Positions 1-64,000 of a stretch of DNA of 64,000 bases are shown here, piece by piece. This stretch comes from Acidimicrobiia bacterium (lineage in GTDB: Bacteria; Actinomycetota; Acidimicrobiia; Spongiisociales; UBA5794): the NCBI GenBank assembly GCA_036396535.1, contig DASWKR010000057.1, positions 62,001 through 126,000 on the forward strand. The letters are read 5' to 3'. How positions within the stretch are numbered: the stretch's first letter is position 1; each line of letters starts with the position of its first letter. The notes under the pieces were generated by a model. That model worked only from the letters and a program-made list of their open reading frames with translations, made no database searches and had not been told where the DNA came from. Made by a program: the position numbers and the translations under genes.

Positions 1-657
1 GCATATGCCATGGGCGCAGTGGACGGGGGCGTCGGCCTCGACGACGTCCTCGACCACGTCCGCCGGCTCACCGAGGCGACATCGGTTCCCCTGTCGGTCG
101 ATCTCGAGAACGGCCACGGCGCGGAACCGCATCACACGGCCGTCGCCGTGCTGCGAGCCGCCGATGCCGGAGCCGTAGGCGGATCAATCGAGGACTACGA
201 CCACGAGCGGGGCATCTACGGCCTCGATCTCGCCGTCGAGCGCGTCAGAGCCGCAGTCAACGCCGCCCATAGCCTCTCCTTCCGGTTCACCCTGACAGCG
301 AGGGCGGAGAATCTCATCCGTGGCAAGCCGGACCTCGTCGACACGATCGCCAGGCTCCAGGCGTACGAGGAGGCGGGTGCCGACGTGCTGTACGCGCCGG
401 GTCTCCGTGACGCCGACGAGGTGCGCACGGTGTGCCACGCCGTGTCGAAGCCGGTCAACGTCTTGGCGCACTCGGGGCTCACGGTCGCCGCGATCGCCGA
501 AGCAGGCGCCCGTCGGATCAGCGTCGGCGGGGGCCTGACGTGGGCCGCGGTCGGTGGGCTGCAGCGCGCTGCGATGGAGATCCTCGCCGAGGGCACGTTC
601 GGCGCCTTCGCCGACAGCCCCCAGTACTCGGAGATCAAGGAGTGGCTCGGAGCCTGA
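1..657 (+). CDS. PEP mutase / isocitrate lyase family protein (5' partial)
   Basis: The reading frame is open from the first base, so the N-terminus lies outside the window. What remains is about 218 residues of a TIM-barrel enzyme of the phosphoenolpyruvate mutase/isocitrate lyase superfamily: DLENGHG near residue 36 and SIEDYDH near residue 63 match the metal- and substrate-binding strands of that family. Members cleave or rearrange C-C or C-P bonds of 2-hydroxy- or 2-methyl-carboxylates; the exact substrate cannot be told because the N-terminal catalytic loop is missing from view. The next gene, a luciferase-like oxidoreductase, follows 48 bases downstream on the same strand. Confidence 0.85.
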   Translation, partial: AYAMGAVDGGVGLDDVLDHVRRLTEATSVPLSVDLENGHGAEPHHTAVAVLRAADAGAVGGSIEDYDHERGIYGLDLAVERVRAAVNAAHSLSFRFTLTARAENLIRGKPDLVDTIARLQAYEEAGADVLYAPGLRDADEVRTVCHAVSKPVNVLAHSGLTVAAIAEAGARRISVGGGLTWAAVGGLQRAAMEILAEGTFGAFADSPQYSEIKEWLGA

Positions 658-705
658 TCGCAGCCGGCGACGGTAGCCGGCAGGCGTCGGTAGCCTCGGA
701 AACGC

Positions 706-1527
706 ATGGTCCGATTCGGTATCTCAGTGCCCAACTTCGGCGACCTGGCGAACCCCGGCGTACTCGTCGACCTGGCGGTACGGGCCGAGCCCGCCGGCTG
801 GGACGGGTTCTTCGTTTGGGACCACATCGTGATCGGCGACGGCGTCGCCGTCGGCGATCCCTGGGTGCAGCTCTCTGCGATCGCCCAGGCGACGGAGCGC
901 ATCCTCCTGGGGCCCATGGTCACGCCGCTCCCGAGGAGACGCCCGTGGGTCGTTGCGCGCCAAGCGGCCACACTCGACCACCTGAGCGGCGGCCGGCTCA
1001 TCCTGGGCGTCGGCATCGGCTACCCACCGGAGACCGAGTTCGCAACCTTCGGAGAGCCGACCGGGGACCGGGTGCGAGCCGACATGCTCGACGAGGGCCT
1101 CTCGATCCTCGACGGGATGTGGAGCGGGTCGGCGTTCAGCCATACCGGCGACCACTACACCGTCGCCGAGACGAGGTTCGCCCCGAAGCCGATGCAGCAG
1201 CCGAGGATCCCGATATGGGTCGCCGCCGAGTGGCCGAACCGCAGGCCGCTGCGCCGAGCAGCCCGCTTCGATGGTGCCTTCCCGGTGAAGATGGACTTGT
1301 CGGACTGGACGCCGGACGAGGTGGCTGCGCTCACGACGATGATGCGAGCCGACCGAGGCGACGTGTCGGGCTTCGAGATCGTCGTAGGCGGATCGTTCGA
1401 GGCCGGCAGAGCGTTGGCGGACTCCTACGGCGAGGCCGGGGCCACGTGGTACCTGGCGAGCCCCGATCCCGATGGGACGACGGACGACCTGATGGCGACC
1501 GTCGCCGAGGGTCCCGGAGTGTCGTGA
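706..1527 (+). CDS. LLM class flavin-dependent oxidoreductase
   Basis: A 273-residue luciferase-like monooxygenase. The N-terminus (RFGISVPNFGDLANP) is the first beta strand of the bacterial luciferase barrel, and the central GGRLILGVGIGYPP segment near residue 97 is the characteristic strand-loop of F420- or FMN-dependent members. In actinobacteria most such proteins use F420 or reduced FMN for redox chemistry on small organic substrates, but the cofactor cannot be decided here. It is somewhat short compared with typical members of 300-350 residues; the loss is in the C-terminal part. It probably shares a transcript with the preceding PEP-mutase-like gene. Confidence 0.85.
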   Translation: MVRFGISVPNFGDLANPGVLVDLAVRAEPAGWDGFFVWDHIVIGDGVAVGDPWVQLSAIAQATERILLGPMVTPLPRRRPWVVARQAATLDHLSGGRLILGVGIGYPPETEFATFGEPTGDRVRADMLDEGLSILDGMWSGSAFSHTGDHYTVAETRFAPKPMQQPRIPIWVAAEWPNRRPLRRAARFDGAFPVKMDLSDWTPDEVAALTTMMRADRGDVSGFEIVVGGSFEAGRALADSYGEAGATWYLASPDPDGTTDDLMATVAEGPGVS

Positions 1528-1696
1528 GCGAGAATCGGGATTCGAACCGACCTATCGTTGTAGAGCCATCGCGCCGACTCGTCATACCCAGCGGCAGCCA
1601 CACGACCGAGCATCGGGCCGTGCGGGGCGCGGCGGCGTGACGCGACCGACGGTCCGACCGGCGGCGCACGATCGATCGCGACGCGGCGGCTGACCC

Positions 1697-2989
1697 GTGG
1701 ACCTGTGGCTGCGGATCGGGATGGTGGTGGTGCTGGTGGCGCTGAACGGCGCCCTGGCAGGCAGTGAGATCGCATTGATCTCGCTGCGGGAGCCGCAGAT
1801 CCGACGGCTCGAGGAGCGGGGCAGGACCGGCCAGGTCCTTGCCCGTCTCGCCAGGAACCCGAGTCGCTTCTTCTCCACCGTCCAGATCGGCATCACGCTT
1901 GCGGGATTCCTCGCCTCGGCGGCGGCGGCGGTGACGATCGCCGAGCCCTTGGAACGCAATCTGACGATCTTCGGGACGTGGGCCCGGCCCGTGGCGATCA
2001 TCGTCGTCACTCTCGTGCTCGTGCTGTTCACGCTCGTGTTCGGCGAGATCGCCCCCAAGCGGATCGCGCTGCAGCGGAGCGAGCAGTGGGCCATTGCGGT
2101 CGCGCTCCCGCTGCACTACCTGGCTGCCGCGTTCCGGCCCGTGGTTTGGCTGCTCGGCGCGTCATCGGACCTGATCGTCAGGCTGGCGGGCGGAGACCCC
2201 GACCCTGAGAGGCGTGCCATCGATCTCGAGGAGCTGAAGGACTCGATCCTCTTCGAGCACGACCTCGCCGCCGATCACCAAGACGTCATCGTCGGGGCGC
2301 TCGAAGTGGCGGAGCGAATCCTGCGCGAGGTGAGCGTGCCTCGGCCGGAGGTCTTCGTCCTCGACGCAGACTCGTCGTGCAGCAGTGCGCTCGACGACCT
2401 GGTCGCCTCGCGCCACTCGCGGGCGCCCGTCGCTCCGGGCCGTGCCCTCGACCTGGCCGTCGGCGTCGTTCACGTGCGCGATCTCGTGATCGCCGCCGAG
2501 CGGCCGCGTGTCACAGACGTCGCCGTCGAAGCGCCCATGTTCCCCGAGACCCTCCCCGCCCTCGAGGCGCTCCGCAGACTGCAGGCCACCAGGCAGCAAA
2601 TGGCGCTAGTCGTCGACGAGCACGGCGGCATCGACGGCATCGTCACCGTCGAGGACCTCGTCGAGGAGGTGGTCGGTGAGATCTACGACGAGACGGACCG
2701 CGACATCGTCTCCGCCACGAAGGCGGAGGACGGCTCGATCGTGGTTCCGGGGCGATTCCCGATCCACGACCTCGTCGATCTCGGCGTCGAAGCGCCGGAA
2801 GGCGAATACACGACCGTGGCCGGACTCGTCGTCGATCTGCTCGGTGCGATACCGGTCGATGCTGGGGAAACCGTCCGCATCCCCGGATGGGAGCTGACAG
2901 TGCTCATCGTGAGGAGAAACGCCATCCGATCGGTGAAGCTCACTCCGGCCCGGCCTTCGACGGCGGAGCCCAGTCAGCCGTCGAAGTAG
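1697..2989 (+). CDS. CNNM/HlyC-CorC family membrane protein with CBS domains
   Basis: A 430-residue hemolysin-C/CorC-type protein with GTG start. The N-terminal 140 or so residues hold the DUF21/CNNM transmembrane domain (hydrophobic segments at about 3-23, 60-80, 93-115 and 130-150), including the EIAPKR motif. A CBS pair follows at roughly 200-330, with the typical [11 protein letters not shown] and [15 protein letters not shown] signatures, and the CorC_HlyC C-terminal domain occupies about 345-425. The family is linked to Mg2+/Co2+ homeostasis, with the CBS pair sensing adenine nucleotides. The gene meets the convergent TetR gene tail-to-tail with a 16-base overlap. Confidence 0.9.
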
Positions 2990-3552
2990 CTCTGGAGGCG
3001 GGGACCGACGAGCACGACGAGCTCTTCGACCGTTGCGGCTCGGAGCGGCTCGATGCCGACCACGTACCGCAGCACCGCCACCCCGACGAGGTGGGCCGCC
3101 GCCAGCGCCACCCGCACCTCGGCGTCCTCGATGTCCATGGCGGCGGCGATGCGGACGAGCAGTGCCGTGCCGACGAACTCCCGCAACGCGTCCGCTCCGT
3201 GCTCGGTGGTGAGCGCCCCCCTGAGGAGCGCCAGCAAGGCGTCGCGAGTTGGCTGGCTCTCCCATGCGGACATGAACAGCCGGACGGCCCCCTCGCCTGC
3301 CCGCTCGAGCCCGTGCTGCATGATGATCCCTGCCGCATCCGCCGGCCTGAACGGCAGAGCGATGGACTCGGCGAACAAGTCCTCCTTCGACCCGAAGTAG
3401 TGGTGCACGAGCGCGGGGTCGACACCCGCATCAGAGGCGATGGCGCGGATCGTGGCGGCGTGGAAACCGTTGGCTGCGAAGGCAGAGCGAGCAGCGGTGA
3501 GGATCGCCCGGCGCGCCCCGGAGTCGCCGGGCCGGCGACCCGTCCGGCTCAT
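2974..3552 (-). CDS. TetR family transcriptional repressor of the adjacent ABC exporter
   Basis: A 192-residue TetR-type regulator. Residues 15-60 form the DNA-binding helix-turn-helix with the family motifs AAFANGFHAATIRAIASDAGV and VHHYFGSKEDLF; the rest is a helical ligand-binding domain. The ATG at 3552 overlaps the stop of the upstream ATPase gene (ATGA), so it is the last cistron of the exporter operon. Much longer open frames upstream belong to the ATPase region and are rejected. A 16-bp palindrome at 6245-6260 in front of the first gene of the operon is the likely operator, suggesting autoregulation and induction by an exported compound. Confidence 0.92.
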   Translation of the reverse strand: MSRTGRRPGDSGARRAILTAARSAFAANGFHAATIRAIASDAGVDPALVHHYFGSKEDLFAESIALPFRPADAAGIIMQHGLERAGEGAVRLFMSAWESQPTRDALLALLRGALTTEHGADALREFVGTALLVRIAAAMDIEDAEVRVALAAAHLVGVAVLRYVVGIEPLRAATVEELVVLVGPRLQSYFDG

Positions 3553-4406
3553 GTCGCGATGATGGCGACGAAGGCCTCTTCGAGCGTTGCCGGGGAGTCG
3601 ACGACGGAGCCGCCCAGGCCCGATGAGGCCAGCAGGTCGGCGACCTCCTCGAGCGTGGCACCGGGTACGCGGAGCCGCCGGCCGGCCGGGAGCACCGGTA
3701 ACCGGCGATGCTCGAGGATGCCGAGGACGGCAGGCACGTCGTCCGTGTCGATCTCGACGCTCCTCACCCCGGACGTGATGTCGTCCACCGAGCCCGTCGC
3801 CACAGATCTCCCTGCGGCGAGCATGACGAGCCGATCGCATTGCTCCGCCTCGTCCATGTGGTGCGTGGTGACGAGAACCGCGGCGCCCTCCTCGGCCACG
3901 GAATGGATCGTCTCCCAGAGGTCGGCCCGGGCGAGCGGGCCGACGCCGGACGTCGGCTCGTCGAGCACGAGCAACCGGGGGAGGTGCGAAAGGGCCGCTG
4001 CGAACGCGACACGCCTCTGAAGGCCGAGCGACAGCTCGTCGACCAGAGTGTCGCTCACCAGCGCCAGGTCGGTCGCCAGCGCCGGGGGATCGACGCCGAA
4101 CGCCGCTGACGTGAACCGCAGGTTCTCGGCCACGGTGAGGTCGCCGTAGAGGCCGAGACCTTGAGGGACATAGCCGAGCATGCGGCGCCCTTGTCGGGTC
4201 GGCGGCCCGCCGAACAGGCGCACCGAGCCCGCCGACACTGCCAGCAAGCCGAGCAACATGCGGATCAGCGTCGTCTTGCCGGCGCCGTTGGCTCCGAGCA
4301 GACCTACGACCTCGCCGGGATGGACCGACAGATCGACACCATCGACGACCGTGGCATCCGCGAACCGCTTCGTGACGCCGGCCGTCTCGGCGAGCGGCGC
4401 GCTCAC
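3549..4406 (-). CDS. ABC transporter ATP-binding protein (drug/lipid exporter type), second ATPase
   Basis: A 285-residue nucleotide-binding subunit starting at GTG 4406, which overlaps the stop of the preceding ATPase gene as GTGA. Walker A is GANGAGKTT near residue 40, Walker B is LLVLDEPTSG near 155, and the H-loop histidines follow in VTTHHMDEAE. The signature LSLGLQRR is a relaxed form of LSGGQ, and the D-loop reads GVGP rather than GLDP. The C-terminal about 60 residues form a small regulatory domain typical of DrrA/CcmA-like exporters. It likely forms a heterodimer with the adjacent ATPase to drive the single ABC-2 permease. Confidence 0.9.
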   Translation of the reverse strand: MSAPLAETAGVTKRFADATVVDGVDLSVHPGEVVGLLGANGAGKTTLIRMLLGLLAVSAGSVRLFGGPPTRQGRRMLGYVPQGLGLYGDLTVAENLRFTSAAFGVDPPALATDLALVSDTLVDELSLGLQRRVAFAAALSHLPRLLVLDEPTSGVGPLARADLWETIHSVAEEGAAVLVTTHHMDEAEQCDRLVMLAAGRSVATGSVDDITSGVRSVEIDTDDVPAVLGILEHRRLPVLPAGRRLRVPGATLEEVADLLASSGLGGSVVDSPATLEEAFVAIIAT

Positions 4407-5218
4407 GAGGAGGTTTCCCGGCGCGCCGAGGCAGCAGCGGTGACGACGTCCTCGAGGTCGACCGTCCCGGCCGACGCACCTTCCGGTGCTCCCCCCTGCC
4501 GGACCCACACCCTCCAAACCCTGCCTCGCCGCCAAGCGACGCTGCCTTCGGGGCGGGAAGATGTCGTGTACATGGCACCGGGGAATGACGCCCGGATCGA
4601 CTCGGCAGTGCCCGCAACCAGCACCTTCCCTTCGTCGAGAACCACAACTCGTGCGGCACGCTCGGCTTCGTCGAGGTATGTCGTCGTCACCGCCACCGCC
4701 GCTCCTTCGGCTGCCGCCCTGGCGAGCAGGCGCCAGACATCTGCCCGGCTCAGGGGGTCGAGGCCGGTCGTCGGCTCGTCGAGGACGACGAGCTCCGGTC
4801 GAGGCAGCATCGCCATCGCCACCGCCAGCTTCTGGCGCATCCCGCCCGACAGGCGGCCGGCGAGGCGATCAGTCGCCCCGCTCAGGCCCGTCACCTCGAC
4901 GAGCGAATCGATGCGCCCCCTGGCCTGGCGACCCATGCGATGGGCTGTCGCGACGAAGTCGAGGTTCTCCGCAACCGTGAGGTCCGCCCATGTGCCCGCA
5001 GCTTCCGGCTGGTATCCGATGCCGCGCCGGTCGGGGCGCCTCACCCGCCCGGCGGTCGGGCGGGCAAGCCCCACGAGGGCCCTGGTGCAGGTGGTCTTCC
5101 CGGCCCCGTCGGCGCCCACGATCACAACGGTCTCGGCCGGTGCCACGTCGAGGTCGACATCTTCGATCGTCGGTCCGGATGCGGTGTCGATGGTCACCGA
5201 GTCGAGCCCGTAGCTCAT
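4403..5218 (-). CDS. ABC transporter ATP-binding protein (drug/lipid exporter type), first ATPase
   Basis: A 271-residue ATPase with start ATG at 5218 overlapping the permease stop (ATGA). Walker A is GADGAGKTT near residue 38, the signature LSGGMRQKLAVAMAML lies near 125, and Walker B is LVVLDEPTTGLD. The H-loop histidine is not evident: the segment after Walker B reads VAVTTTYLDEAE, with threonine-tyrosine where TTH is usual. This partner may therefore be catalytically weakened while the second ATPase keeps its histidine, as in asymmetric ABC heterodimers. Open sequence upstream of 5218 has no support as coding because it lies in the permease gene. Confidence 0.9.
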   Translation of the reverse strand: MSYGLDSVTIDTASGPTIEDVDLDVAPAETVVIVGADGAGKTTCTRALVGLARPTAGRVRRPDRRGIGYQPEAAGTWADLTVAENLDFVATAHRMGRQARGRIDSLVEVTGLSGATDRLAGRLSGGMRQKLAVAMAMLPRPELVVLDEPTTGLDPLSRADVWRLLARAAAEGAAVAVTTTYLDEAERAARVVVLDEGKVLVAGTAESIRASFPGAMYTTSSRPEGSVAWRRGRVWRVWVRQGGAPEGASAGTVDLEDVVTAAASARRETSS

Positions 5219-6228
5219 CCACCCTCCCCGGCTGGGACGAGTACCGACCGGAAGCGGAGTATCGCCAGCACGAAGACGACGAGACCGAGCACGCCGAGGA
5301 GGACCATCGCCTGAGCGACTGCCGCCAATGGGGCGGCCTTGAGCATCACGTCGCGGGCGATCTGGTTGAAGTACGTCAATGGGAGCAGGTAGCCGATCCA
5401 CCTGACGCCGGCGGCCATGGAGTCGAGCGGGAAGATGATTCCACTGAGCAGCACCTGCGGGAGGAGCGTCATGATGGCGAGCTGGATCGCCTGACCCTGG
5501 TTCTCGGACACTGTCGAGATCAGAACCCCTACCCCGAGTGTGACGAACAGGAACAGGACGGCGCCGAGCGCCAGTAGCAGCACTGAGCCCGTGAAGGGCA
5601 CGTCGAACAGGAACGAGCCGACGGCCAGCACGAGGATCAGATCGAGCGATGCCACGAGGAAGTACGGCGCGATCTTCCCCAGGAACACGTCACGGGGCCG
5701 GAACGGCATGACGGCGAGCTGCTCGAGTGTTCCGCTCTGACGCTCTCGGACCACGCCGAGGCTCGTCACGAGCGACCCGATGAAGATGAGGATCAGGCCG
5801 CCCAAGCCCGGGACCAGCACAGCGGACGTGTCGAGCTCGGGGTTGAACAACACGTCCACCTCGATCGGGATGCCTTGCCGGCCGGCCGAGGTGAGCACCT
5901 GGACGGCGGCACGAGCCGTGAAGAGATGGGCGCCGTCGACGCTGGCGACCGGCGGGTCTTCGGCCGTGTCGATCACCACGTCGGCCTCACCGTGCCGGAG
6001 CGCCTCCACAGGCGCACGCTCGACCGGGACGACGTGAAACGGCTCGGGCAGTCGATCTGCCACGGCATCGGCGCCGGGTCCGGTGACGCCGACGTCGATT
6101 GTCGCCACATCGAAGCTCGCCGCGTATCCGAACACGACGAGCAGGATCACCGGCATCACGATCATCATCGCCAGCGTGCGGCGATCCCTGCGCACCTGGC
6201 GCAGCTCCTTCATCACCATCGCCCACAT
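5215..6228 (-). CDS. ABC-2 type exporter permease
   Basis: A 337-residue integral membrane protein, first gene of the exporter operon. A short cytoplasmic N-terminus (KELRQVRRDRRTL) leads into TM1 at about 18-40, a large external loop of about 130 residues follows, then five hydrophobic helices from about 175 to 330; this is the classical ABC2_membrane layout of drug and lipid exporters. The ATG at 6228 is chosen because a palindromic operator and likely promoter lie immediately upstream at 6245-6275, which excludes longer starts. Two ATPases and a TetR gene follow with overlapping ends, so all four are probably one transcript. Confidence 0.92.
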   Translation of the reverse strand: MWAMVMKELRQVRRDRRTLAMMIVMPVILLVVFGYAASFDVATIDVGVTGPGADAVADRLPEPFHVVPVERAPVEALRHGEADVVIDTAEDPPVASVDGAHLFTARAAVQVLTSAGRQGIPIEVDVLFNPELDTSAVLVPGLGGLILIFIGSLVTSLGVVRERQSGTLEQLAVMPFRPRDVFLGKIAPYFLVASLDLILVLAVGSFLFDVPFTGSVLLLALGAVLFLFVTLGVGVLISTVSENQGQAIQLAIMTLLPQVLLSGIIFPLDSMAAGVRWIGYLLPLTYFNQIARDVMLKAAPLAAVAQAMVLLGVLGLVVFVLAILRFRSVLVPAGEGG

Positions 6229-6244
6229 GTCACAGCCCCCCGAT

Positions 6245-6260
6245 TTCAACGGTCGTTGAA
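6245..6260 (-). promoter_or_regulatory. Palindromic TetR operator in front of the ABC exporter operon
   Basis: TTCAACG-GT-CGTTGAA is a perfect 7-bp inverted repeat with a 2-bp centre, 16 bases upstream of the permease start codon. Just upstream, on the minus strand, TACGAT and TAGAAT are possible -10 hexamers, so a bound repressor would cover the transcription start. Since the operon ends in a TetR gene, this is the probable autoregulatory site. Confidence 0.7.
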
Positions 6261-6301
6261 TTCTATCGTAGGCCAGCCGGGCTGCAAGCCGCGGTAGTGG
6301 T

Positions 6302-6616
6302 TCAGCTTGACGAGTGAGGGGGCGGGTTCTGAAGATCGGCCCAATCGAGGATTGACCAGGCCCGGAGTAGACCTTCCTCGGGTAGAAGTCCGAATACGAC
6401 TTGGACAAACTCCGTCACGGGATAGACGTAGGCCCGACCGTCAACATCGCCTCCCAGGTACTCCGTGAGGTTGCCTAGTTGATATGGGTCACGGGCGATG
6501 TGGCCTAGCGCTGCCTCGACGGCCCCGCGGTGCTCAGGGTGGCGAGCCAGGAAGGGCTCAATAATCTCTTCCAGAGAGAATCGGAGCCATTCGTGCGGTC
6601 CCTGGACCGCTGTCAC
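6302..6616 (-). CDS. Hypothetical protein, second of an overlapping pair
   Basis: I do not recognise this 104-residue protein. It is soluble, with no signal peptide or membrane helix, and is mostly predicted helical with many acidic residues and aromatic side chains (HEWLRFSLEEIIEPFL at the start, FVQVVFGLLPEEGLLRAW near residue 72). Its ATG overlaps the stop of the preceding small gene by four bases, so the two are almost certainly cotranscribed and may act together. Base composition of this stretch is lower in GC than the neighbouring exporter operon, and it sits at the edge of an accessory island with a transposase fossil. Confidence 0.65.
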   Translation of the reverse strand: MTAVQGPHEWLRFSLEEIIEPFLARHPEHRGAVEAALGHIARDPYQLGNLTEYLGGDVDGRAYVYPVTEFVQVVFGLLPEEGLLRAWSILDWADLQNPPPHSSS

Positions 6617-6915
6617 CGGCCCGCTTCGAGACGCGCCCTCGTGTCCGGATCCAGTCCACGGTACAACTCTCCAGACTTCGTCGCCGCCACGTTCTTCTCC
6701 ACATCCGCGACGAAGTCTGGGTGCCCACGGAGTACCGCCGTGGCGATCCAGTTGTTGATGAGGCTTCGCACTTCCTCGATAGACACGACGTCTCGCCCTC
6801 GGATGGCAGTTATCTGACCGACGATGACTTGCCAGTCGTCGTCTGTCAGATTGTCGAGCATGTTATGCGAACTCGGGACGGGGGAAGTGACCGCAGCAGA
6901 TCGGTCGGTGGACAT
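6613..6915 (-). CDS. Hypothetical protein, first of an overlapping pair
   Basis: A 100-residue soluble protein of unknown function. The N-terminal 20 residues are low complexity (Ser, Thr, Pro), followed by a helical segment with LTDDDWQVIVGQI near residue 24 and VEEVRS-type helices later. The next gene overlaps its stop codon (ATGA at 6613-6616). The two short proteins could be a small toxin-antitoxin-like or regulatory pair, but no motif supports a specific assignment, so no function is given. Confidence 0.65.
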   Translation of the reverse strand: MSTDRSAAVTSPVPSSHNMLDNLTDDDWQVIVGQITAIRGRDVVSIEEVRSLINNWIATAVLRGHPDFVADVEKNVAATKSGELYRGLDPDTRARLEAGR

Positions 6916-6998
6916 CGGCGAGAACCTTCCTCACTCATCGGTGGCCTCTGTTGAGTGTAGGGATGCCCCGCGACAGATTGTGTCGTTGCTGCTAGTCG

Positions 6999-7405
6999 CT
7001 AATCGAGCAAGTGTGCAATGTTCCACGTCGTCCAGGGGTGCTCAGCCAGATCGGCGGGCGTGCGCCAGGTTCTCGACCTTCTTCGAGATGCCGTTCGTCA
7101 ACCGGGTGCAGCGGCGCATCCCCATCCTCATGGTGAGGTTCTGCCGTTCGACGTAGATGGTGGAGATCCGGTCGGGGCCGGAGTCGCCCATGAACGCCCG
7201 AACCTCGAATGCCGGTCACATGGGATGGCGAGTAGCGGCGCTGCTCACTCTCACTCTGAGCGCCGTGCAACTTCGCCGAGGTCGACCCGGAGCTTCGTCA
7301 CAGTGTTCTTCGCGGCACCCGTCACGCGACGGTCGAACGGATACTCATGCCTTCCGTGAGACATCCGATGACTTGCGCCCTTCGTTCCGTACTCAACCTG
7401 TTCAT
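6999..7405 (-). pseudogene. Decayed IS1-like family transposase
   Basis: Fragments of one transposase lie in order on the minus strand but in different frames. From ATG 7405 the N-terminal helix-turn-helix reads MNRLSTERRAQVIGCLTEGM and then, after a frameshift, TGAAKNTVTKLRVDLGEV. The catalytic core is missing. Then RYSP appears, followed after another shift by [20 protein letters not shown] and [17 protein letters not shown], which is the signature end of IS1-like transposases. A further internal deletion joins this to the C-terminus [16 protein letters not shown], ending at TAG 6999. I infer an old insertion sequence that has lost its centre and collected frameshifts; no terminal repeats were identified. 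Confidence 0.85.
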
Positions 7406-7491
7406 CATGACCTGATGCCTGACCGAGTACGCAAAGTCAAGTCATGATTGACGCCGCGCGCCGCGTGTGGGAGAATCAGAAACGACGGACG

Positions 7492-7576
7492 CGGTAGGCA
7501 GCGGACTCGAACCGCACACCCCGAGGGGTGCCCGTGGGATCTTACAGCTGGACCACTCCTAGTGGCTTTACCTACC
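7492..7576 (-). tRNA. Class II tRNA-like sequence, anticodon unassigned, possibly a pseudogene
   Basis: On the minus strand a 7-bp acceptor stem pairs GGTAGGT with GCCTACC. The T-arm has loop TTCGAGT flanked by GCGG and CCGC, and a long variable arm pairs CACCCC with GGGGTG around a 2-base loop. The D region can form CCAC-GTGG. Total length of about 85 bases and the long variable arm fit Leu, Ser or Tyr tRNAs. However no normal 5-bp anticodon stem with a 7-base loop forms around CTGTAAGATC, so I cannot assign an anticodon (GTA and AAG are the only candidates with a preceding T). The 3' CCA is not encoded. It may be a decayed or element-borne divergent tRNA. Confidence 0.45.
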
Positions 7577-7586
7577 GAACGAGTGT

Positions 7587-7611
7587 GGCAGGGGTCAAGC
7601 CGACCCCTGCC
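7587..7611 (-). terminator. Strong hairpin at the end of the winged-helix-like gene
   Basis: GGCAGGGGTC and GACCCCTGCC form a perfect 10-bp stem around a 5-base loop. The stop codon of the gene at 7595-8152 lies inside it and the tRNA-like sequence begins 11 bases further on. There is no T-run, so it may act as a terminator or as a processing signal between the two. Confidence 0.55.
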
Positions 7612-8152
7612 ACCTCGCCTTTCCGAGCCCTCCGGCGACACCCGACTGGTTGACGGGCTCTCCATCGGGTTTGGAAACCTCAGCTTCTACGGAATCGGTG
7701 ACTTCGATCATGTCTGCCACGACGCGGTATTCGCCACGATCGACGTTCTCGACCACACCCTCGTTCGCGAGATGGTGTAGCGCAGATCGAATCGAGGCGC
7801 GAAGGTTCTTGACGCCGATTCCCGGTCGAAACTCAAGTGCGCTCTCCAGCGCATCGAGCGTCCAGACCTGCGGACTCGATCCGACAAGGTCGCGAACGGC
7901 GTCCTTGACCGACACTCGCGTCGAGAGCTCGAAGTCAGCGACCTCGGGCGGGATGTGGTACGGCGCCATCGCAGCCTTCTCACTCAATTCGGCTGCGACC
8001 TCCGAAATGGAGGGTGGGGACTCGCCGGTCAAGACACTGAACGCCCGTTCCAGTCGTAGAAGCTCGTCACCCTGCGGACCGGTGAGCCATGCACGGATGA
8101 TGGCCTTACGGCTCTCCAGTATCGACCTGGCGATCTCTGCTGAGTTCAACAT
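7595..8152 (-). CDS. Hypothetical protein with winged-helix-like C-terminal half
   Basis: A 185-residue soluble protein starting at ATG 8152 (MLNSAEIARS). This start is chosen because a good promoter places transcription initiation at or next to this ATG; a TTG further upstream lies inside the -35 box. The N-terminal half is helical. The region at about 80-150 (VWTLDALESAL, IRSALHHLANEGVVENVDRG, EYRV) looks like a winged helix with a recognition helix and wing, as found in many small DNA-binding proteins and in immunity or restriction-associated genes. The C-terminal 30 residues are low complexity. Function is unknown; it belongs to the accessory island. Confidence 0.7.
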   Translation of the reverse strand: MLNSAEIARSILESRKAIIRAWLTGPQGDELLRLERAFSVLTGESPPSISEVAAELSEKAAMAPYHIPPEVADFELSTRVSVKDAVRDLVGSSPQVWTLDALESALEFRPGIGVKNLRASIRSALHHLANEGVVENVDRGEYRVVADMIEVTDSVEAEVSKPDGEPVNQSGVAGGLGKARWQGSA

Positions 8153-8158
8153 CCAGGA

Positions 8159-8188
8159 ATCATAGACACACGATTGACAAAGTGACAA
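8159..8188 (-). promoter_or_regulatory. Promoter giving a probable leaderless transcript
   Basis: Reading the minus strand, TTGTCA at 8188-8183 is followed after 18 bases by TATGAT at 8164-8159, a close match to sigma-70 type boxes. The ATG at 8152 begins six bases after the -10 box, so the transcript would start at or next to the start codon, without a leader or ribosome-binding site. Confidence 0.7.
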
Positions 8189-8250
8189 ATCCGGAAACCC
8201 GGGTTTGTGATGAGTCGGGTTCTTGGGGGAGTCCGCGGAACGAACGAGAA

Positions 8251-8511
8251 TTACTGTGAACGTTTCCAGCGGGCTCGTGCCGCTCGCCGTGCGATCTCGG
8301 AGCGTTCCTCGGGCGTCAACTTCTCCGCTCGGGCCTTGCCGCCCTTCTTGCCGCCCAACCGCCCCAGCTCGACAGCATGCGGGTTCTTCCCCTCGTATGC
8401 GTCGTCGCCCTGGTCGTTCGGGTCGGTCGCCTGCTCGACGAGCGCAGCGGCCATTGAGTTGAGGTCCCGGGGTTTGCTTGAGCGCTTAGCCGTACGCCCA
8501 TCGTACGGCAT
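8251..8511 (-). CDS. Small basic KGGKARA-type protein
   Basis: An 86-residue basic protein. The second half carries GRLGGKKGGKARAEKLTPEE and then AARARW, a short motif common in small actinobacterial and plasmid-borne proteins, often beside mobile elements, with glycine-lysine repeats that would bind nucleic acid. No catalytic residues are visible. I give no specific function. It closes the accessory island; downstream of it the purine supercluster begins. Confidence 0.7.
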   Translation of the reverse strand: MPYDGRTAKRSSKPRDLNSMAAALVEQATDPNDQGDDAYEGKNPHAVELGRLGGKKGGKARAEKLTPEERSEIARRAARARWKRSQ

Positions 8512-8578
8512 CGAGACACGCCGATCTACAGACCGGCGGATTCAAATTGACCCACTACCAAGCGTGCCGAAGGTCGGC

Positions 8579-9379
8579 TCAGCCCGCCAGAAAAGGGACG
8601 AGGGTCCCGACGAGGGCGTCGGGCTGCTCGATCTGCGGGCAATGACCGCACTCGGGGATCACAACGAGGCGAGAGCCGGCGATGGCCGCTGCCAGGCCGG
8701 TCGCCATGAACGCCGGCGTCGTCTGATCGAGCTCGCCTGCGATCACGAGCGTCGGGACGGTGACACCGGCAACATCGCCCGACAGGTCCAATGCGGCGAG
8801 CGCCTTGCAGGCTGCGGCGAAGGCACCGGGGTCCATCGCGGCGAGCACCGCACGGCAGCGGGCGGCGAGCGCAGGACGCCCGTCGAGATATCCCGGAGGG
8901 AAGATCCGTTCGACCGCCACGTCGAGGACTGCTGCCATGCCTCCTTCGGTGACACGAAGGGCCATGGCTGTGAACGCCCCCCTGCGGTCGGCGGGAAAGG
9001 CAAGGCCCGTGTTGCACGCGATCATGCTCTCGAGCCGACCGCCGTGGCGGGCAGCCGTCATCGCGGCGACGAACGAGCCGAAGCCATTGCCGAGTATCGC
9101 CGTGTTCCGCCCGAGATCGAGGGCGTCGATGGCGGTCGCCACCCTGTCCGCATAGTCGGTGATCGTCGGCTCGCCGGGAAGCGCCGTGGATCCTCCGAAT
9201 CCTGGAAGGCCGAGCCGGAAGACGCGTCTGTGCTGCGCCAGCTGCGGTACGACAGCGGAGAAGGCGGCCCCGTCCGTGAGCAGTGAATGGAGGAGCACGA
9301 GGGGGGGCCCTGCGCCTTCGACCTGGACGGCGACGGTACCGCCGTCCGCCGCCACGCTCGTCGGACCGACCTCGGTCAC
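8579..9379 (-). CDS. Alpha/beta hydrolase fold protein lacking the nucleophilic serine
   Basis: A 266-residue protein of the lactonase/esterase-like alpha/beta hydrolase family, last gene of the molybdenum-hydroxylase operon. The GTG at 9379 overlaps the stop of the GNAT gene (GTGA). The oxyanion strand PLVLLHSLLTDGAAF is near residue 28, and the acid and histidine are present in AGELDQTTP (about 215) and PECGHCPQIEQP (about 240). The nucleophile elbow, expected as G-x-S-x-G, reads LGNGFGS: the serine is a glycine. The fold therefore seems intact but classic serine hydrolysis is unlikely; the protein might bind a ligand, or use another mechanism. Confidence 0.85.
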   Translation of the reverse strand: MTEVGPTSVAADGGTVAVQVEGAGPPLVLLHSLLTDGAAFSAVVPQLAQHRRVFRLGLPGFGGSTALPGEPTITDYADRVATAIDALDLGRNTAILGNGFGSFVAAMTAARHGGRLESMIACNTGLAFPADRRGAFTAMALRVTEGGMAAVLDVAVERIFPPGYLDGRPALAARCRAVLAAMDPGAFAAACKALAALDLSGDVAGVTVPTLVIAGELDQTTPAFMATGLAAAIAGSRLVVIPECGHCPQIEQPDALVGTLVPFLAG

Positions 9380-10047
9380 GGCATGCGCTCGCGGCGTTCC
9401 GAGACCGCCTCGGCCCACGTCTCCGTCATCCCGACGCGCTGCATCTCGACGTCGCCGGCAGCCGTTGCCCGGAGGAGCTCGTTGAGACTCGAGTCGCCGA
9501 ACGCCGAGGCGTCGAACGGCAGCGGGACGTCCACCCGGATCGTCGCCGAGTTGCTGTCGGGCGTGATGACGGCGTCTGACAACCTGTCGACGATCCCGAC
9601 GTTGTCGGAGAGGACGTACGCTCGGAAGCTGCGGATCCCGTTGGCCACCGCCGACTCGGCGAGCAGCCGAACGAGGATGGCCCCGATCCCGCGGCCCTGG
9701 TACCCGTCTATCACGACGGCAGCAGGCTCGGCGGTCGTCGGGTCGCCCGGCAGGCGAACGTATCGGGCGACGCCGACACCCTGATGCCCCGGATCGCCGA
9801 CGTCGTGGGCAACCCAAGCGAAGTGGTCGTGGTAGTCGACCTCCGTGAGATAGCGGAGCTCTCGCTCCGTGAGGCGCTCCTTGGTCGCGAAGAACCGCAG
9901 ATACCGCGACTCCGGCGAGAGCAGGTCGAACCCGGCAAGCATGTCGTCCTTGTCGCCGGGGACGATCGGCCTGACCTCGATCGTCCCGCCGTCGCCGAGG
10001 CTCACCCTCGCCGTGCGAGCACGGATGAACTCCGAGTCGACGTCCAT
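9376..10047 (-). CDS. GNAT family N-acetyltransferase
   Basis: A 223-residue acetyltransferase. The acetyl-CoA pyrophosphate-binding motif appears as DGYQGRGIGAILV near residue 123, preceded by the beta-strand EPAAVVI. The N-terminus contains IEVRPIVPGDKDDMLAGFD and SPESRYLRFF, as in the acetyltransferase domains of actinobacterial Pat-like protein lysine acetyltransferases; no cyclic-nucleotide domain is present. It begins 27 bases after the YgfK-like gene and overlaps the hydrolase gene, so it sits in the same operon. The substrate is unknown; it could be an enzyme of the operon or a small amine. Confidence 0.85.
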   Translation of the reverse strand: MDVDSEFIRARTARVSLGDGGTIEVRPIVPGDKDDMLAGFDLLSPESRYLRFFATKERLTERELRYLTEVDYHDHFAWVAHDVGDPGHQGVGVARYVRLPGDPTTAEPAAVVIDGYQGRGIGAILVRLLAESAVANGIRSFRAYVLSDNVGIVDRLSDAVITPDSNSATIRVDVPLPFDASAFGDSSLNELLRATAAGDVEMQRVGMTETWAEAVSERRERMP

Positions 10048-10074
10048 GACGGCAGGGTACGCCGTCGCCGCCGG

Positions 10075-11886
10075 TCACCCGCCGGAGGCGGTCGAGAGGT
10101 GCGACGGCGGGATGGGGAATCCCTCGTCGGAGTTGAGGATGGCGGCGAGTCGGGCGCCGTCCTCGCCCGCGCCGTGCTCGTTCGGGAGCACCATGTACCC
10201 GCCGTCCGCCCGTGCCGCGACGAGGTAGGCCTGCTCGTCCGCTTCGAGCGCGAACCGCTCCGGGGTGGTGAAGATGCGCGGCTTGACATGGGCCGGATCG
10301 CCGTCTTCCGGACAGAACGTCATGCAGTTGCCGCACTCGTTGCACGCCTCGACGAGGACGAAGTACTGCTGCCTGCCGTCGATCCCCATGCCATCGGGGG
10401 TGGGCAAGCGGAAGAAGGCATCGTTGGGACACACCGTGACGCAGAAGTTGCAGGCGACGCACCCCCACATCTCGAGCGTGTGGTCGACCCGGCGCGGCAG
10501 CTTGGCGGTCCCTTCCCGCGTGTAGTCCCCGTTCAGCAACGGATCGTGGAGCGCGGCGACGTATGCGGCGAGGGCGCCGCCGTGTCCGGCGGCGCGCCCC
10601 GCCCCCGTCGAATGCGTCCGCCACTCGCTCAGCGACGCGCAGCCGGCGCCCTCCATCTCGGCCTCGAGCGCCTTGAGCATGGGTTTGAGCCTTCCGTAGC
10701 CCCCGGGCTTCAGCAGGTCGGAGCACACCGTGATGGGTTCGAGGCCGAGCCCGGCAGCTTGTGCGAAGTTCTCCCTCGTGATCCCTGCCGAGAAGCTGAC
10801 CTGGATGCTGCCCTCTTGGCCGTCGACCCTGAGCCGACCCGGCAGGGCCCGGTCGAGCTCACCGAGCAATGTCGTCGTCACCACGTGGAGTGGAGCGCCC
10901 GACAGGTACATCGTCTCGTCCGGCATGAACGACCTGTGGTTCTCCACGACGAGCGTGTTCGTGAGCTTGATCCCGAAGTGCCTGCCGTTGGCGGCCGCGA
11001 ACTCGTCGAGCTCGTCGATCAGCTCGATGCCCCGACCGAGCTGCAGATCGTTGTCGAAGTCGGCCTGGCGCAGCCGCACGTCGTGGTACCCGAGCTCGTC
11101 GTTGACGATGCGGCGCACCGGGTCGAAGCCGAGGAGGGTCGGGTTCAGCTTGACGATGACGTCGAAGCCGTGGCGCGTCATGAGGTGCTTGGTGATCCCC
11201 TCGATCTCGTCCGGTGGACAGCCGTGGAACGTCGACAGCGTGACCGTGTCCGAGACCCGGCTTCGATATGGATGGTCGCGCCACGATTCGAACGGTGCCG
11301 GTATCTGCGACCTGAGCCGGTCGATCACACCCGAGGCATCGAGCATCGACTCCAAGTAGTGGGCGACGGTCGGCGACGAGATGCCGGCGAGGTCGTATCC
11401 GACCGAGATGTCGAACACGTGCGACCCCGGATCGTCCCCGATGTGTGGGGTGAGCTCGTCCCAGCCGGCCAGGATGTCGAGCATCATCCAAGCCTTGACG
11501 TACTCCTCGATCGACTCGTCGATCTTCAGCTCCTGGCTCCACTCGATGTTGTAGCCGACGGTCTCCATGTCTATGCACGGCCGGCCGATCTCGAGCTCGT
11601 CGAGCACCTGGACCGTCTTCAGCTCGATGAGCCGCGCCCCGCCGAGCCACGCCAGCACGACGTTCTGCGCCAACTGGCTGTGGGGACCGGCCGCCGGGCC
11701 GATCGGGGTGGCGGCGGGGCGGCCCATGAAGCTCATCGTGAGGTCTGGGCCGTCGGAGGCGTCGTAGAGCCTGGCGATCGGCAGATCGAAGATGCGGCGG
11801 CGGCTCTCCCACTCGTGAGCCACGCGGGAGAGGAGCACGTCGAGGGGGAACGGGGTGAGCGGTGGTATCTGCCTCGTCACCTTCAC
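10075..11886 (-). CDS. YgfK-like protein: N-terminal barrel joined directly to a 2x[4Fe-4S] ferredoxin domain
   Basis: A 603-residue protein. GTG 11886 overlaps the stop of the amidohydrolase gene (GTGA). Residues 1 to about 420 match the N-terminal domain of YgfK (TPIGPAAGPHSQLAQN, LIELKTVQVLD, TLSTFHGCPPDEIEGI, VKLNPTLLG, TDLLKPGGYGRLK), a dihydroorotate-dehydrogenase-like barrel. The C-terminus has two cysteine clusters, CVACNFCVTVCP (near 475) and CNECGNCMTFCP (near 510). E. coli YgfK, about 1030 residues, carries a GltD-like FAD/NADPH module between these parts; here it is absent. In other genomes ygfK neighbours ssnA and molybdenum hydroxylase genes, as it does here. A role in moving electrons to or from the hydroxylase is inferred. 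Confidence 0.85.
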   Translation of the reverse strand: MKVTRQIPPLTPFPLDVLLSRVAHEWESRRRIFDLPIARLYDASDGPDLTMSFMGRPAATPIGPAAGPHSQLAQNVVLAWLGGARLIELKTVQVLDELEIGRPCIDMETVGYNIEWSQELKIDESIEEYVKAWMMLDILAGWDELTPHIGDDPGSHVFDISVGYDLAGISSPTVAHYLESMLDASGVIDRLRSQIPAPFESWRDHPYRSRVSDTVTLSTFHGCPPDEIEGITKHLMTRHGFDVIVKLNPTLLGFDPVRRIVNDELGYHDVRLRQADFDNDLQLGRGIELIDELDEFAAANGRHFGIKLTNTLVVENHRSFMPDETMYLSGAPLHVVTTTLLGELDRALPGRLRVDGQEGSIQVSFSAGITRENFAQAAGLGLEPITVCSDLLKPGGYGRLKPMLKALEAEMEGAGCASLSEWRTHSTGAGRAAGHGGALAAYVAALHDPLLNGDYTREGTAKLPRRVDHTLEMWGCVACNFCVTVCPNDAFFRLPTPDGMGIDGRQQYFVLVEACNECGNCMTFCPEDGDPAHVKPRIFTTPERFALEADEQAYLVAARADGGYMVLPNEHGAGEDGARLAAILNSDEGFPIPPSHLSTASGG

Positions 11887-12908
11887 AGCCTCGCGTGGAG
11901 CCGGGAGGCCTGCTCGGCGGCCCTGGCCCTGATCTCGGTGGGATCTACCCGCGTGGACCTGCCTTCCGACAGGACCGTGTCGCCGTCGACGACGACATCG
12001 ACGGGCCTGATGCCCGGCGTGAATGCCACATGCCACGGGTCCATCGGCTCGTACGACCAGGTGACGACGTCGCCGCGAGCTTCCGGCACGAGCTGCCACC
12101 CGGCCTCCAGCCAGCCCCACGCCGTCTCGGGCGTCGCCGTCACGTCGGCCGAGCGGTGCATCACATACGCCAGGCGGAACGACTCCACGACGTTGCCGCC
12201 GATTCCGTCCGTTCCGAGCGCAACCGGGTTGGTGAAGCGGGCGGGCTCGGCGTACCCGACTGCATTGTTCAGGTTCGACATCGGATTGTGGAGGATGGTG
12301 CCCTTCAGGCGGTGGTCGGTGGGCAGGTGGACGCCATGGGCGAGCAGCCAGCCGTCGCCGGTGAGCTTCTCGAGTCGTTCTGCGGCTTCGGCGTCCTCGG
12401 GGCCTTCGGCGACGTGGATGTGGACCCCGACGCCGTGGTCGGAGGCGAGCGCCGCAGCGTCTTCGAGGGTGGCGTCGCTGCAGGTGAAGGCGGCGTGCAC
12501 CCCGACGAGGCCTCGTCCGCCCGCATCGAGGAAGCGCCTGTTCTCCTCGAGGCCCCGCTTGGCGCCGTCCGTTCCATGCCGGTCGGTGACTCCGTAGGCG
12601 GCGACGAGGCGCACGCCAACCTCGGCACAGGCGGCGGCGATGACGTCGAGGCTTCCCTCGATGGCGCTCGGCGACTCGTGGTGGTCGACGATCGCGGTCG
12701 TCCCGGACTCGAGCGCCTCGAGAGCCCCGAGCATCGCCGACCAGCGGATCATCTCGAGGTCGAGCGCCGCGTCGAGGCGCCACCACACCTGCTCGAGGAT
12801 GCCGCGAAAGGAGGTCGGTGTCACTGGTGGCGCCGGCATGCCCCTGGCGAGCGCCGAGTAGAGGTGGTGATGGGCGCAGACGAGCCCCGGGGTCTTGGCC
12901 CCGCTCAT
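11883..12908 (-). CDS. SsnA-like amidohydrolase, short N-terminus
   Basis: A 341-residue metal-dependent amidohydrolase of the TrzN/SsnA group. Start ATG 12908 overlaps the upstream hydroxylase stop (ATGA). The sequence opens almost directly at the first metal motif (PGLVCAHHHLYSALARGM), followed by WWRLDAALD, VDHHESPSAI, VHIHVAE, LLAHG, HNPMSNLNN and LGTDGIGG, so the metal ligands are in place. Compared with E. coli SsnA (about 440 residues) the first 55-60 residues, which form half of the small beta domain, are missing although its C-terminal strands (VDVVVDGDTVLSEG) remain. Upstream sequence is the hydroxylase gene, so no longer start is available. A hydrolytic deaminase role in purine breakdown is likely. 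Confidence 0.87.
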   Translation of the reverse strand: MSGAKTPGLVCAHHHLYSALARGMPAPPVTPTSFRGILEQVWWRLDAALDLEMIRWSAMLGALEALESGTTAIVDHHESPSAIEGSLDVIAAACAEVGVRLVAAYGVTDRHGTDGAKRGLEENRRFLDAGGRGLVGVHAAFTCSDATLEDAAALASDHGVGVHIHVAEGPEDAEAAERLEKLTGDGWLLAHGVHLPTDHRLKGTILHNPMSNLNNAVGYAEPARFTNPVALGTDGIGGNVVESFRLAYVMHRSADVTATPETAWGWLEAGWQLVPEARGDVVTWSYEPMDPWHVAFTPGIRPVDVVVDGDTVLSEGRSTRVDPTEIRARAAEQASRLHARL

Positions 12909-15490
12909 ACGCCGAGTGGCTGGTGAACCTGCATCGGCAGCTTCGTCCGCCACACGCCGTCGACGTCGTGGAACGCCGCGGCGACGGCGCCCGCAGTCGG
13001 CACGAGCCCGATCTCACCGACGCCCTTGATCCCGTACGGGGCGTTCGGCTGTGGCGCTTCGACGAGGATCACCTCCACGTCCGGCATGTCTTTCGGGCGG
13101 ATGATCCCGAGCGACCGCAAGGTCATGTTGGTCGGACGCCCCAGCTCGTCGGCCGGGAACTCCTCGGAGAGGGCGTACCCCAGTCCCATGTGAACCGAGC
13201 CCTCGATCTGCCCGGAGCACAAGAGCGGGTTTACCGCCCGGCCGACGTCGTGTGCCGCCACCACCTTCTCGATGGCCCCCGTCGCTTTGTCTGCGATGAC
13301 GACCTGGGCGGCATACCCGAACGTCGAGTGGATGATCGGGTGCTCGACGGCGTCCTCGAGCTTGTTGGTCCAGTCGACGCGGTACTCGCCCGGATAGTCG
13401 ACGCCCGGCGCCATCCCGCTCTCCTTGGCGAGGCGGCACGCGTCGGCGACTGCGCCCGCCCCCATGAGGGTGCCCCGCGAGCCGGTCGTCTGACCGGCGC
13501 CGAGCTCCCTGGTCGTGTCGACGACCACCCGGACCTTGGCGGGATCGACACCCAACTCCTCGGCTGCAACCTGCTGAGCGACGGTGTGGATCCCCTGGCC
13601 CATCTCGGTCCAGCAGTGCCGCACCTCGACACCGCCGTCGGCGTCGAAGCGGACGACCGCTCTGGCGATCTCCTTGAAGCCGTTGCCGAGCCCCGAGTTC
13701 TTGAGCCCGAGCCCGAGCCCGACGGCCTTGCCGTCCGCCTTCGCCTGGTCGTAGACGGCCCGAACCGCCTCGAGGCACTGCTTGGCACCGATCGACCCCT
13801 CGTCCATGATCTGGCCCGGTCCCCACACCGCCCCGGGCTCCACCGCGTTGCGCCACCGCATCTCCCACCCGCTGATGCCGACCATCTCGGAGAGGCGGTC
13901 GATGATCCCCTCGGTGGCGAACTGGGCTTGGTTGGCGCCGAAGCCCCGAAAGGCGCCGCACACCGGGTTGTTCGTGCGCGCTGCCACCGACTCGACGTCG
14001 ATGTTCGGGAAGGCGTACGGGCCGCTCGCATGGCCGGCGGCGCGCTCGAGCACCTTCATTCCAACCGAGGCGTACGGACCGGAGTCGCCGAGCATGCGCG
14101 CCTTGAGGGCGGTCAGCCTGCCTCGGGCGTCGCAGCCTGCCCACATCTCGACCCGGATCGGGTGCCTCTTCGGGTGGAGGAGCATCGACTGCTCCCTGGT
14201 GAGGGTGCACTTGACCGGCCGGCCGATCAGGAAGGCGGCGAGCGCGGTTTGCGCCTGGTTGGACATGTCCTCCTTGCCGCCGAAGGCGCCTCCGTTCGAG
14301 ACGAGCTCGACGACCACCTTCTCCTGCTCGACGCCGAGCACAGATGCGATCTGGTCACGGTCGTCCCAAACTCCCTGGCCGCCGCTGTACACCAGCAAGG
14401 TCCCATCCTGGCGAGGCACGGCGAGGGTCGACTCCGGCTCGAGGAAGGCATGCTCGATGCGCGGGGTCTCGAAAACCTCGTGAACGGTGTGGGCCGACCC
14501 GGCGAGAGCCGCCGCCACGTCTCCCCTTTGGTACCTCGAGACGGAGAGCGTGTTGCCTCGAAGCCCCCACACGGCGTCCTCCTCGGATGCGATCGCCTTC
14601 GCAGGGTCCGTGAACGGTGCGAGGACCGTGTACTCGACGGAGACGGCGCCGGCGGCGAGCCGTGCCGTGACGACGTCCTCGGCCACGACGAGGGCAAGCA
14701 CGTCCCCGAGGTACGAGGTTCGCCCTCCCTCGGGGATGAACACCGGCCAATCCGTGTGGATGATCCCGACCTTCAGCTCGCCGGGGACATCGGCCGCCGT
14801 GAGAACCCGCACGACGCCGGGCATCGCCTCGGCCGCCGAGGTGTCGATGCGCACGACGTCGGCCCTGGCGTGGTCGGCGAGCCGCACGGCGGCGTGCAAC
14901 ATCCCGGCAGGCCGCATATCGTCGACGTAGTCGCGGTCGCCGAGGGCCAGTTCGTGGGCCTCGTACTTCACCCCCGACTTGCCGATGCCGGAGGCCCGCT
15001 CGGGGGCGGGGATGTGGCCCTTGGCGAGCATCTCGATGGCGTCGAAGATCTTGGTGTAACCGGTGCAGCGGCACAGGTGCCCTCCGAGCCGTCCGGCCGC
15101 CGTCTCCCTGGTGAGATCGCTGCCCTTGTCGTCGAGGAGCGCCTTCGTCCTCACGAGGATCCCCGGTGTGCAGAATCCGCATTGCAAGGCGCCGGTCACC
15201 GCGAACGCTGTTGCGAGGCGCTCCCGTTCCGACTCGTCGAAGCCTTCGAGGGTCACGACCTCGGACCCGGCGACCTTGTCGAGTTGTGTTTGGCACGAGA
15301 TACGAGCCTTGCCGTCCACGAGGACCGCGCAGCAACCACACTGGCCCATCGGGGCGCAGCCGTCCTTCGGTGAGGTGATACCGAGCTCCTCGCGCAGGGC
15401 GGCGAGCAGGTGGGGGTGCCGATTGGAGACCGTGGCCTCGGTCCCGTTGATGATGAAGGTCGTCGTGTCCTCGCTGATCAGCGTCATCAC
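12905..15490 (-). CDS. Fused 2Fe-2S / molybdopterin hydroxylase, selenium-dependent xanthine dehydrogenase type
   Basis: An 861-residue molybdenum hydroxylase. Residues 10-160 hold two [2Fe-2S] sites (CAPMGQCGCC, then CGFCTPG and HLCRCTGYTKI). From about 170 the molybdopterin domain follows, with GGAFGGKEDMS, GAFRGFGANQ, EMGQGIHTV and near the C-terminus GIKGVGEIGLVPTAGA, whose glutamate is the family's catalytic base. There is no FAD domain. The FeS-Mo fusion of about 850 residues, next to SsnA and YgfK homologues, matches the selenium-dependent xanthine dehydrogenase family (TIGR03311 by description). The protein is encoded first in an operon of five overlapping or closely spaced genes. Whether selenium is used cannot be read from the sequence. 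Confidence 0.9.
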   Translation of the reverse strand: MMTLISEDTTTFIINGTEATVSNRHPHLLAALREELGITSPKDGCAPMGQCGCCAVLVDGKARISCQTQLDKVAGSEVVTLEGFDESERERLATAFAVTGALQCGFCTPGILVRTKALLDDKGSDLTRETAAGRLGGHLCRCTGYTKIFDAIEMLAKGHIPAPERASGIGKSGVKYEAHELALGDRDYVDDMRPAGMLHAAVRLADHARADVVRIDTSAAEAMPGVVRVLTAADVPGELKVGIIHTDWPVFIPEGGRTSYLGDVLALVVAEDVVTARLAAGAVSVEYTVLAPFTDPAKAIASEEDAVWGLRGNTLSVSRYQRGDVAAALAGSAHTVHEVFETPRIEHAFLEPESTLAVPRQDGTLLVYSGGQGVWDDRDQIASVLGVEQEKVVVELVSNGGAFGGKEDMSNQAQTALAAFLIGRPVKCTLTREQSMLLHPKRHPIRVEMWAGCDARGRLTALKARMLGDSGPYASVGMKVLERAAGHASGPYAFPNIDVESVAARTNNPVCGAFRGFGANQAQFATEGIIDRLSEMVGISGWEMRWRNAVEPGAVWGPGQIMDEGSIGAKQCLEAVRAVYDQAKADGKAVGLGLGLKNSGLGNGFKEIARAVVRFDADGGVEVRHCWTEMGQGIHTVAQQVAAEELGVDPAKVRVVVDTTRELGAGQTTGSRGTLMGAGAVADACRLAKESGMAPGVDYPGEYRVDWTNKLEDAVEHPIIHSTFGYAAQVVIADKATGAIEKVVAAHDVGRAVNPLLCSGQIEGSVHMGLGYALSEEFPADELGRPTNMTLRSLGIIRPKDMPDVEVILVEAPQPNAPYGIKGVGEIGLVPTAGAVAAAFHDVDGVWRTKLPMQVHQPLGV

Positions 15491-15531
15491 GTGCTCCTTC
15501 TCCAGGTACGAGACGATACCGGGCGGGCGCC

Positions 15532-15545
15532 CGCCGAGATCCGCT
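15532..15545. promoter_or_regulatory. GC palindrome and AT-rich promoter region upstream of the hydroxylase operon
   Basis: GGCGGGC-GCCCGCC is a perfect 14-bp palindrome 41 bases before the start of the hydroxylase gene. Just beyond it, at about 15545-15575, an unusually AT-rich stretch contains TTGACA on the minus strand and flanking CCGCTC/GAGCGG repeats. This probably holds the divergent promoters for the hydroxylase operon and the metallopeptidase gene; the -10 boxes are not clear. Confidence 0.4.
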
Positions 15546-15606
15546 CATTTTACATTTTGTCAAAGAGAGCGGAGGAGCGGCTCCGCCGACGGCATACGAT
15601 GGCGCG

Positions 15607-15975
15607 GTGAATCCCGGATGGATCGCACAGGACGAGTTCGATCGCGTCGTGGCCGACGCATTCGAAACGTTGCCCGGTTGGGTCCGCGAGGCGATGCGCG
15701 ACGTGGCGATCATGGTCGAGGACGAGCCGCCGGACGGAGCGGGGCCCGAGCACGGGCTGCTACTCGGCATGTACCACGGAGTCCCCCTCACTCGTCGTGG
15801 AGCCAGGGCGGCGGGATCGATGCCGGACTCGATCGTCCTTTACCGCCGGCCGATCTTGCGGGCCGTGCGCCGCCGCGCCGACGTCTCCGACCGGGTGCGC
15901 GCCGTGCTGTTGCACGAGATCGGCCACGCCATGGGGATGACCGAGGCGCGCCTCCGCGAGATGGGCGTCCACTGA
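15607..15975 (+). CDS. Small zincin-like metallopeptidase
   Basis: A 122-residue protein of the short metallopeptidase family often found in actinobacteria. The zinc signature HEIGHAMGM lies near residue 103, preceded by an LLHE strand, and the DSIVLYRRPI segment near 75 forms the edge strand. Members of this family have no signal peptide and their substrates are largely unknown. GTG start at 15607. It is transcribed away from the hydroxylase operon and is the first of a run of plus-strand genes that leads to the nucleoside transporter. Confidence 0.85.
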   Translation: MNPGWIAQDEFDRVVADAFETLPGWVREAMRDVAIMVEDEPPDGAGPEHGLLLGMYHGVPLTRRGARAAGSMPDSIVLYRRPILRAVRRRADVSDRVRAVLLHEIGHAMGMTEARLREMGVH

Positions 15976-16022
15976 CCACTCCCTCCTGAGGTACTTTACG
16001 AAACGTCGAGTCCGGGAGACGC

Positions 16023-16262
16023 ATGCCGACGTGTCGCGCCGAGTTCACGATCGAGCCCTTCGAGGAAGGCCACCAAGGGCCGCACGTCACCGCGGCGATC
16101 GAAGCGGTGGTTGCTGAGGGCCTTTCACCGGACGTGGGGCCCTTCGGCACGGCCATCACGGGCGACTCGAACGCAGTCGTCGGTGCGATCGCCCGCGTCA
16201 TCGACGCCGCCACGGGTGCCGGGGCGACCCGGGTGACCGTCAACCTCGAGGCTCGGCCATGA
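16023..16262 (+). CDS. MTH1187/YkoF-like thiamine-binding family protein
   Basis: A 79-residue protein with a ferredoxin-like fold typical of DUF77/MTH1187 proteins (RAEFTIEPFEEG at the start, GPFGTAITGD near residue 40, GATRVTVNLEAR at the end). Family members bind thiamine or related pyrimidines in dimers or tetramers. The stop overlaps the ATG of the next gene (ATGA), so the two are translationally coupled. A ligand-sensing role beside a regulator is possible but not shown. Confidence 0.8.
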   Translation: MPTCRAEFTIEPFEEGHQGPHVTAAIEAVVAEGLSPDVGPFGTAITGDSNAVVGAIARVIDAATGAGATRVTVNLEARP

Positions 16263-16621
16263 GCGCCAACGGCGCGCATCCGCTCCTCGAGGCGGTGCAG
16301 GACGTCGCGGAGGCGGTCGGCGGCAGAGTCATCTCCCTCGACGAGGTGACCGAGGGCGACGTCGAGCTGCGATGGGACGGCGAGATCGTCGGAGGATTCC
16401 GCTTCGACATGCAGGGGGCGCTCGATCGAATCGTCGGCACAGTCGAGAGGGAGCTCGGGGCCGGGCTGTCCGGGCTCGACCGCGTCGGCAAGCAACGGGC
16501 CGTCCGCCTGCTCGACGAGCGGGGCGCATTCGAGCTGCGCCGCTCGATCGACGACGTGGCGGATCGCATGGGCGTCAGCCGCATCACGATCTACAACTAC
16601 CTGAACACCGTGCGACGGTGA
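16259..16621 (+). CDS. Helix-turn-helix protein (HTH_22 / YheO-DauR-like DNA-binding end)
   Basis: A 120-residue protein. The C-terminal 45 residues (KQRAVRLLDERGAFELRRSI, then VADRMGVSRITIYNYLN) match the DNA-binding end of YheO/DauR-type regulators. The N-terminal half is short and is not a full PAS domain; EGDVELRWDGEIVGGFRFD may be a small ligand-binding or dimerisation unit. It is coupled to the thiamine-binding-like gene. Its position between the two purine operons makes it a candidate regulator of one of them; this is inferred from location only. Confidence 0.8.
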   Translation: MSANGAHPLLEAVQDVAEAVGGRVISLDEVTEGDVELRWDGEIVGGFRFDMQGALDRIVGTVERELGAGLSGLDRVGKQRAVRLLDERGAFELRRSIDDVADRMGVSRITIYNYLNTVRR

Positions 16622-16652
16622 GCCGCCTCTGCCGCTGGGGAGGAACCAGGGG

Positions 16653-17450
16653 TTGAGAACCCGCCGTCACAACCGCATGCACCTCCGTGGCCTCCTGCTC
16701 CTGGTCGTCGTGGCAACCGCTTGCGATGCGACCGCCGCCACCACGAGCAGCCTGCTGGAGACCACGGGGACGGTGCCGCCGACGGTCGCTCCAGCGGCTC
16801 TGCGGGCTACCTGCGGCGCCGTGAGCCTGGGCGAAGGAGTCAGGCTTCCCGAAGAGCCGCTCGACGATGACGGCATCGCGGCGCTGGCGGCGACCCCCGA
16901 CCAGGTCGGCGGCGAGGCGAGCTTCTTCCTGTTGTACGAATGGTTCACAGCGGCGCGCTCGGCAGACTCACTCGTTCTGTTCGGCAAGCCGACCGACGAC
17001 GCCATCGACCCCACGTATGCATACGCCGAGTTCGAGCTCGTCGACGGGACGTGGACCGCCCGCGGCTGGGGGCAGTGCTCGACCCAGGTCGAGGCGCCGG
17101 GATTCGGGAACGCCGCGTGGGTGCTCGACGCCGCCATCGCCCCGCATCCGGATGCCACCCAGCTGGCCATCGAGATCAACGAGCGTAACTGCGCCAGCGG
17201 CCAGCCCCCTGTGAGCCGCGACGTCGTTCCGGTCGTCGTGGCCGACGCCGACCGGGTGACGATCGTCGTCCTCGTCGAGCCCGTCGCGGGCTCCGCCGAC
17301 TGTCAGAGCAATCCTTGGCATCCCGTCGTCGTCGAGTTGGGAGAGGCGCTCGGAGATCGGGTGCTCTACGACGGGCACGCCATCCCGCCGCTGCTCCGTC
17401 CGTGGCCGCCGACCGAGTCGAGCATCGGGTCGATCGGCTCCGAGGAATGA
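16653..17450 (+). CDS. Hypothetical lipoprotein
   Basis: A 265-residue secreted protein with a lipoprotein signal: positively charged start, hydrophobic LLLLVVVATAC, lipidation cysteine at residue 24. The TTG at 16653 is preferred because GGAGG lies 10 bases upstream, while the internal ATG at 16677 has none. A Thr/Ser/Pro linker follows, then a soluble domain with a few cysteines (ATCGAV, GQCST, RNCASG, SADCQSN) that could form disulfides. I do not recognise the domain. It precedes the nucleoside-binding lipoprotein gene by about 140 bases. Confidence 0.75.
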   Translation: MRTRRHNRMHLRGLLLLVVVATACDATAATTSSLLETTGTVPPTVAPAALRATCGAVSLGEGVRLPEEPLDDDGIAALAATPDQVGGEASFFLLYEWFTAARSADSLVLFGKPTDDAIDPTYAYAEFELVDGTWTARGWGQCSTQVEAPGFGNAAWVLDAAIAPHPDATQLAIEINERNCASGQPPVSRDVVPVVVADADRVTIVVLVEPVAGSADCQSNPWHPVVVELGEALGDRVLYDGHAIPPLLRPWPPTESSIGSIGSEE

Positions 17451-17587
17451 GCCTTCGGACCGCGAAATCGTCGTCTGGCGGGAAGTTCGCGGCCGCTTGC
17501 GACGCGGTATGGTCTCCGCGCGAAGGCTTCCTCGCACGCTGGAAGCGAGATGCGGGCGAGGGTTCGTCAAATGGAGGAATCAACGAC

Positions 17588-18925
17588 ATGAGACTCGAGC
17601 GTTGGCGCAACTGGATCGCGGCTCTCTCCGTGCTCGCCCTCGTCGGTGCGGCGTGCGGAGGAGACGGCGAGGCGACGACCACGGCCGGCGACGCCGCCAC
17701 GACCACGACAACGGGCGACACGACGACGACCACCGCCGGCGAGGCGACCACGACGACCGCGGGCGAGGAAACCACAACGACGGGCGAGGCGACGACGACC
17801 ATCCCCGAGGACTTCAAGATCGGCATGATCCTCGTCGGCCCACAGAACGACACCGGGTGGAGCCAGGCGCACTACGAGGCCGGGCTCTACGTGATGGAGC
17901 AACTCGGCCTCCCCGCCGAGAACATGATCGTGCTCGACAAGGTCAACACGGCCGACCGGCCGGAGACGAGCATCCCGGCGGTGGTCGACGACATGCTGTC
18001 GCAGGGAGCCCAGCTCATCTTCGCCACGTCAGACGACATGAAGGACGGGATCCTCGAAGCGGCCGCGGCGAACCCCGACGTCCCGATGATCTGGTCGTCC
18101 GGCGACAACGCCTGGACCGACGGGGAGGATTACCGGGCCGACCTGTCCAATCTCGGCAACGTGATGGGACAGATGGAGTTCGGCAAGATGATCGCCGGGT
18201 GCTCGGCTGCTCTCACCACCGAGACCGGGTCGATCGCCTACCTCGGACCACTCATCAACGATGAGACCCGCCGGCTCGTGAACTCGGCGTACCTGGGCGC
18301 CAGGTACTGCTGGGAGTTCTTCCGGGGCAACGACCCGGTCGACCTCGCCTTCCAGGTGAAGTGGATCGGGTTCTGGTTCAACATCCCGGGCTTCACCCTC
18401 GACCCGACCCAGGTCACGAACGAGTTCCTGGCGGACGGTGCCGACGTCGTGATCTCGGGCATCGACACCACAGAAGCCCTCGTCAGGGCGGGCCAGGCAG
18501 TCGACTCCGGCGAGTCGGTGTGGGCCGTCCCGTATGACTACGGGCTGGCATGCGACACGGCCCCGAGCGCCTGTCTCGGCGTCCCGTATTTCAACTGGGG
18601 ACCGGCGTACGTCGAGGTCGTCCAGTCGGTGATCGACGGCGACTTCGCCGCCGAGTTCAGCTGGGTCGGGCCCGACTGGGATGACATCAACGACATCGAC
18701 TCGAGCGCGGTCGGCTGGCTCGACGGACCGGCGCTGTCGGACGACGCGGCCGGCACCCTGGCAGACTTCATCGATGGCCTCGGCAGCGGGGTCATCGACC
18801 TCTGGCAGGGACCGCTCACTTACCAGGACGGCACCGAGTACGTGGCGGAGGGGGCGCGGGCCACCGACGTCCAGATCTGGTACACGAAGCAGCTCCTCGA
18901 AGGTATCGAGGGGGCGAGCTCCTGA
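17588..18925 (+). CDS. BMP family nucleoside-binding lipoprotein of an ABC importer
   Basis: A 445-residue substrate-binding protein. ATG 17588 is preceded by GGAGGAA. The signal ends in a lipobox (LVGAAC) near residue 22, followed by a 45-residue Thr-rich linker with repeated TTTT and AGE units. The mature domain is of the BmpA/PnrA basic-membrane-protein family (KIGMILVGPQNDTGWSQAHYEAG at its start, IPAVVDDMLSQGAQLIFATSD, GMEFGKMIAG-like segment). PnrA-type proteins bind purine nucleosides. The double ATPase and two permeases follow directly, and molybdenum hydroxylase operons flank the transporter, which supports uptake of purine nucleosides or bases. Confidence 0.9.
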   Translation: MRLERWRNWIAALSVLALVGAACGGDGEATTTAGDAATTTTTGDTTTTTAGEATTTTAGEETTTTGEATTTIPEDFKIGMILVGPQNDTGWSQAHYEAGLYVMEQLGLPAENMIVLDKVNTADRPETSIPAVVDDMLSQGAQLIFATSDDMKDGILEAAAANPDVPMIWSSGDNAWTDGEDYRADLSNLGNVMGQMEFGKMIAGCSAALTTETGSIAYLGPLINDETRRLVNSAYLGARYCWEFFRGNDPVDLAFQVKWIGFWFNIPGFTLDPTQVTNEFLADGADVVISGIDTTEALVRAGQAVDSGESVWAVPYDYGLACDTAPSACLGVPYFNWGPAYVEVVQSVIDGDFAAEFSWVGPDWDDINDIDSSAVGWLDGPALSDDAAGTLADFIDGLGSGVIDLWQGPLTYQDGTEYVAEGARATDVQIWYTKQLLEGIEGASS

Positions 18926-18953
18926 CCATCTGACCGCAGGGCGATCCACCATC

Positions 18954-18977
18954 GGGGGAGGCCGACCGGGCTCCCCC
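18954..18977 (+). terminator. Intercistronic hairpin after the binding-protein gene
   Basis: GGGGGAG and CTCCCCC pair in a 7-bp stem around 10 bases. It has no T-run and lies between the abundant-component gene and the ATPase gene, a usual place for an attenuator or mRNA-stabilising hairpin that gives more binding protein than membrane components. Confidence 0.5.
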
Positions 18978-19032
18978 ACGGCGCTGGCGTCATGGCACGG
19001 GCGAGACCCGCCTGGCTACGCTCGCCACCGCC

Positions 19033-20502
19033 ATGGCGCTCGAGTTGCGGGACATCCACAAGCACTACGGGCCCGTGCGCGCCAACGACGGCGTCACACT
19101 CACGTTCCAACCGGGGGAGCTGCATGGGCTGCTCGGCGAGAACGGCGCAGGCAAGTCGACCCTCATGAAAGTGATCTCGGGGTTCATCGAAGCCGACTCG
19201 GGTGAGGTCGCCATCGACGGGACACCGATCGACTTGCGCTCCCCGGCGGATGCCATCACGGCAGGCATCGGAATGCTCCACCAGGATCCGCTCGTCTTCT
19301 TGCCCTTCACCGTGCTCGACAACTTCCTGGCAGGAAGCGGAGGAGGTGTCCGGCTCGACCGAAAGGAAGGCGCCGCCCGCCTCGAGGAAGCGGCCCGGCG
19401 CTACGGGTTCACCTTCGACCCCCACACGCTTGCCAGGAACCTCACGGTCGGGGAGCGTCAGCAGCTCGAGATCGCCCGGTTGCTCTGGCTCGGCGCCAGG
19501 GTGCTGATCCTCGACGAGCCGACGACCGGAATCTCGGCCTCGCAGCGCGAGAAGCTCTTCGAAGTGCTGAGGAGGCTGGCGGAGGACGGGATGATCGTCA
19601 TCTTCGTCTCGCACAAACTCGAGGAGATCGAGCAACTCTGCGATCGGGTGACCGTGATGAGGCACGGAAGAGTGGTGGGGGACGCAGTGATGCCCGTCCC
19701 CGCCCACCAGCTCGTCCAGCTGATGTTCGGCGACATCACGACGACGCCCGGCCGGCTGCCCGCCGCCCTCGGCGACATAGCGGTCAGGCTCGCCGGCGTC
19801 ACGGTGACCGAGCGTCTCGTCACCGTCTCCGAGTTGGACCTCGAGGTGCGGGAGGCAGAGGTGCTCGGCCTCGCCGGCCTCGAGGGCTCGGGGCAGCGCA
19901 CCCTCCTGCAGGCCTGCGCCGGGCTGATCCCGCCGCGGCGCGGGTCACTGACTATCGGGGGCCGGGCGATGGCCGGCTCGGGCTATCGGGAGTTCAGGGC
20001 GGCGGGTGTCCACTACCTCCCGGCCGGGCGTCTCGAGGAAGGCCTGGTGAGAGGGATGAGCCTCGCCGAGCATTTCGAGCTGACGAGTGACAGGACCTCG
20101 TTCTTCGTGGACTGGGGCACCGCCGCCGAGAGGGCGGACGAGGGGATCCGGGCGTACTCGATCAAGGGCGGAGCGGCCTCCACGGCCGAGTCGCTCTCCG
20201 GAGGCAACCAGCAGAGGCTCCTGCTGGCGATGATGCCCGGCGCCACCCGGCTGCTCCTGTTGGAGCATCCGACGAGGGGCCTCGACATCGAGTCGGCCGA
20301 GTGGGTGTGGAACCGCCTCCTGGAACGGAGGGCTTCCGGCACCTCCATCATCTTCGCCTCCGCCGACCTCGATGAGCTCCTGCGCTACAGCGACCGGGTG
20401 GCCGTCTTCTTCGCCGGCAGGGTCATCAGCGTCGTCGAGACACCGTCGACGACGCCGGACGAGCTGGGACACCTCATCGGCGGCAGGTCAGGGCCGGCGT
20501 GA
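19033..20502 (+). CDS. ABC importer double ATPase, nucleoside type
   Basis: A 489-residue fused ATPase with two nucleotide-binding domains, as in NupA/YufO and RbsA. Domain 1 is complete: GENGAGKST, signature LTVGERQQLEIARLL, LILDEPTTGIS, and VSHKLEE. Domain 2 (from about 250) has LEGSGQRTLL at the Walker A position, without the lysine, then LSGGNQQRLLLAMM and LLLEHPTRGLD, where the usual aspartate-glutamate is glutamate-histidine. The second site is therefore probably inactive, which is common in this family. The stop overlaps the first permease start (GTGA). Confidence 0.92.
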   Translation: MALELRDIHKHYGPVRANDGVTLTFQPGELHGLLGENGAGKSTLMKVISGFIEADSGEVAIDGTPIDLRSPADAITAGIGMLHQDPLVFLPFTVLDNFLAGSGGGVRLDRKEGAARLEEAARRYGFTFDPHTLARNLTVGERQQLEIARLLWLGARVLILDEPTTGISASQREKLFEVLRRLAEDGMIVIFVSHKLEEIEQLCDRVTVMRHGRVVGDAVMPVPAHQLVQLMFGDITTTPGRLPAALGDIAVRLAGVTVTERLVTVSELDLEVREAEVLGLAGLEGSGQRTLLQACAGLIPPRRGSLTIGGRAMAGSGYREFRAAGVHYLPAGRLEEGLVRGMSLAEHFELTSDRTSFFVDWGTAAERADEGIRAYSIKGGAASTAESLSGGNQQRLLLAMMPGATRLLLLEHPTRGLDIESAEWVWNRLLERRASGTSIIFASADLDELLRYSDRVAVFFAGRVISVVETPSTTPDELGHLIGGRSGPA

Positions 20503-21536
20503 GCCGCTTGAGCCGCATGAAGGCGCCGCTCATCTCGATTGCGCTGGCACTGGCGGCCACGGTCGGACTCTTGCTCGTGGTCGACGCTCCGCCGATCGAG
20601 GCGCTCGGCCAGTTGTGGGACGGATCGCTCGGACGCCTCGAGAAGATCCCGGACACCCTCATCACCTGGTCGCCTCTCGTCCTCGCCTCTGCCGGGCTCA
20701 TCGTGACGTTCCAGGCAGGGATGTGGAACATAGGCGTCGAGGGACAGATCATCGCCGGTGCGATCGGCGCAGCCCTGGTGGTTCGCGAGCTGACCATGCC
20801 GGCCGTCGTCGTGATCCCGATCGCCTTCGTCGTCGGCACGGCATTCGGCTCGGCTTGGGCCGTCGTCCCGGGATGGCTGCGAACCCGCTTCGGCGTGCAC
20901 GAGATCTTCTCCGGCGTGGCGCTGACCTTCCTGGCCGGGTCGGTGGCGGTGTACTTGATCATCGGGCCGTGGTCGCGAGCGGGCATCGCCTCGACGAGCG
21001 GCACAGATCCGTTCCCCACCGAGTACTGGTTGCCGACGGTCGGCGACTACTCGTGGGTCGCCATCGCTCTCGCACTCATCTCCGTCGCCGTGGTCTTCGT
21101 GCTCATGCGAGGCACGCGCTACGGGCTCCGGCTCAAGGCCGTTGGCCGGAACGAGTTCAGTGCCTTCCTCATGGGCGTGCGCACGAAGCGGTACATGCTC
21201 TCCTCGTTCGCGATCTGCGGGGCGCTCGCCGGCGTCGCCGGGACGGTCCAGGCTCTCGGTTTCCACCACAAGCTCGTGCCTGCTGTCTCGGGAGGCTACG
21301 GCTTCCTGGCGATACTCGTCGTCCTCCTCGCCGGGTTCCGGGCGCTTTGGACCCCCGCCATCGCCTTGTTCTTCGCGGCGGTCTTGGTGGGGAGCACGCA
21401 GCTCAGCTTGCGCTTGAACATCGACTCGGACCTCGCAGGTGTGATCCAGGGTGTGCTCGTCCTGGCCATCCTCGTCGTCGGCGGCTGGCAAGCCCGCCAC
21501 GCCCGCCATACGGCGCGTCAGGGAGAGGAGGCCTGA
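20499..21536 (+). CDS. ABC nucleoside importer permease 1 (NupP/YufP-like)
   Basis: A 345-residue integral membrane protein of the BPD_transp_2 family, with about ten hydrophobic helices. Family features include GMWNIGVEGQIIAGAI near residue 75, GVHEIFSGVALTFLAG near 130, and the cytoplasmic coupling segment GTRYGLRLKAVGRNEFSAF near 207. GTG start overlaps the ATPase stop. It pairs with the following permease to make a heterodimeric channel for nucleosides. Confidence 0.92.
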   Translation: MSRLSRMKAPLISIALALAATVGLLLVVDAPPIEALGQLWDGSLGRLEKIPDTLITWSPLVLASAGLIVTFQAGMWNIGVEGQIIAGAIGAALVVRELTMPAVVVIPIAFVVGTAFGSAWAVVPGWLRTRFGVHEIFSGVALTFLAGSVAVYLIIGPWSRAGIASTSGTDPFPTEYWLPTVGDYSWVAIALALISVAVVFVLMRGTRYGLRLKAVGRNEFSAFLMGVRTKRYMLSSFAICGALAGVAGTVQALGFHHKLVPAVSGGYGFLAILVVLLAGFRALWTPAIALFFAAVLVGSTQLSLRLNIDSDLAGVIQGVLVLAILVVGGWQARHARHTARQGEEA

Positions 21537-21537
21537 C

Positions 21538-22476
21538 GTGGAAGTCCTCGCCGGCATCGTCGCGGCAGCATCTCCGCTCGTGTACGCCACGATCGGCGAG
21601 ACGATCAGCGAGAAGGCGGGCGTCATCAACCTGTCGCTCGACGGCACGATCCTGCTGTCTGCGATGACCGCCTTCGCAGCGGCATCGGTGAGCGGGAGCG
21701 TCGTCGTCGGCTTCGCGGCGGCCGTCGCCGTCTCGATGACAGCCTCTGCAATCGTCGCCTTCTCGAGCATCCGGCTGAGGCTCAACCAGATCGCCGTCGG
21801 CTTCGTCCTGTTCATCCTGGGGCGACAGCTCGCCAACTTCCTCGGGAACTCGTACGTCGGCGTGTCGGGACCGAAGGTCCCGGCATGGGACGTGCCTCTC
21901 TTGTCCGACGTCCCTTGGATCGGCGAGATCCTGTTCACGCACAACGTGTCCGTGTACGGGAGCTACATCGTCGTCGGACTGGCGTACTGGTTCATCTACC
22001 GGACCCGACCAGGACTCGAGCTGCAGGGCGTCGGCGAGCGCCCCGAGGCGGCGTTCGCCAGGGGCATCGCGGTGAACCGCCTGCGGTACCTGTACACACT
22101 CGTCGGCGGAGGACTCGTCGGAGTTGCGGGCGCAGCCGTGTCACTCGATCAGATCGCCGGCTGGCGCGAGAACCTGACGACGAACCTCGGCTGGATCGCT
22201 CTCGCCTTCGTGATCTTCGGCGGCTGGCACCCGCTCAGGGTGGCGGCGGCCTGCTATCTGTACCGAGGCCTGCTCTTCGTCGCCGGACAGTTCCAGGAGA
22301 CATTCGGCGACTTCCTCCAGGTCCTCACGCAGCTCCCGTTCCTACTCATGATCCTGATGATCACGCTCATCAACACGGAGTGGTTCAAGCGCCTCGGCGA
22401 CCGCTACCCACGATGGCGCAACTTCCTGGCGAGCAGCGCTCCTGCGGGAAGTGGTTCTGTGTTCGTCAGGGAGTGA
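21538..22476 (+). CDS. ABC nucleoside importer permease 2 (NupQ/YufQ-like)
   Basis: A 312-residue permease starting at GTG 21538, which follows the previous stop by one base. The early segment GETISEKAGVINLSLDG corresponds to the conserved loop of this family (usually GEraGvinigleG), and ELQGVGERPEAAFARGIAV near residue 162 is the coupling segment. About eight to nine hydrophobic helices are visible. Its 3' end overlaps the 3' end of the convergent second hydroxylase gene by 11 bases, so the two operons meet tail-to-tail without room for a terminator. Confidence 0.92.
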   Translation: MEVLAGIVAAASPLVYATIGETISEKAGVINLSLDGTILLSAMTAFAAASVSGSVVVGFAAAVAVSMTASAIVAFSSIRLRLNQIAVGFVLFILGRQLANFLGNSYVGVSGPKVPAWDVPLLSDVPWIGEILFTHNVSVYGSYIVVGLAYWFIYRTRPGLELQGVGERPEAAFARGIAVNRLRYLYTLVGGGLVGVAGAAVSLDQIAGWRENLTTNLGWIALAFVIFGGWHPLRVAAACYLYRGLLFVAGQFQETFGDFLQVLTQLPFLLMILMITLINTEWFKRLGDRYPRWRNFLASSAPAGSGSVFVRE

Positions 22477-24702
22477 CGCCGTTCGCCCGGAGGGTGGCGA
22501 CGACTCGGCCCGGCGTCAGCGGGAACTCATCGAACCACACACCTGTCGCGTCATGCATCGCGGCGGCCACCGCAGCGGCATACGGGATGAATGGCATCTC
22601 CGCCATGCCGCGCACGCCCCATGGCCCGCGCGGGTCCGGCACTTCGACGATCACGCTCGTGACCCGCTCAGGAATATCGCCGATGCCTGGGATGAGATAC
22701 GTGCTGAGCGTCGGGTTGAGGATGCGCCCCTCGCCCAGCTGGAGGTGCTCGGTGACCGCGTACCCGTGCGCTTGGACGACTCCCCCCTCGATCTGGCCCT
22801 CGATCAGCGTCGGGTTGACGGCGCGGCCGACATCGGTGGCGCAGACGACCCACGACACGACGACGTGGCCCGTCTCGATGTCGACCGAGACGTCGGCGGT
22901 CTCAGCAACGTAGCCGTAAGCGAAGTTCGGCTCCGAGGGCCCGCCGTGTTGGTCGAGCGGCTCCGTCGGGGGCGGCACGAAACGGAACTGTCCGGTCGCC
23001 GGCCTGGCGCCGTCGTTCCACGCCTTCATCGCCTCCTCGGCGGCCCCGAGGATGGCGTTGCCTGCCATCCAGGTCATCCGTGACGCCGACACCGAGCCCG
23101 AATCGGTCGTTCTCGCCGTGTCGGACCAGACGGCCGCCACGTCCTCGACCGGGAGTCCCAGTGCCTCGGCAGCCATCTGGGTGAGGGCCGTGTGCGTTCC
23201 CTGGCCGACCTCGGCGGCAGAGTGGTAGAGGACGGCACCACTCGGTTCCTCGTCGCCGTGCACCTCGATCTCGGCGGTGCAGCTCTCGGGGAACCCGAAC
23301 GAGAATCCGATGTTCTTGTAGGCGCAGGCGAACCCGCGGCCCGACCGAACGGCCCCTCGCTTCGCCGGCAGCGACTGGAAGGCGCTGAATGGTGCCGTGA
23401 TTGCATCGTTGCCGCCCTCGGGCCATCCCGCCGCCTGAGCACACGCCTCGATGACCTGGGTGAGGCTGACGCCCTCCGGCATGGCGGTTCCGGCGATGCC
23501 GATGCTTCCCTCCTGGTACCCGTTGCGCAGGCGCAGCGCCACCGCGTCCATGCCGAGCGCCGCGGCGAGCTTGGTCATCTGGGCCTCTGCGACGAAGGCT
23601 CCCTGGGGAGCCCCGAATCCTCTGAACGCCCCGCCGGGGACGGTGTTCGTGTAGACGCCGTAGGTGTCGATGCGAGCGTTGGGGATCTCGTACGGGCCGG
23701 CCACCGTCAAGTGCAGGTTGCCTGCGACCTTGTTCGTCGTGTAGTTGTATGCCCCGGCGTCGAGGTAGGCGTCCGCTTCGACGGCGACGATGTCACCTTG
23801 CGTCGTCGCTCCCCAGCGGGCATGGATCACGCCACGATGACGCTTGTGGTGCCCGACGATGGACTCCTCGCGCGACCACACACAGCGCAGCGGCCTCCGG
23901 ATGCCCCGCTCGTGGAGCCGCATGGCCGCCAGCGCCATGACGATCTGGAGCGACATGTCCTCGCGTCCCCCGAAGGCGCCGCCGATCGCCGGGTACACGA
24001 CGCGCACTCGATCCTCGGCCAGGTCGAGTGCGTGGGCGATCTGGGCGCGATCCTCGTGGGTCCACTGCCCGGCGATCTCGACGGTGACGCGACCCTGATC
24101 GTCGATGTAGCTGACGGCGGCCTCGGGTTGCAGGTAGGCGTGTTCCTGATGGGGGACGTGGTACGTGCCATCGATGATGACGTCGGCGGCCGCCCACCCT
24201 GCCTCCATGTCGCCCTTGCGGGCCTTGTAGTGGACGTAGGCGTTCGTGCCCTTCTCGGGGTGGACGAGGATCTCGTCGGTGAGCGCCCGGTCGATGTCCG
24301 CCACGAGTGGCAGCGGCTCCCATTCGACGTGGATCGCCGCCGCTCCGAGAGCGGCAGCCCGCACCGTCTCCGCCACGACGACCGCGATCTGGTCCGCCTC
24401 CCACCTGCTCACGTCCGACGGGACCTCGCTACGGCCGGTGGCGTCGACGCCGACGAGCACGGGCTGGTCGAACACCGTGAGCCCGTATTCGTTGACCGGC
24501 ACGTCGGCCGCAGTGAACACCGCCACGACCCCGGCGACGCCGAGTGCGCTCGTGACGTCCATCCCGGTCATCCTGGCGTGCGGCTGATCTGAGAAGACGA
24601 CCTTGACCGCAAGGGGGTCGCCGGGAGTGAGATCCGCCGGGTAGAGGGCATCCCCCGTCACCTTCCCGATCGCATCGACCCGCCTGCGGGAGGTGCCGAT
24701 GC

Positions 24703-24706
<4 letters not shown>
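22466..24706 (-). CDS. Molybdopterin-binding subunit of a xanthine dehydrogenase family hydroxylase
   Basis: A 746-residue molybdenum hydroxylase large subunit. GTG 24706 overlaps the stop of the FAD/FeS subunit gene. Visible landmarks are GKVTGDALYPADL at the start, EHAYLQPEAAV, GGAFGGREDMS (about 260), GAFRGFGAPQGAF (about 395), EVGQGTHTALTQ (about 560) and, near the C-terminus, GVRGMAEMPFIPYAAA, where the glutamate fits the catalytic base although the usual GxGE reads GMAE. It forms a conventional three-domain enzyme with the next upstream gene. Substrates in the family are purines or other N-heterocycles; neighbours favour a purine. Confidence 0.9.
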
Positions 24707-26172
<1,466 letters not shown>

Positions 26173-26173
26173 C

Positions 26174-26764
26174 TCAGTCACCCCTCCGTCCGTTGTAGAT
26201 GACGCCCCCGGCCGACGCGTAGTCGGCGAGCAACTCGGCGCCCTCGGACCGGCGAACATCGCGGACGACCTCGATGCCGCGCGACTCGAGCGCCGCCACC
26301 CACGAGACCGGCTTGGCTCCCTCGTCGAAGCCGACGGCGGTGGCGTCCTCGTCACGCGCTCCGCACACGAGCCTCCTCACGCCGGACCAGGGCACCGCGC
26401 CGAAGCACATGGCACACGGCTCCGTCGTCGTGACGAGCTCCATCGCCGGGAGCCCGGGAGCACCGAGGTCGTACGACCCGACGGCCCGGCAGGCGATGGC
26501 GATGGCGACGATCTCGGCGTGAGCTATCGAGACGGCGCTCGGCACGACGACGTTGAGGCCGGCTGCGACGAGTGCTCCGCTCGCCGACTCGAACACCGCG
26601 GCTGCGAACGGCCCTCCCGTGGCCTCCTCGACGTTGCGACGTGCGAGCGCCAGCACGAGATCCATGCGGACCAGGTCGTCCGGCCACTCCACGGATGCCG
26701 ACCCGACGGCCTCGCCCATCCACTCGGGGAGGTCGATACTCACTCTGAGGAGCTTGGAATCCAT
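26174..26764 (-). CDS. Guanine-deaminase-like nucleobase deaminase (CDA superfamily)
   Basis: A 196-residue zinc deaminase of the cytidine/deoxycytidylate deaminase superfamily. The zinc site is HAEIVAIAIAC (His and catalytic Glu near 82-84) with TEPCAMCFGAV (two Cys near 118-121). The segment after it, CGARDEDATAVGFDEGAK, resembles the region of GuaD-type guanine deaminases rather than of tRNA adenosine deaminases. As the first gene of the second hydroxylase operon it could convert guanine to xanthine for oxidation. Other amino-purines or pterins are possible substrates. Confidence 0.8.
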   Translation of the reverse strand: MDSKLLRVSIDLPEWMGEAVGSASVEWPDDLVRMDLVLALARRNVEEATGGPFAAAVFESASGALVAAGLNVVVPSAVSIAHAEIVAIAIACRAVGSYDLGAPGLPAMELVTTTEPCAMCFGAVPWSGVRRLVCGARDEDATAVGFDEGAKPVSWVAALESRGIEVVRDVRRSEGAELLADYASAGGVIYNGRRGD

Positions 26765-26993
26765 CGCCGGGAGTCGAGGCTACCGCGCTTGCCCGGACCT
26801 GCCGCCCTAGCCGGCACCTCGCTCCCGGATGAGCCTGGCTCGACAGACTTCGCCGCGCCGGCGAGCGGCAGATGCGATTGGGTGCGCCGGCACGCTCTCC
26901 GGGGCAGCAGGTGGGCGCTTCGGCATCGACGGATCGGATGGTCCGGGGCTCCTGCCTCATCTCAGGCAGCGTCGGGGCGCCTCGGCGCGCCCG

Positions 26994-29900
26994 TCACGCC
27001 GGATCGCCGGCCATCACCATCTCCGGCGCCGGGAGCGTCAACTCGAACTGGCTCCATCCGTCGAGGTAGCGGTAGGCGAGCGTACCCCCCATGAGCTCGG
27101 CCAGCCTCCTGGCGACGGTGAGGCCGAGCCCGACGGATCCCGGCTGAGTCGGTCTGTTGTGCGCCCGCTCGTAAGGAGCGAAGACCCGTTCCCGGTCCTC
27201 CCGGGGGATCCCGGGACCATTGTCGACGACCGAGAGCCGGATCCTCCCACCCCTGTCTCGGGCCGTGATGCGCACGTCGTCGCCTCCGTATCTCATCGCA
27301 TTCGTGATGAGGTTGCGGAGGATCTGGCGCACCCGGGTCGGGTCGGCCCACACGACGAAGCTAGGCACCTCGACGGCGAGTCTGCCGCGGCCGACCATCT
27401 CGACGAAGCGACCGCTGACGAGCTCGGTGTCGACGAGCTCCTTGAGATCGACGGCAACCGGCATCACCCTGATCGAGCCCGTGTCGGCCCTGGCGGCAAC
27501 GAGCAGGTCCTCGATGATGTTCGCCACCTCTTGGCTCTGGTCGGCGATCAGATCGATGAGCTCCGCCGTCGCTTCCGCGCCGAGCGTGCCGTCATCCGAT
27601 GAGAGCTCCTCGGCCAGTCCGACGACCGCGGTGAGCGGAGTCCTCACCTCGTGCGACACGCTGGCGATGAACTCGTCCTTCGCTCTGACGAGGGCTCCAA
27701 GGCGCTCGAGCGTCTGCCTCCGTTCGAGGTATGCGCCGATCATGTCTGCCGCGGCCCGCAGCGCAGCCACCTCGTGCTCGCTCCAGGAGCGCTCCTCGCG
27801 ATAGTCGGCGAACCCGACCGAGCCCGCCCATGCACCGTCGATGTAGAACGGCAGAACCAGCTCCGAGCGCAACCCATCCGCCTCGTAGATCTCACGGGCC
27901 TTGCCCGTCTGCTCACTGGCTATGACGTGGACCGCCCGCCCGGACGAGAGCCCGTCCAGCATCTCCGGGAAATCTGCGTGAGGGCCGCCGAACCACGGCA
28001 AGTCCCCCTCGCGTCCCGACACCTCGTCACGCTGCGCCTCGTGGATGATCCGCGAGCACAGGCCCATGTCGGGGTCTTCGTAGTTCATCTCGACGTAGAC
28101 GTAGTCGGCCGTCGTGGCCTCGAGCAGCGCAGCCAGTGCCACGGTCACGGCCTGGTCGTCGGCGTCGGCGAGCAGGGCTTGTGACGACGCGATCAGGGCC
28201 GTCTCGAAGACGTGGCGACGATCGAGGTCGTTGACGAGCTCCTCGAGCCAGGCGCGCGACGACTCGCGATCCCATGCGACGCCGATCATGTCTGCCAGCG
28301 TCTGGAGGACGGTGACCTGGGTCGTCCGGTCCGGCTCGGCGGAGGGCGGCGGTCGCTCGGAACCCGGTGCCTGCACCCCCGCCGTTCCCGGCTCGACGAT
28401 GCGCGATGCCTCCTCGGCGGTCGTCGCTCCGACCGTCCCGAGCCACTCTCCCCTCACGATCACAGGAAGCCGAATGAGCACGTCCGCTCGATCGTCTCGG
28501 TAGCGCTCCTTCTCCTGACCTTTGAGCTCCCAGAAGGGCATCGAGACGACGGATCCTGCCGACAGCCACCCGGCGACCGCGTGGAGCTCGTTCCAGGAGA
28601 GGTCCGGGGCGCGGTCGAGGGTCTCCTTCAGGACGCCCACAGACTCGACGACCCGCGAGGTACGCATCCCTGCCGCGTCGACGTTCCTCTCGACGAAGAC
28701 GGATGAGGCGGCGATGGCACTGGAGACGGATTCGAGCGCGACGGCGAGCCCGTTCTGGTCGGGAGCCATGAACAGCGCCCGTGAGCACTCGGCGATGGCC
28801 TGGAGCATGGCCACGTTCTCGCCGAGCTCCTCGGTGAGCTCCTGCACGGCGCTGAGCGATCGCTCGAGCCGACTGTTGCGAACTCCGATCGACACCTGGC
28901 GCGCCAGGTCGCCGAGCAGTCTGAGGTCCGAAGCGTCGAACCGGCGCAAGTCACTCATCGGCGACGACGCCACAAGCATGCCGATCGTCGTGCCATCGGC
29001 GTCGAGCGGTGCGGCGATCGCCGGCCGCGTGGCGTCGAGGCCCGGCACCGCTGGATCGCTGGGTGCCAGGTCGGCGGGCCCCGTCATCGCTTCGGCGTAC
29101 GAAGCCAGGCCGGACGAGTCGATCGTCGACACCTGAGCCATGCCAGCCTCGACGCCCTGCTCGCCGACGATGGTCCGGAAGGCGCTGAGCCCGCCACTCG
29201 AGAACAGCACCACGGCGGCGCGCTCCACCTCGAACACGTGCCGGGCGTGGCCGAGTACGTCACGAATGCCGATCTCGATGTCCTCGGCTTCATGCAGCAG
29301 CCTCGTCGCCTCGTAGATCCAGCCGAGCTTCTCCCGCTCGTTGCCGCTGCTGACGAAGCCGCGGTATCCGAGATACACAGCTCCCGGAACGACGACGGAA
29401 GGGATCGCAACGATCGGATCGGCAACGATGACGTGATACAGCACGATGCCGAGCGTGGCGTTCATCACAGTCGCGACGCTGCCGAACGCCACCGTGCTGT
29501 TGATCTCACTCGATTCGAGCTCCGCCCCGGACAGCCGCATGGCGCCGTTGATGAGCACCACAGCCAGGCCGAAGGCGATGAGGGTTGCGAAGCCGACCGC
29601 CATCCATCCGGAGGCGGACTCCAGGGAGGCTCCCGTTGCGAGGAGGCCCCGGAGAACGACGATGGCGATCGCCGACTGGAAGGCGAGCTGGCCCAGGTTG
29701 AAGGTGAGCTTCAGCGGGGCCTGGCGGCGGTGGACGGCGAGGGCCACGCCCGTACCCACCACCTGCGCGGCGAGCAGCGTGAGCGGGGCGGCCGCAACCA
29801 GCCCGACGACCAACGGAACCTCGCCCATGGAGAACGAGTGGGCATGGTGCCTGACCCGGAGATGCACGACGGCGACTTCGGCGGCGTAGAACCCGGCGGC

Positions 29901-30080
29901 GAGCAGCCAGAATCCCGCTCGGCTGTCAGGTGTGAGCGGCTCCATGCCGAGCATGGCCGTCCCGAGCGAAGCGGCCGCCGCCACGATGGTCGCCAGGAGC
30001 AGCCAAACCGACTCGGCGCCACCCTTGACGAGAGAGCGCCCCACGGTCGGCGGCGCGTGAGAGGCGGGGTGGATCGTCAC
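26994..30080 (-). CDS. Orphan membrane histidine kinase with several GAF-like domains
   Basis: A 1028-residue sensor kinase. The first 230 residues contain about seven hydrophobic helices, forming a membrane sensor module without a clear extracellular domain. Two or three GAF-like regions follow (about 255-400, 420-600 and 625-780; the last has HVIASEQTGKAREIYEADGL and LVLPFYIDGAWAGSVGFAD). HisKA has its phosphorylated histidine in FIASVSHEVRTPL near 810; HATPase has NLITNAMRYGG, DNGPGIP and GSVGLGL. No response regulator gene lies next to it. The signal is unknown; the membrane unit resembles the MASE-like modules of other actinobacterial kinases. Confidence 0.9.
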   Translation of the reverse strand: MTIHPASHAPPTVGRSLVKGGAESVWLLLATIVAAAASLGTAMLGMEPLTPDSRAGFWLLAAGFYAAEVAVVHLRVRHHAHSFSMGEVPLVVGLVAAAPLTLLAAQVVGTGVALAVHRRQAPLKLTFNLGQLAFQSAIAIVVLRGLLATGASLESASGWMAVGFATLIAFGLAVVLINGAMRLSGAELESSEINSTVAFGSVATVMNATLGIVLYHVIVADPIVAIPSVVVPGAVYLGYRGFVSSGNEREKLGWIYEATRLLHEAEDIEIGIRDVLGHARHVFEVERAAVVLFSSGGLSAFRTIVGEQGVEAGMAQVSTIDSSGLASYAEAMTGPADLAPSDPAVPGLDATRPAIAAPLDADGTTIGMLVASSPMSDLRRFDASDLRLLGDLARQVSIGVRNSRLERSLSAVQELTEELGENVAMLQAIAECSRALFMAPDQNGLAVALESVSSAIAASSVFVERNVDAAGMRTSRVVESVGVLKETLDRAPDLSWNELHAVAGWLSAGSVVSMPFWELKGQEKERYRDDRADVLIRLPVIVRGEWLGTVGATTAEEASRIVEPGTAGVQAPGSERPPPSAEPDRTTQVTVLQTLADMIGVAWDRESSRAWLEELVNDLDRRHVFETALIASSQALLADADDQAVTVALAALLEATTADYVYVEMNYEDPDMGLCSRIIHEAQRDEVSGREGDLPWFGGPHADFPEMLDGLSSGRAVHVIASEQTGKAREIYEADGLRSELVLPFYIDGAWAGSVGFADYREERSWSEHEVAALRAAADMIGAYLERRQTLERLGALVRAKDEFIASVSHEVRTPLTAVVGLAEELSSDDGTLGAEATAELIDLIADQSQEVANIIEDLLVAARADTGSIRVMPVAVDLKELVDTELVSGRFVEMVGRGRLAVEVPSFVVWADPTRVRQILRNLITNAMRYGGDDVRITARDRGGRIRLSVVDNGPGIPREDRERVFAPYERAHNRPTQPGSVGLGLTVARRLAELMGGTLAYRYLDGWSQFELTLPAPEMVMAGDPA

Positions 30081-30163
30081 GAGCGCCTCAGCGACGCATC
30101 GACCGGGAGGCGTGCTGGCACGTCGCGCTCCGGCGCGTTGCGCTCTGTCGCGCCCATCTCACC

Positions 30164-30202
30164 TTCCTGGCTGCAGAGGAGTCATCTGGCTTCCTCCAGG
30201 AA
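30164..30202 (-). terminator. Possible hairpin downstream of the helicase gene
   Basis: TTCCTGG and CCAGGAA form a 7-bp outer stem and AGGA/TCCT can pair inside it. It lies between the helicase stop and the kinase start on the same strand. No T-run follows, so termination is only a possibility. Confidence 0.35.
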
Positions 30203-30225
30203 TATCGGTTCGATCCCGGCGAAAC

Positions 30226-32244
30226 TTACGGATTAGGCGTCCACAGGGCAGAGAGCAGCTCGGCGACGGGATCGAGCCGCCGGTCCGAACCGGACGAGCG
30301 CTCGGTCACCGGGTCGACGCCCGAGTAGCTCCGGACGAAGCGCTCACCGACCCCTTCGAGGAACCGACTCGGAGGTGCATACGAGTACGCCGCGTCTGCA
30401 CCGAATCGACGGTGGTAATAGCGCTGCGGCACGCTGACGACGAGCTCGTCACGCGCTCGAGTGAGTGCGACATACAGCAGACGCCTTTCCTCCTCGAGGC
30501 CGCCGGGCTCGCCGAGGGCCATGTCGGATGGGATGTTGCCGTCCGAGACATGGATCACATGGACTGCCCGCCACTCCCCACCCTTCGCCGAGTGGATGGT
30601 CGAGAGGACGAGATAGTCGTCGTCGAGATGCGGAGCGCCGGCCAGGGCGCCCGTGCTGACAGGGGGATCGAGTGCGAGCTCGGCGAGGAAGCTCGACCGG
30701 GTCTCGTGGCGCGCCGCCATGAGGACCAGGGAGTCGAGGTCGCCGAGCCTCACCCCCGGATCGTCGTAGCAGTGCTCGAACGTGATCTCGCAGAACTCGA
30801 GCATTGCTTCGATCTGCTCGGCCGGAGACGGCGTGGATGCGGCCCCGGCGAGCCCCGCCTGGAGCGCCTCGAAGGCCGGCCGCGCCTCGGCGGGGAGGTT
30901 CACATCGACCCGGCACAGGGCGGTGGCGTCCCGGCCATCGGCGAGCACGAGGGACGTGACCCTGGTGGCGGTTGCCTGGCCAACGCCCGGCACCAGCATG
31001 AGAACCCGGTTCCAGGCGAGCTCGTCCCGAGGGTTCTCGAGGACTCGCAACATGGCGACGAGGTCCTTGACGTGGGCAGCCTCGAGGAACTTGAGACCGC
31101 CGAACTTGACGAATGGGATGTCGCGCCGCGCCAGCTCGAGCTCGAGCCCTGCCGAGTGGTGCCCGGTCCGGAACAACACGGCCTGTTCGCGCAGAGAGAC
31201 GCCCCGCTCGCGACGCTCGAGCACGCGGTCGCACACGAGGTCGGCTTGGGCCCCCTCGTCGGCACATGTCACCAGCTCGGGCACCGGACCGTCGCGCCGT
31301 CGAGACCACAGCCGCTTCGGGATGACGTCGATGGCCGGCGCCATCACATCGTTGGCCGGGGCGAGGATCTGAGGCGTCGAGCGATAGTTCTCCTCCAGCC
31401 ACACCGTCACGGTGCCGGGGAACCGCTCTGAGAAGGCCAAGAGGTTCCCAGCGCTCGCAGCCCGAAACCCATAGATCGCCTGGGCGTCGTCGCCGACGAC
31501 TGTCAGGTTGCCGGTCGAGCCGCACAGGGCCTCGAGGATGTCGGCCTGGACGGCGTTCGTGTCCTGGTACTCGTCCACGAGCACGTGGTCGAACAGCCCG
31601 GCGACTGCGGTACCCGACTCGGATCCGAGCAGGGCGCGCCAGTAGAGGAGGAGGTCGTCATAGTCGAGGACGTTGTGGCGTCGCTTCCGGTCGGAGTACG
31701 CCACGAAGATGCCGGCCAGGGCGGCCTCGTGGTCGGAGCACCACGCGAAGTGTTGCGCCAAGACCTGGTGAAGCGGCTCCTGGGCGTTCACGCACCGCCC
31801 GTAGGCGGCCGCGATGGTCTCCTTCCTCGGGAAGCGCCGCTCTCTCAGGTCGATGTCCGCCTCGGCGCGCAGCACGCCGAAGAGGCCTTCGGTATCTGCC
31901 TGGTCGAGGATCGTGTAGGAAGGGTCGAGACCCACGGCCTCCCCGTAGCGTCGCAGGAGCCGATGCGCCGTGCCATGGAACGTGCCGCCCCACACCCTGC
32001 CGACCGGTCGCCCGCGAATGAGCCTGTCGGCGCGGCGCAGCATCTCGCCTGCGGCACGCTTCGTGAACGTGAGCAGCAGGATTCGCTCCGGTGGAACGCC
32101 ACCATCGACCAGGGCCGCCACCCTCGCCGCCAGCGTCCTCGTCTTTCCGGTGCCTGCTCCGGCCACGACGCGGAGCGGACCCCCGCCGTGCTCGACGGCA
32201 GCCCGTTGCTCGGCGTTGAGATCCTCGATCGTCGCGGCGAACAT
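30226..32244 (-). CDS. UvrD/PcrA-like superfamily 1 DNA helicase
   Basis: A 672-residue ATP-dependent helicase. Motifs in order: LNAEQRAAV (Q motif), GAGTGKTRTL (Walker A, near 30), LLTFTKRAAGEM (Ia), LVDEYQDTN (II, near 220), VVGDDAQAIYGFRAA (III), LEENYRST (IV), STIHSAKGGEW (V, near 570) and LYVALTRARDEL (VI, near 615). It is shorter than typical PcrA/UvrD1 proteins of about 750 residues and lacks the C-terminal RNA polymerase-binding tail. The family unwinds DNA in repair; actinobacterial UvrD2-like helicases are the closest alternative but no HRDC domain is visible. Confidence 0.92.
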   Translation of the reverse strand: MFAATIEDLNAEQRAAVEHGGGPLRVVAGAGTGKTRTLAARVAALVDGGVPPERILLLTFTKRAAGEMLRRADRLIRGRPVGRVWGGTFHGTAHRLLRRYGEAVGLDPSYTILDQADTEGLFGVLRAEADIDLRERRFPRKETIAAAYGRCVNAQEPLHQVLAQHFAWCSDHEAALAGIFVAYSDRKRRHNVLDYDDLLLYWRALLGSESGTAVAGLFDHVLVDEYQDTNAVQADILEALCGSTGNLTVVGDDAQAIYGFRAASAGNLLAFSERFPGTVTVWLEENYRSTPQILAPANDVMAPAIDVIPKRLWSRRRDGPVPELVTCADEGAQADLVCDRVLERRERGVSLREQAVLFRTGHHSAGLELELARRDIPFVKFGGLKFLEAAHVKDLVAMLRVLENPRDELAWNRVLMLVPGVGQATATRVTSLVLADGRDATALCRVDVNLPAEARPAFEALQAGLAGAASTPSPAEQIEAMLEFCEITFEHCYDDPGVRLGDLDSLVLMAARHETRSSFLAELALDPPVSTGALAGAPHLDDDYLVLSTIHSAKGGEWRAVHVIHVSDGNIPSDMALGEPGGLEEERRLLYVALTRARDELVVSVPQRYYHRRFGADAAYSYAPPSRFLEGVGERFVRSYSGVDPVTERSSGSDRRLDPVAELLSALWTPNP

Positions 32245-32316
32245 CCGTTCGATCCTAGGGGCTGGGTGCTCGCCTGGGGTGGTTTTGGCGGCACGGTGGC
32301 TGGTCGCAAGCAGGAG

Positions 32317-32344
32317 TTGTCATAGAATATGAAGGTGATATACT
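32317..32344 (+). promoter_or_regulatory. hsp20 promoter with a half HAIR-like site
   Basis: TTGTCA at 32317-32322 and TATACT at 32339-32344, 16 bases apart, form a strong sigma-70 type promoter. ACTCAAG at 32342-32348 overlaps the -10 box and equals one half of the HspR-binding HAIR inverted repeat (CTTGAGT-N7-ACTCAAG); the other half, at 32328-32334, is poorly conserved. Heat-shock repression through this site is possible. Confidence 0.65.
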
Positions 32345-32388
32345 CAAGTTAAATGACGCGAGAGACTGAGAACTATGGAGGGTGAGCA

Positions 32389-32805
32389 ATGACGATGGTA
32401 CGATTCGACCCGTTCAGCATGTTGCGGGACTTCGACCGCATGTTCGACGAAGGAGGCATGACTCGCCTGTCGACGTGGATGCCTCGTCTGGATGTATTCG
32501 ACCGCGAGGACACGCTCGTGGTGCGGGCAGAGCTGCCGGGTATCGACGGCGATTCCCTCGACGTCACGGTCGAGGCGGGCACGCTGATGATCACCGGCTC
32601 CAGGACGCTCTCGTCCGAGGAGAACAAGGACGCCTACCACCGCAAGGAGATCGCAGAGGGCAGCTTCAAGCGCACCGTGCTCCTCCCGGAGGGCACCGAC
32701 CCTGAGGCCATCTCGGCGTCGTCGAAGGACGGGATCCTCGAGATCGTGATCCCGAAGAAGCCTGAGATCCTCCCCCGCAAGGTCAACGTGGACGTGCAGC
32801 GGTAA
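32389..32805 (+). CDS. Hsp20 / alpha-crystallin family small heat-shock protein
   Basis: A 138-residue small heat-shock protein. An N-terminal arm (FDPFSMLRDFDRMFDE) precedes the alpha-crystallin domain at about 35-125, which starts at WMPRLDVFDREDTLVVRAELPG and has KDGILEIVIPK near its end. It acts as an ATP-independent holdase that keeps unfolding proteins soluble. GGAGGGTGAG lies just before the ATG. It is a monocistronic unit between a clear promoter and a clear terminator. Confidence 0.93.
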   Translation: MTMVRFDPFSMLRDFDRMFDEGGMTRLSTWMPRLDVFDREDTLVVRAELPGIDGDSLDVTVEAGTLMITGSRTLSSEENKDAYHRKEIAEGSFKRTVLLPEGTDPEAISASSKDGILEIVIPKKPEILPRKVNVDVQR

Positions 32806-32833
32806 CTCTTCCTCCCACGGAACCGCTGACACC

Positions 32834-32872
32834 GGCGGCCCGTCTCGTCATGAGGCGGGCCGCCTCTTCTTT
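32834..32872 (+). terminator. Rho-independent terminator of hsp20
   Basis: GGCGGCCCG and CGGGCCGCC form a 9-bp stem with 13 bases between, which can add CTC/GAG pairs, followed by TCTTCTTT. This is the most convincing intrinsic terminator in the window. Confidence 0.8.
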
Positions 32873-32913
32873 CGCGAACCGTCGGGCGAGCCCCGGGAAG
32901 TACGATCGGCAGG

Positions 32914-33240
32914 ATGGACGCCGACCCCGTCTCGATAGACGAGTTGATCCGGGACCTCGCAGGACCGTGGCTGCCGGAGGACGTCGTGTCGGTGAACGAT
33001 GCGGTAGTCCGTCTCGCCAGGCTCGAAGGCGTGTTCCCATGGCACCACCACGACGAGGACGAGCTCTTCCTGTGTTGGGATGGGGAGTTCCGCATCGAAT
33101 TGGCGGACGACGGCCCGGTCATGCTCCGCCGAGGAGACGTTTTCGTCGTGCCTGCCGGTGTGGAGCACCGTCCGGTCGCCGACGTCGTCTCGCACGCCCT
33201 CCTCCTCGAGAGGCCGGAGACCAAGCAGTACGGGAGCTGA
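32914..33240 (+). CDS. Cupin domain protein
   Basis: A 108-residue single-domain cupin. The metal-binding motif 1 reads FPWHHHDEDELFLCWDGEF near residues 41-59 with three histidines and a glutamate, and motif 2 has PAGVEHRPV near 85. Such small cupins bind Fe, Mn or Zn and act as isomerases, oxygenases or sensors; no particular reaction can be named. The following gene starts one base after its stop codon, implying cotranscription with the LigD-type polymerase. Confidence 0.85.
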   Translation: MDADPVSIDELIRDLAGPWLPEDVVSVNDAVVRLARLEGVFPWHHHDEDELFLCWDGEFRIELADDGPVMLRRGDVFVVPAGVEHRPVADVVSHALLLERPETKQYGS

Positions 33241-33241
33241 C

Positions 33242-34237
33242 GTGGCGGTGAGCGAGACGTACGTCGAGGTGGCCGGGGAGGCCTTCCGCATCTCGAGCCC
33301 GGAGAAGCTGATGTTCCCCGAGCAGGGATGGAAGAAGCTCGACGTCGTCGAGCACTTCGTCATGTGCGTCGCCGGGGCGCTTGGAGGCGTGCGCAACCGG
33401 CCCTCGCTCCTCAAGAGGTGGAACGGAGGCGTGTCGGAGCCTCCGCTCTTCGTCAAGCGCCCCAAGGACGCGTCGAATCTCGTCGACGTGACGTTCCCGT
33501 CAGCTCGTCCCGGCAAGATGTTCGCCCCGCTCACCGAGCGAGACGTCATCTGGATGGCACAGATGAACTGCCTCGACCTGAACCCCTGGAATGCGCGAGC
33601 CGACGACCTCGAGCACCCCGACGAGCTCCGCATCGACCTCGACCCGACCGACGACTACGACTTCGAGGCGGCCCGAGATGTGGCGTTCGCCGTGAAGGAC
33701 GTCCTGGACGAGATCGGACTGGTCGGCTGGCCGAAGACTTCGGGTAACCGCGGCATCCACGTCTACGTCAGGGTTCAGCGGGAGTGGGACTTCTACGAGC
33801 TCCGGCGAGCGGGCCTCGCCATCGCCAGGGAGGTCGAGAGGCGACACGATCTGGCGACGACCGCATGGTGGAAGGAGGAGCGCACGGGGGTGTTCATCGA
33901 CTTCAACCAGAACGCCTGGGACAAGACGATCGCCAGCGCCTATTCGGTGCGGCACACGGGATGGGTCTCGACGCCGTTCTCATGGGACGAGCTGGCCACG
34001 ATCGATCACAAGGCGCTCGACCTGATGTCGTTCAAGGGCCGCTGGGATGACGTCGGAGACCTCACTGCGGGCATGGACGACGCCGCCGGCCGGCTCGACA
34101 AGGCGATGGAGATGGTGGCCGAAGATGAGGAGCGGGGCCTCGGAGAGGCACCATGGCCGCCCCACTACCCGAAGATGCCGGGTGAGCCGCCGAGAGTCCA
34201 ACCGTCCAAGAAGGTCGACGAGCATTGGACGGACTGA
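33242..34237 (+). CDS. LigD-type primase-polymerase (NHEJ polymerase domain, standalone)
   Basis: A 331-residue archaeo-eukaryotic primase-like polymerase corresponding to the polymerase domain of LigD. Landmarks are ISSPEKLMFPEQGWKKLDVV near residue 16, the catalytic aspartates in LRIDLDPTDDYDF near 130, KTSGNRGIHVYV near 165, FIDFNQNAWDKTIASAYSVR near 220 and PFSWDEL near 248. GTG 33242 is used because GGGAG lies a few bases upstream. Mycobacterial LigD has polymerase, nuclease and ligase in one chain; here the ligase lies separately at 43274-44305 and no Ku gene is in the window. Confidence 0.9.
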   Translation: MAVSETYVEVAGEAFRISSPEKLMFPEQGWKKLDVVEHFVMCVAGALGGVRNRPSLLKRWNGGVSEPPLFVKRPKDASNLVDVTFPSARPGKMFAPLTERDVIWMAQMNCLDLNPWNARADDLEHPDELRIDLDPTDDYDFEAARDVAFAVKDVLDEIGLVGWPKTSGNRGIHVYVRVQREWDFYELRRAGLAIAREVERRHDLATTAWWKEERTGVFIDFNQNAWDKTIASAYSVRHTGWVSTPFSWDELATIDHKALDLMSFKGRWDDVGDLTAGMDDAAGRLDKAMEMVAEDEERGLGEAPWPPHYPKMPGEPPRVQPSKKVDEHWTD

Positions 34238-34253
34238 CCGCCGACATGCGGGC

Positions 34254-34287
34254 ACGAGGGGTGCGGGATGAACCCCGCCCCCCTCGT
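34254..34287. terminator. Bidirectional terminator between convergent genes
   Basis: ACGAGGGG and CCCCTCGT pair for 8 bp, then after one mismatch GCGGG and CCCGC pair for 5 more, closing a 6-base loop. It separates the LigD-type polymerase gene from the convergent ScyD-like gene and could serve both. Confidence 0.6.
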
Positions 34288-34294
34288 CAACTGT

Positions 34295-35416
34295 TCACAG
34301 GCTGACTTTGAGGAGCTCGCCCACACCAGGGCAGACGCCACAATTGGACACGTACACGTCGCCGGAGCGGCTCACGTCCATGCCGCCGGGGAAGAAGAGC
34401 GGCTCGCTCAGCAGCAGATGGCGTGACCCATCGTGGTCGACGGCCCACAGCGCCCCTCCCGGATCACCGAGCAGCGAGTTGGTGGCGATCTCCAGCACGT
34501 AGAGACGCCCGTCGGGGCCGAAGTCGATGTCGATGATGTTCGTGAATCCGTCCGCGAACACCTCCGGCTCGTGGCCGGGAACAACCCGCCACACCGCGGC
34601 GCCGCCGACGGGGAACGGGAATCCGGTGAGCTGACCGACATACAAAGCCCGGTCGGGGCCGACGACCACAGATGTCGGGACAGCGTCCATCGGGATCTGC
34701 GTCCCGGGTGGCAGCCCGAGGAACGGGGGTGCATCGACGAACTGGACCGGGAAGACGGCGACGGTGGAGACCGCGCCGCCCTTCTTCACCTCGAGGAGGG
34801 CATTGCCTCCGGCGTCCGAGACGTACAGCTTGCCGCGCCGGGTCGTCACCGAGTTCGGATTCGTGTCGAGAGGACCGCCGTCCGGGTTCGCTGCGATCTC
34901 GTACTCGCCGATGTCGGCGACCTGCCGGACGACTCCCCGATGCGGCTTCATCTTGAGGAGCGACGCCAGCAGCTCACCGTCGGGACCGAAGCCGGGGATG
35001 GCGGATGGATCGCCCCCGAGCCCGACCGTCGCATATGTGCGACCGAACCGCCGCAAGACGTCCGACGGCCCGATCGCCGCAGAGCCATCGGCCGCCGCGA
35101 AGCTCGGGAGACCCTCGACGACTCGCTTGCTCGATCCGTGGCGCACCCGGGTGATCGAGCCGGTCAGCCCAAGGCACACCTCGGCTTCCGGATCCTCTGG
35201 GTCGGCTACACAGATGCCTGTGTCGCCTCCGAGGCCCGCTTCAGCGACGAGGACGGCCCCGTTCGCCCGTACGTGCACGCCTCTCGGGTTGTTGAGGCCC
35301 TCGGCGATGACCTCCCATGATGCTTCGCCCGACGTGTCTCCCGCCGTTGCGACACCAGGCAAGAGGGTCACCGTGAGTACGGCGGCGCCCGCCAGGACAA
35401 GATGTCTCTTGACCAT
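34295..35416 (-). CDS. ScyD/ScyE-like secreted beta-propeller protein
   Basis: A 373-residue secreted protein. An N-terminal signal peptide (KRHLVLAGAAVLTVTLLPGVATA, cleaved near residue 25) is followed by repeats of the NHL/SMP-30 kind: LNNPRGVHVRANGAVLVAEAG, GDTGICVAD, NSVTTRRGKLYVSDAGGNAL, VVGPDRALYVGQLTGFP and GGMDVSRSGDVYVSN. This is the ScyD/ScyE family architecture. The name comes from cyanobacterial scytonemin clusters, but actinobacteria have many copies with no such pathway, so the function here is unknown. Confidence 0.85.
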   Translation of the reverse strand: MVKRHLVLAGAAVLTVTLLPGVATAGDTSGEASWEVIAEGLNNPRGVHVRANGAVLVAEAGLGGDTGICVADPEDPEAEVCLGLTGSITRVRHGSSKRVVEGLPSFAAADGSAAIGPSDVLRRFGRTYATVGLGGDPSAIPGFGPDGELLASLLKMKPHRGVVRQVADIGEYEIAANPDGGPLDTNPNSVTTRRGKLYVSDAGGNALLEVKKGGAVSTVAVFPVQFVDAPPFLGLPPGTQIPMDAVPTSVVVGPDRALYVGQLTGFPFPVGGAAVWRVVPGHEPEVFADGFTNIIDIDFGPDGRLYVLEIATNSLLGDPGGALWAVDHDGSRHLLLSEPLFFPGGMDVSRSGDVYVSNCGVCPGVGELLKVSL

Positions 35417-35534
35417 TCCCCTACTCCCTTCGTGTGGAACGAGGCCAAGCTACCCGCCTTGACGTCGCTCTATTCGGGGATGCCTCACTCTGGGTCACCG
35501 TCGTCCACCAGGAGTGGCCGGCAACGGCGGAGGC

Positions 35535-38500
35535 TCACCGCAGCAGGTTGCGGATGTGCTTCATGGCGACGAGCACGGTGGCGACGTCGTCCACCCCGTC
35601 TGCCGCGAGCGCCTGGGCGAACCGGGTGAGCTGGGCGACGCCCGCCGTCCTGTCGACGAGGTACGAGTCGACCGCCGCTTCCGGAGTGGCACCTCTTGCC
35701 GACTCGAGGATCCTCTCGGCGAGCTGCCTGCGCAGAGCCGCCAGCTCGTCGCCCATCGCCTGGGCGGCCTGGCGGTGCCATCGTGACGCCGAGGGGAGCG
35801 AGTCGAGCTGCTTCTCGAGCCAGTCGATCTCGAACGCCGGGCCGACGAGCAAGAAGACCTCAGCTACGTCGCGCAGCGAGTGGCCTGTGCGGTCGGCAAC
35901 TTCGATGATCGCCGGGGCGTGCACCAGATCCTCGAGATAGGCGTGCGCCGCCGCGACGTGGGAGGGCACTCCGAGCGCCTCGAGCCTGGCGATCTCGCCC
36001 TGTCGCTCCTCACGCCATGCGGAGGGGCCGATCGTTCCGATGATGGCGGCCAGCTCGTCGAAGCTCGGCTTGGCGCCGGCGACGACCTGGCGCGTCGGGA
36101 TGTTGCCCATGTGGGCGAGGTTCCACCTGGCGACGGTCTCGGCCAGCTCGTCGATGCCGGTGAGCAGCTCGCGCTCGGTCTCGGGGGCGATGACGCCGAC
36201 CAGGGACTCGACGGCCGACCAGCGCTCCTCGGCCCCCGTCACGCGCCTGGCGACGCGGTAAGCCGTCACAACCTGATCCGGGCGGGCCCCTGCCTCGGTG
36301 GCGAGACGCGACACGAAGGTGATCCCCTCGGAGTTCACCACTTCGTTGGCGACCATCGTCGCAATCAGCTCGCGGCGCAGCGGGTGCCTCTCGAGGAGGT
36401 GCCCGAAGAGCTCGACCACCGCCTCCGGGAAGTACGAAGCGAGCTCCTCATCGAAGTCATCGGCTGCCGTCAGGTCGGAGACGACGAGCTGGTCGCGCAG
36501 CACGCGTTTGGCGTATGCGAGAAGCACGGCCAACTCAGGCGCCGTGAGCCCGGCCCCCGATCGCGAGCGGTCGCTCATCTCGTCGGTCGAGGGGAGCCGC
36601 TCGATCGACCTGCTGAGGAGTCCCTGCATCTCGAGCTGGTGCATGAGATCCTCGTGGGCCTCGATACGCCAGGGAGCCGCGGCGACCTCCTGGGCGAGGA
36701 TCTGTGCTTGCAGGAAGTTGTCGTAGAGGATCTTCGCCACCACGTCGTCGGCGACCGCGGCGACGACCTCGTCCCTCGCCTCCCTCGTCAGCTCGCCCGC
36801 CTCCTCGGCGAGACCGAGCAGGATCTTGAGGTTGACCTCGCGGTCCGAGCAATTGACGCCTCCCGAGTTGTCGATGAAGTCCGTGTAGATGCGGCCACCG
36901 CGGCCGGCGTACTCCACCCGGCCGAGCTGAGTGAATCCCAGGTTGCCGCCCTCGCCGACGACCCGGCACCGCAGCTCGGACGCATCGATCCTGACGGGGT
37001 CGTTCGCCCGGTCGTCTGCCTCGTCGTTGCCCTCCGTCGACGCCTTGACATAGGTTCCGATGCCGCCGTTCCAAAGGAGCGTCACCGGCGCCCTGAGGAT
37101 CGCCTTGATGGCCTCGCTCGGGGTGAGGGCGACGGCGTCGATCCCGAGGGCGGCGCGCGCCTCGGGCGACAGGTCGATTCGTTTGGCGGTGCGTGGCCAC
37201 ACCCCGCCGCCGTGTGAGATCTGGTCGCGGTCGTAGTCGGCCCACGAGGAGCGGGGAAGCTCGAAGAGCCGCTTCCGCTCGGCGTGGGAAGCGGCCGGGT
37301 CCGGATCAGGATCTATGAAGACGTGGCGATGATCGAAGGCTGCGACGAGCTTCACCTTGTTCGACAGGAGCATCCCGTTGCCGAAGACGTCGCCCGACAT
37401 GTCGCCGACGCCGACCACCGAGAAGGCCTGGTGTTCGGGGTCGATCCCGAGCTCCCGCAAGTGCCAGTTGACGGACTCCCACACACCCCGCGCCGTGATG
37501 CCGAGTGCCTTGTGGTCGTAGCCGGCCGATCCGCCTGAGGCGAATGCGTCTCCCAGCCAGTAGCCGTAGCCGGCGGCGATCTCGTTGGCGAGGTCGGAGA
37601 ACGTCGCCGTCCCCTTGTCGGCGGCGACGACGAGGTACGGGTCGCCGCCGTCGTGTACCACCACATCCGGGGGATGGATCACACGGCCGGCAACCAGGTT
37701 GTCGGTGACGTCGAGGAGTCCGGCGATGAACGTCGAGTAAGCCTGGCGCACGCCCTCCGGCGTCGGAGCGTCAGCTGACGTCCCGCGGAGGACGAACCCG
37801 CCCTTCGAGCCGGTAGGAACGATGACGGCGTTCTTCGTCATCTGTGCCTTCATGAGACCGAGCACCTCGGTGCGGTAGTCCTCCTTGCGCACGGACCAGC
37901 GGATCCCGCCCCGAGCGACCCTGCCACCCCGGAGGTGGATTCCCTCGACGTCCGGGGCGTACACGAACACCTCCGTGAAGGGAGCAGGCGCCGGCATACC
38001 GGGTACCCGGGCGGAGTCGAACTTGAACGAGAGCGAGCGGCGTCCGGGAACGTGCACGTTCGTGCGCAGAGTCGCCAGCACAAGGCCCAGGAAGCCGCGC
38101 AGGATCCTGTCCTCATCGAGCGAGTCGACTGCATCGAGCCGGTCCTGCAACTCGTCGACGAGGTCGACCTCTCGCTCCCACCCGGCGCCGGAGGCGTCGA
38201 AGCGCGCCTCGAAGAGGTCTGTGATCAGCTCTGCGATGAGCGGGTGCCGGGCGAACGTCCCGTTGATGTATGCCTGCGTGAATCCGGAGCCGACCCTCTG
38301 CCAGTAGGTGCGGTATGCCCTCAGGACGGTCACTTGGTCATGTGTCAGCCGTGAGTTGACGATCAGGCGGTTGAGACTGTCCGACTCGGACGCCCCTGTG
38401 AGCGCAGACCTGACGGTGGCGGCGACTCGGCTGCCGCACCGGTCCACCTCGATCGGCGCGCCTTCCGGGTCGAGGACCCCGAAGTCGTGGATGAAGATCG

Positions 38501-40304
38501 TCTCCTCACCGTCTTGAACCCGCGTCGGAACCTCCTCGACGACGCGCAGGCCGAGGTCCTCGAGGATCGGCATCACAGACGACAGCTCCAAGCGGGTTTC
38601 TGATCGATAGATCGTGAGCCGGGAGAGGGACTCGCCGTTGCGGTCCTCGTGCTGCACCCCGACGACGACCGCCTCGCCTGTGCTTGCGAGCTCCTCGAGC
38701 CTGGCGAGATCTCCGATGGCGACGTCGAGGTGGGTCGACGACTTGTAGTACTCGGGGAGGCACGGCGACCATGCCTCGACGAGCCTCTTGGCGGCGGCGC
38801 GACCCCGGTGAGCCGACATCCTCTCGACCATGATCTCGTCCCATGTCCTCGTCACTGCGACGACACGGTTCTCGAGCTGTGCGAGCGGCACCTCCGGCAC
38901 TCTCTCGTCGACCCACACGGTGAAGTGCATGCGCGCCGTGCCGGTTTCGCCGAGTGAGAGGCGGTAGTCGACCGACGCCCCGCCGTACTCCTGACGGACG
39001 ATCTCCTGGATCTCCATGCGGCGCTCTCCGTTGAAGCGGTCGCGCGGGACGACAACGAGGACGGAGACGCTCCGGCGGAGCAGATCGGGTCGCACGAAGA
39101 CCTTGACCTGCTCACGCTCCTGGAGGCGGACGAGGCCGACCAGGCTCATCCTGATCCCCTCGGTCGGAGTTGCAAAGAGCTCGTCCTTCGGGAAGCTGTT
39201 GAACAGCTGGACGAGCTCCTTGTAGTAGTGCGAGCCGACGATCGTGTCCTCGGCGTCGAGGATCTCGGCCAGCTTGCTGCGGAGCTCGGGCAATGTGTCT
39301 GCCGGCGCCATGTACGCCTTCGACGTGAAGAGCCCGAGCATGCGGGCCTCGCCGATGACCCGACCGTCACTCGACATGTGCCTGATCCCGACGTAGTCCA
39401 TCCTCACTCTGCGATGCACCCGTGACTCCGTGTTTGACTTCGAGATCACGAGGAGCCTCCCCTCCTCGTACCGGGCCCGCAGACGAGGCGAGAGGGTGCT
39501 GATGAGCACGGGCTCGGCGAAGCGGGACGTCGCGGTGCCGCGCAGGATGCCGAGCCCCGACCCGGGCACCGCAGAGATGACGTCGCCCTCGTCTCCGGGA
39601 GCGATCGCATACTCGCGATAGCCGAGGAAGACGAAGTTGTCCTCGAGGAGCCATTCGAGGAAGGCGATCGCCTCGTCCACGGTGGCGGCGGGATACGCCG
39701 ACGTGCCCGCCTTGGCCAGGTCGATCATGCGATGAACCGCCTGCTGCATGGGGCGGAAGTCGTCGACGGCCTTGCGGACATCTCCGAGCACGGCGGTGAG
39801 GCGCCGTTCGAGCCCCTCCATCTCCTCGCCCGACAACGAGGCGCTCAACTCGTAGTGCTGGAACGACTCTCGAGCCTCGGCGGCCCTTGCGGGAACGACG
39901 TCGACGAGCCGCCCGGCGGCGTCCCGCACGGTGCCGATGACCGGGTGGAACACGGCGTCGACCGAGTAGCCGAGGAGCTGGAGCTCGTTCGTGACCGAGT
40001 CCACCAGAAAGGACATGTCGGGCGAGAGGATCTCGATGACCGTCACCGGGCGCTCGTAGCCGTTGCGCTCGATCGTCGGGACGAACGCCCTGACGTGAGA
40101 GGGGCCGGCAGGTGCCGAGTCGACGAAGGCGAACGTGTCCTCGACGAGGCGCCTGGCGGCGTCGACTCCGAGCGAGTCCAGCAGGTCGAGCGGAAGCCTG
40201 CGGAGGAAGATCCTGGCATAGCTCTGGAGAACCGACGAAGCATCCGCCTCACGGAGCCGGTTCAGCACGGCCTCGGTAGATCCCTCGATTTCGCTGTCGA
40301 CCAA
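35535..40304 (-). CDS. NAD-specific glutamate dehydrogenase, large (180 kDa) type
   Basis: A 1589-residue enzyme of the GDH-180 class, which oxidatively deaminates glutamate to 2-oxoglutarate with NAD. The N-terminal about 700 residues are regulatory ACT-like domains (ILSPDMSFLVDSVTNEL, VFVRPDLLRRSVSVLVVVPRDRF). The catalytic domain begins near 780 with GGRVARGGIRWSVRKEDYRTE and LMKAQMTKNAVIVPTGSKGG, and the NAD-binding half includes VVGVGDMSGDVFGNGML and VGEGGNLGFTQLGR. The start is TTG 40304, with GGTGG upstream. Length agrees with the family norm of about 1600. It is probably transcribed with msrB, 80 bases upstream. Confidence 0.95.
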   Translation of the reverse strand: MVDSEIEGSTEAVLNRLREADASSVLQSYARIFLRRLPLDLLDSLGVDAARRLVEDTFAFVDSAPAGPSHVRAFVPTIERNGYERPVTVIEILSPDMSFLVDSVTNELQLLGYSVDAVFHPVIGTVRDAAGRLVDVVPARAAEARESFQHYELSASLSGEEMEGLERRLTAVLGDVRKAVDDFRPMQQAVHRMIDLAKAGTSAYPAATVDEAIAFLEWLLEDNFVFLGYREYAIAPGDEGDVISAVPGSGLGILRGTATSRFAEPVLISTLSPRLRARYEEGRLLVISKSNTESRVHRRVRMDYVGIRHMSSDGRVIGEARMLGLFTSKAYMAPADTLPELRSKLAEILDAEDTIVGSHYYKELVQLFNSFPKDELFATPTEGIRMSLVGLVRLQEREQVKVFVRPDLLRRSVSVLVVVPRDRFNGERRMEIQEIVRQEYGGASVDYRLSLGETGTARMHFTVWVDERVPEVPLAQLENRVVAVTRTWDEIMVERMSAHRGRAAAKRLVEAWSPCLPEYYKSSTHLDVAIGDLARLEELASTGEAVVVGVQHEDRNGESLSRLTIYRSETRLELSSVMPILEDLGLRVVEEVPTRVQDGEETIFIHDFGVLDPEGAPIEVDRCGSRVAATVRSALTGASESDSLNRLIVNSRLTHDQVTVLRAYRTYWQRVGSGFTQAYINGTFARHPLIAELITDLFEARFDASGAGWEREVDLVDELQDRLDAVDSLDEDRILRGFLGLVLATLRTNVHVPGRRSLSFKFDSARVPGMPAPAPFTEVFVYAPDVEGIHLRGGRVARGGIRWSVRKEDYRTEVLGLMKAQMTKNAVIVPTGSKGGFVLRGTSADAPTPEGVRQAYSTFIAGLLDVTDNLVAGRVIHPPDVVVHDGGDPYLVVAADKGTATFSDLANEIAAGYGYWLGDAFASGGSAGYDHKALGITARGVWESVNWHLRELGIDPEHQAFSVVGVGDMSGDVFGNGMLLSNKVKLVAAFDHRHVFIDPDPDPAASHAERKRLFELPRSSWADYDRDQISHGGGVWPRTAKRIDLSPEARAALGIDAVALTPSEAIKAILRAPVTLLWNGGIGTYVKASTEGNDEADDRANDPVRIDASELRCRVVGEGGNLGFTQLGRVEYAGRGGRIYTDFIDNSGGVNCSDREVNLKILLGLAEEAGELTREARDEVVAAVADDVVAKILYDNFLQAQILAQEVAAAPWRIEAHEDLMHQLEMQGLLSRSIERLPSTDEMSDRSRSGAGLTAPELAVLLAYAKRVLRDQLVVSDLTAADDFDEELASYFPEAVVELFGHLLERHPLRRELIATMVANEVVNSEGITFVSRLATEAGARPDQVVTAYRVARRVTGAEERWSAVESLVGVIAPETERELLTGIDELAETVARWNLAHMGNIPTRQVVAGAKPSFDELAAIIGTIGPSAWREERQGEIARLEALGVPSHVAAAHAYLEDLVHAPAIIEVADRTGHSLRDVAEVFLLVGPAFEIDWLEKQLDSLPSASRWHRQAAQAMGDELAALRRQLAERILESARGATPEAAVDSYLVDRTAGVAQLTRFAQALAADGVDDVATVLVAMKHIRNLLR

Positions 40305-40384
40305 TCGTCCACCACGCGAAGTGTCTCACCGACTCTATCGGCAGTCGCCACGGAAACGCTGAACCCTGATAGCGACGCGGCCGC

Positions 40385-40765
40385 TCAGCCGCCCTCCAGG
40401 CGCAACGAGGCCGAGTTCATGCAGTAGCGGGTCCCAGTCGGGCGCGGACCGTCCGGGAACAGGTGACCGAGGTGGGCACCGCACGAGGCACACTGCACCT
40501 CCGTCCTGACCATGCCCATGCTGCTGTCCTCATGCGTGGCGACGCGGTCGTGGTCGATCGCTTCGAAGAAGCTGGGCCAGCCGGTGCCCGAGTCGTATTT
40601 CGCTTCGGACGAGAAGAGCGGGGCGTCGCACACGATGCAGCGGTAGAGCCCATCGCCCTTGCTGTCCCAGTACTCGCCGGTGAAGGCCCGCTCGGTGCCG
40701 GCCTCTTGCGTGACGTGGTACTGGAGCGGTGTCAGGCGGTCCCTCAGCTCAGCGTCGTCCGTCAT
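40385..40765 (-). CDS. msrB: Peptide-methionine (R)-S-oxide reductase MsrB
   Basis: A 126-residue MsrB that repairs methionine-R-sulfoxide in proteins. The four zinc cysteines are in [11 protein letters not shown] and [14 protein letters not shown], the substrate pocket is [12 protein letters not shown], and the catalytic cysteine is in RYCMNSASL near residue 117. The residue after the cysteine is methionine rather than the more usual isoleucine or valine. The protein is cytoplasmic and standalone, not fused to MsrA. Confidence 0.95.
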
Positions 40766-40901
40766 GGGCTCAGCCTAGGAGGGTGCCGGAGGAATGCCGC
40801 CAGGCTGACCGACGGCGGATCCACGGGCGCCGCGCTCGAGCCCGCCGATGACGGGACCCGCCATCGATCGATAGGCCGAGGCCACAGTTACCCTGGCCGT
40901 C

Positions 40902-41237
40902 ATGACAGCCCGAGATGATCCCGGGATGCCCGACGGGCGCTCCCTCGTCGGCTCGATGGAGTGGGATTCGCTGCCCTACGGATGCGTCGGCATGACGCGG
41001 CGAGCTGAGGTGGCAGGCAAGTCTCTTTGGTCTTGGCTCATCCTCGTCCCGTGGGCGGTCAACGACGCCAAGCCATGGATCGACGGCACGGAGCTCATCG
41101 AGAGGCCCCTCATGCCGATCGACGACCAGAAGGAGCTCGTGCTGTCGAAGATGCGAGAGATCCTCGACGAGCGGTACGGCGAGTCGGTCGGGGGCCAGAC
41201 GATCGATCGCTTCATGAGAGAGCTCGGGGCAGACTGA
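40902..41237 (+). CDS. Hypothetical protein
   Basis: A 111-residue soluble protein that I do not recognise. Its middle part (KSLWSWLILVPWAVNDAKPW) is rich in tryptophan and hydrophobic residues and its end is helical and acidic. ATG 40902 has no clear ribosome-binding site; ATG 40926 is an alternative start. The gene ends just before the phosphotransferase gene and may be cotranscribed with it. Confidence 0.6.
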   Translation: MTARDDPGMPDGRSLVGSMEWDSLPYGCVGMTRRAEVAGKSLWSWLILVPWAVNDAKPWIDGTELIERPLMPIDDQKELVLSKMREILDERYGESVGGQTIDRFMRELGAD

Positions 41238-41287
41238 GCGGTCACCTGCCAGGAGGCGCCGACGTCACCGACCCGAAGCTGCCCGCC

Positions 41288-42442
41288 GTGGCGGCGCTGC
41301 TCGGAGAGGGAGGTCCCGATCTCGTCCGTTCCGTCCTGGCGGGTGGCAGCGTCGGCGCAGTACGGATCGTCCAGGTTCGGTACGTCCCACGCCGCAACAT
41401 CACCGTCCAGTTCGTCGTGACCGTGGCGGGGGCAGAGGTGATGGTGACCGCCGTGTCCGGGCTCGACGTGCCGGACGACCTTCCGAGCGTCGAGGCCGCC
41501 GGGCATCGCATCGCCTTCTGGCGATTCCCGCACGACCCATTCCTGCCCGGCCTGGCGTCGGCGGTCGACGCCGATCGGGTGCGGGGCTTGCTCGAGACCC
41601 TCGGAGCCGCGGGGAGAGACGTTCGCGTCCGGACCAGGACGTATCGGGCGGGCAGGCGAGCCGTCGTCGAGGTGACGACAGAAGAAGCACGTGTCTTCTT
41701 GAAGGTCGTGCGGCCGCACCGCACTCGAGCACTGCACGACCACCATGTCGCATTGGCGGACGAGGTCCCGATCCCGCACAGCCTGGGGCTGGCAGCCGAC
41801 CTCGGGATCGTCGCCCTCGAGGCGATGCCCGGGCGAACGCTGCGAGACGTCGTCGAGGCAGGTCGAGCGAGGCCGAGTGGTCGAGCCCTCGTCGACCTCC
41901 TGAACCGCCTACCCCTCTCGCCCACGTCAGGGAAGGTGGCCGGACCCGACGACCGGGTCGCCGATCACGCCAGACTGCTCGAAGCGGTCCTGCCGCGCCA
42001 GGCGGGGCGCATCGCCGACCTGGCGAGGCGGGCCGGTCCGCTGGGGGATGACTCAGCATCGGTGGCGGCTCATGGCGACTTCCACTTGGGACAGGTGCTC
42101 GTCGACGAAGGTGACATCGTCGGGCTCGTCGACGTCGACACCGCAGGAGCGGGGCGCCGAGTCAACGATCTGGCGCAGATGCTCGGCCACGCCGCCACGG
42201 TCGCCACCATCTCGGCAGCTCCGGCTGCGGTGCGGTCCTACGGTGCCGATCTGGTGAGGGACTTCGACGCCGTCGTCGATGGTGCGGCCCTGCGCAGGAA
42301 GACTGCTGCCGCAATATTCGGGCTGGCCACGGGTCCCTTCCGGGTCCAGGAGGAGGACTGGCCGGCGAGGACGAGCGAGCGGCTCGCACTCGTCGAGGCT
42401 TGGCTCGACTCGGTAGACACGATGTCCACCCCGATCGTGTGA
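41288..42442 (+). CDS. Phosphotransferase / kinase-like protein (APH or maltokinase fold)
   Basis: A protein of about 384 residues with the fold of aminoglycoside phosphotransferases and maltokinases. The catalytic loop reads AAHGDFHLGQVLVDEG (Asp near residue 260) and the metal motif is GLVDVDTAGAG. The N-lobe lysine is probably in ARVFLKVVRPH. The start is uncertain: AGGAGG at 41251-41256 is ideally placed for the GTC at 41264 (residues VTDPKLP), which is not a normal start codon, whereas GTG 41288 is the first canonical in-frame start and lacks such a site. The substrate is unknown; sugar or antibiotic phosphorylation are both possible. Confidence 0.8.
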   Translation: MAALLGEGGPDLVRSVLAGGSVGAVRIVQVRYVPRRNITVQFVVTVAGAEVMVTAVSGLDVPDDLPSVEAAGHRIAFWRFPHDPFLPGLASAVDADRVRGLLETLGAAGRDVRVRTRTYRAGRRAVVEVTTEEARVFLKVVRPHRTRALHDHHVALADEVPIPHSLGLAADLGIVALEAMPGRTLRDVVEAGRARPSGRALVDLLNRLPLSPTSGKVAGPDDRVADHARLLEAVLPRQAGRIADLARRAGPLGDDSASVAAHGDFHLGQVLVDEGDIVGLVDVDTAGAGRRVNDLAQMLGHAATVATISAAPAAVRSYGADLVRDFDAVVDGAALRRKTAAAIFGLATGPFRVQEEDWPARTSERLALVEAWLDSVDTMSTPIV

Positions 42443-42546
42443 CGCTGCCATCCGATTGAGATTCGCGGTCGCTTTGTCGTCGGTTGATGCACCGTTAACG
42501 CGCTCTCATCGACGATCACAGTCCATTCGACGGCAAGGAGGCCAAC

Positions 42547-43128
42547 GTGGTTGTAGCAAAGAGATGGAAGGTCGTTGGGGGATCGCTCGTGATGGTGGTC
42601 ACCACCGGTACCGGGGCCGCCATCGCACGAGACGCCGGCAGTGCACCGCCGATCGACCTCGACGAGGTGGTGCGCCTCGAGCAGGTGACGCCGGCGCGGA
42701 TCGCTCGCCTGACTTCCGATCGACCTGTCGTGACGATCGAGCGCGGTGACTCGGCGGCGACGCCTTTCGATGCAACGGAGACCAGCGGCTCGACCGACAC
42801 GACCGACACGACCGGCTCGACCGACACGACCGACACGACCGACACGACCGGCTCGACCGACACGACCGACACGACCGACACGACCGACACGACCGACACG
42901 AGTAACGACGACGACAACAGCGGCCCCGGCGGAGACGACGACAACAGCGGCCCCGGCGGAGACGACGACAACAACACCGGCCCCGGCGGAGACGACGACA
43001 ACAACACCGGCCCCGGCGGAGACGACGACAACAGCGGCCCCGACGGAGACGACGACGAGGGTGACCAAGACAGCGCCGATACGTCCGGCTCCGCAGACAC
43101 CAGCGGCTCCGCAGACACCAGCGACTGA
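42547..43128 (+). CDS. Secreted acidic protein with Thr-Asp and Asp-Gly-Pro repeats
   Basis: A 193-residue protein starting at GTG 42547 with a hydrophobic N-terminal signal-like segment (VVGGSLVMVVTTGTGAAIA). Residues 31-78 are ordinary, then a tail of about 110 residues is made of two repeat arrays: TDTTDTT/GSTDTTDTT units followed by DDDNSGPGG or DDDNNTGPGG units, ending in SADTSG repeats. The tail is strongly acidic and probably unstructured; the Asp-Gly clusters could bind divalent cations. Copy numbers may vary between strains. No homologous function is recognised. Confidence 0.75.
   Translation: MVVAKRWKVVGGSLVMVVTTGTGAAIARDAGSAPPIDLDEVVRLEQVTPARIARLTSDRPVVTIERGDSAATPFDATETSGSTDTTDTTGSTDTTDTTDTTGSTDTTDTTDTTDTTDTSNDDDNSGPGGDDDNSGPGGDDDNNTGPGGDDDNNTGPGGDDDNSGPDGDDDEGDQDSADTSGSADTSGSADTSD
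42784..42903 (+). repeat. Tandem repeat encoding (GS)TDTTDTT units
   Basis: Nine-base units (GACACGACC and GGCTCGACC variants) repeated head-to-tail within the acidic secreted protein gene. The array is made of three blocks of growing length, each opened by GGCTCGACC. It is in frame throughout. Confidence 0.85.
42907..43047 (+). repeat. Tandem repeat of 27/30-bp units encoding DDDNSGPGG
   Basis: Five in-frame units of 27, 27, 30, 30 and 27 bases start at 42907, 42934, 42961, 42991 and 43021. The two 30-base units gain one codon (NNT instead of NS). The near-identity of copies suggests recent expansion. Confidence 0.9.
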
Positions 43129-43150
43129 CCGCCCCACGGATCAGCCGACG

Positions 43151-43185
43151 GTTCGGGAGCCTTCCGACAAGGAGGGCTCCCGAAC
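43151..43185. terminator. Terminator between convergent genes
   Basis: GTTCGGGAGCC and GGCTCCCGAAC form a perfect 11-bp stem enclosing 13 bases. It separates the repeat-rich secreted protein gene from the convergent DNA ligase gene. Confidence 0.65.
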
Positions 43186-43273
43186 GTCGAGGGGCGGGCG
43201 TTGTCTCGACTGCCCGGGCCCAGCGAATCGATACCTGCCGTGCGACGGCGGCGTAGCTCGAGGCGGTTGGGAG

Positions 43274-44305
43274 TCAGGAGACCACGGTGCTGAACCCGAC
43301 CACCTTGGGGCGTTCGAGCTGATCCATCGTGCACTGCTCGGCGGGCTTGTCCGGGCGCCACCGCTCGAACCTGGCGGCGTGCCGGAAACGCCCGCCTTCG
43401 AGCTGATCGTACGACACCTGGACGACCACGTCCGGCTCGACGGGGATCCAATCGAGATCCTTGCCTTGCGACCAGCGGCTGAGGGCACCGGGCATACGCG
43501 CCGCATCCCCTCCCCCGAAGCTCACATCGGCCCGAAGCTCCTCGAATCGGGCGAGCAGCGAGGATCGGTCGCTGTCCGAGAAGCCGGAACAGTGCCCGAT
43601 GAAGTGGAGGTCGCCGGCATCGTTGTAGACGCCGAGGAGCAAGGAGCCGATCTTGCCGCCGTCCTTGTGGACGCGGTACCCGCCGACGACACAGTCGCAG
43701 TCACGGCGATGCTTCCACTTGAGCCAATCCCGCTTGTCCTGGCGGTACACGCCGTCCGCCTGCTTGCAGATGATGCCGTCGCAGCCTGCGCCTTCGAACG
43801 CATCGAACCACTCCGACGCCACTGCGAGATCGTCCGTCACCGGCGTGAGGTGCCATGGGTGGCCGACCCGATGGAACAACGATTCGAGCCGCTGGCGCCG
43901 CTCGGTGTAAGGCCGCTCCCGAAGGTCCTCGCCGTCGTGTGCCAGGAGATCGAACGCCACCAGCTCCGCAGGGATCTCGTCCGAGAGCATTTCAACGCGA
44001 GACCGAGCCGGATGGATGCGGAGCTGCAGCTGATCGAACTGGGTGACGTCGTCGATGATGACGACCACCTCACCGTCGACGACCGAACCCGCAGGAAGCT
44101 GGCGCAATGCGGCCTCGAGCTCGGGGAAGTACCTGAGCAGCGGGCGCTTGTTGCGGCTGTCGAGGCGAACCTCCGTGCCGCCCCAGGCGATCGCTCTGAA
44201 CCCGTCCCACTTCGGCTCGTACACCCACCCGGGAGGCTCGGGTGGCGATTCTTTCACCTTGGCGAGCATCGGCAGGATGGGCGGTTCGAATGGCCATTCG
44301 CTCAT
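43274..44305 (-). CDS. ATP-dependent DNA ligase (LigC / LigD-ligase-like)
   Basis: A 343-residue ligase of the small ATP-dependent kind. The nucleotidylated lysine is K32 in motif I (YEPKWDGFRAI). Motif III-like VAFDLLAHDGEDL lies near 115, motif IV GCDGIICKQ near 175 and motif V WLKWKHRRDCDCVVGG near 195; the C-terminal half is the OB-fold. Such ligases seal DNA ends in repair and end joining. It is coded about 9 kb from the LigD-type polymerase, so the two activities are separate proteins here. Confidence 0.93.
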   Translation of the reverse strand: MSEWPFEPPILPMLAKVKESPPEPPGWVYEPKWDGFRAIAWGGTEVRLDSRNKRPLLRYFPELEAALRQLPAGSVVDGEVVVIIDDVTQFDQLQLRIHPARSRVEMLSDEIPAELVAFDLLAHDGEDLRERPYTERRQRLESLFHRVGHPWHLTPVTDDLAVASEWFDAFEGAGCDGIICKQADGVYRQDKRDWLKWKHRRDCDCVVGGYRVHKDGGKIGSLLLGVYNDAGDLHFIGHCSGFSDSDRSSLLARFEELRADVSFGGGDAARMPGALSRWSQGKDLDWIPVEPDVVVQVSYDQLEGGRFRHAARFERWRPDKPAEQCTMDQLERPKVVGFSTVVS

Positions 44306-44323
44306 CGCGCCACAATACGGACG

Positions 44324-45514
44324 TCAGACCGCCTCGGGAACCGAGGGAGGCGTGATGGGCGACGGGCTCGGCCGCAGGGACCGATCCCACCAGGCGTACA
44401 CGAGAGCGCCCGCGACAACTGCGATGCCGACACCGCCGAAAGCAGCCGGATAGCCGCTGAGGTCGATCGTGAGACCGACGAGGGGGGTGACGGTGAAGAG
44501 GGCGACGTCGAATATCGACGTGAAGATGGCGATCGCCGATCCGCGCTCGGCGGCCCTCGCCCGGGACACGATCTGTGACGACAGGATGGGGTAGGAGAGC
44601 CCGTGCCCGAGGCCGGACAGCGCAGCCGCGACCATGAATGTCGAAAGCCGGGTGGCGCTGCCCGCCAGGACGATCCCGGCCCCGATGGCAGCGATCGACG
44701 ATACGAGGAGTGCCCGCTGCGGCGCCCTGTCGAAGCGGCTGCTCGCCGCAACCCGGCCGGCGATGGCGACGGCCCCGTACACGCCGAAGAAGAGGCCGAC
44801 GGTGCCGACGCGCCGCTCGTCGACCATGGTTCGCGTGAAGGTGAAGATCGTCTCGAGCCCGGCACCGAACAAGATCGCCATGAACCACATCGGAAGGAGG
44901 TCGCGCTGCGCGAGCGCCGCCCAGAAATTGCGGCGCGGCTCGACGCCGCGCGCTCCGTCGGGCAGCGGCGGGAGCGCCCACACCAGCGCCCACGAGACGA
45001 GCTGCGCCGCAGCCGCGGCAACGAACAGGCCATCGAATCCGACCCGGCCGATCACGACGTCTCCGAGCGCCCCTCCGGTGGCGATCGGGATCAGTCCTGC
45101 CAGCCCGAACAGGGCGAGGCCCTTCGTGCGATGTCGCTCGGGTAGCGAGTCGGCCTCGTATGTGAGCATCGCTGTGAACATCACGATCTGCAGGAAGCGA
45201 TGGATCACGTACACCGCCACCAGTGCTCCTCCGAGCGTCTCGAACATCGTCAGCATCATCAGACTGCCGGCGTTGAGCACTCCGACGACGAGCAGGACGG
45301 TGCGGCGTCTCGTGTGATCGAGCACCTTTCCGATGACCGGACGCAAGGCGAGTGCGACCACCGAGGCGGCCGCATACACCAAGCCGATGCGTGACTCGGT
45401 CGCCCCGAGCTCGGACAGGTGACCGGGAAAGTGGACCATCAGGCTGTACGACAGCTCCTGGAGGAACCCGGCGATCCACACCCGGGCGAACTGCGGCGTC
45501 ATGACTCGATCCAT
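44324..45514 (-). CDS. MFS transporter
   Basis: A 396-residue major facilitator with about twelve hydrophobic helices. The loop between helices 2 and 3 has RPVIGKVLDHTRRRTVLLVVG, the standard GKxxD-R-RR cytoplasmic motif. Helix 1 starts at ARVWIAGFLQELSYSLMVHF. Substrate specificity cannot be told; it resembles members of the drug/sugar-like efflux group. It ends 18 bases before the ligase gene start on the same strand, suggesting one transcript. Confidence 0.9.
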   Translation of the reverse strand: MDRVMTPQFARVWIAGFLQELSYSLMVHFPGHLSELGATESRIGLVYAAASVVALALRPVIGKVLDHTRRRTVLLVVGVLNAGSLMMLTMFETLGGALVAVYVIHRFLQIVMFTAMLTYEADSLPERHRTKGLALFGLAGLIPIATGGALGDVVIGRVGFDGLFVAAAAAQLVSWALVWALPPLPDGARGVEPRRNFWAALAQRDLLPMWFMAILFGAGLETIFTFTRTMVDERRVGTVGLFFGVYGAVAIAGRVAASSRFDRAPQRALLVSSIAAIGAGIVLAGSATRLSTFMVAAALSGLGHGLSYPILSSQIVSRARAAERGSAIAIFTSIFDVALFTVTPLVGLTIDLSGYPAAFGGVGIAVVAGALVYAWWDRSLRPSPSPITPPSVPEAV

Positions 45515-45703
45515 GGAGGCCGCAACGCTAGAGCACGGTGGGCAGCAGCCCGTCCAGCCCGGCAGGGGTGCAATTCCACGTGGTCGGCCGGGAACGCGGT
45601 GGTCGCCGCGCCGCCTCAGTCATGCCGCGGAACATCCGTGTCACCCTGCGAGGGCTCCAGATCGTCTGTCACCATGTACACACTCGCCAAGGAGGAGCTC
45701 ACG

Positions 45704-46102
45704 GTGGAATGGTGGACGCTGGAGATCATCACTGCAGCCATCCTCGTCGTCATCGTCGCGGCGCTCGGCCCACTCATCAAGAGGTTCGGCAAGAGCTACG
45801 CCGCCGACGTGTTTCGCGCAAACCCAAGGACGGGCAAGAGCTATCTGGTACTGATGGATTTCGCGTACTACCTGATCTTCGGGGCGTACATCCTGTTCAG
45901 CATCCGCTGGCAACGCGATACCGGATGGAGTCCGGAGGTGAACGGGCAGCAGCTCCAAGCGTCAGTGATGCGCATCGGGGGGATGACCCTCCTCATGGGC
46001 CTGCTGCACGGCCTCAACGTGCTCAGCTTGCCGGTCATCGGCAGGCTCTTCAGCCTCAACAAGCAGCTGGACGAGGAGCCACGCCACATCGAAGCGGCCT
46101 GA
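45704..46102 (+). CDS. Small membrane protein, paralogue of the C-terminal part of the anti-sigma-like gene
   Basis: A 132-residue membrane protein. GTG 45704 is chosen over ATG 45674 because GGAGG sits eight bases before it. It has three or four hydrophobic helices (TLEIITAAILVVIVAALGPL, YLVLMDFAYYLIFGAYILFS, MRIGGMTLLMGLLHGLNVLSL). The pattern AALGPLIKRFGKSYAADV, then DFAYYLIFGAYIL, then RIGGMTLLMGLLH is matched in order by the protein at 47324-47998, so both descend from one ancestor. Function unknown. Confidence 0.7.
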   Translation: MEWWTLEIITAAILVVIVAALGPLIKRFGKSYAADVFRANPRTGKSYLVLMDFAYYLIFGAYILFSIRWQRDTGWSPEVNGQQLQASVMRIGGMTLLMGLLHGLNVLSLPVIGRLFSLNKQLDEEPRHIEAA

Positions 46103-46187
46103 GGGCCGCCGCCTCACAGATGATCATGATCACCCGCTCGCCACGGGGGGCCGGTCCGCCACCGGTCACGGATCAGGGAGAAGGACC

Positions 46188-46670
46188 ATGAAACGAAGAA
46201 TGGCCGTCACAGTGGCTGCGCTCGCGGTGCTCGGAGCAGTGAGCACCACGCCCGCCACCGCGCACACTCGAGCCGAGGTCACGGCAGGGCGTTTCCACAC
46301 GCTGCCGGGAGGAGAGGCGCTCGGCTACCACGTCACCGGCCTGGCCGTCATGGTCAGGACGTCGGCACACGGCGGCACGACCTCGGTGGTCGCCGCCGTT
46401 CGCGGCCTCGATCCGAACACCACCTACCCGTCGCACGTGCACAATGCCCCCTGCAGCGCCACGCCTCCCGGAGGTGGTCACTACCAGCGCCAGGTCGGTG
46501 GGGCGGTCGACGCGGTCAACGAGATCTGGCCGACGATCACCACGTCAGCGGCAGGGAACGGGCTCGGCACCGCCAGCCACGGTGATTGGGCGAGGGAGGA
46601 AGCTCAATCGATCATCATCCACTACCCGGCGAACACGTCCATACGGCTCGCATGCGTAGACCTGCGCTGA
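46188..46670 (+). CDS. Secreted SodC-like (superoxide dismutase family) protein
   Basis: A 160-residue secreted protein with a signal peptide (VAALAVLGAVSTTPATA, cleaved near 25). The fold looks like Cu/Zn superoxide dismutase: an Ig-like barrel with VRGLDPNTTYPSHVHNAPCS and GGHYQRQ. Only a few of the metal-binding histidines of true SodC are visible (in SHVHNAPC, GGHYQ and ASHGDW), so catalytic activity is doubtful. It lies between the small membrane protein gene and the sigma factor gene. Confidence 0.7.
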   Translation: MKRRMAVTVAALAVLGAVSTTPATAHTRAEVTAGRFHTLPGGEALGYHVTGLAVMVRTSAHGGTTSVVAAVRGLDPNTTYPSHVHNAPCSATPPGGGHYQRQVGGAVDAVNEIWPTITTSAAGNGLGTASHGDWAREEAQSIIIHYPANTSIRLACVDLR

Positions 46671-46688
46671 CCCAGATGGCGAGCGAGG

Positions 46689-46712
46689 GAGGGCGGCGGC
46701 TCCAACCGCCGC
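46689..46712 (+). terminator. Hairpin after the SodC-like gene
   Basis: GGGCGGCGG and CCGCCGCCC form a perfect 9-bp stem with a 6-base loop; adjoining GGGA and TCCC can extend it. It separates the SodC-like gene from the sigma factor gene. Confidence 0.65.
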
Positions 46713-46788
46713 CCATCCCTGTTCCGCCCGCGCCACATCGACACGACCGCAGCGGAGATGGAGCGCGTCTACGGGGAGCCCGCCGGAC

Positions 46789-47334
46789 GTGACGGCGAGA
46801 GCCGAGCGAATCGACGCATCGATGAGCGGCCGGCTCGACCCAGACGCTCTCGTCGCCGATCTCTTCACCCGACAGGGGGCATCGCTCGTTCGGCTGGCGC
46901 GGATCTTCACAGACGATCGCAACGCGGCGGAAGATCTCGTCCAGGAAGCATTCATCCGGCTGCACCGCTCCGCAGATCGGATCATCGACCCGGAGAAGGC
47001 GGTTCCGTACCTGAGATCGATCGTCCTCAACCTCGCCAGGGACCACAACAGGAGGGGGCTGATGTCGTTGCGGCATCGCAACTCGATGCTCCCGGAGTCG
47101 ACTATGGCTTTCGAGGAAGACGTGGTCGACGCGGCCGCAGACGCAGTGGTCCTCGATGCGCTTGGCGACCTGCCCGCCCGGCAGCGCGACTGCCTCGTGC
47201 TGCGCTTCTACCTGGAGCTCTCCGAACGCGAGATCGCAGAGACCCTCGACATCTCACCCAACTCCGTGAAGACGCATTGCCGGCGCGGGTTGGCAGCGCT
47301 CGAGACACGATTGGAGGCGTCGCATGACCACTGA
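46789..47334 (+). CDS. ECF / SigE-like RNA polymerase sigma factor
   Basis: A sigma-70 family protein of about 181 residues with regions 2 and 4 only. Region 2 includes GASLVRLARIFTDDRNAAEDLVQEAFIRLHR near residue 32, and region 4 has LPARQRDCLVLRFYLELSEREIAETL and SPNSVKTHCRRGLAAL near 125-165. The GTG at 46789 is used; the internal ATG at 46822 is an equally possible start. The last 11 bases overlap the next gene, an anti-sigma-like membrane protein, so the two are translationally coupled as expected for an ECF system. Confidence 0.87.
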   Translation: MTARAERIDASMSGRLDPDALVADLFTRQGASLVRLARIFTDDRNAAEDLVQEAFIRLHRSADRIIDPEKAVPYLRSIVLNLARDHNRRGLMSLRHRNSMLPESTMAFEEDVVDAAADAVVLDALGDLPARQRDCLVLRFYLELSEREIAETLDISPNSVKTHCRRGLAALETRLEASHDH

Positions 47335-47998
47335 GCAGCGCCTCGCCGCTGCCCTGCGACACACCGCCGGGCTCGCCCCGAGCGAGGACCTGTGGAGCAG
47401 GGTGCTGTACTCCATCGAGGAGGACAAGGCGCACAGGCGAAGGATCCGACTCGTCGTCTTCGTCGTGGTCGCCGTGCTGACCGCCGCCGTCATCGCGGCA
47501 GCGTTCGCGGTGACGAACGGCGGAGGCAAACGCATCGACTGGGTTGCCATCGAAGCCCTGGAGACGGTCGTCCTCGTGACGCTGACGGCTGCGCTCGGCC
47601 CAGCGATCCGCCGCTTCGGAAGGGATTTCGCCAGCGAGCTGCTCCACTCCGAGGACCGCGGTGCCCGCTTGCTCCGCATGCTCGACATCGCCTACTACCT
47701 GGTCTTCGCGGGATACGTCCTGCTGACGGCCCGACTCGAGGCCCCGGCTGCCTACGCCGAGCACATGATCGGTGTCCAGATCTTCGAGGCCGCCGCCCGG
47801 GTCGGCGGTCTGTTCCTCATCATGGGGGTGCTCCACGCCGCGACGATGATGGCGCTCCCGCTCGTCGCCCTCGTGAAGAACTCGACGGATGCCGGGGCCA
47901 AGCTCCCCCGCTGGGTGGCCTGGCTGCTCGTCGCCGCTGCGATCGGGGTCGGGTTCCTGCTCGCTTGGACTTCCATCGGCATCACGTTGGGAGACTGA
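47324..47998 (+). CDS. Anti-sigma-like membrane protein with a duplicated small-membrane-protein domain
   Basis: A 224-residue protein. Residues 1-35 (LAAALRHTAGLAPSEDLWSRV) look like the cytoplasmic tail of an anti-sigma factor, and a transmembrane helix follows at about 42-65. The remaining 150 residues match the membrane protein at 45704-46102: TLTAALGPAIRRFGRDFASELL, LDIAYYLVFAGYVLL, RVGGLFLIMGVLHAATMMAL. No zinc-binding HxxxCxxC motif is present. Coupling to the sigma factor suggests that this membrane unit controls it; the signal is unknown. Confidence 0.75.
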   Translation: MTTEQRLAAALRHTAGLAPSEDLWSRVLYSIEEDKAHRRRIRLVVFVVVAVLTAAVIAAAFAVTNGGGKRIDWVAIEALETVVLVTLTAALGPAIRRFGRDFASELLHSEDRGARLLRMLDIAYYLVFAGYVLLTARLEAPAAYAEHMIGVQIFEAAARVGGLFLIMGVLHAATMMALPLVALVKNSTDAGAKLPRWVAWLLVAAAIGVGFLLAWTSIGITLGD

Positions 47999-48042
47999 CG
48001 GGAGACGTCGGCCCACCTGGGCCGCCTTACGATTGTGCCGTG

Positions 48043-49866
48043 ATGCGGCCAACCCGTCCCGCCCGCCGCGCCGACACCGGTGCTGGGCGCCCTACCAGGG
48101 CAGACCTGGCTCAGTTGCGGCGCATGCTCGCCTTCGTGCGCCCCTATCGGCGCCGGCTCGCCATCGCCCTCGTCGGCGTCCTCGTCGCCACCGCAGCCGG
48201 CCTGGTGTTCCCGAGGATCCTGGGGACCCTGGTCGACAGCGCACTTGCCCGGAGCGCCGCCGGCGACACCAGGGAGGTCGACCGGTGGGCAGTGATCCTG
48301 GTGCTCGTCTTCACGGTGCAGGCGGGGTTCAACTTCGTGCGCCTGTACTTCCTCTCATCCATGGGAGAAGGAGTGGTAGCCGACCTGCGCAAGGCGGTCT
48401 ACGCGCATCTGATGCTGTTGCCCGTCCGCTTCTTCGACGGCCGCAAGACCGGCGAGATCACCAGCCGCCTCACGTCCGACGTCGGCACGGTGCAGGGCGC
48501 CGTATCGACGGCGTTGGCTCAGGCGCTGGCTCAGGTGGTCACGTTCATCGGCGCGGTGACGCTGATCGTCATCATCAGCCCGCCGCTCGCCCTCTCGGTA
48601 CTCCTCTTTCTCCCGCCGATGATCATCGCCGGGGCGTTCTTCGGAAGGCGTTTGCGGCGGATATCGACGGAGTTCCAGGACAAGGTCGCCGAGGCGAATG
48701 CGATCGCGGAGGAGTCGATCGCCGCCAGCCGGGTGGTCAAGTGGTTCACATCCGAGCCCGAGATGATCGGGCGGTACGGATCGGCCGTCGACGAGTCGTA
48801 CCGGGTGGCGCTGCGCAGAGCGAGGTGGCGTGCCGTGTTCACGCCGACGATCACGCTCGTGGCGTTCGGGACGCTCGCCTTCGTCCTGTGGCGCGGCGGG
48901 CGGCTGATCGCCGAGGGCTCGATGACGGCGGGAGACCTCGTGACGTTCCTCGTGTACACCCTCACGGTCGCCGGAGCCCTCGGGACGTTCACCGGGTTGT
49001 ACGCCCAGCTCCAGGAGGCACTCGGCGCATCGCGCAGGATCTTCGAGCTCCTCGATGAACGAAGCGAGGTCACGGAGGTCGAGCACCCGACGGTCCTCGA
49101 CGAGGTGGCAGGGCGGATCACCTTCGAATCCGTCTCGTTCGGATACGGCGACCGGGACGTCCGCGTGCTCGACGACGTGACGTTCCAGGTGCAACCCGGG
49201 GAGCTGGTCGCCCTGGTCGGTCCGAGCGGGGCAGGCAAGTCGACACTCGTGCAGCTGATCCCGCGATTCTTCGACCCCGATGCGGGGACGATCCTGCTCG
49301 ACGACGTCGACGTGCGCCGGCTGCGGATCTCCGACCTCCGCAAGCACATGGCCGCCGTACCCCAGGAGACGCAGCTCTTCTCCGGCACCATCGAAGAGAA
49401 CCTGCTGATCGGCAAGGCCGATGCTGTGCAGGAGGAACTCGAGGCGGCCGCGGCCGCCGCCAACGCCCACGATTTCATCGCCTCCTTCCCAAGCGGCTAT
49501 CGCACGGTGGTCGGCGAACGTGGGGTGAAGCTGTCGGGTGGCCAGAGGCAGCGGGTCGCCATCGCCAGGGCGGTGCTCAAGGACCCGCGAGTCCTGATCC
49601 TCGACGAGGCGACCAGCTCGCTCGACTCCGAGTCCGAATCACAGGTCCAGGAGGCCCTCGATCGCCTCATGGGTGGCAGAACGACCATCGTCATCGCCCA
49701 CAGGCTCTCGACCGTCCGCAACGCCGATCGGATACTGGTGATCGATGGTGGGCGCATCATCGAGGATGGCACCCACGACTCGCTGATCGCCCGGGCCGGG
49801 CTGTACGCCGACCTCTTCGAGCTCCAGTTCCGCGACGAGCCTACTCCGGCCTCCCCGCCCGACTGA
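48043..49866 (+). CDS. MsbA-like ABC exporter (fused permease-ATPase)
   Basis: A 607-residue half-transporter. Six transmembrane helices lie in residues 30-330 (LAIALVGVLVATAAGLVFP, and later LVTFLVYTLTVAGALGTF), with RKTGEITSRLTSDVGTVQ as the family's coupling segment. The ATPase has GPSGAGKST (near 405), LSGGQRQRVAIARAVLKDP (near 505), LILDEATSSLDSES and IAHRLSTV. It probably works as a homodimer exporting lipids or hydrophobic compounds. It ends two bases before the convergent secreted protein gene. Confidence 0.92.
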   Translation: MRPTRPARRADTGAGRPTRADLAQLRRMLAFVRPYRRRLAIALVGVLVATAAGLVFPRILGTLVDSALARSAAGDTREVDRWAVILVLVFTVQAGFNFVRLYFLSSMGEGVVADLRKAVYAHLMLLPVRFFDGRKTGEITSRLTSDVGTVQGAVSTALAQALAQVVTFIGAVTLIVIISPPLALSVLLFLPPMIIAGAFFGRRLRRISTEFQDKVAEANAIAEESIAASRVVKWFTSEPEMIGRYGSAVDESYRVALRRARWRAVFTPTITLVAFGTLAFVLWRGGRLIAEGSMTAGDLVTFLVYTLTVAGALGTFTGLYAQLQEALGASRRIFELLDERSEVTEVEHPTVLDEVAGRITFESVSFGYGDRDVRVLDDVTFQVQPGELVALVGPSGAGKSTLVQLIPRFFDPDAGTILLDDVDVRRLRISDLRKHMAAVPQETQLFSGTIEENLLIGKADAVQEELEAAAAAANAHDFIASFPSGYRTVVGERGVKLSGGQRQRVAIARAVLKDPRVLILDEATSSLDSESESQVQEALDRLMGGRTTIVIAHRLSTVRNADRILVIDGGRIIEDGTHDSLIARAGLYADLFELQFRDEPTPASPPD

Positions 49867-49868
49867 GG

Positions 49869-50582
49869 TCAGGCGCCGCAGTCGAACAGGCGGAACACGG
49901 CGCGATTGTGGGCTCCCGGATCGCCGACGACCCAATAGGCGCGAACCCTCACCTCGTCGCCCGGCCCGTACTGCAGCGGGATGTCCCGAGACTTCGTGAC
50001 CTTCTCACCCGGCTCCATCATCCTGAAGTCGTCGTTGTTCGGCCAAAGCTGCACCTCGTTCTGGTTGGAGTGGTTGGTGAGCCTGATGTCCACCGGCTGG
50101 GCGGTCGACTTGTTGTTCTTGACCGAGAATCGAACGCGATTCTCGCCGCTCGCACCGCAGTGCTGACCGGCGATGAACCACGGGCCGCGGGCCGCTCCCT
50201 GCTCGCAGTTGTCCGTCCGGAACCTCAGCTTGGCACGATGGGACGAGTCTTCGTCCTTCCACCTCGCAACCACCGAGCGTGACTTGTTGGGAGGCAGGTC
50301 GTAGACGAACTTGCCCTTCACCGTCTCGCCCCTCTTGACGGTCACCGGCCCGACGACGCGGTCCCCGTCGACCTTGATGACGAGCTGGTGCTTCTCCGAG
50401 TCCTTGTTCGTGACGCGATACCTGACGTATGGCGACCCCGTGTCGCATTGCCCGCCTGCCATGAAGAACGGCAGCGGGGTTGCCGGGATGGCCGAAGCAC
50501 CCGGCGTCGGGAGGGCCGCCAGACCGACGGCGAGGATGACTGTCGTCGAGATCGTCCTCATCTTCCTGCCTCGGGTCATCAC
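49869..50582 (-). CDS. Secreted protein of two FxAGxxC repeats, copy B
   Basis: A 237-residue secreted protein with a signal peptide ending near residue 31 (AVGLAALPTPGASA). The mature part is made of two related domains of about 100 residues. Each starts with a PFFMAGGQC- or PWFIAGQHC-type motif and ends in a strand of basic residues and a final cysteine (FRTDNCEQG; FRLFDCGA). The pattern of beta strands suggests Ig-like or CARDB-like domains with one disulfide each. Function unknown. A second copy lies just upstream. Confidence 0.75.
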   Translation of the reverse strand: MMTRGRKMRTISTTVILAVGLAALPTPGASAIPATPLPFFMAGGQCDTGSPYVRYRVTNKDSEKHQLVIKVDGDRVVGPVTVKRGETVKGKFVYDLPPNKSRSVVARWKDEDSSHRAKLRFRTDNCEQGAARGPWFIAGQHCGASGENRVRFSVKNNKSTAQPVDIRLTNHSNQNEVQLWPNNDDFRMMEPGEKVTKSRDIPLQYGPGDEVRVRAYWVVGDPGAHNRAVFRLFDCGA

Positions 50583-50607
50583 GAAAGTCCTCCTGTGCGC
50601 TTCCTCG

Positions 50608-51336
50608 TCATGAGCTTCCTCCGCAATCGAGGAGCTCGAACGCCACCCGGTTGTGCGCGCTCGGGTCGCCCGTCAGCCACCAGCCCCGCAGCCTGACCTC
50701 GTCACCAGGGCCGTACGGCGCCGGGATGATACGGTTCTTCGTGATCCTGGCACCACTTGCCATGGCCTTCGATGGTGCATCCGACGGCCAGATGCGGGTG
50801 GAGCCCTGGTTGAACTCGTTCGTCACCGTGGCGCTCATGGCGATCGTCTCGTCCGCGGTGTTCTCCAGCTTGAAGCGGACCTTGTTGTTGCCCGCTTTGC
50901 AGTACTGCCCCGCGATGAACCACGGCCCGCGCGGCTCACCGCCCGAGCAGAGGCTCAGGTGCATCAGGAGCGTGGCGGCGGCCTGGTGACCCACGTCGGA
51001 CCAACGAGCGACCACCGACTTCACCGCGCTCCCGCTTGCTGTGTGCGAGAGCGTGCCAGACCTCGTCACACCCGGCTTGACCTTGATCGGGCCGACCACG
51101 TCCTGGCCCTCGACGGCGATCACGAGGTGGTGGGTGACGGCCTCCGTGTTCTCGACGCGCCATCTGATGTACCCGACGCCCTCGTCGGAGCATTGTGGGC
51201 CGGCCATGAAATACGGGACCGTCGTCTGTGGGACGGCCTGGGCAGCCGCGCCGATCGCGGTGAGCAACGTCGCGACGACGAAGGCGATGGCGGCGCACGG
51301 GAATGCGCACCTCAGGGTGAAGTTCCTACCAAGCAT
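50608..51336 (-). CDS. Secreted protein of two FxAGxxC repeats, copy A
   Basis: A 242-residue paralogue of the downstream gene, 25 bases away on the same strand. ATG 51336 begins a signal peptide (FPCAAIAFVVATLLTAIGAAAQA). Both repeats are recognisable: VPYFMAGPQC at the start and PWFIAGQYC at about residue 135, and it shares PYGPGDEVRLRGWWLTGDPSAHNRVAF with its twin at the end (the twin reads QYGPGDEVRVRAYWVVGDPG). I infer tandem gene duplication after an earlier internal duplication. No known family comes to mind. Confidence 0.75.
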   Translation of the reverse strand: MLGRNFTLRCAFPCAAIAFVVATLLTAIGAAAQAVPQTTVPYFMAGPQCSDEGVGYIRWRVENTEAVTHHLVIAVEGQDVVGPIKVKPGVTRSGTLSHTASGSAVKSVVARWSDVGHQAAATLLMHLSLCSGGEPRGPWFIAGQYCKAGNNKVRFKLENTADETIAMSATVTNEFNQGSTRIWPSDAPSKAMASGARITKNRIIPAPYGPGDEVRLRGWWLTGDPSAHNRVAFELLDCGGSS

Positions 51337-51465
51337 CTGTACGTGATCGTCCGAAGAGTCGCTGCCTGTCTCGGCCTGCTCCCACTGGACACGTGCTTCG
51401 ACGCGATGCAGCGCGTGCGGCCCTACCGCCACGGATAGTAGTCGATGGTCACGTCAAGGCAAGGC

Positions 51466-53640
51466 TCATCCGTGGAATGATCCTCCGCTCTCCGCAAGGC
51501 TCGTGAGCAGCGGCGACGGCTCGAATCGACTCCCATGGTGCTCTGCGAGCCGGCGCAAGCGAGCCACTGCGCCGCCCGCGCCCAGGCGATCCAAGTACGC
51601 GAACGGGCCCCCGAGGTGCGGGGGGAACCCGAGCCCGAGCACGGCCCCGAGGTCACCGTCCGTGGCCCCACTGAGCACGCCGTCGTCGAGGCACCGCGCC
51701 GCTTCGTTCACCATCGCCAGGATCAGCCGGTCGCTGATCTCCTCCTGGGACGGCTTGGTGACGGACGTCGCTCCGACGAGGGCGGCGACCGTCGGGTCGG
51801 GCCGGCGCCTCTTCCCGCCCTCGTAGGTGTAGAACCCCAGTCCCTTCTTCCTCCCCATCCTGCCTGCTGCGACCAGGGAGGCGAGGCCCGGAGGCGGCGC
51901 CATCCGATCGCCGTATGCGTCGTGCAACACGGTGGCGATCTTGGCGGCCACGTCGATGCCGACCTCGTCGAGCAACTCAAAGGGGCCGACGGGGAAGCCG
52001 ACCTGCTCCATCGCGCCGTCGACCACCCTGATCGATACGCCTTCGCCGAGCATCCGGGCCGCTTCGTTCACGTATGGACCGAGGATGCGTGTCGTGTAGA
52101 ACCCTGGAGCGTCGTTGACGACGATCACCGTCTTGCCCTGGCGCCTCCCCAGATCCGCTGCGGTGGCGATCACGTCGCCGGACGTCTTCTCTGTGACGAC
52201 GATCTCGAGAAGCGGCATCCTCTCGACGGGAGAGAAGTAGTGCATACCGATGACCCTGGTGGGGTCGGCTGCGTTCGCAGCGATGCGCGAGATCGGAATC
52301 GAGGACGTGTTGGAGGCAAAGACGGCGCCGGGGCCCGCAATCTCCTCGAACTGGCGCAGTACTCCGGTCTTCACCTCCAAGTCCTCGAACACCGCCTCGA
52401 TGAGCAGGTCGACCTTGGCGAATCCGGTCCAGTCCGTCGTCACGGTCAGCAGGTGCTTGGACCGGTCACCGGTCGCCTCCGTCATCCTGCGGCCTGCCAC
52501 GAGGCCATCGACTGCCGACCCAACGGCTCTGAGGACTCGCGCTGAGCTTTCGGTGCTCACTTCCTTGACGCGGGTCCTGACACCCGCCGTGGCGACCGTC
52601 ACGGCGGCAATCCCGGAGCCCATCAGCCCACCGCCGACGACTCCGACGTCACGGGCACGACGGGCCGCCGGATACTCCTCGAGGGTGAAACCGCGCTTCG
52701 ACGCTCGAGTCGCCAGGAAGATCGACATGAGCGCCCGCGCCTCTGGGCCGATGAGAAGCCTGCCGAACTCCTCGAGCTCGACTGCCGCTCCCGACCCCCG
52801 GCGGCGCCCGAGCCCTGCTCGGACGGCCCGGATGGCCGCGGCAGGCGCCGGGTAGTTCCCCTTCGTCTCTTTCGCCGCCCGCTGCTCGGCTCTGGCGAGC
52901 ACCAGCCGACGCACGACGGGATTCGAATCGAGCCCGAGGCGGCGAGCCGAAGGGGTGAGCGAGCGACGGGAGCTCCTCTGGCCGGCGCCCTCCCGAGCCA
53001 GCCCACGAGCCGTCCGCAACAGGTGTTCGTGCGGGACGATGACGTCGACGAGGCCGATGCGTGAGGCCTTGCGGGGGCGCACCGAGCGCCCGGTCAGGAT
53101 CATCTCGAGCGCCGCCGGAAGCCCGACGAGTCTCGGAAGGCGCTGGGTTCCGCCCGCCCCTGGGATCAGCCCGAGGCGGATCTCCGGGAGGCCGAGCTGC
53201 GTGCGTGCCTCATCGTCGCTGGCGACTCTCGCCGAGCAGGCGAGGGCCACCTCGAGGCCGGCGCCCAGGCACGGGCCGTGGATCGCGGCGACCACCGGCT
53301 TTCCGCCTCTGCGGCCGAGCTTCTCGAGGCGATCGAGGGCGGCGTGCATTCCGGCGAGCCGGGCGACGGCCTCGGACGAGTCTTCGAGCGTCATCAGCCA
53401 TCTGACATCGGCACCTGCCATGAAGCTGTCCGGCTTGCCGGACGTCAGCACGATTCCACGCACCGCTGCATCGGATGCACATCGATCGATCGCAGCGAAG
53501 AGGGATTCGGCGACATCGGGATCCAGCGTGTTGACCGTCTCACCAACTCGGTCGACAACGATGACGGCGATGTCGTCATCGATCTCGACGCGGACGTGAC
53601 CGCCGACCTCGGCGTGCGAGTCGTCTGCTCCGGCCCTCAT
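51466..53640 (-). CDS. FadJ-like 3-hydroxyacyl-CoA dehydrogenase / enoyl-CoA hydratase
   Basis: A 724-residue bifunctional fatty-acid beta-oxidation enzyme. The N-terminal 190 residues are a crotonase domain (HGPCLGAGLEVALACSARVAS, LPEIRLGLIPGAGGTQRLPRLVG). The NAD-binding domain begins near 325 with GVVGGGLMGSGIAAVTVATAG, followed by SNTSSIPISRIA, GMHYFSPVERMPLLEIV and two C-terminal helical domains (PVGPFELLDEVGIDVAAKI; GRKKGLGFYTYEGGKR). It hydrates enoyl-CoA and oxidises the 3-hydroxyacyl-CoA. ATG 53640 overlaps the thiolase stop, forming a classic alpha/beta-oxidation operon. Confidence 0.93.
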   Translation of the reverse strand: MRAGADDSHAEVGGHVRVEIDDDIAVIVVDRVGETVNTLDPDVAESLFAAIDRCASDAAVRGIVLTSGKPDSFMAGADVRWLMTLEDSSEAVARLAGMHAALDRLEKLGRRGGKPVVAAIHGPCLGAGLEVALACSARVASDDEARTQLGLPEIRLGLIPGAGGTQRLPRLVGLPAALEMILTGRSVRPRKASRIGLVDVIVPHEHLLRTARGLAREGAGQRSSRRSLTPSARRLGLDSNPVVRRLVLARAEQRAAKETKGNYPAPAAAIRAVRAGLGRRRGSGAAVELEEFGRLLIGPEARALMSIFLATRASKRGFTLEEYPAARRARDVGVVGGGLMGSGIAAVTVATAGVRTRVKEVSTESSARVLRAVGSAVDGLVAGRRMTEATGDRSKHLLTVTTDWTGFAKVDLLIEAVFEDLEVKTGVLRQFEEIAGPGAVFASNTSSIPISRIAANAADPTRVIGMHYFSPVERMPLLEIVVTEKTSGDVIATAADLGRRQGKTVIVVNDAPGFYTTRILGPYVNEAARMLGEGVSIRVVDGAMEQVGFPVGPFELLDEVGIDVAAKIATVLHDAYGDRMAPPPGLASLVAAGRMGRKKGLGFYTYEGGKRRRPDPTVAALVGATSVTKPSQEEISDRLILAMVNEAARCLDDGVLSGATDGDLGAVLGLGFPPHLGGPFAYLDRLGAGGAVARLRRLAEHHGSRFEPSPLLTSLAESGGSFHG

Positions 53641-54929
53641 CGGTCGAGGACCAGGGCCGCCCCGAGCCCTCCGGCCGCGCACTGTGCGATCAGCGCCGTT
53701 CCGCCGTCTCGCCGCTGCAGCTCATTCGCCATTGTGAGCGCCTGACGAGCACCTGTGGCCGCGAACGGGTGACCGAGGGCGATCGAGCCACCGTACAGAT
53801 TGAGCCGATCCTCGTCGATGGGCCCCACCGCCCCGTCACGGCCCAGGTTACGACGCGCCCAGTCGTCGGAACCGAACGCAGCCAGGTTCGACAGCATCTG
53901 AGCCGCGAAGGCCTCGTGGAAGTCGACCACGTCGATGTCGGCCATCGTCAACCCAGCCCGATCCAGGGCGTCCGGCACGGCAAAAGCCGGACCCATCAGC
54001 ATCTGCCAGGACGGATCGATGGCCGCAAACCCCCACGATCGGACGAACGCCTTCGGCTCGATGCTCCTCTCGTGGCAGGCCTGCTCGCTCATGAGAACGA
54101 TGGCCGCCGACCCGTCAGTCAGAGGAGAGGAGTTGCCCGCCGTGACGGTCCCGTTGACGCGGTCGAACACGGGACGCAGCGATGCCAGCTTCTCGAGGGT
54201 CGAGTCGGGCCGCAGTATGCCGTCGCGCCGCACGACGACCTCGTACGCCGCCGGAACCGCCACGGTCATCACCTCGTCGTCGAAGACGCCCTTCTCCCAC
54301 GCGTCGGTCGCCTTGCGGTGCGACTCGAGAGCGTAGAGATCCTGGGCTGCGCGATCGATGCGGTTCTCGCGCGCCATCTTCTCGGCGGCCTGACCCATCG
54401 TCAACCCACTCGAGAGGTCGGCGAGGGCCGGCGGACGTGGCACGAGATGCTTGGGACGGAGCCCGGCGAACGCTCTCGTCTTCGAGATGGCGTCCTTGGC
54501 CGCTCCCGCCCTCATGAGGGCGTCGACGACCGCGCCGTCGTAGGTGATCGGCGGGCGCGACAGGCTGTCTGCTCCCCCGGCGATCACGACGTCTGCCGAC
54601 CCCTCGATGATGGCCCGCGCCCCATCGACGATCGCCTGGGTGGACGTGGCGCACGCCCGGCTCACCGAGTAGGCATCGACCCTCGCAGGGAGCCCCGATC
54701 GCAGCGCCACCTCGCGGGCGATGTTGGGAGCGGCGACGTCTGCGACGACTGCGCCGAAGATCACGAGATCCACGTCGTCGTGGGACAAGGGCGAGCGGGC
54801 GAGCAACTCTGTCATGTTGGCGGCTGCGAGATCGAGGGCCGAGAGCTCCTTGAACGTCGTGGCGGACTTGACGAACGGTGTGCGCAGGCCACCCACGATG
54901 GCAACCCTGCGTTTCTCTCGTGGCGTCAC
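53637..54929 (-). CDS. Acyl-CoA thiolase (FadI/acetyl-CoA acyltransferase)
   Basis: A 430-residue thiolase. The nucleophile cysteine is in YSVSRACATSTQAI near 95; the other active-site pieces are VDFHEAFAAQ near 345, SIALGHPFAATGARQ near 385 and AQCAAGGLGAAL at the end. It cleaves 3-ketoacyl-CoA into acetyl-CoA and a shorter acyl-CoA, the last step of beta-oxidation, and is the partner of the following FadJ-like protein. A palindrome lies 47 bases upstream of the start. Confidence 0.94.
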   Translation of the reverse strand: MTPREKRRVAIVGGLRTPFVKSATTFKELSALDLAAANMTELLARSPLSHDDVDLVIFGAVVADVAAPNIAREVALRSGLPARVDAYSVSRACATSTQAIVDGARAIIEGSADVVIAGGADSLSRPPITYDGAVVDALMRAGAAKDAISKTRAFAGLRPKHLVPRPPALADLSSGLTMGQAAEKMARENRIDRAAQDLYALESHRKATDAWEKGVFDDEVMTVAVPAAYEVVVRRDGILRPDSTLEKLASLRPVFDRVNGTVTAGNSSPLTDGSAAIVLMSEQACHERSIEPKAFVRSWGFAAIDPSWQMLMGPAFAVPDALDRAGLTMADIDVVDFHEAFAAQMLSNLAAFGSDDWARRNLGRDGAVGPIDEDRLNLYGGSIALGHPFAATGARQALTMANELQRRDGGTALIAQCAAGGLGAALVLDR

Positions 54930-54975
54930 GTGTCACGTCCTTTCGGCCCGCCGGCCGTGCGCCGAATCCTAGAAC

Positions 54976-54991
54976 TTGAGCGAGAGCTCAA
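54976..54991 (-). promoter_or_regulatory. Palindromic operator in front of the beta-oxidation operon
   Basis: TTGAGC-GAGA-GCTCAA is a perfect 6-bp inverted repeat with a 4-base spacer. On the minus strand TAGGAT, 14 bases downstream, is a candidate -10 box, so the site would cover the -35 region. Its shape fits binding of a TetR- or GntR-type repressor of fatty-acid genes, none of which is encoded nearby. Confidence 0.55.
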
Positions 54992-55027
54992 TTTTCGCGG
55001 CGAACAAACGCCGGGCCACACCGCAGA

Positions 55028-55525
55028 TCACTGCTTGCACGACTTCGTGTTCTCCCCCTCGTAGCAGAAGTCCTTGCCGGGGCCGCCCCGCAGCCTGTCG
55101 CGCTGCGGACCGCCCCAGAGGACGTCCGCCCCCTTGCGACCGAAGAGACGGTCCCTGCCCCTCTCTCCGTACAGCGTGTCGTCGCCATGGCCGCCGTAGA
55201 CGTAGTCGTCGCCGTCGCCTCCGAAGACGACGTCGCGCTTCTTTCCACCTCGAATGCTGTCAGCGCCCGATCCACCGTAGATGGTGTCCTGGCCGTCGCC
55301 ACCGCAGATGGTGTCTCTCGCGCCGAAGCCCTGGATGAAGTCGTTCCCGTCTCCTCCGGCGATCACGTCCCGGTCGGGAGTGCCCTGCAGGAAGTCGTCG
55401 CCGCTCGTGCCGGAGATCGTCACCTTCTTGCCCTGGCACGTGTTCGGCACCCCGCCCGCCTGCGAGAGCGGCCCAACCACCATCGCGGAGAGCACTGCGA
55501 ACGCCACGACCGTTCTCTTCCGCAT
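55028..55525 (-). CDS. Secreted RTX-like calcium-binding repeat protein
   Basis: A 165-residue secreted protein starting at MRKRTVVAFAV (ATG 55525), with a signal peptide ending near residue 27. The mature chain is a run of about ten nonapeptide-type repeats (GGDGNDFIQG, GGDGQDTIYG, GGSGADSIRG, GGDGDDYVYG, GGHGDDTLYG and so on), which form a beta-roll binding Ca2+ in hemolysin-type proteins. A pair of cysteines near the end (CYEGENTKSC) may close the roll. An ATG seven codons upstream is also possible. Confidence 0.85.
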   Translation of the reverse strand: MRKRTVVAFAVLSAMVVGPLSQAGGVPNTCQGKKVTISGTSGDDFLQGTPDRDVIAGGDGNDFIQGFGARDTICGGDGQDTIYGGSGADSIRGGKKRDVVFGGDGDDYVYGGHGDDTLYGERGRDRLFGRKGADVLWGGPQRDRLRGGPGKDFCYEGENTKSCKQ

Positions 55526-55666
55526 GGCGCCAGACCGTACCAGCAAGTGGCACGTCGCTGGTGTGGGCCGTGCCCCCGAGGAGCGTGCCGGAACGGCCGG
55601 ACACGGTTCAGCCGACCTCGGTGCGAGGTGCGCTCGGCCCGGGACAAAGCGTCATAGCCTGAGGAG

Positions 55667-56500
55667 ATGGCGATCCTCTTCGGCCTGATGGCGGCCGTCT
55701 TCTCGGGCTCGGGCGACTTCCTGGGCGGACTGGCGAGCCGGCATGGCCGCATCGTGGCGATCGCGATCGCGTCGCACCTGGCCGGCATCGTCGCCACCTT
55801 CGCAATCGCACCGTTCGTCGGGGGCAACCCGACGGCAGTCGATCTGGGGTGGGGCGCGGCTGCAGGGGTCTGCGGAGCGATCGGCATCGTGGCGCTGTAC
55901 ACCGGATTCTCTCGAAGTGACATCGCGATCGTCTCCCCGATCGCCGCGGTCGGCGCGGCGGGATTCCCTGTGGCCTACGCCTTCATCTCGGGCGATCGAC
56001 CGGGAACCCTGACGACTGCGGGTCTCCTGGTCGGAATGGGGGGGATCTGGCTCATCAGCCGAGGGAGGTCGACGACGAAGGGGACGCACGCTGGTGTCGG
56101 GGTGGCATACGGCGTCGCCGCCGGCCTCGGCTTCGGGTGGCTCCTCGTCTTCCTCGGACTCACGTCACAGGATGCAGGCATCTGGCCGCTGGCCCCGGCC
56201 CGGGCCGCCGGAGGCGTGTTCCTCGTGTTCGTCGCCCTGGTCCTGCGAAGAGACCTCGTGCCTTCCAGGCCGGCGGTCGCGCCGCTCGTAGGGGCGGGCG
56301 CCGCCACCATCGTCGGAAACGGGGCGTTCATCCTGGCGACGCAAACCGGCTCACTGGCGGTCGCCTCGGTTCTCGCCGCGATGTTCCCTGCGGCAACCGT
56401 GGTCCTGGCGCGGCTCGTCATGTCGGAGCGTCTCACGAGGACACGGCTGGCAGGCCTCGGACTCGCTCTCATCGCAATCGGCATGGTGGCCGCCGGCTGA
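55667..56500 (+). CDS. EamA / DMT family transporter
   Basis: A 277-residue membrane protein with about ten hydrophobic helices in two EamA halves (AVFSGSGDFLGGLAS near the start of the first; VAYGVAAGLGFGWLLVFLGL opens the second). The closing RLTRTRLAGLGLALIAIGMVAAG is typical of EamA ends. Such transporters export amino acids or other metabolites. It is divergent from the RTX gene, with 140 bases between them. Confidence 0.88.
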   Translation: MAILFGLMAAVFSGSGDFLGGLASRHGRIVAIAIASHLAGIVATFAIAPFVGGNPTAVDLGWGAAAGVCGAIGIVALYTGFSRSDIAIVSPIAAVGAAGFPVAYAFISGDRPGTLTTAGLLVGMGGIWLISRGRSTTKGTHAGVGVAYGVAAGLGFGWLLVFLGLTSQDAGIWPLAPARAAGGVFLVFVALVLRRDLVPSRPAVAPLVGAGAATIVGNGAFILATQTGSLAVASVLAAMFPAATVVLARLVMSERLTRTRLAGLGLALIAIGMVAAG

Positions 56501-56543
56501 GACTGCTCGCCGGTGACACTCGCCTGACCGGCCCTCGTCATCT

Positions 56544-56557
56544 GGGGCGCTCGCCCC
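56544..56557 (+). terminator. Short hairpin after the EamA transporter gene
   Basis: GGGGC and GCCCC pair around GCTC, followed by ATTT. It is a small possible terminator between the transporter gene and the next small gene. Confidence 0.45.
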
Positions 56558-56609
56558 ATTTCCCGAACGAGGCTGTATTTCCACGGGCGCACTGCCGATA
56601 AACCCGACC

Positions 56610-56891
56610 ATGATCTTTCGCCGTCGCAAGAAGGCCGAGGAGGAGATCCCGACCGGAGAGTGGCTCGAGTCACCGGCCGGATCGGGAGACGACTCGCGCA
56701 AGAGCTACTCCGATGCCATGACGGACCGGCTCCATCGCCTCAATGGCTACACGTACGAGTTCAAGGCCGAGGAAGCGGCCGAGGTCGAGGCTCGCCTCCG
56801 GCGCATGTTCTACGGCGCCAAGGTCGAAGGCGCCACGCCGGACGACATCGTGTCGGCGAATAAGCGCCAGAACCGGTACGAGCAGCGCTGA
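56610..56891 (+). CDS. Hypothetical small charged protein
   Basis: A 93-residue soluble protein rich in charged residues (RRRKKAEEEIPTGEW at the start). It is largely predicted helical, with DRLHRLNGYTYEFKAEEAAEVEARLRRMF as the central part. It has no recognised domain, signal or membrane helix. It precedes a 370-base stretch without coding evidence that may hold a structured RNA. Confidence 0.65.
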   Translation: MIFRRRKKAEEEIPTGEWLESPAGSGDDSRKSYSDAMTDRLHRLNGYTYEFKAEEAAEVEARLRRMFYGAKVEGATPDDIVSANKRQNRYEQR

Positions 56892-56981
56892 GCGCTCTTC
56901 GGAGCCAACCAATCCACGCCAAGCCCGGAAGGTTGCCCGCCGCTCACGAGTAGAGTTGGTGCCTGTCCGGGAATGGTGTTC

Positions 56982-57172
56982 GGAGGTGGGAAACACGACG
57001 CCCTGCGCGACGGGACGCGTCGTCGGTCGGCGCATCGAGGCGTCCGGATTCGTCGTGCAGGAGCTTTCCCGCCTTCTCCACCTCCTAGGTCGGCCATCGA
57101 AGAGCGCGCTGCTCGAGGTGGCTGTGCGAGCGAGAGCGACCGGTCTACCCCCCTTGCCGGTCGCTCTTGCTC
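56982..57172 (+). ncRNA. Candidate structured non-coding RNA ending in a strong hairpin
   Basis: The stretch 56892-57263 has no convincing gene. GGAGGTGG (56982-56989) can pair with CCACCTCC (57078-57085), enclosing a hairpin CGACGC/GCGTCG (56996-57022). Next comes a 16-bp stem (57128-57143 with 57157-57172, one G-T pair) with a 13-base loop containing six cytosines. A C6 loop recalls 6C RNA of actinobacteria, but I see only one such loop, so I do not name it. It could be an RNA gene, a leader or just a terminator region. Confidence 0.35.
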
Positions 57173-57263
57173 AATCTGAGCACGCCGGCGCGCGGACTAG
57201 TCACTCCGTCGGGGGGACCATGCGGTCGCCCGATATACTCGGTTGCCGCCCCGACTCGAGGCA

Positions 57264-57950
57264 ATGGATCTCACCCTTCTCGCCGCAGAGCTCGAACCCG
57301 ATTTCGTCGACGTGTTCGCCGAGTTCGACGAAACGCGCGTCCTGACCCCCCCCGTCCCCGTCGACCTCGGTGGCGTGGCCGCCGACGTGTATCCCGACGA
57401 CCTCGACGAGGACACGGCGTACGAGATGATCGGCGCAGCCGCCCCGAGGATGCCCATCATCACGTTGCGATGGCACGAAGACGGCGCCGAGCCGTTCGAC
57501 ACCACGCTCGACCTCGTCCCGATCGGCGACCTGGTGTACGTGACGGTGTCACCGGACTATGCCATCGAGCAGTCCTGGGAGGCCATCGCAGCCTTCGCCG
57601 GATACACGCCGGCGGTCGATGCTCCGTTCTTCCTCGAGTTGATGAAGGACAACGGCACCCGCCTCGGCCTCGACCTGCTCTCGAGCCTGCCGACCACCGT
57701 GATCACCAAGCGCCTCGAGCCGATCACAGTGCTGCTGGCGTGGCGGCTGTACCTCAAGTGGGACGAGGAGCGGAACCAGGGTGCCTGGCGCACCGCAGCC
57801 GAGTACCTTCCATCCTCGCTGCGGCGATTCTCGAGGCTGGAGGAGGCCGCCAAGGCGGTCGCCGGCGGAGGAACGCCCGAGCAGCAGGACGAGTTCCTCG
57901 CCTCGTACGTCGCCGCGACGTACGAGGGTCTCGTCGCCCGCTCGACGTGA
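57264..57950 (+). CDS. Hypothetical protein
   Basis: A 228-residue protein from ATG 57264 (MDLTLLAAELEPDF). It is soluble and acidic, with ITLRWHEDGAEPFDTTLD near 70 and PTTVITKRLEPITVLLAWRLYLKWDEERNQGAW in the second half. The region resembles no domain I recognise. Its C-terminal tail (ASYVAATYEG) is encoded by a 27-bp hairpin element, so the ending may be acquired. An upstream start at 57243 is also open. Confidence 0.6.
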   Translation: MDLTLLAAELEPDFVDVFAEFDETRVLTPPVPVDLGGVAADVYPDDLDEDTAYEMIGAAAPRMPIITLRWHEDGAEPFDTTLDLVPIGDLVYVTVSPDYAIEQSWEAIAAFAGYTPAVDAPFFLELMKDNGTRLGLDLLSSLPTTVITKRLEPITVLLAWRLYLKWDEERNQGAWRTAAEYLPSSLRRFSRLEEAAKAVAGGGTPEQQDEFLASYVAATYEGLVARST

Positions 57951-57978
57951 CCCTCGTACTTCGCGGCGAGGTACGAGG
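57901..57978. repeat. Pair of REP-like palindromic hairpins
   Basis: Two 27-base hairpins, at 57901-57927 and 57952-57978, each have a 12-bp stem and 3-base loop. CCTCGTACGTCG-CCG-CGACGTACGAGG is perfect; the second has one T-G pair and loop CGG. The second is an inverted near-copy of the first including the flanking GACC. The first lies inside the 3' end of a hypothetical gene and the second just before the amidase start. Confidence 0.7.
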
Positions 57979-57990
57979 CGGCGACGTCCC

Positions 57991-59496
57991 ATGAGGCTGT
58001 CCGAGTACGCCGATCACGACGCCGTCGGCCTTGCATCGCTCGTCGCAGCGGGTGAGGTGGCGCCGCGCGAGCTGCTCGACCTGGCGATCGAGGCCTGCGA
58101 GGCCGTCAATCCTCGCATCAACGCCGTCATCGCGACAGATTTCGAGAGGGCGCGGCGCGCCGCCCGAGCGGATCTGCCGGACGGGCCTTTCCGGGGAGTC
58201 CCCTTCTTGGTGAAGGACCTCACGGTCGAAGAGGGCAAGGTGACGACGTTCGGGTCCGTGTTCTTCCGCAACTTCACGGCGGAGACGAGCGCAACCATGG
58301 TCTCGCGCATGCTTGCGACGGGTTTGATCTCGCTCGGGCGCACGAGCACACCGGAGTTCGGCCTGCTGCCGACGACGGAGCCGACGCTGTTCGGCTCGAC
58401 GAAGAACCCGTGGAGCCTCGACCACTCGCCGGGCGGCTCGAGTGGGGGTTCGGCGGCGGCGGTCGTGGCGGGGGTCGTCCCGATGGCCCACGCCAGCGAC
58501 GGGGGAGGGTCGATCAGGATCCCCGCTTCTGCGTGCGGGATCTTCGGTCTGAAGCCGAGCAGAGGCAGGATGCCTCGGTTCCCGGCGTCCGCGGCGGACA
58601 TCGTCTCGACGGACCTCTGCGTGAGCAGATCCGTCCGCGACACGGCAACGATGCTCGACGCGACGCACGGCGCCGTCCCCGGGGACCGTTACTTCGTCGC
58701 GCCGCCCGACCGCCCGTTCGCCGAAGCAGTTGCTCGTGACCCTGCCCGGCTTCGGGTGGCGTACAGCCTCCACGACCTGCGGGGCGAGAGACTCGACGAC
58801 GACTGCATCGCCGCCGTCGAGTCGACGGCGACCCTGCTCGACGAGCTCGGACATGAGGTGATCGAAGGGCGCCCCGTTCTCGACGCCGACGCCCTAGCAG
58901 ACGCCTTCCTCGAGCTGTGGGCGGCGCTGGCCGCCAACGCCTTCGAGCTGATCCTCGCCGAGGTCGGGAGGAGGAGGATCGGCCGCGCCATGAAGAGGGT
59001 GCTCGGCGACCACAGGACGCTCCGGGTGCTCGCCAGGCTCGACGAGCGCAAGACTGGCATGCCCGCCTTCGAGCCGTTCACGCGGATGCTGGTCGACAGG
59101 TCGCGCCGGCTCAGCCAGGGCCACTACCTCCTCACCGACGCATACCTCCAGGCCACGTCGTACGAGCTGGCCCGCTTCTTCGAGAGCTGCGACGTCTGGC
59201 TGACACCGACGCTCGGGTCGGCGCCTGTGAGGATCGGCGAGATCGACCAGTCCGTCGAGTGGGAGGTCATCCGTGAACAGGTGGAGCGCTACGTCCCGTT
59301 CACGCCGATCGCCAACTTCTCGGGGAGACCGGCGATGAGCGTTCCGCTCCACTGGACCGGCAACGGACTCCCGGTCGGCTCCCACTTCCTCGGCGAGCCG
59401 GGCGCCGAGGCAACCCTCCTCGGCCTCGCCGGTCAGCTCGAGCGCGCCCGGCCGTGGTGGAACAGGCGACCGCCGTCGTCGATCGACGCCACATGA
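57991..59496 (+). CDS. Amidase (amidase signature family)
   Basis: A 501-residue amidase signature enzyme. The catalytic triad is visible as K75 (GVPFLVKDL), the cis-serine in GGSSGGSA at 148-155 and the nucleophile S174 in DGGGSIRIPAS. Family members hydrolyse a wide range of amides, including GatA-type and fatty amides; the lack of a GatB/GatC neighbour argues against an aminoacyl-tRNA role. ATG 57991 has a weak ribosome-binding site and lies 12 bases after a hairpin. Confidence 0.92.
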   Translation: MRLSEYADHDAVGLASLVAAGEVAPRELLDLAIEACEAVNPRINAVIATDFERARRAARADLPDGPFRGVPFLVKDLTVEEGKVTTFGSVFFRNFTAETSATMVSRMLATGLISLGRTSTPEFGLLPTTEPTLFGSTKNPWSLDHSPGGSSGGSAAAVVAGVVPMAHASDGGGSIRIPASACGIFGLKPSRGRMPRFPASAADIVSTDLCVSRSVRDTATMLDATHGAVPGDRYFVAPPDRPFAEAVARDPARLRVAYSLHDLRGERLDDDCIAAVESTATLLDELGHEVIEGRPVLDADALADAFLELWAALAANAFELILAEVGRRRIGRAMKRVLGDHRTLRVLARLDERKTGMPAFEPFTRMLVDRSRRLSQGHYLLTDAYLQATSYELARFFESCDVWLTPTLGSAPVRIGEIDQSVEWEVIREQVERYVPFTPIANFSGRPAMSVPLHWTGNGLPVGSHFLGEPGAEATLLGLAGQLERARPWWNRRPPSSIDAT

Positions 59497-59675
59497 GAGA
59501 CCTCGGCTCCGGGGCCAGGGCATCAGGAGAGGTGGTCATCTCGAGGCACCGAACCGTGGTGGCGACGTAGCGAGGTCGAGCGGCCACGAGGTTCCCGGCA
59601 AGGTTCCCGACCGGCGACTCACAGCTTCTCATGGCCAAGCCGACCGCCAACTACGAGCGGGGCAACGAAGAGGCG

Positions 59676-62525
<2,850 letters not shown>

Positions 62526-62569
62526 GCGACCCCCGTTCGGGTAGCGCCGGCACGGCGTTGTGCAGTGCC

Positions 62570-62755
62570 CCGCTCTGTCGCCGCTACCTGAGAGATTCAC
62601 CCAGGCCTGGGCCGTGGGCTTTCACCGTCGGTGGGGTGGTCGAGCCACCCGCTCTCCAGAGTCGCCTCGTGCCGGCGGTACGGGTGCCTGAGAGTTTCCC
62701 GGGGCGGTTGCTCCTTCGGCGCCGAGCCGTACGACCCGGGCTCTCCCGCCGGCCG
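62570..62755 (-). promoter_or_regulatory. Tandem glycine riboswitch upstream of gcvP
   Basis: Read on the minus strand there are two aptamers. The 5' one (about 62755-62680) has GGAGAGCCCGG, GCCGAAGGAGCAA and AAACTCTCAGGCA. The 3' one (about 62663-62575) has GGAGAGCGGG, CACCGACGGTGAAAGCC, ATCTCTCAGGTA and CGACAGAG. These are the conserved elements of the cooperative glycine riboswitch that turns on the glycine cleavage system. The gcvP start is about 45 bases further on. Confidence 0.93.
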
Positions 62756-62863
62756 TCAGCAGCGATCAGGAGGCTAACGCCTGATGACCCACGCACGGGC
62801 GATCGTGTCGCCGTGCCAGGGAGGGCCGTTTCCCCTCCCGGGTAGAGTCCCGCTCGAGGGAGG

Positions 62864-63838
62864 GTGATGGCCGGCGCAGCTCTCACGACGGAGCAGCAGA
62901 TCGACGTCTACCACTGGATGCGGCTCGCCCGCACCTTCGACGACCAGATGGTGGCGATGTGGAAGCAGGGGCGGGGTGTCGGAGGGACCTTCAGCGGCAG
63001 AGGCCATGAGGCGATCGCCGTCGGGGCCGGCTACGCGATGGAGAACGACGACGTCGTGGCCCCCATGCACCGTGACCTCGCCTGCTACCTGCTGCGCGGG
63101 CTCCATCCGCGCAGGATCATGGCCAACCTCCTCGGGAGGGCGACCGGCGTCACGGCGGGTCGCGACGCCAACCTCCACGGCCTCGGCGACCTCGATCTCA
63201 ACCTCATCGGTTTCGTGTCTCACCTCCCCCAATCGATGGCTACGGCCGCCGGGGCGGCGATGGCATTCCTCTACCGAGACGAGCCGCGTGTGGCCCTCAC
63301 GTTCGTGGGGGACGGCTCATCGAGCACCGGCCTCTTCCACGAGACACTCAACCTCGTTGCGGTACAGCGGGCGCCCCTCGTGACGATCGTCGAGAACAAC
63401 CAGTACGCATACTCCACCCCGCTCCACCAGCAGATGGCCGTGGAGGACATCGCGGCGCGCGGACCGGCCCACGGCGTACCGTCGATGATCGTCGACGGCA
63501 ACGACGTCGAGGCCGTGTTCGCCGCGACTGCCGAGGCGGTCGGCAACGCTCGGTCGGGTGGTGGCCCGTCTCTCATCGAGTGCAAGACGATGAGGATGCT
63601 CGGCCACGCCATCCACGACGGCGCCGAGTACGTGCCCCGCGAGCTCCTCGCAGAGTGGGAGAGCCGCGATCCGGTGGTCACGTACCGCAGCCGACTCGTC
63701 GAGCGGGGAGTGGCGGAGGAGGCGCTGGAAGGCATCGACGAAGGATGCGCCGTGATCGTCTCTGACGCCGTGCGCTTCGCCGAGGAGTCCGACTGGCCGG
63801 ACCCGGCGACGGTCGCCGATGGCGTTTACGCCGGATGA
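62864..63838 (+). CDS. 2-oxoacid dehydrogenase E1 component, alpha subunit
   Basis: A 324-residue thiamine-diphosphate enzyme subunit of the pyruvate / acetoin / branched-chain 2-oxoacid dehydrogenase E1 family. The ThDP-binding motif is VGDGSSSTGLFHETLNLV to ENNQYAYSTP near 150-185. The conserved segments PMHRDLACYLLRGLHP and GRDANLHGLGDLDLN lie earlier. The exact 2-oxoacid cannot be told. Its TGA overlaps the ATG of the beta subunit gene (ATGA), as in most E1 operons. Confidence 0.92.
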   Translation: MMAGAALTTEQQIDVYHWMRLARTFDDQMVAMWKQGRGVGGTFSGRGHEAIAVGAGYAMENDDVVAPMHRDLACYLLRGLHPRRIMANLLGRATGVTAGRDANLHGLGDLDLNLIGFVSHLPQSMATAAGAAMAFLYRDEPRVALTFVGDGSSSTGLFHETLNLVAVQRAPLVTIVENNQYAYSTPLHQQMAVEDIAARGPAHGVPSMIVDGNDVEAVFAATAEAVGNARSGGGPSLIECKTMRMLGHAIHDGAEYVPRELLAEWESRDPVVTYRSRLVERGVAEEALEGIDEGCAVIVSDAVRFAEESDWPDPATVADGVYAG

Positions 63839-64000
63839 CGACCGGATCGAACTTCGGCTTCGCAGACGCCGACGAGGAAGCCGCCGGCCGGGAGCTCACA
63901 TACATCGCCGCCATCAGCGAGGGGCTTCGCGAGGAGATGGCGCGCGATCCCGCCGTGCTCGTGCTCGGCGAGGACGTCGGCGGCGACTTCGGCGGTGCCT
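63835..64000 (+). CDS. 2-oxoacid dehydrogenase E1 component, beta subunit (3' partial)
   Basis: The first 55 residues of the beta subunit reach the window edge. TYIAAISEGLREEMARDP and VLVLGEDVGGDFGG match the N-terminus of E1 beta proteins (usual YREALREAL...EMErDprVfvmGEDVG). It overlaps the alpha subunit stop by four bases. Confidence 0.9.
   Translation, partial: MTTGSNFGFADADEEAAGRELTYIAAISEGLREEMARDPAVLVLGEDVGGDFGGA

Follow-up and report, generated by a model that had tools for sequence, protein, structure and literature searches.

A purine-type gene run ending in a serine-less hydrolase-fold gene

The window, by which we mean the whole 64,000-nucleotide stretch of Acidimicrobiia DNA that was analysed, carries on its minus strand a run of genes in the order selenium-dependent xanthine dehydrogenase (Se-XDH), SsnA-like amidohydrolase, YgfK-like protein, GNAT acetyltransferase and, in last place, a gene for an alpha/beta-hydrolase-fold protein that lacks the nucleophile serine (Table 1). 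We use the label ABH-G both for this gene and for its family, which is defined by a GNGxG elbow. Within the run, the genes overlap by up to 49 bases or are separated by gaps of less than 30, and ABH-G begins with a GTG at position 9379, where it overlaps the GNAT gene and its TGA by 4 bases, and ends with a stop codon at 8581-8579. Divergent transporter genes, which going by their families would be of the purine/nucleoside type, and a second molybdenum hydroxylase lie further along the window.

Table 1 Features of the window, with positions counted from its first letter
Feature	Position	Strand	Remarks
ABH-G, Ser-less alpha/beta-hydrolase-fold protein	8579..9379	-	266 aa, GTG start
His246 codon, catalytic histidine position, invariant	8642..8644	-	motif ECGHCPQ
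Asp218 codon, canonical catalytic acid position, invariant	8726..8728	-	motif AGELDQTTP
Arg158 codon in the cap, invariant	8906..8908	-	opposite an Arg of PcaD (2xua) in the alignment
Gly99 codon GGC, at the elbow site usual for the nucleophile serine	9083..9085	-	
GNAT acetyltransferase directly upstream of ABH-G	9376..10047	-	
YgfK-like, N-terminal and Fe-S parts	10075..11883	-	602 codons; TIGR03315 414 bits, cut-off 835; start not fixed
SsnA-like amidohydrolase	11883..12953	-	NF005540 250 bits, cut-off 444
Selenium-dependent xanthine dehydrogenase family protein	12905..15490	-	TIGR03311 832.8 bits, cut-off 830.45
Transporter genes	17315..22476	+	Bmp/PnrA-like 17315-18925; ABC ATPase 19033-20502; BPD_transp_2 permease 21451-22476
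Second molybdenum hydroxylase	22466..26355	-	Mo subunit 22466-24886; FAD and 2Fe-2S parts 24703-26355

Judged by protein family, the purine setting of this run is well founded. In E. coli the counterparts of the Se-XDH, SsnA and YgfK genes act in urate reduction and purine-ring opening, and SsnA clusters have been reported in Actinomycetota too (excerpts of PMC12507026). The first-pass annotation of this DNA had spoken of a purine operon, and the families bear this out, with Se-XDH just over its cut-off, the SsnA-like and YgfK-like proteins below theirs, and the transporter genes alongside. A YgeX-type lyase for the whole reductive urate pathway was not found over cut-off in the window's genome, while another of its contigs encodes a D-hydantoinase that passes the cut-off.

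Several neighbouring genes have features of their own. The XDH gene overlaps the start of the SsnA-like gene with its 3′ end. Residue 21 of the SsnA-like protein aligns with profile position 58, and the start or N-terminus may be unusual. The best stretch of the YgfK-like frame covers profile positions 1 to 398 out of 1012 and is accompanied by an Fe-S part, so that this protein may use an electron donor other than NAD(P)H, for which UacX offers a comparison case (PMC12507026, in part). The genome also encodes, on another contig (G000:C91:21982-23154, L148), a monooxygenase resembling 2,6-dihydroxypyridine hydroxylase that shares 58% identity with the monooxygenase found near ABH-G in L053.

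The elbow of ABH-G reads I-L-G-N-G-F-G-S (G97-N98-G99-F100-G101), with glycine at the place where alpha/beta-hydrolase enzymes usually have Ser, Cys or Asp as the nucleophile, and a covalent acyl-enzyme at residue 99 is therefore impossible. The initial reading of an LGNGFGS elbow, with glycine for serine and the aspartate and histidine kept, proved correct (Gly99, Asp218 and His246). Membership of the superfamily is clear from the Abhydrolase_1 profile (80.7 bits, cut-off 25.8), and among the matches listed only general hydrolase-fold families and Ndr exceeded their Pfam cut-offs. The nearest NCBIfam models are of the PcaD type, all with scores under their cut-offs, and none of the NCBIfam matches listed for the window protein and three relatives was over the model cut-off.

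Glycine at the nucleophile position is a fixed trait of the family

A single-protein search of 60 related genomes yielded six homologues with 38-50% identity, all six with a GNGxG elbow; the weaker homologues read in the same genomes (at most 35% identity) had a Ser elbow, except for an Asp in L016. Scanning genome contigs with a seven-row alignment gave 78 loci, of which 75 carried GNGxG, a proportion that is not independent evidence because one of the two scan patterns includes GNG. The elbow-free pattern was carried by 13 rows including the window, ten with Gly and three with Ser. The latter (L113, L114 and L116) fall among Ser-type groups in the tree and were removed from the family.

From the Gly members we built a whole-length profile of 72 members, A2, leaving out L053, L080, L106 and L113-L116. 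Against 296 genomes of the window's class, A2 gave 36 listed places, the elbows of which were all read. Every one of the 13 places at 276 bits or more (276-347 bits; ten are rows of A2 itself and three are new) had GNGxG, whereas all 23 places at 168 bits or less had GxSxG, and nothing scored between. In a set of 289 genomes around a Bradyrhizobium, where the places listed all had E values of 1e-48 or better, three places with at least 315 bits were GNGxG, one of them an A2 row and two new, and one place at 170 bits had a Ser elbow, GLSIG. In six genomes reached through the loci, the best match scored 331-373 bits and the next at most 172 bits in five; for the sixth (L115) the only match listed was a partial one of 137 bits. 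This last genome is a cyanobacterial bin, Kaiparowitsia implicata, in which the GNGxG gene (L115:9985-10641) seems broken or partial.

A pattern-free tblastn search of plasmids with L109 returned, among the matches listed, five records at 51-70% identity, from Sinorhizobium sp. B11 and four Methylobacterium, and all the others at 34% or less; a further 468 matches fall outside this listing. All five plasmid members have GNG[YF]G and keep Arg158, Asp218 and His246. Together with L119, L120, L125, L187 and L188 they make up ten members outside A2, every one with Gly. A single-protein query found no homologue in viral contigs. The first-pass annotation had left it to an alignment of homologues whether the glycine is conserved or all relatives carry serine; the score split in the window's class, the Bradyrhizobium set and the plasmids show conservation, and the high-scoring homologues are of the Gly type throughout. 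Glycine at the nucleophile position is thereby confirmed as a fixed family trait.

The family is patchy, being found in 13 of 296 sampled genomes of the window's class and in 3 of 289 around Bradyrhizobium, and five of the six genomes looked at have one clear ABH-G-type copy, a distribution that suits biochemical study. The five plasmid members are annotated as 'alpha/beta (fold) hydrolase', a label that may mislead because the textbook covalent serine mechanism is impossible for this family. We found no description of a GNGxG family among the open-licence literature matches listed.

Conservation and selection

For residue-level comparison, 74 rows chosen for GNG were aligned; L106, a partial row, and L115, whose frame is broken or partial, were dropped. 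This choice of rows in itself puts glycine at position 99 in all 74. Further invariant positions are Gly22, Gly24, Leu33, Leu34, Pro59, Gly60, Gly97, Asn98, Gly101, Phe103, Gly147, Ala155, Arg158, Phe187, Gly215, Asp218, Thr221, His246 and Pro248, where the invariance of the elbow residues is again partly by construction; Arg158, Asp218, Thr221 and His246 are found in 74 of 74 although the scan pattern covered the elbow only. No Ser or Cys is invariant.

The Gly99 codon is GGC in 33 members, GGG in 19, GGT in 17 and GGA in five, and dN/dS was 0.05-0.28 in ten close pairs; the ABH-G family is under purifying selection. The clean GGC codon, taken at first sight to speak against random decay, was indeed found, and the use of four glycine codons and the dN/dS values agree with that reading. 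With Gly homologues in several classes, these four synonymous codons, purifying selection and an open reading frame, a single-strain mutation, a sequencing error or a decaying gene is ruled out for practical purposes.

Structure and relation to PcaD and RutD

AlphaFold2 run on A2 gave a model with a mean pLDDT of 96.5 and a pTM of 0.94. Its best PDB match is the 3-oxoadipate enol-lactonase PcaD (2xua), with a TM score of 0.92 and an rmsd of 1.5 over 264 columns; a second comparison with 2xua gave Z = 38.6 over 256 residues. The two proteins are alike across their whole length at about 31% identity, and the SL of the HSL motif, the catalytic Asp and His and an Arg of the cap match in the alignment. 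Going by the match to PcaD, the modelled His246, Asp218 and Arg158 would lie close to Gly99. The cap Arg of PcaD contacts the substrate carboxylate. The residue after it, Trp in 2xua, is replaced by Ile in the window protein and varies between Ile, Met and Leu across the family. PcaD differs further in its nucleophile, which is Ser where ABH-G has the Gly of GNGxG, and ABH-G reaches only 161.7 bits against the PcaD model TIGR02427 (cut-off 255.85). No protocatechuate operon was seen around ABH-G.

RutD, a putative aminoacrylate hydrolase (TIGR03611, 3v48), resembles ABH-G in having an elbow without Ser while keeping Asp and His. In E. coli its elbow reads GHALGA, with Ala (GxAxG) for the Ser, whereas the ABH-G elbow has Gly. 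RutD likewise comes from an operon for nucleobase catabolism (pyrimidine, Rut) and matches the ABH-G model with Z = 32.7; the score of ABH-G against TIGR03611 is 58.2 bits, far from the cut-off of 238.5.

Gene neighbourhoods of the relatives

For each cluster, the neighbouring genes were typed on one or a few of its members. In Rhizobiales, Liv-type ABC genes are followed by ABH-G and then XdhFAD-FeS-Mo, and L073, L074, L076 and L094 have the order CoxG-XdhFAD-FeS-Mo-ABH-G. L080 has an Amidohydro_1 gene, ABH-G, a Mo-hydroxylase and HIBADH, the amidohydrolase of this type (typed on L081) being allantoinase/dihydropyrimidinase-like. In Acidimicrobiia we found a DHPH-like monooxygenase, ABH-G and a PF04199-type cyclase; the monooxygenase of L053 has 2,6-dihydroxypyridine hydroxylase (2vou, E = 6e-72) as its best PDB match. 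The plasmid members are preceded by MFS-ALDH-GntR in Methylobacterium and by ALDH-GntR in Sinorhizobium sp. B11.

Within 7 kb, a Mo subunit was present at 23 of 75 family loci and 1 of 22 Ser-type control loci (p = 0.011), a DHPH-like monooxygenase at 13/75 and 0/22 (p = 0.036) and HIBADH at 11/75 and 0/22 (p = 0.065), with p-values that are uncorrected for seven tests and too optimistic because the family loci are related to each other. Many contigs are short, the neighbour queries were drawn mainly from family loci, and L116 was left out of the control as the same place as L159; the enrichments are suggestive. GFO/MocA, cyclase and amidohydrolase genes did not differ significantly between the 75 family and 22 Ser-type loci. 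Nor was ALDH enriched (20/75 against 6/22, p = 1), and an aldehyde passed from ABH-G to ALDH as its product is not supported.

The contexts are diverse. At 38 of the 75 loci neither a Mo-hydroxylase, a DHPH-like monooxygenase, a cyclic amidohydrolase nor PF04199 occurred within 7 kb, and the betaproteobacterial L063, L065, L084, L102, L106 and L112 have CbbQ-type AAA and GSDH genes as neighbours, joined in five of the six by an outer-membrane efflux gene, a setting that does not look like N-heterocycle catabolism.

A PF04199-type protein has been proposed to open trihydroxypyridine by hydrolysis (PMC6214936, in the text excerpted). Such a protein lies beside the ABH-G-type gene in L043, L051, L053 and L064, which weakens the case for trihydroxypyridine ring opening by ABH-G itself.

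Proposed mechanism and alternatives

We consider it fairly probable that ABH-G is a functional enzyme family of PcaD-like origin by loss of the serine, in which a His-Asp general base acts on intermediates of N-heterocycle catabolism. The family would have arisen inside the PcaD-like alpha/beta hydrolases by a Ser-to-Gly change at the nucleophile, and the His246-Asp218 dyad would serve as the general base, with no covalent acyl-enzyme, by deprotonating either water or an acidic OH or NH of the substrate. Arg158 may hold an anionic group of the substrate, and the space freed at Gly99 could take up substrate or water. The substrate may be an unstable, ring-derived intermediate, of purine type in the window and probably of pyridine or hydantoin type in the relatives, and molybdenum hydroxylases and flavin monooxygenases would act either before or after this step. 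The general-base mechanism and the substrate class are what we infer from these data. A His-Asp general base is the simplest reading because the dyad and the Arg are invariant, yet no acyl-enzyme is possible at Gly99; activation of water by the dyad would also fit. Hydrolysis, C-C or C-N cleavage, tautomerisation and dioxygenation are all candidate reactions on sequence grounds. By analogy, RutD with its Ala and the S101A variant of HOD serve as precedents for a dyad working without Ser. More tentatively, and with considerable doubt, the family could be a cross-phylum, PcaD-derived group of nucleophile-free ring-opening or oxygenating enzymes for oxidised N-heterocycles, acting in the step that follows hydroxylation by a Mo-hydroxylase or of the dihydroxypyridine type.

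A cofactor-free dioxygenase, named as an example in the first-pass annotation, would be a special case of the general base: the dyad would deprotonate a hydroxylated N-heterocycle that comes from the Mo-hydroxylase or the monooxygenase, and its anion would react with O2 to open the ring. The family is repeatedly found beside enzymes related to those that hydroxylate N-heterocycles, and the 2,4-dioxygenases HOD and QDO share the fold and a His-Asp dyad that works as general base with a dispensable Ser; in HOD, S101A alters only Km (excerpts of PMC3961685). We nevertheless regard this reaction as unlikely. HOD retains its Ser101, and Asp126, 25 residues further on, serves as the acid (PMC3961685, same excerpts). 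Judged by the offset alone, this site is Thr124, next to Asn123, in ABH-G. Across the 74 rows, position 123 is Asp in 45, Gly in 18 and Asn in 11 and position 124 is without Asp, so that this site has no invariant acid, whereas Asp218 at the canonical place is the same in all rows. The absence of HOD from the 60 matches listed of 356 PDB rows says nothing either way. In addition, the YgfK and SsnA families belong to a pathway described as reductive, in anaerobic bacteria (PMC12507026, as excerpted), and the four loci with a PF04199-type neighbour already have a protein of the type proposed as a hydrolytic ring-opener (PMC6214936, likewise).

A catalytically dead sensor, carrier or assembly protein resembling NDRG would fit the missing nucleophile, and the Pfam Ndr model (PF03096) matches ABH-G with 28.3 bits over a cut-off of 23.3. 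NDRG elbows, too, read GxGxG. Abhydrolase_1 and the PcaD-type models outscore Ndr by far, however, and the gene order is typical of catabolic enzymes. NDRG3, described in excerpts of PMC7022630 as a non-enzymatic protein with the hydrolase fold, has all of its triad residues replaced, whereas ABH-G lacks the Ser alone and keeps Asp218 and His246 in 74 of 74 rows; a dead scaffold is disfavoured because loss of the dyad would be expected in one, and we rate this explanation as quite unlikely. The same invariance of the dyad and of Arg158 disfavours the binding-only role that the first-pass annotation had entertained. An ordinary covalent hydrolase with a relocated nucleophile is very improbable. 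Position 32 in the HSLL motif is Ser in 66 and Thr in eight of the 74 rows, and Thr221 is invariant, but 2xua has Ser at position 32 alongside a normal nucleophile, and Thr221 follows the catalytic Asp and occurs as well in the Ser-elbow relatives L147, L133, L134 and L136 (DxxTP). Ser102, which had been suggested from GFGS as an alternative, is no replacement nucleophile because position 102, after Gly101, is Gly in 40 rows, Ala in 31 and Ser in only three.

The family would mark an enzyme in catabolic clusters of the purine and pyridine type, among them a variant of the reductive urate operon, and would offer a test case for how the hydrolase fold can function without its nucleophile.

Descent and apparent repeated loss of the serine

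In a tree with 20 Ser-type neighbours, the 72 Gly rows fall on one side of a branch with an SH-aLRT of 99, and the same split holds with the five elbow columns masked; the tree was made by a quick method with no bootstrap and its root is not known. One change between Ser and Gly suffices on it, and we infer the direction to be Ser to Gly. A second tree was made from 26 of the 72 GNG rows, a group with a GLGxG elbow, a Ser-type tandem partner and RutD. In it the GNG rows again form one group, apart from the GLG rows and RutD, so that the nucleophile seems to have been lost more than once. RutD groups with the tandem partner and not with the GNG family, although its branch is long and its placement unsure, and the RutD and GNG losses accordingly look independent. 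The GLGxG clade and RutD suggest that nucleophile loss is a recurrent route in the PcaD/RutD group and not a one-off event.

The GLGxG group is itself a second, separate Ser-to-Gly clade of PcaD-like proteins, comprising L083:12411-13205 and L190-L196, with relatives of a betaproteobacterial genome as hosts. Gly is present in all seven rows with at least 41.9% identity and Ser in all 13 read below 40%; one row has the elbow GLGYG and one ALGLG. In L083 a distance of about 7 kb separates the GLGxG gene from a GNGxG gene. Seven of the 75 family loci (L048, L050, L055, L056, L091, L092 and L110; for example L110:10841-11638) have, close to the Gly-type gene and mostly adjoining it, a paralogue of the Ser type whose elbow, GRSMGGAIA, is fixed, and the two genes possibly form a functional pair.
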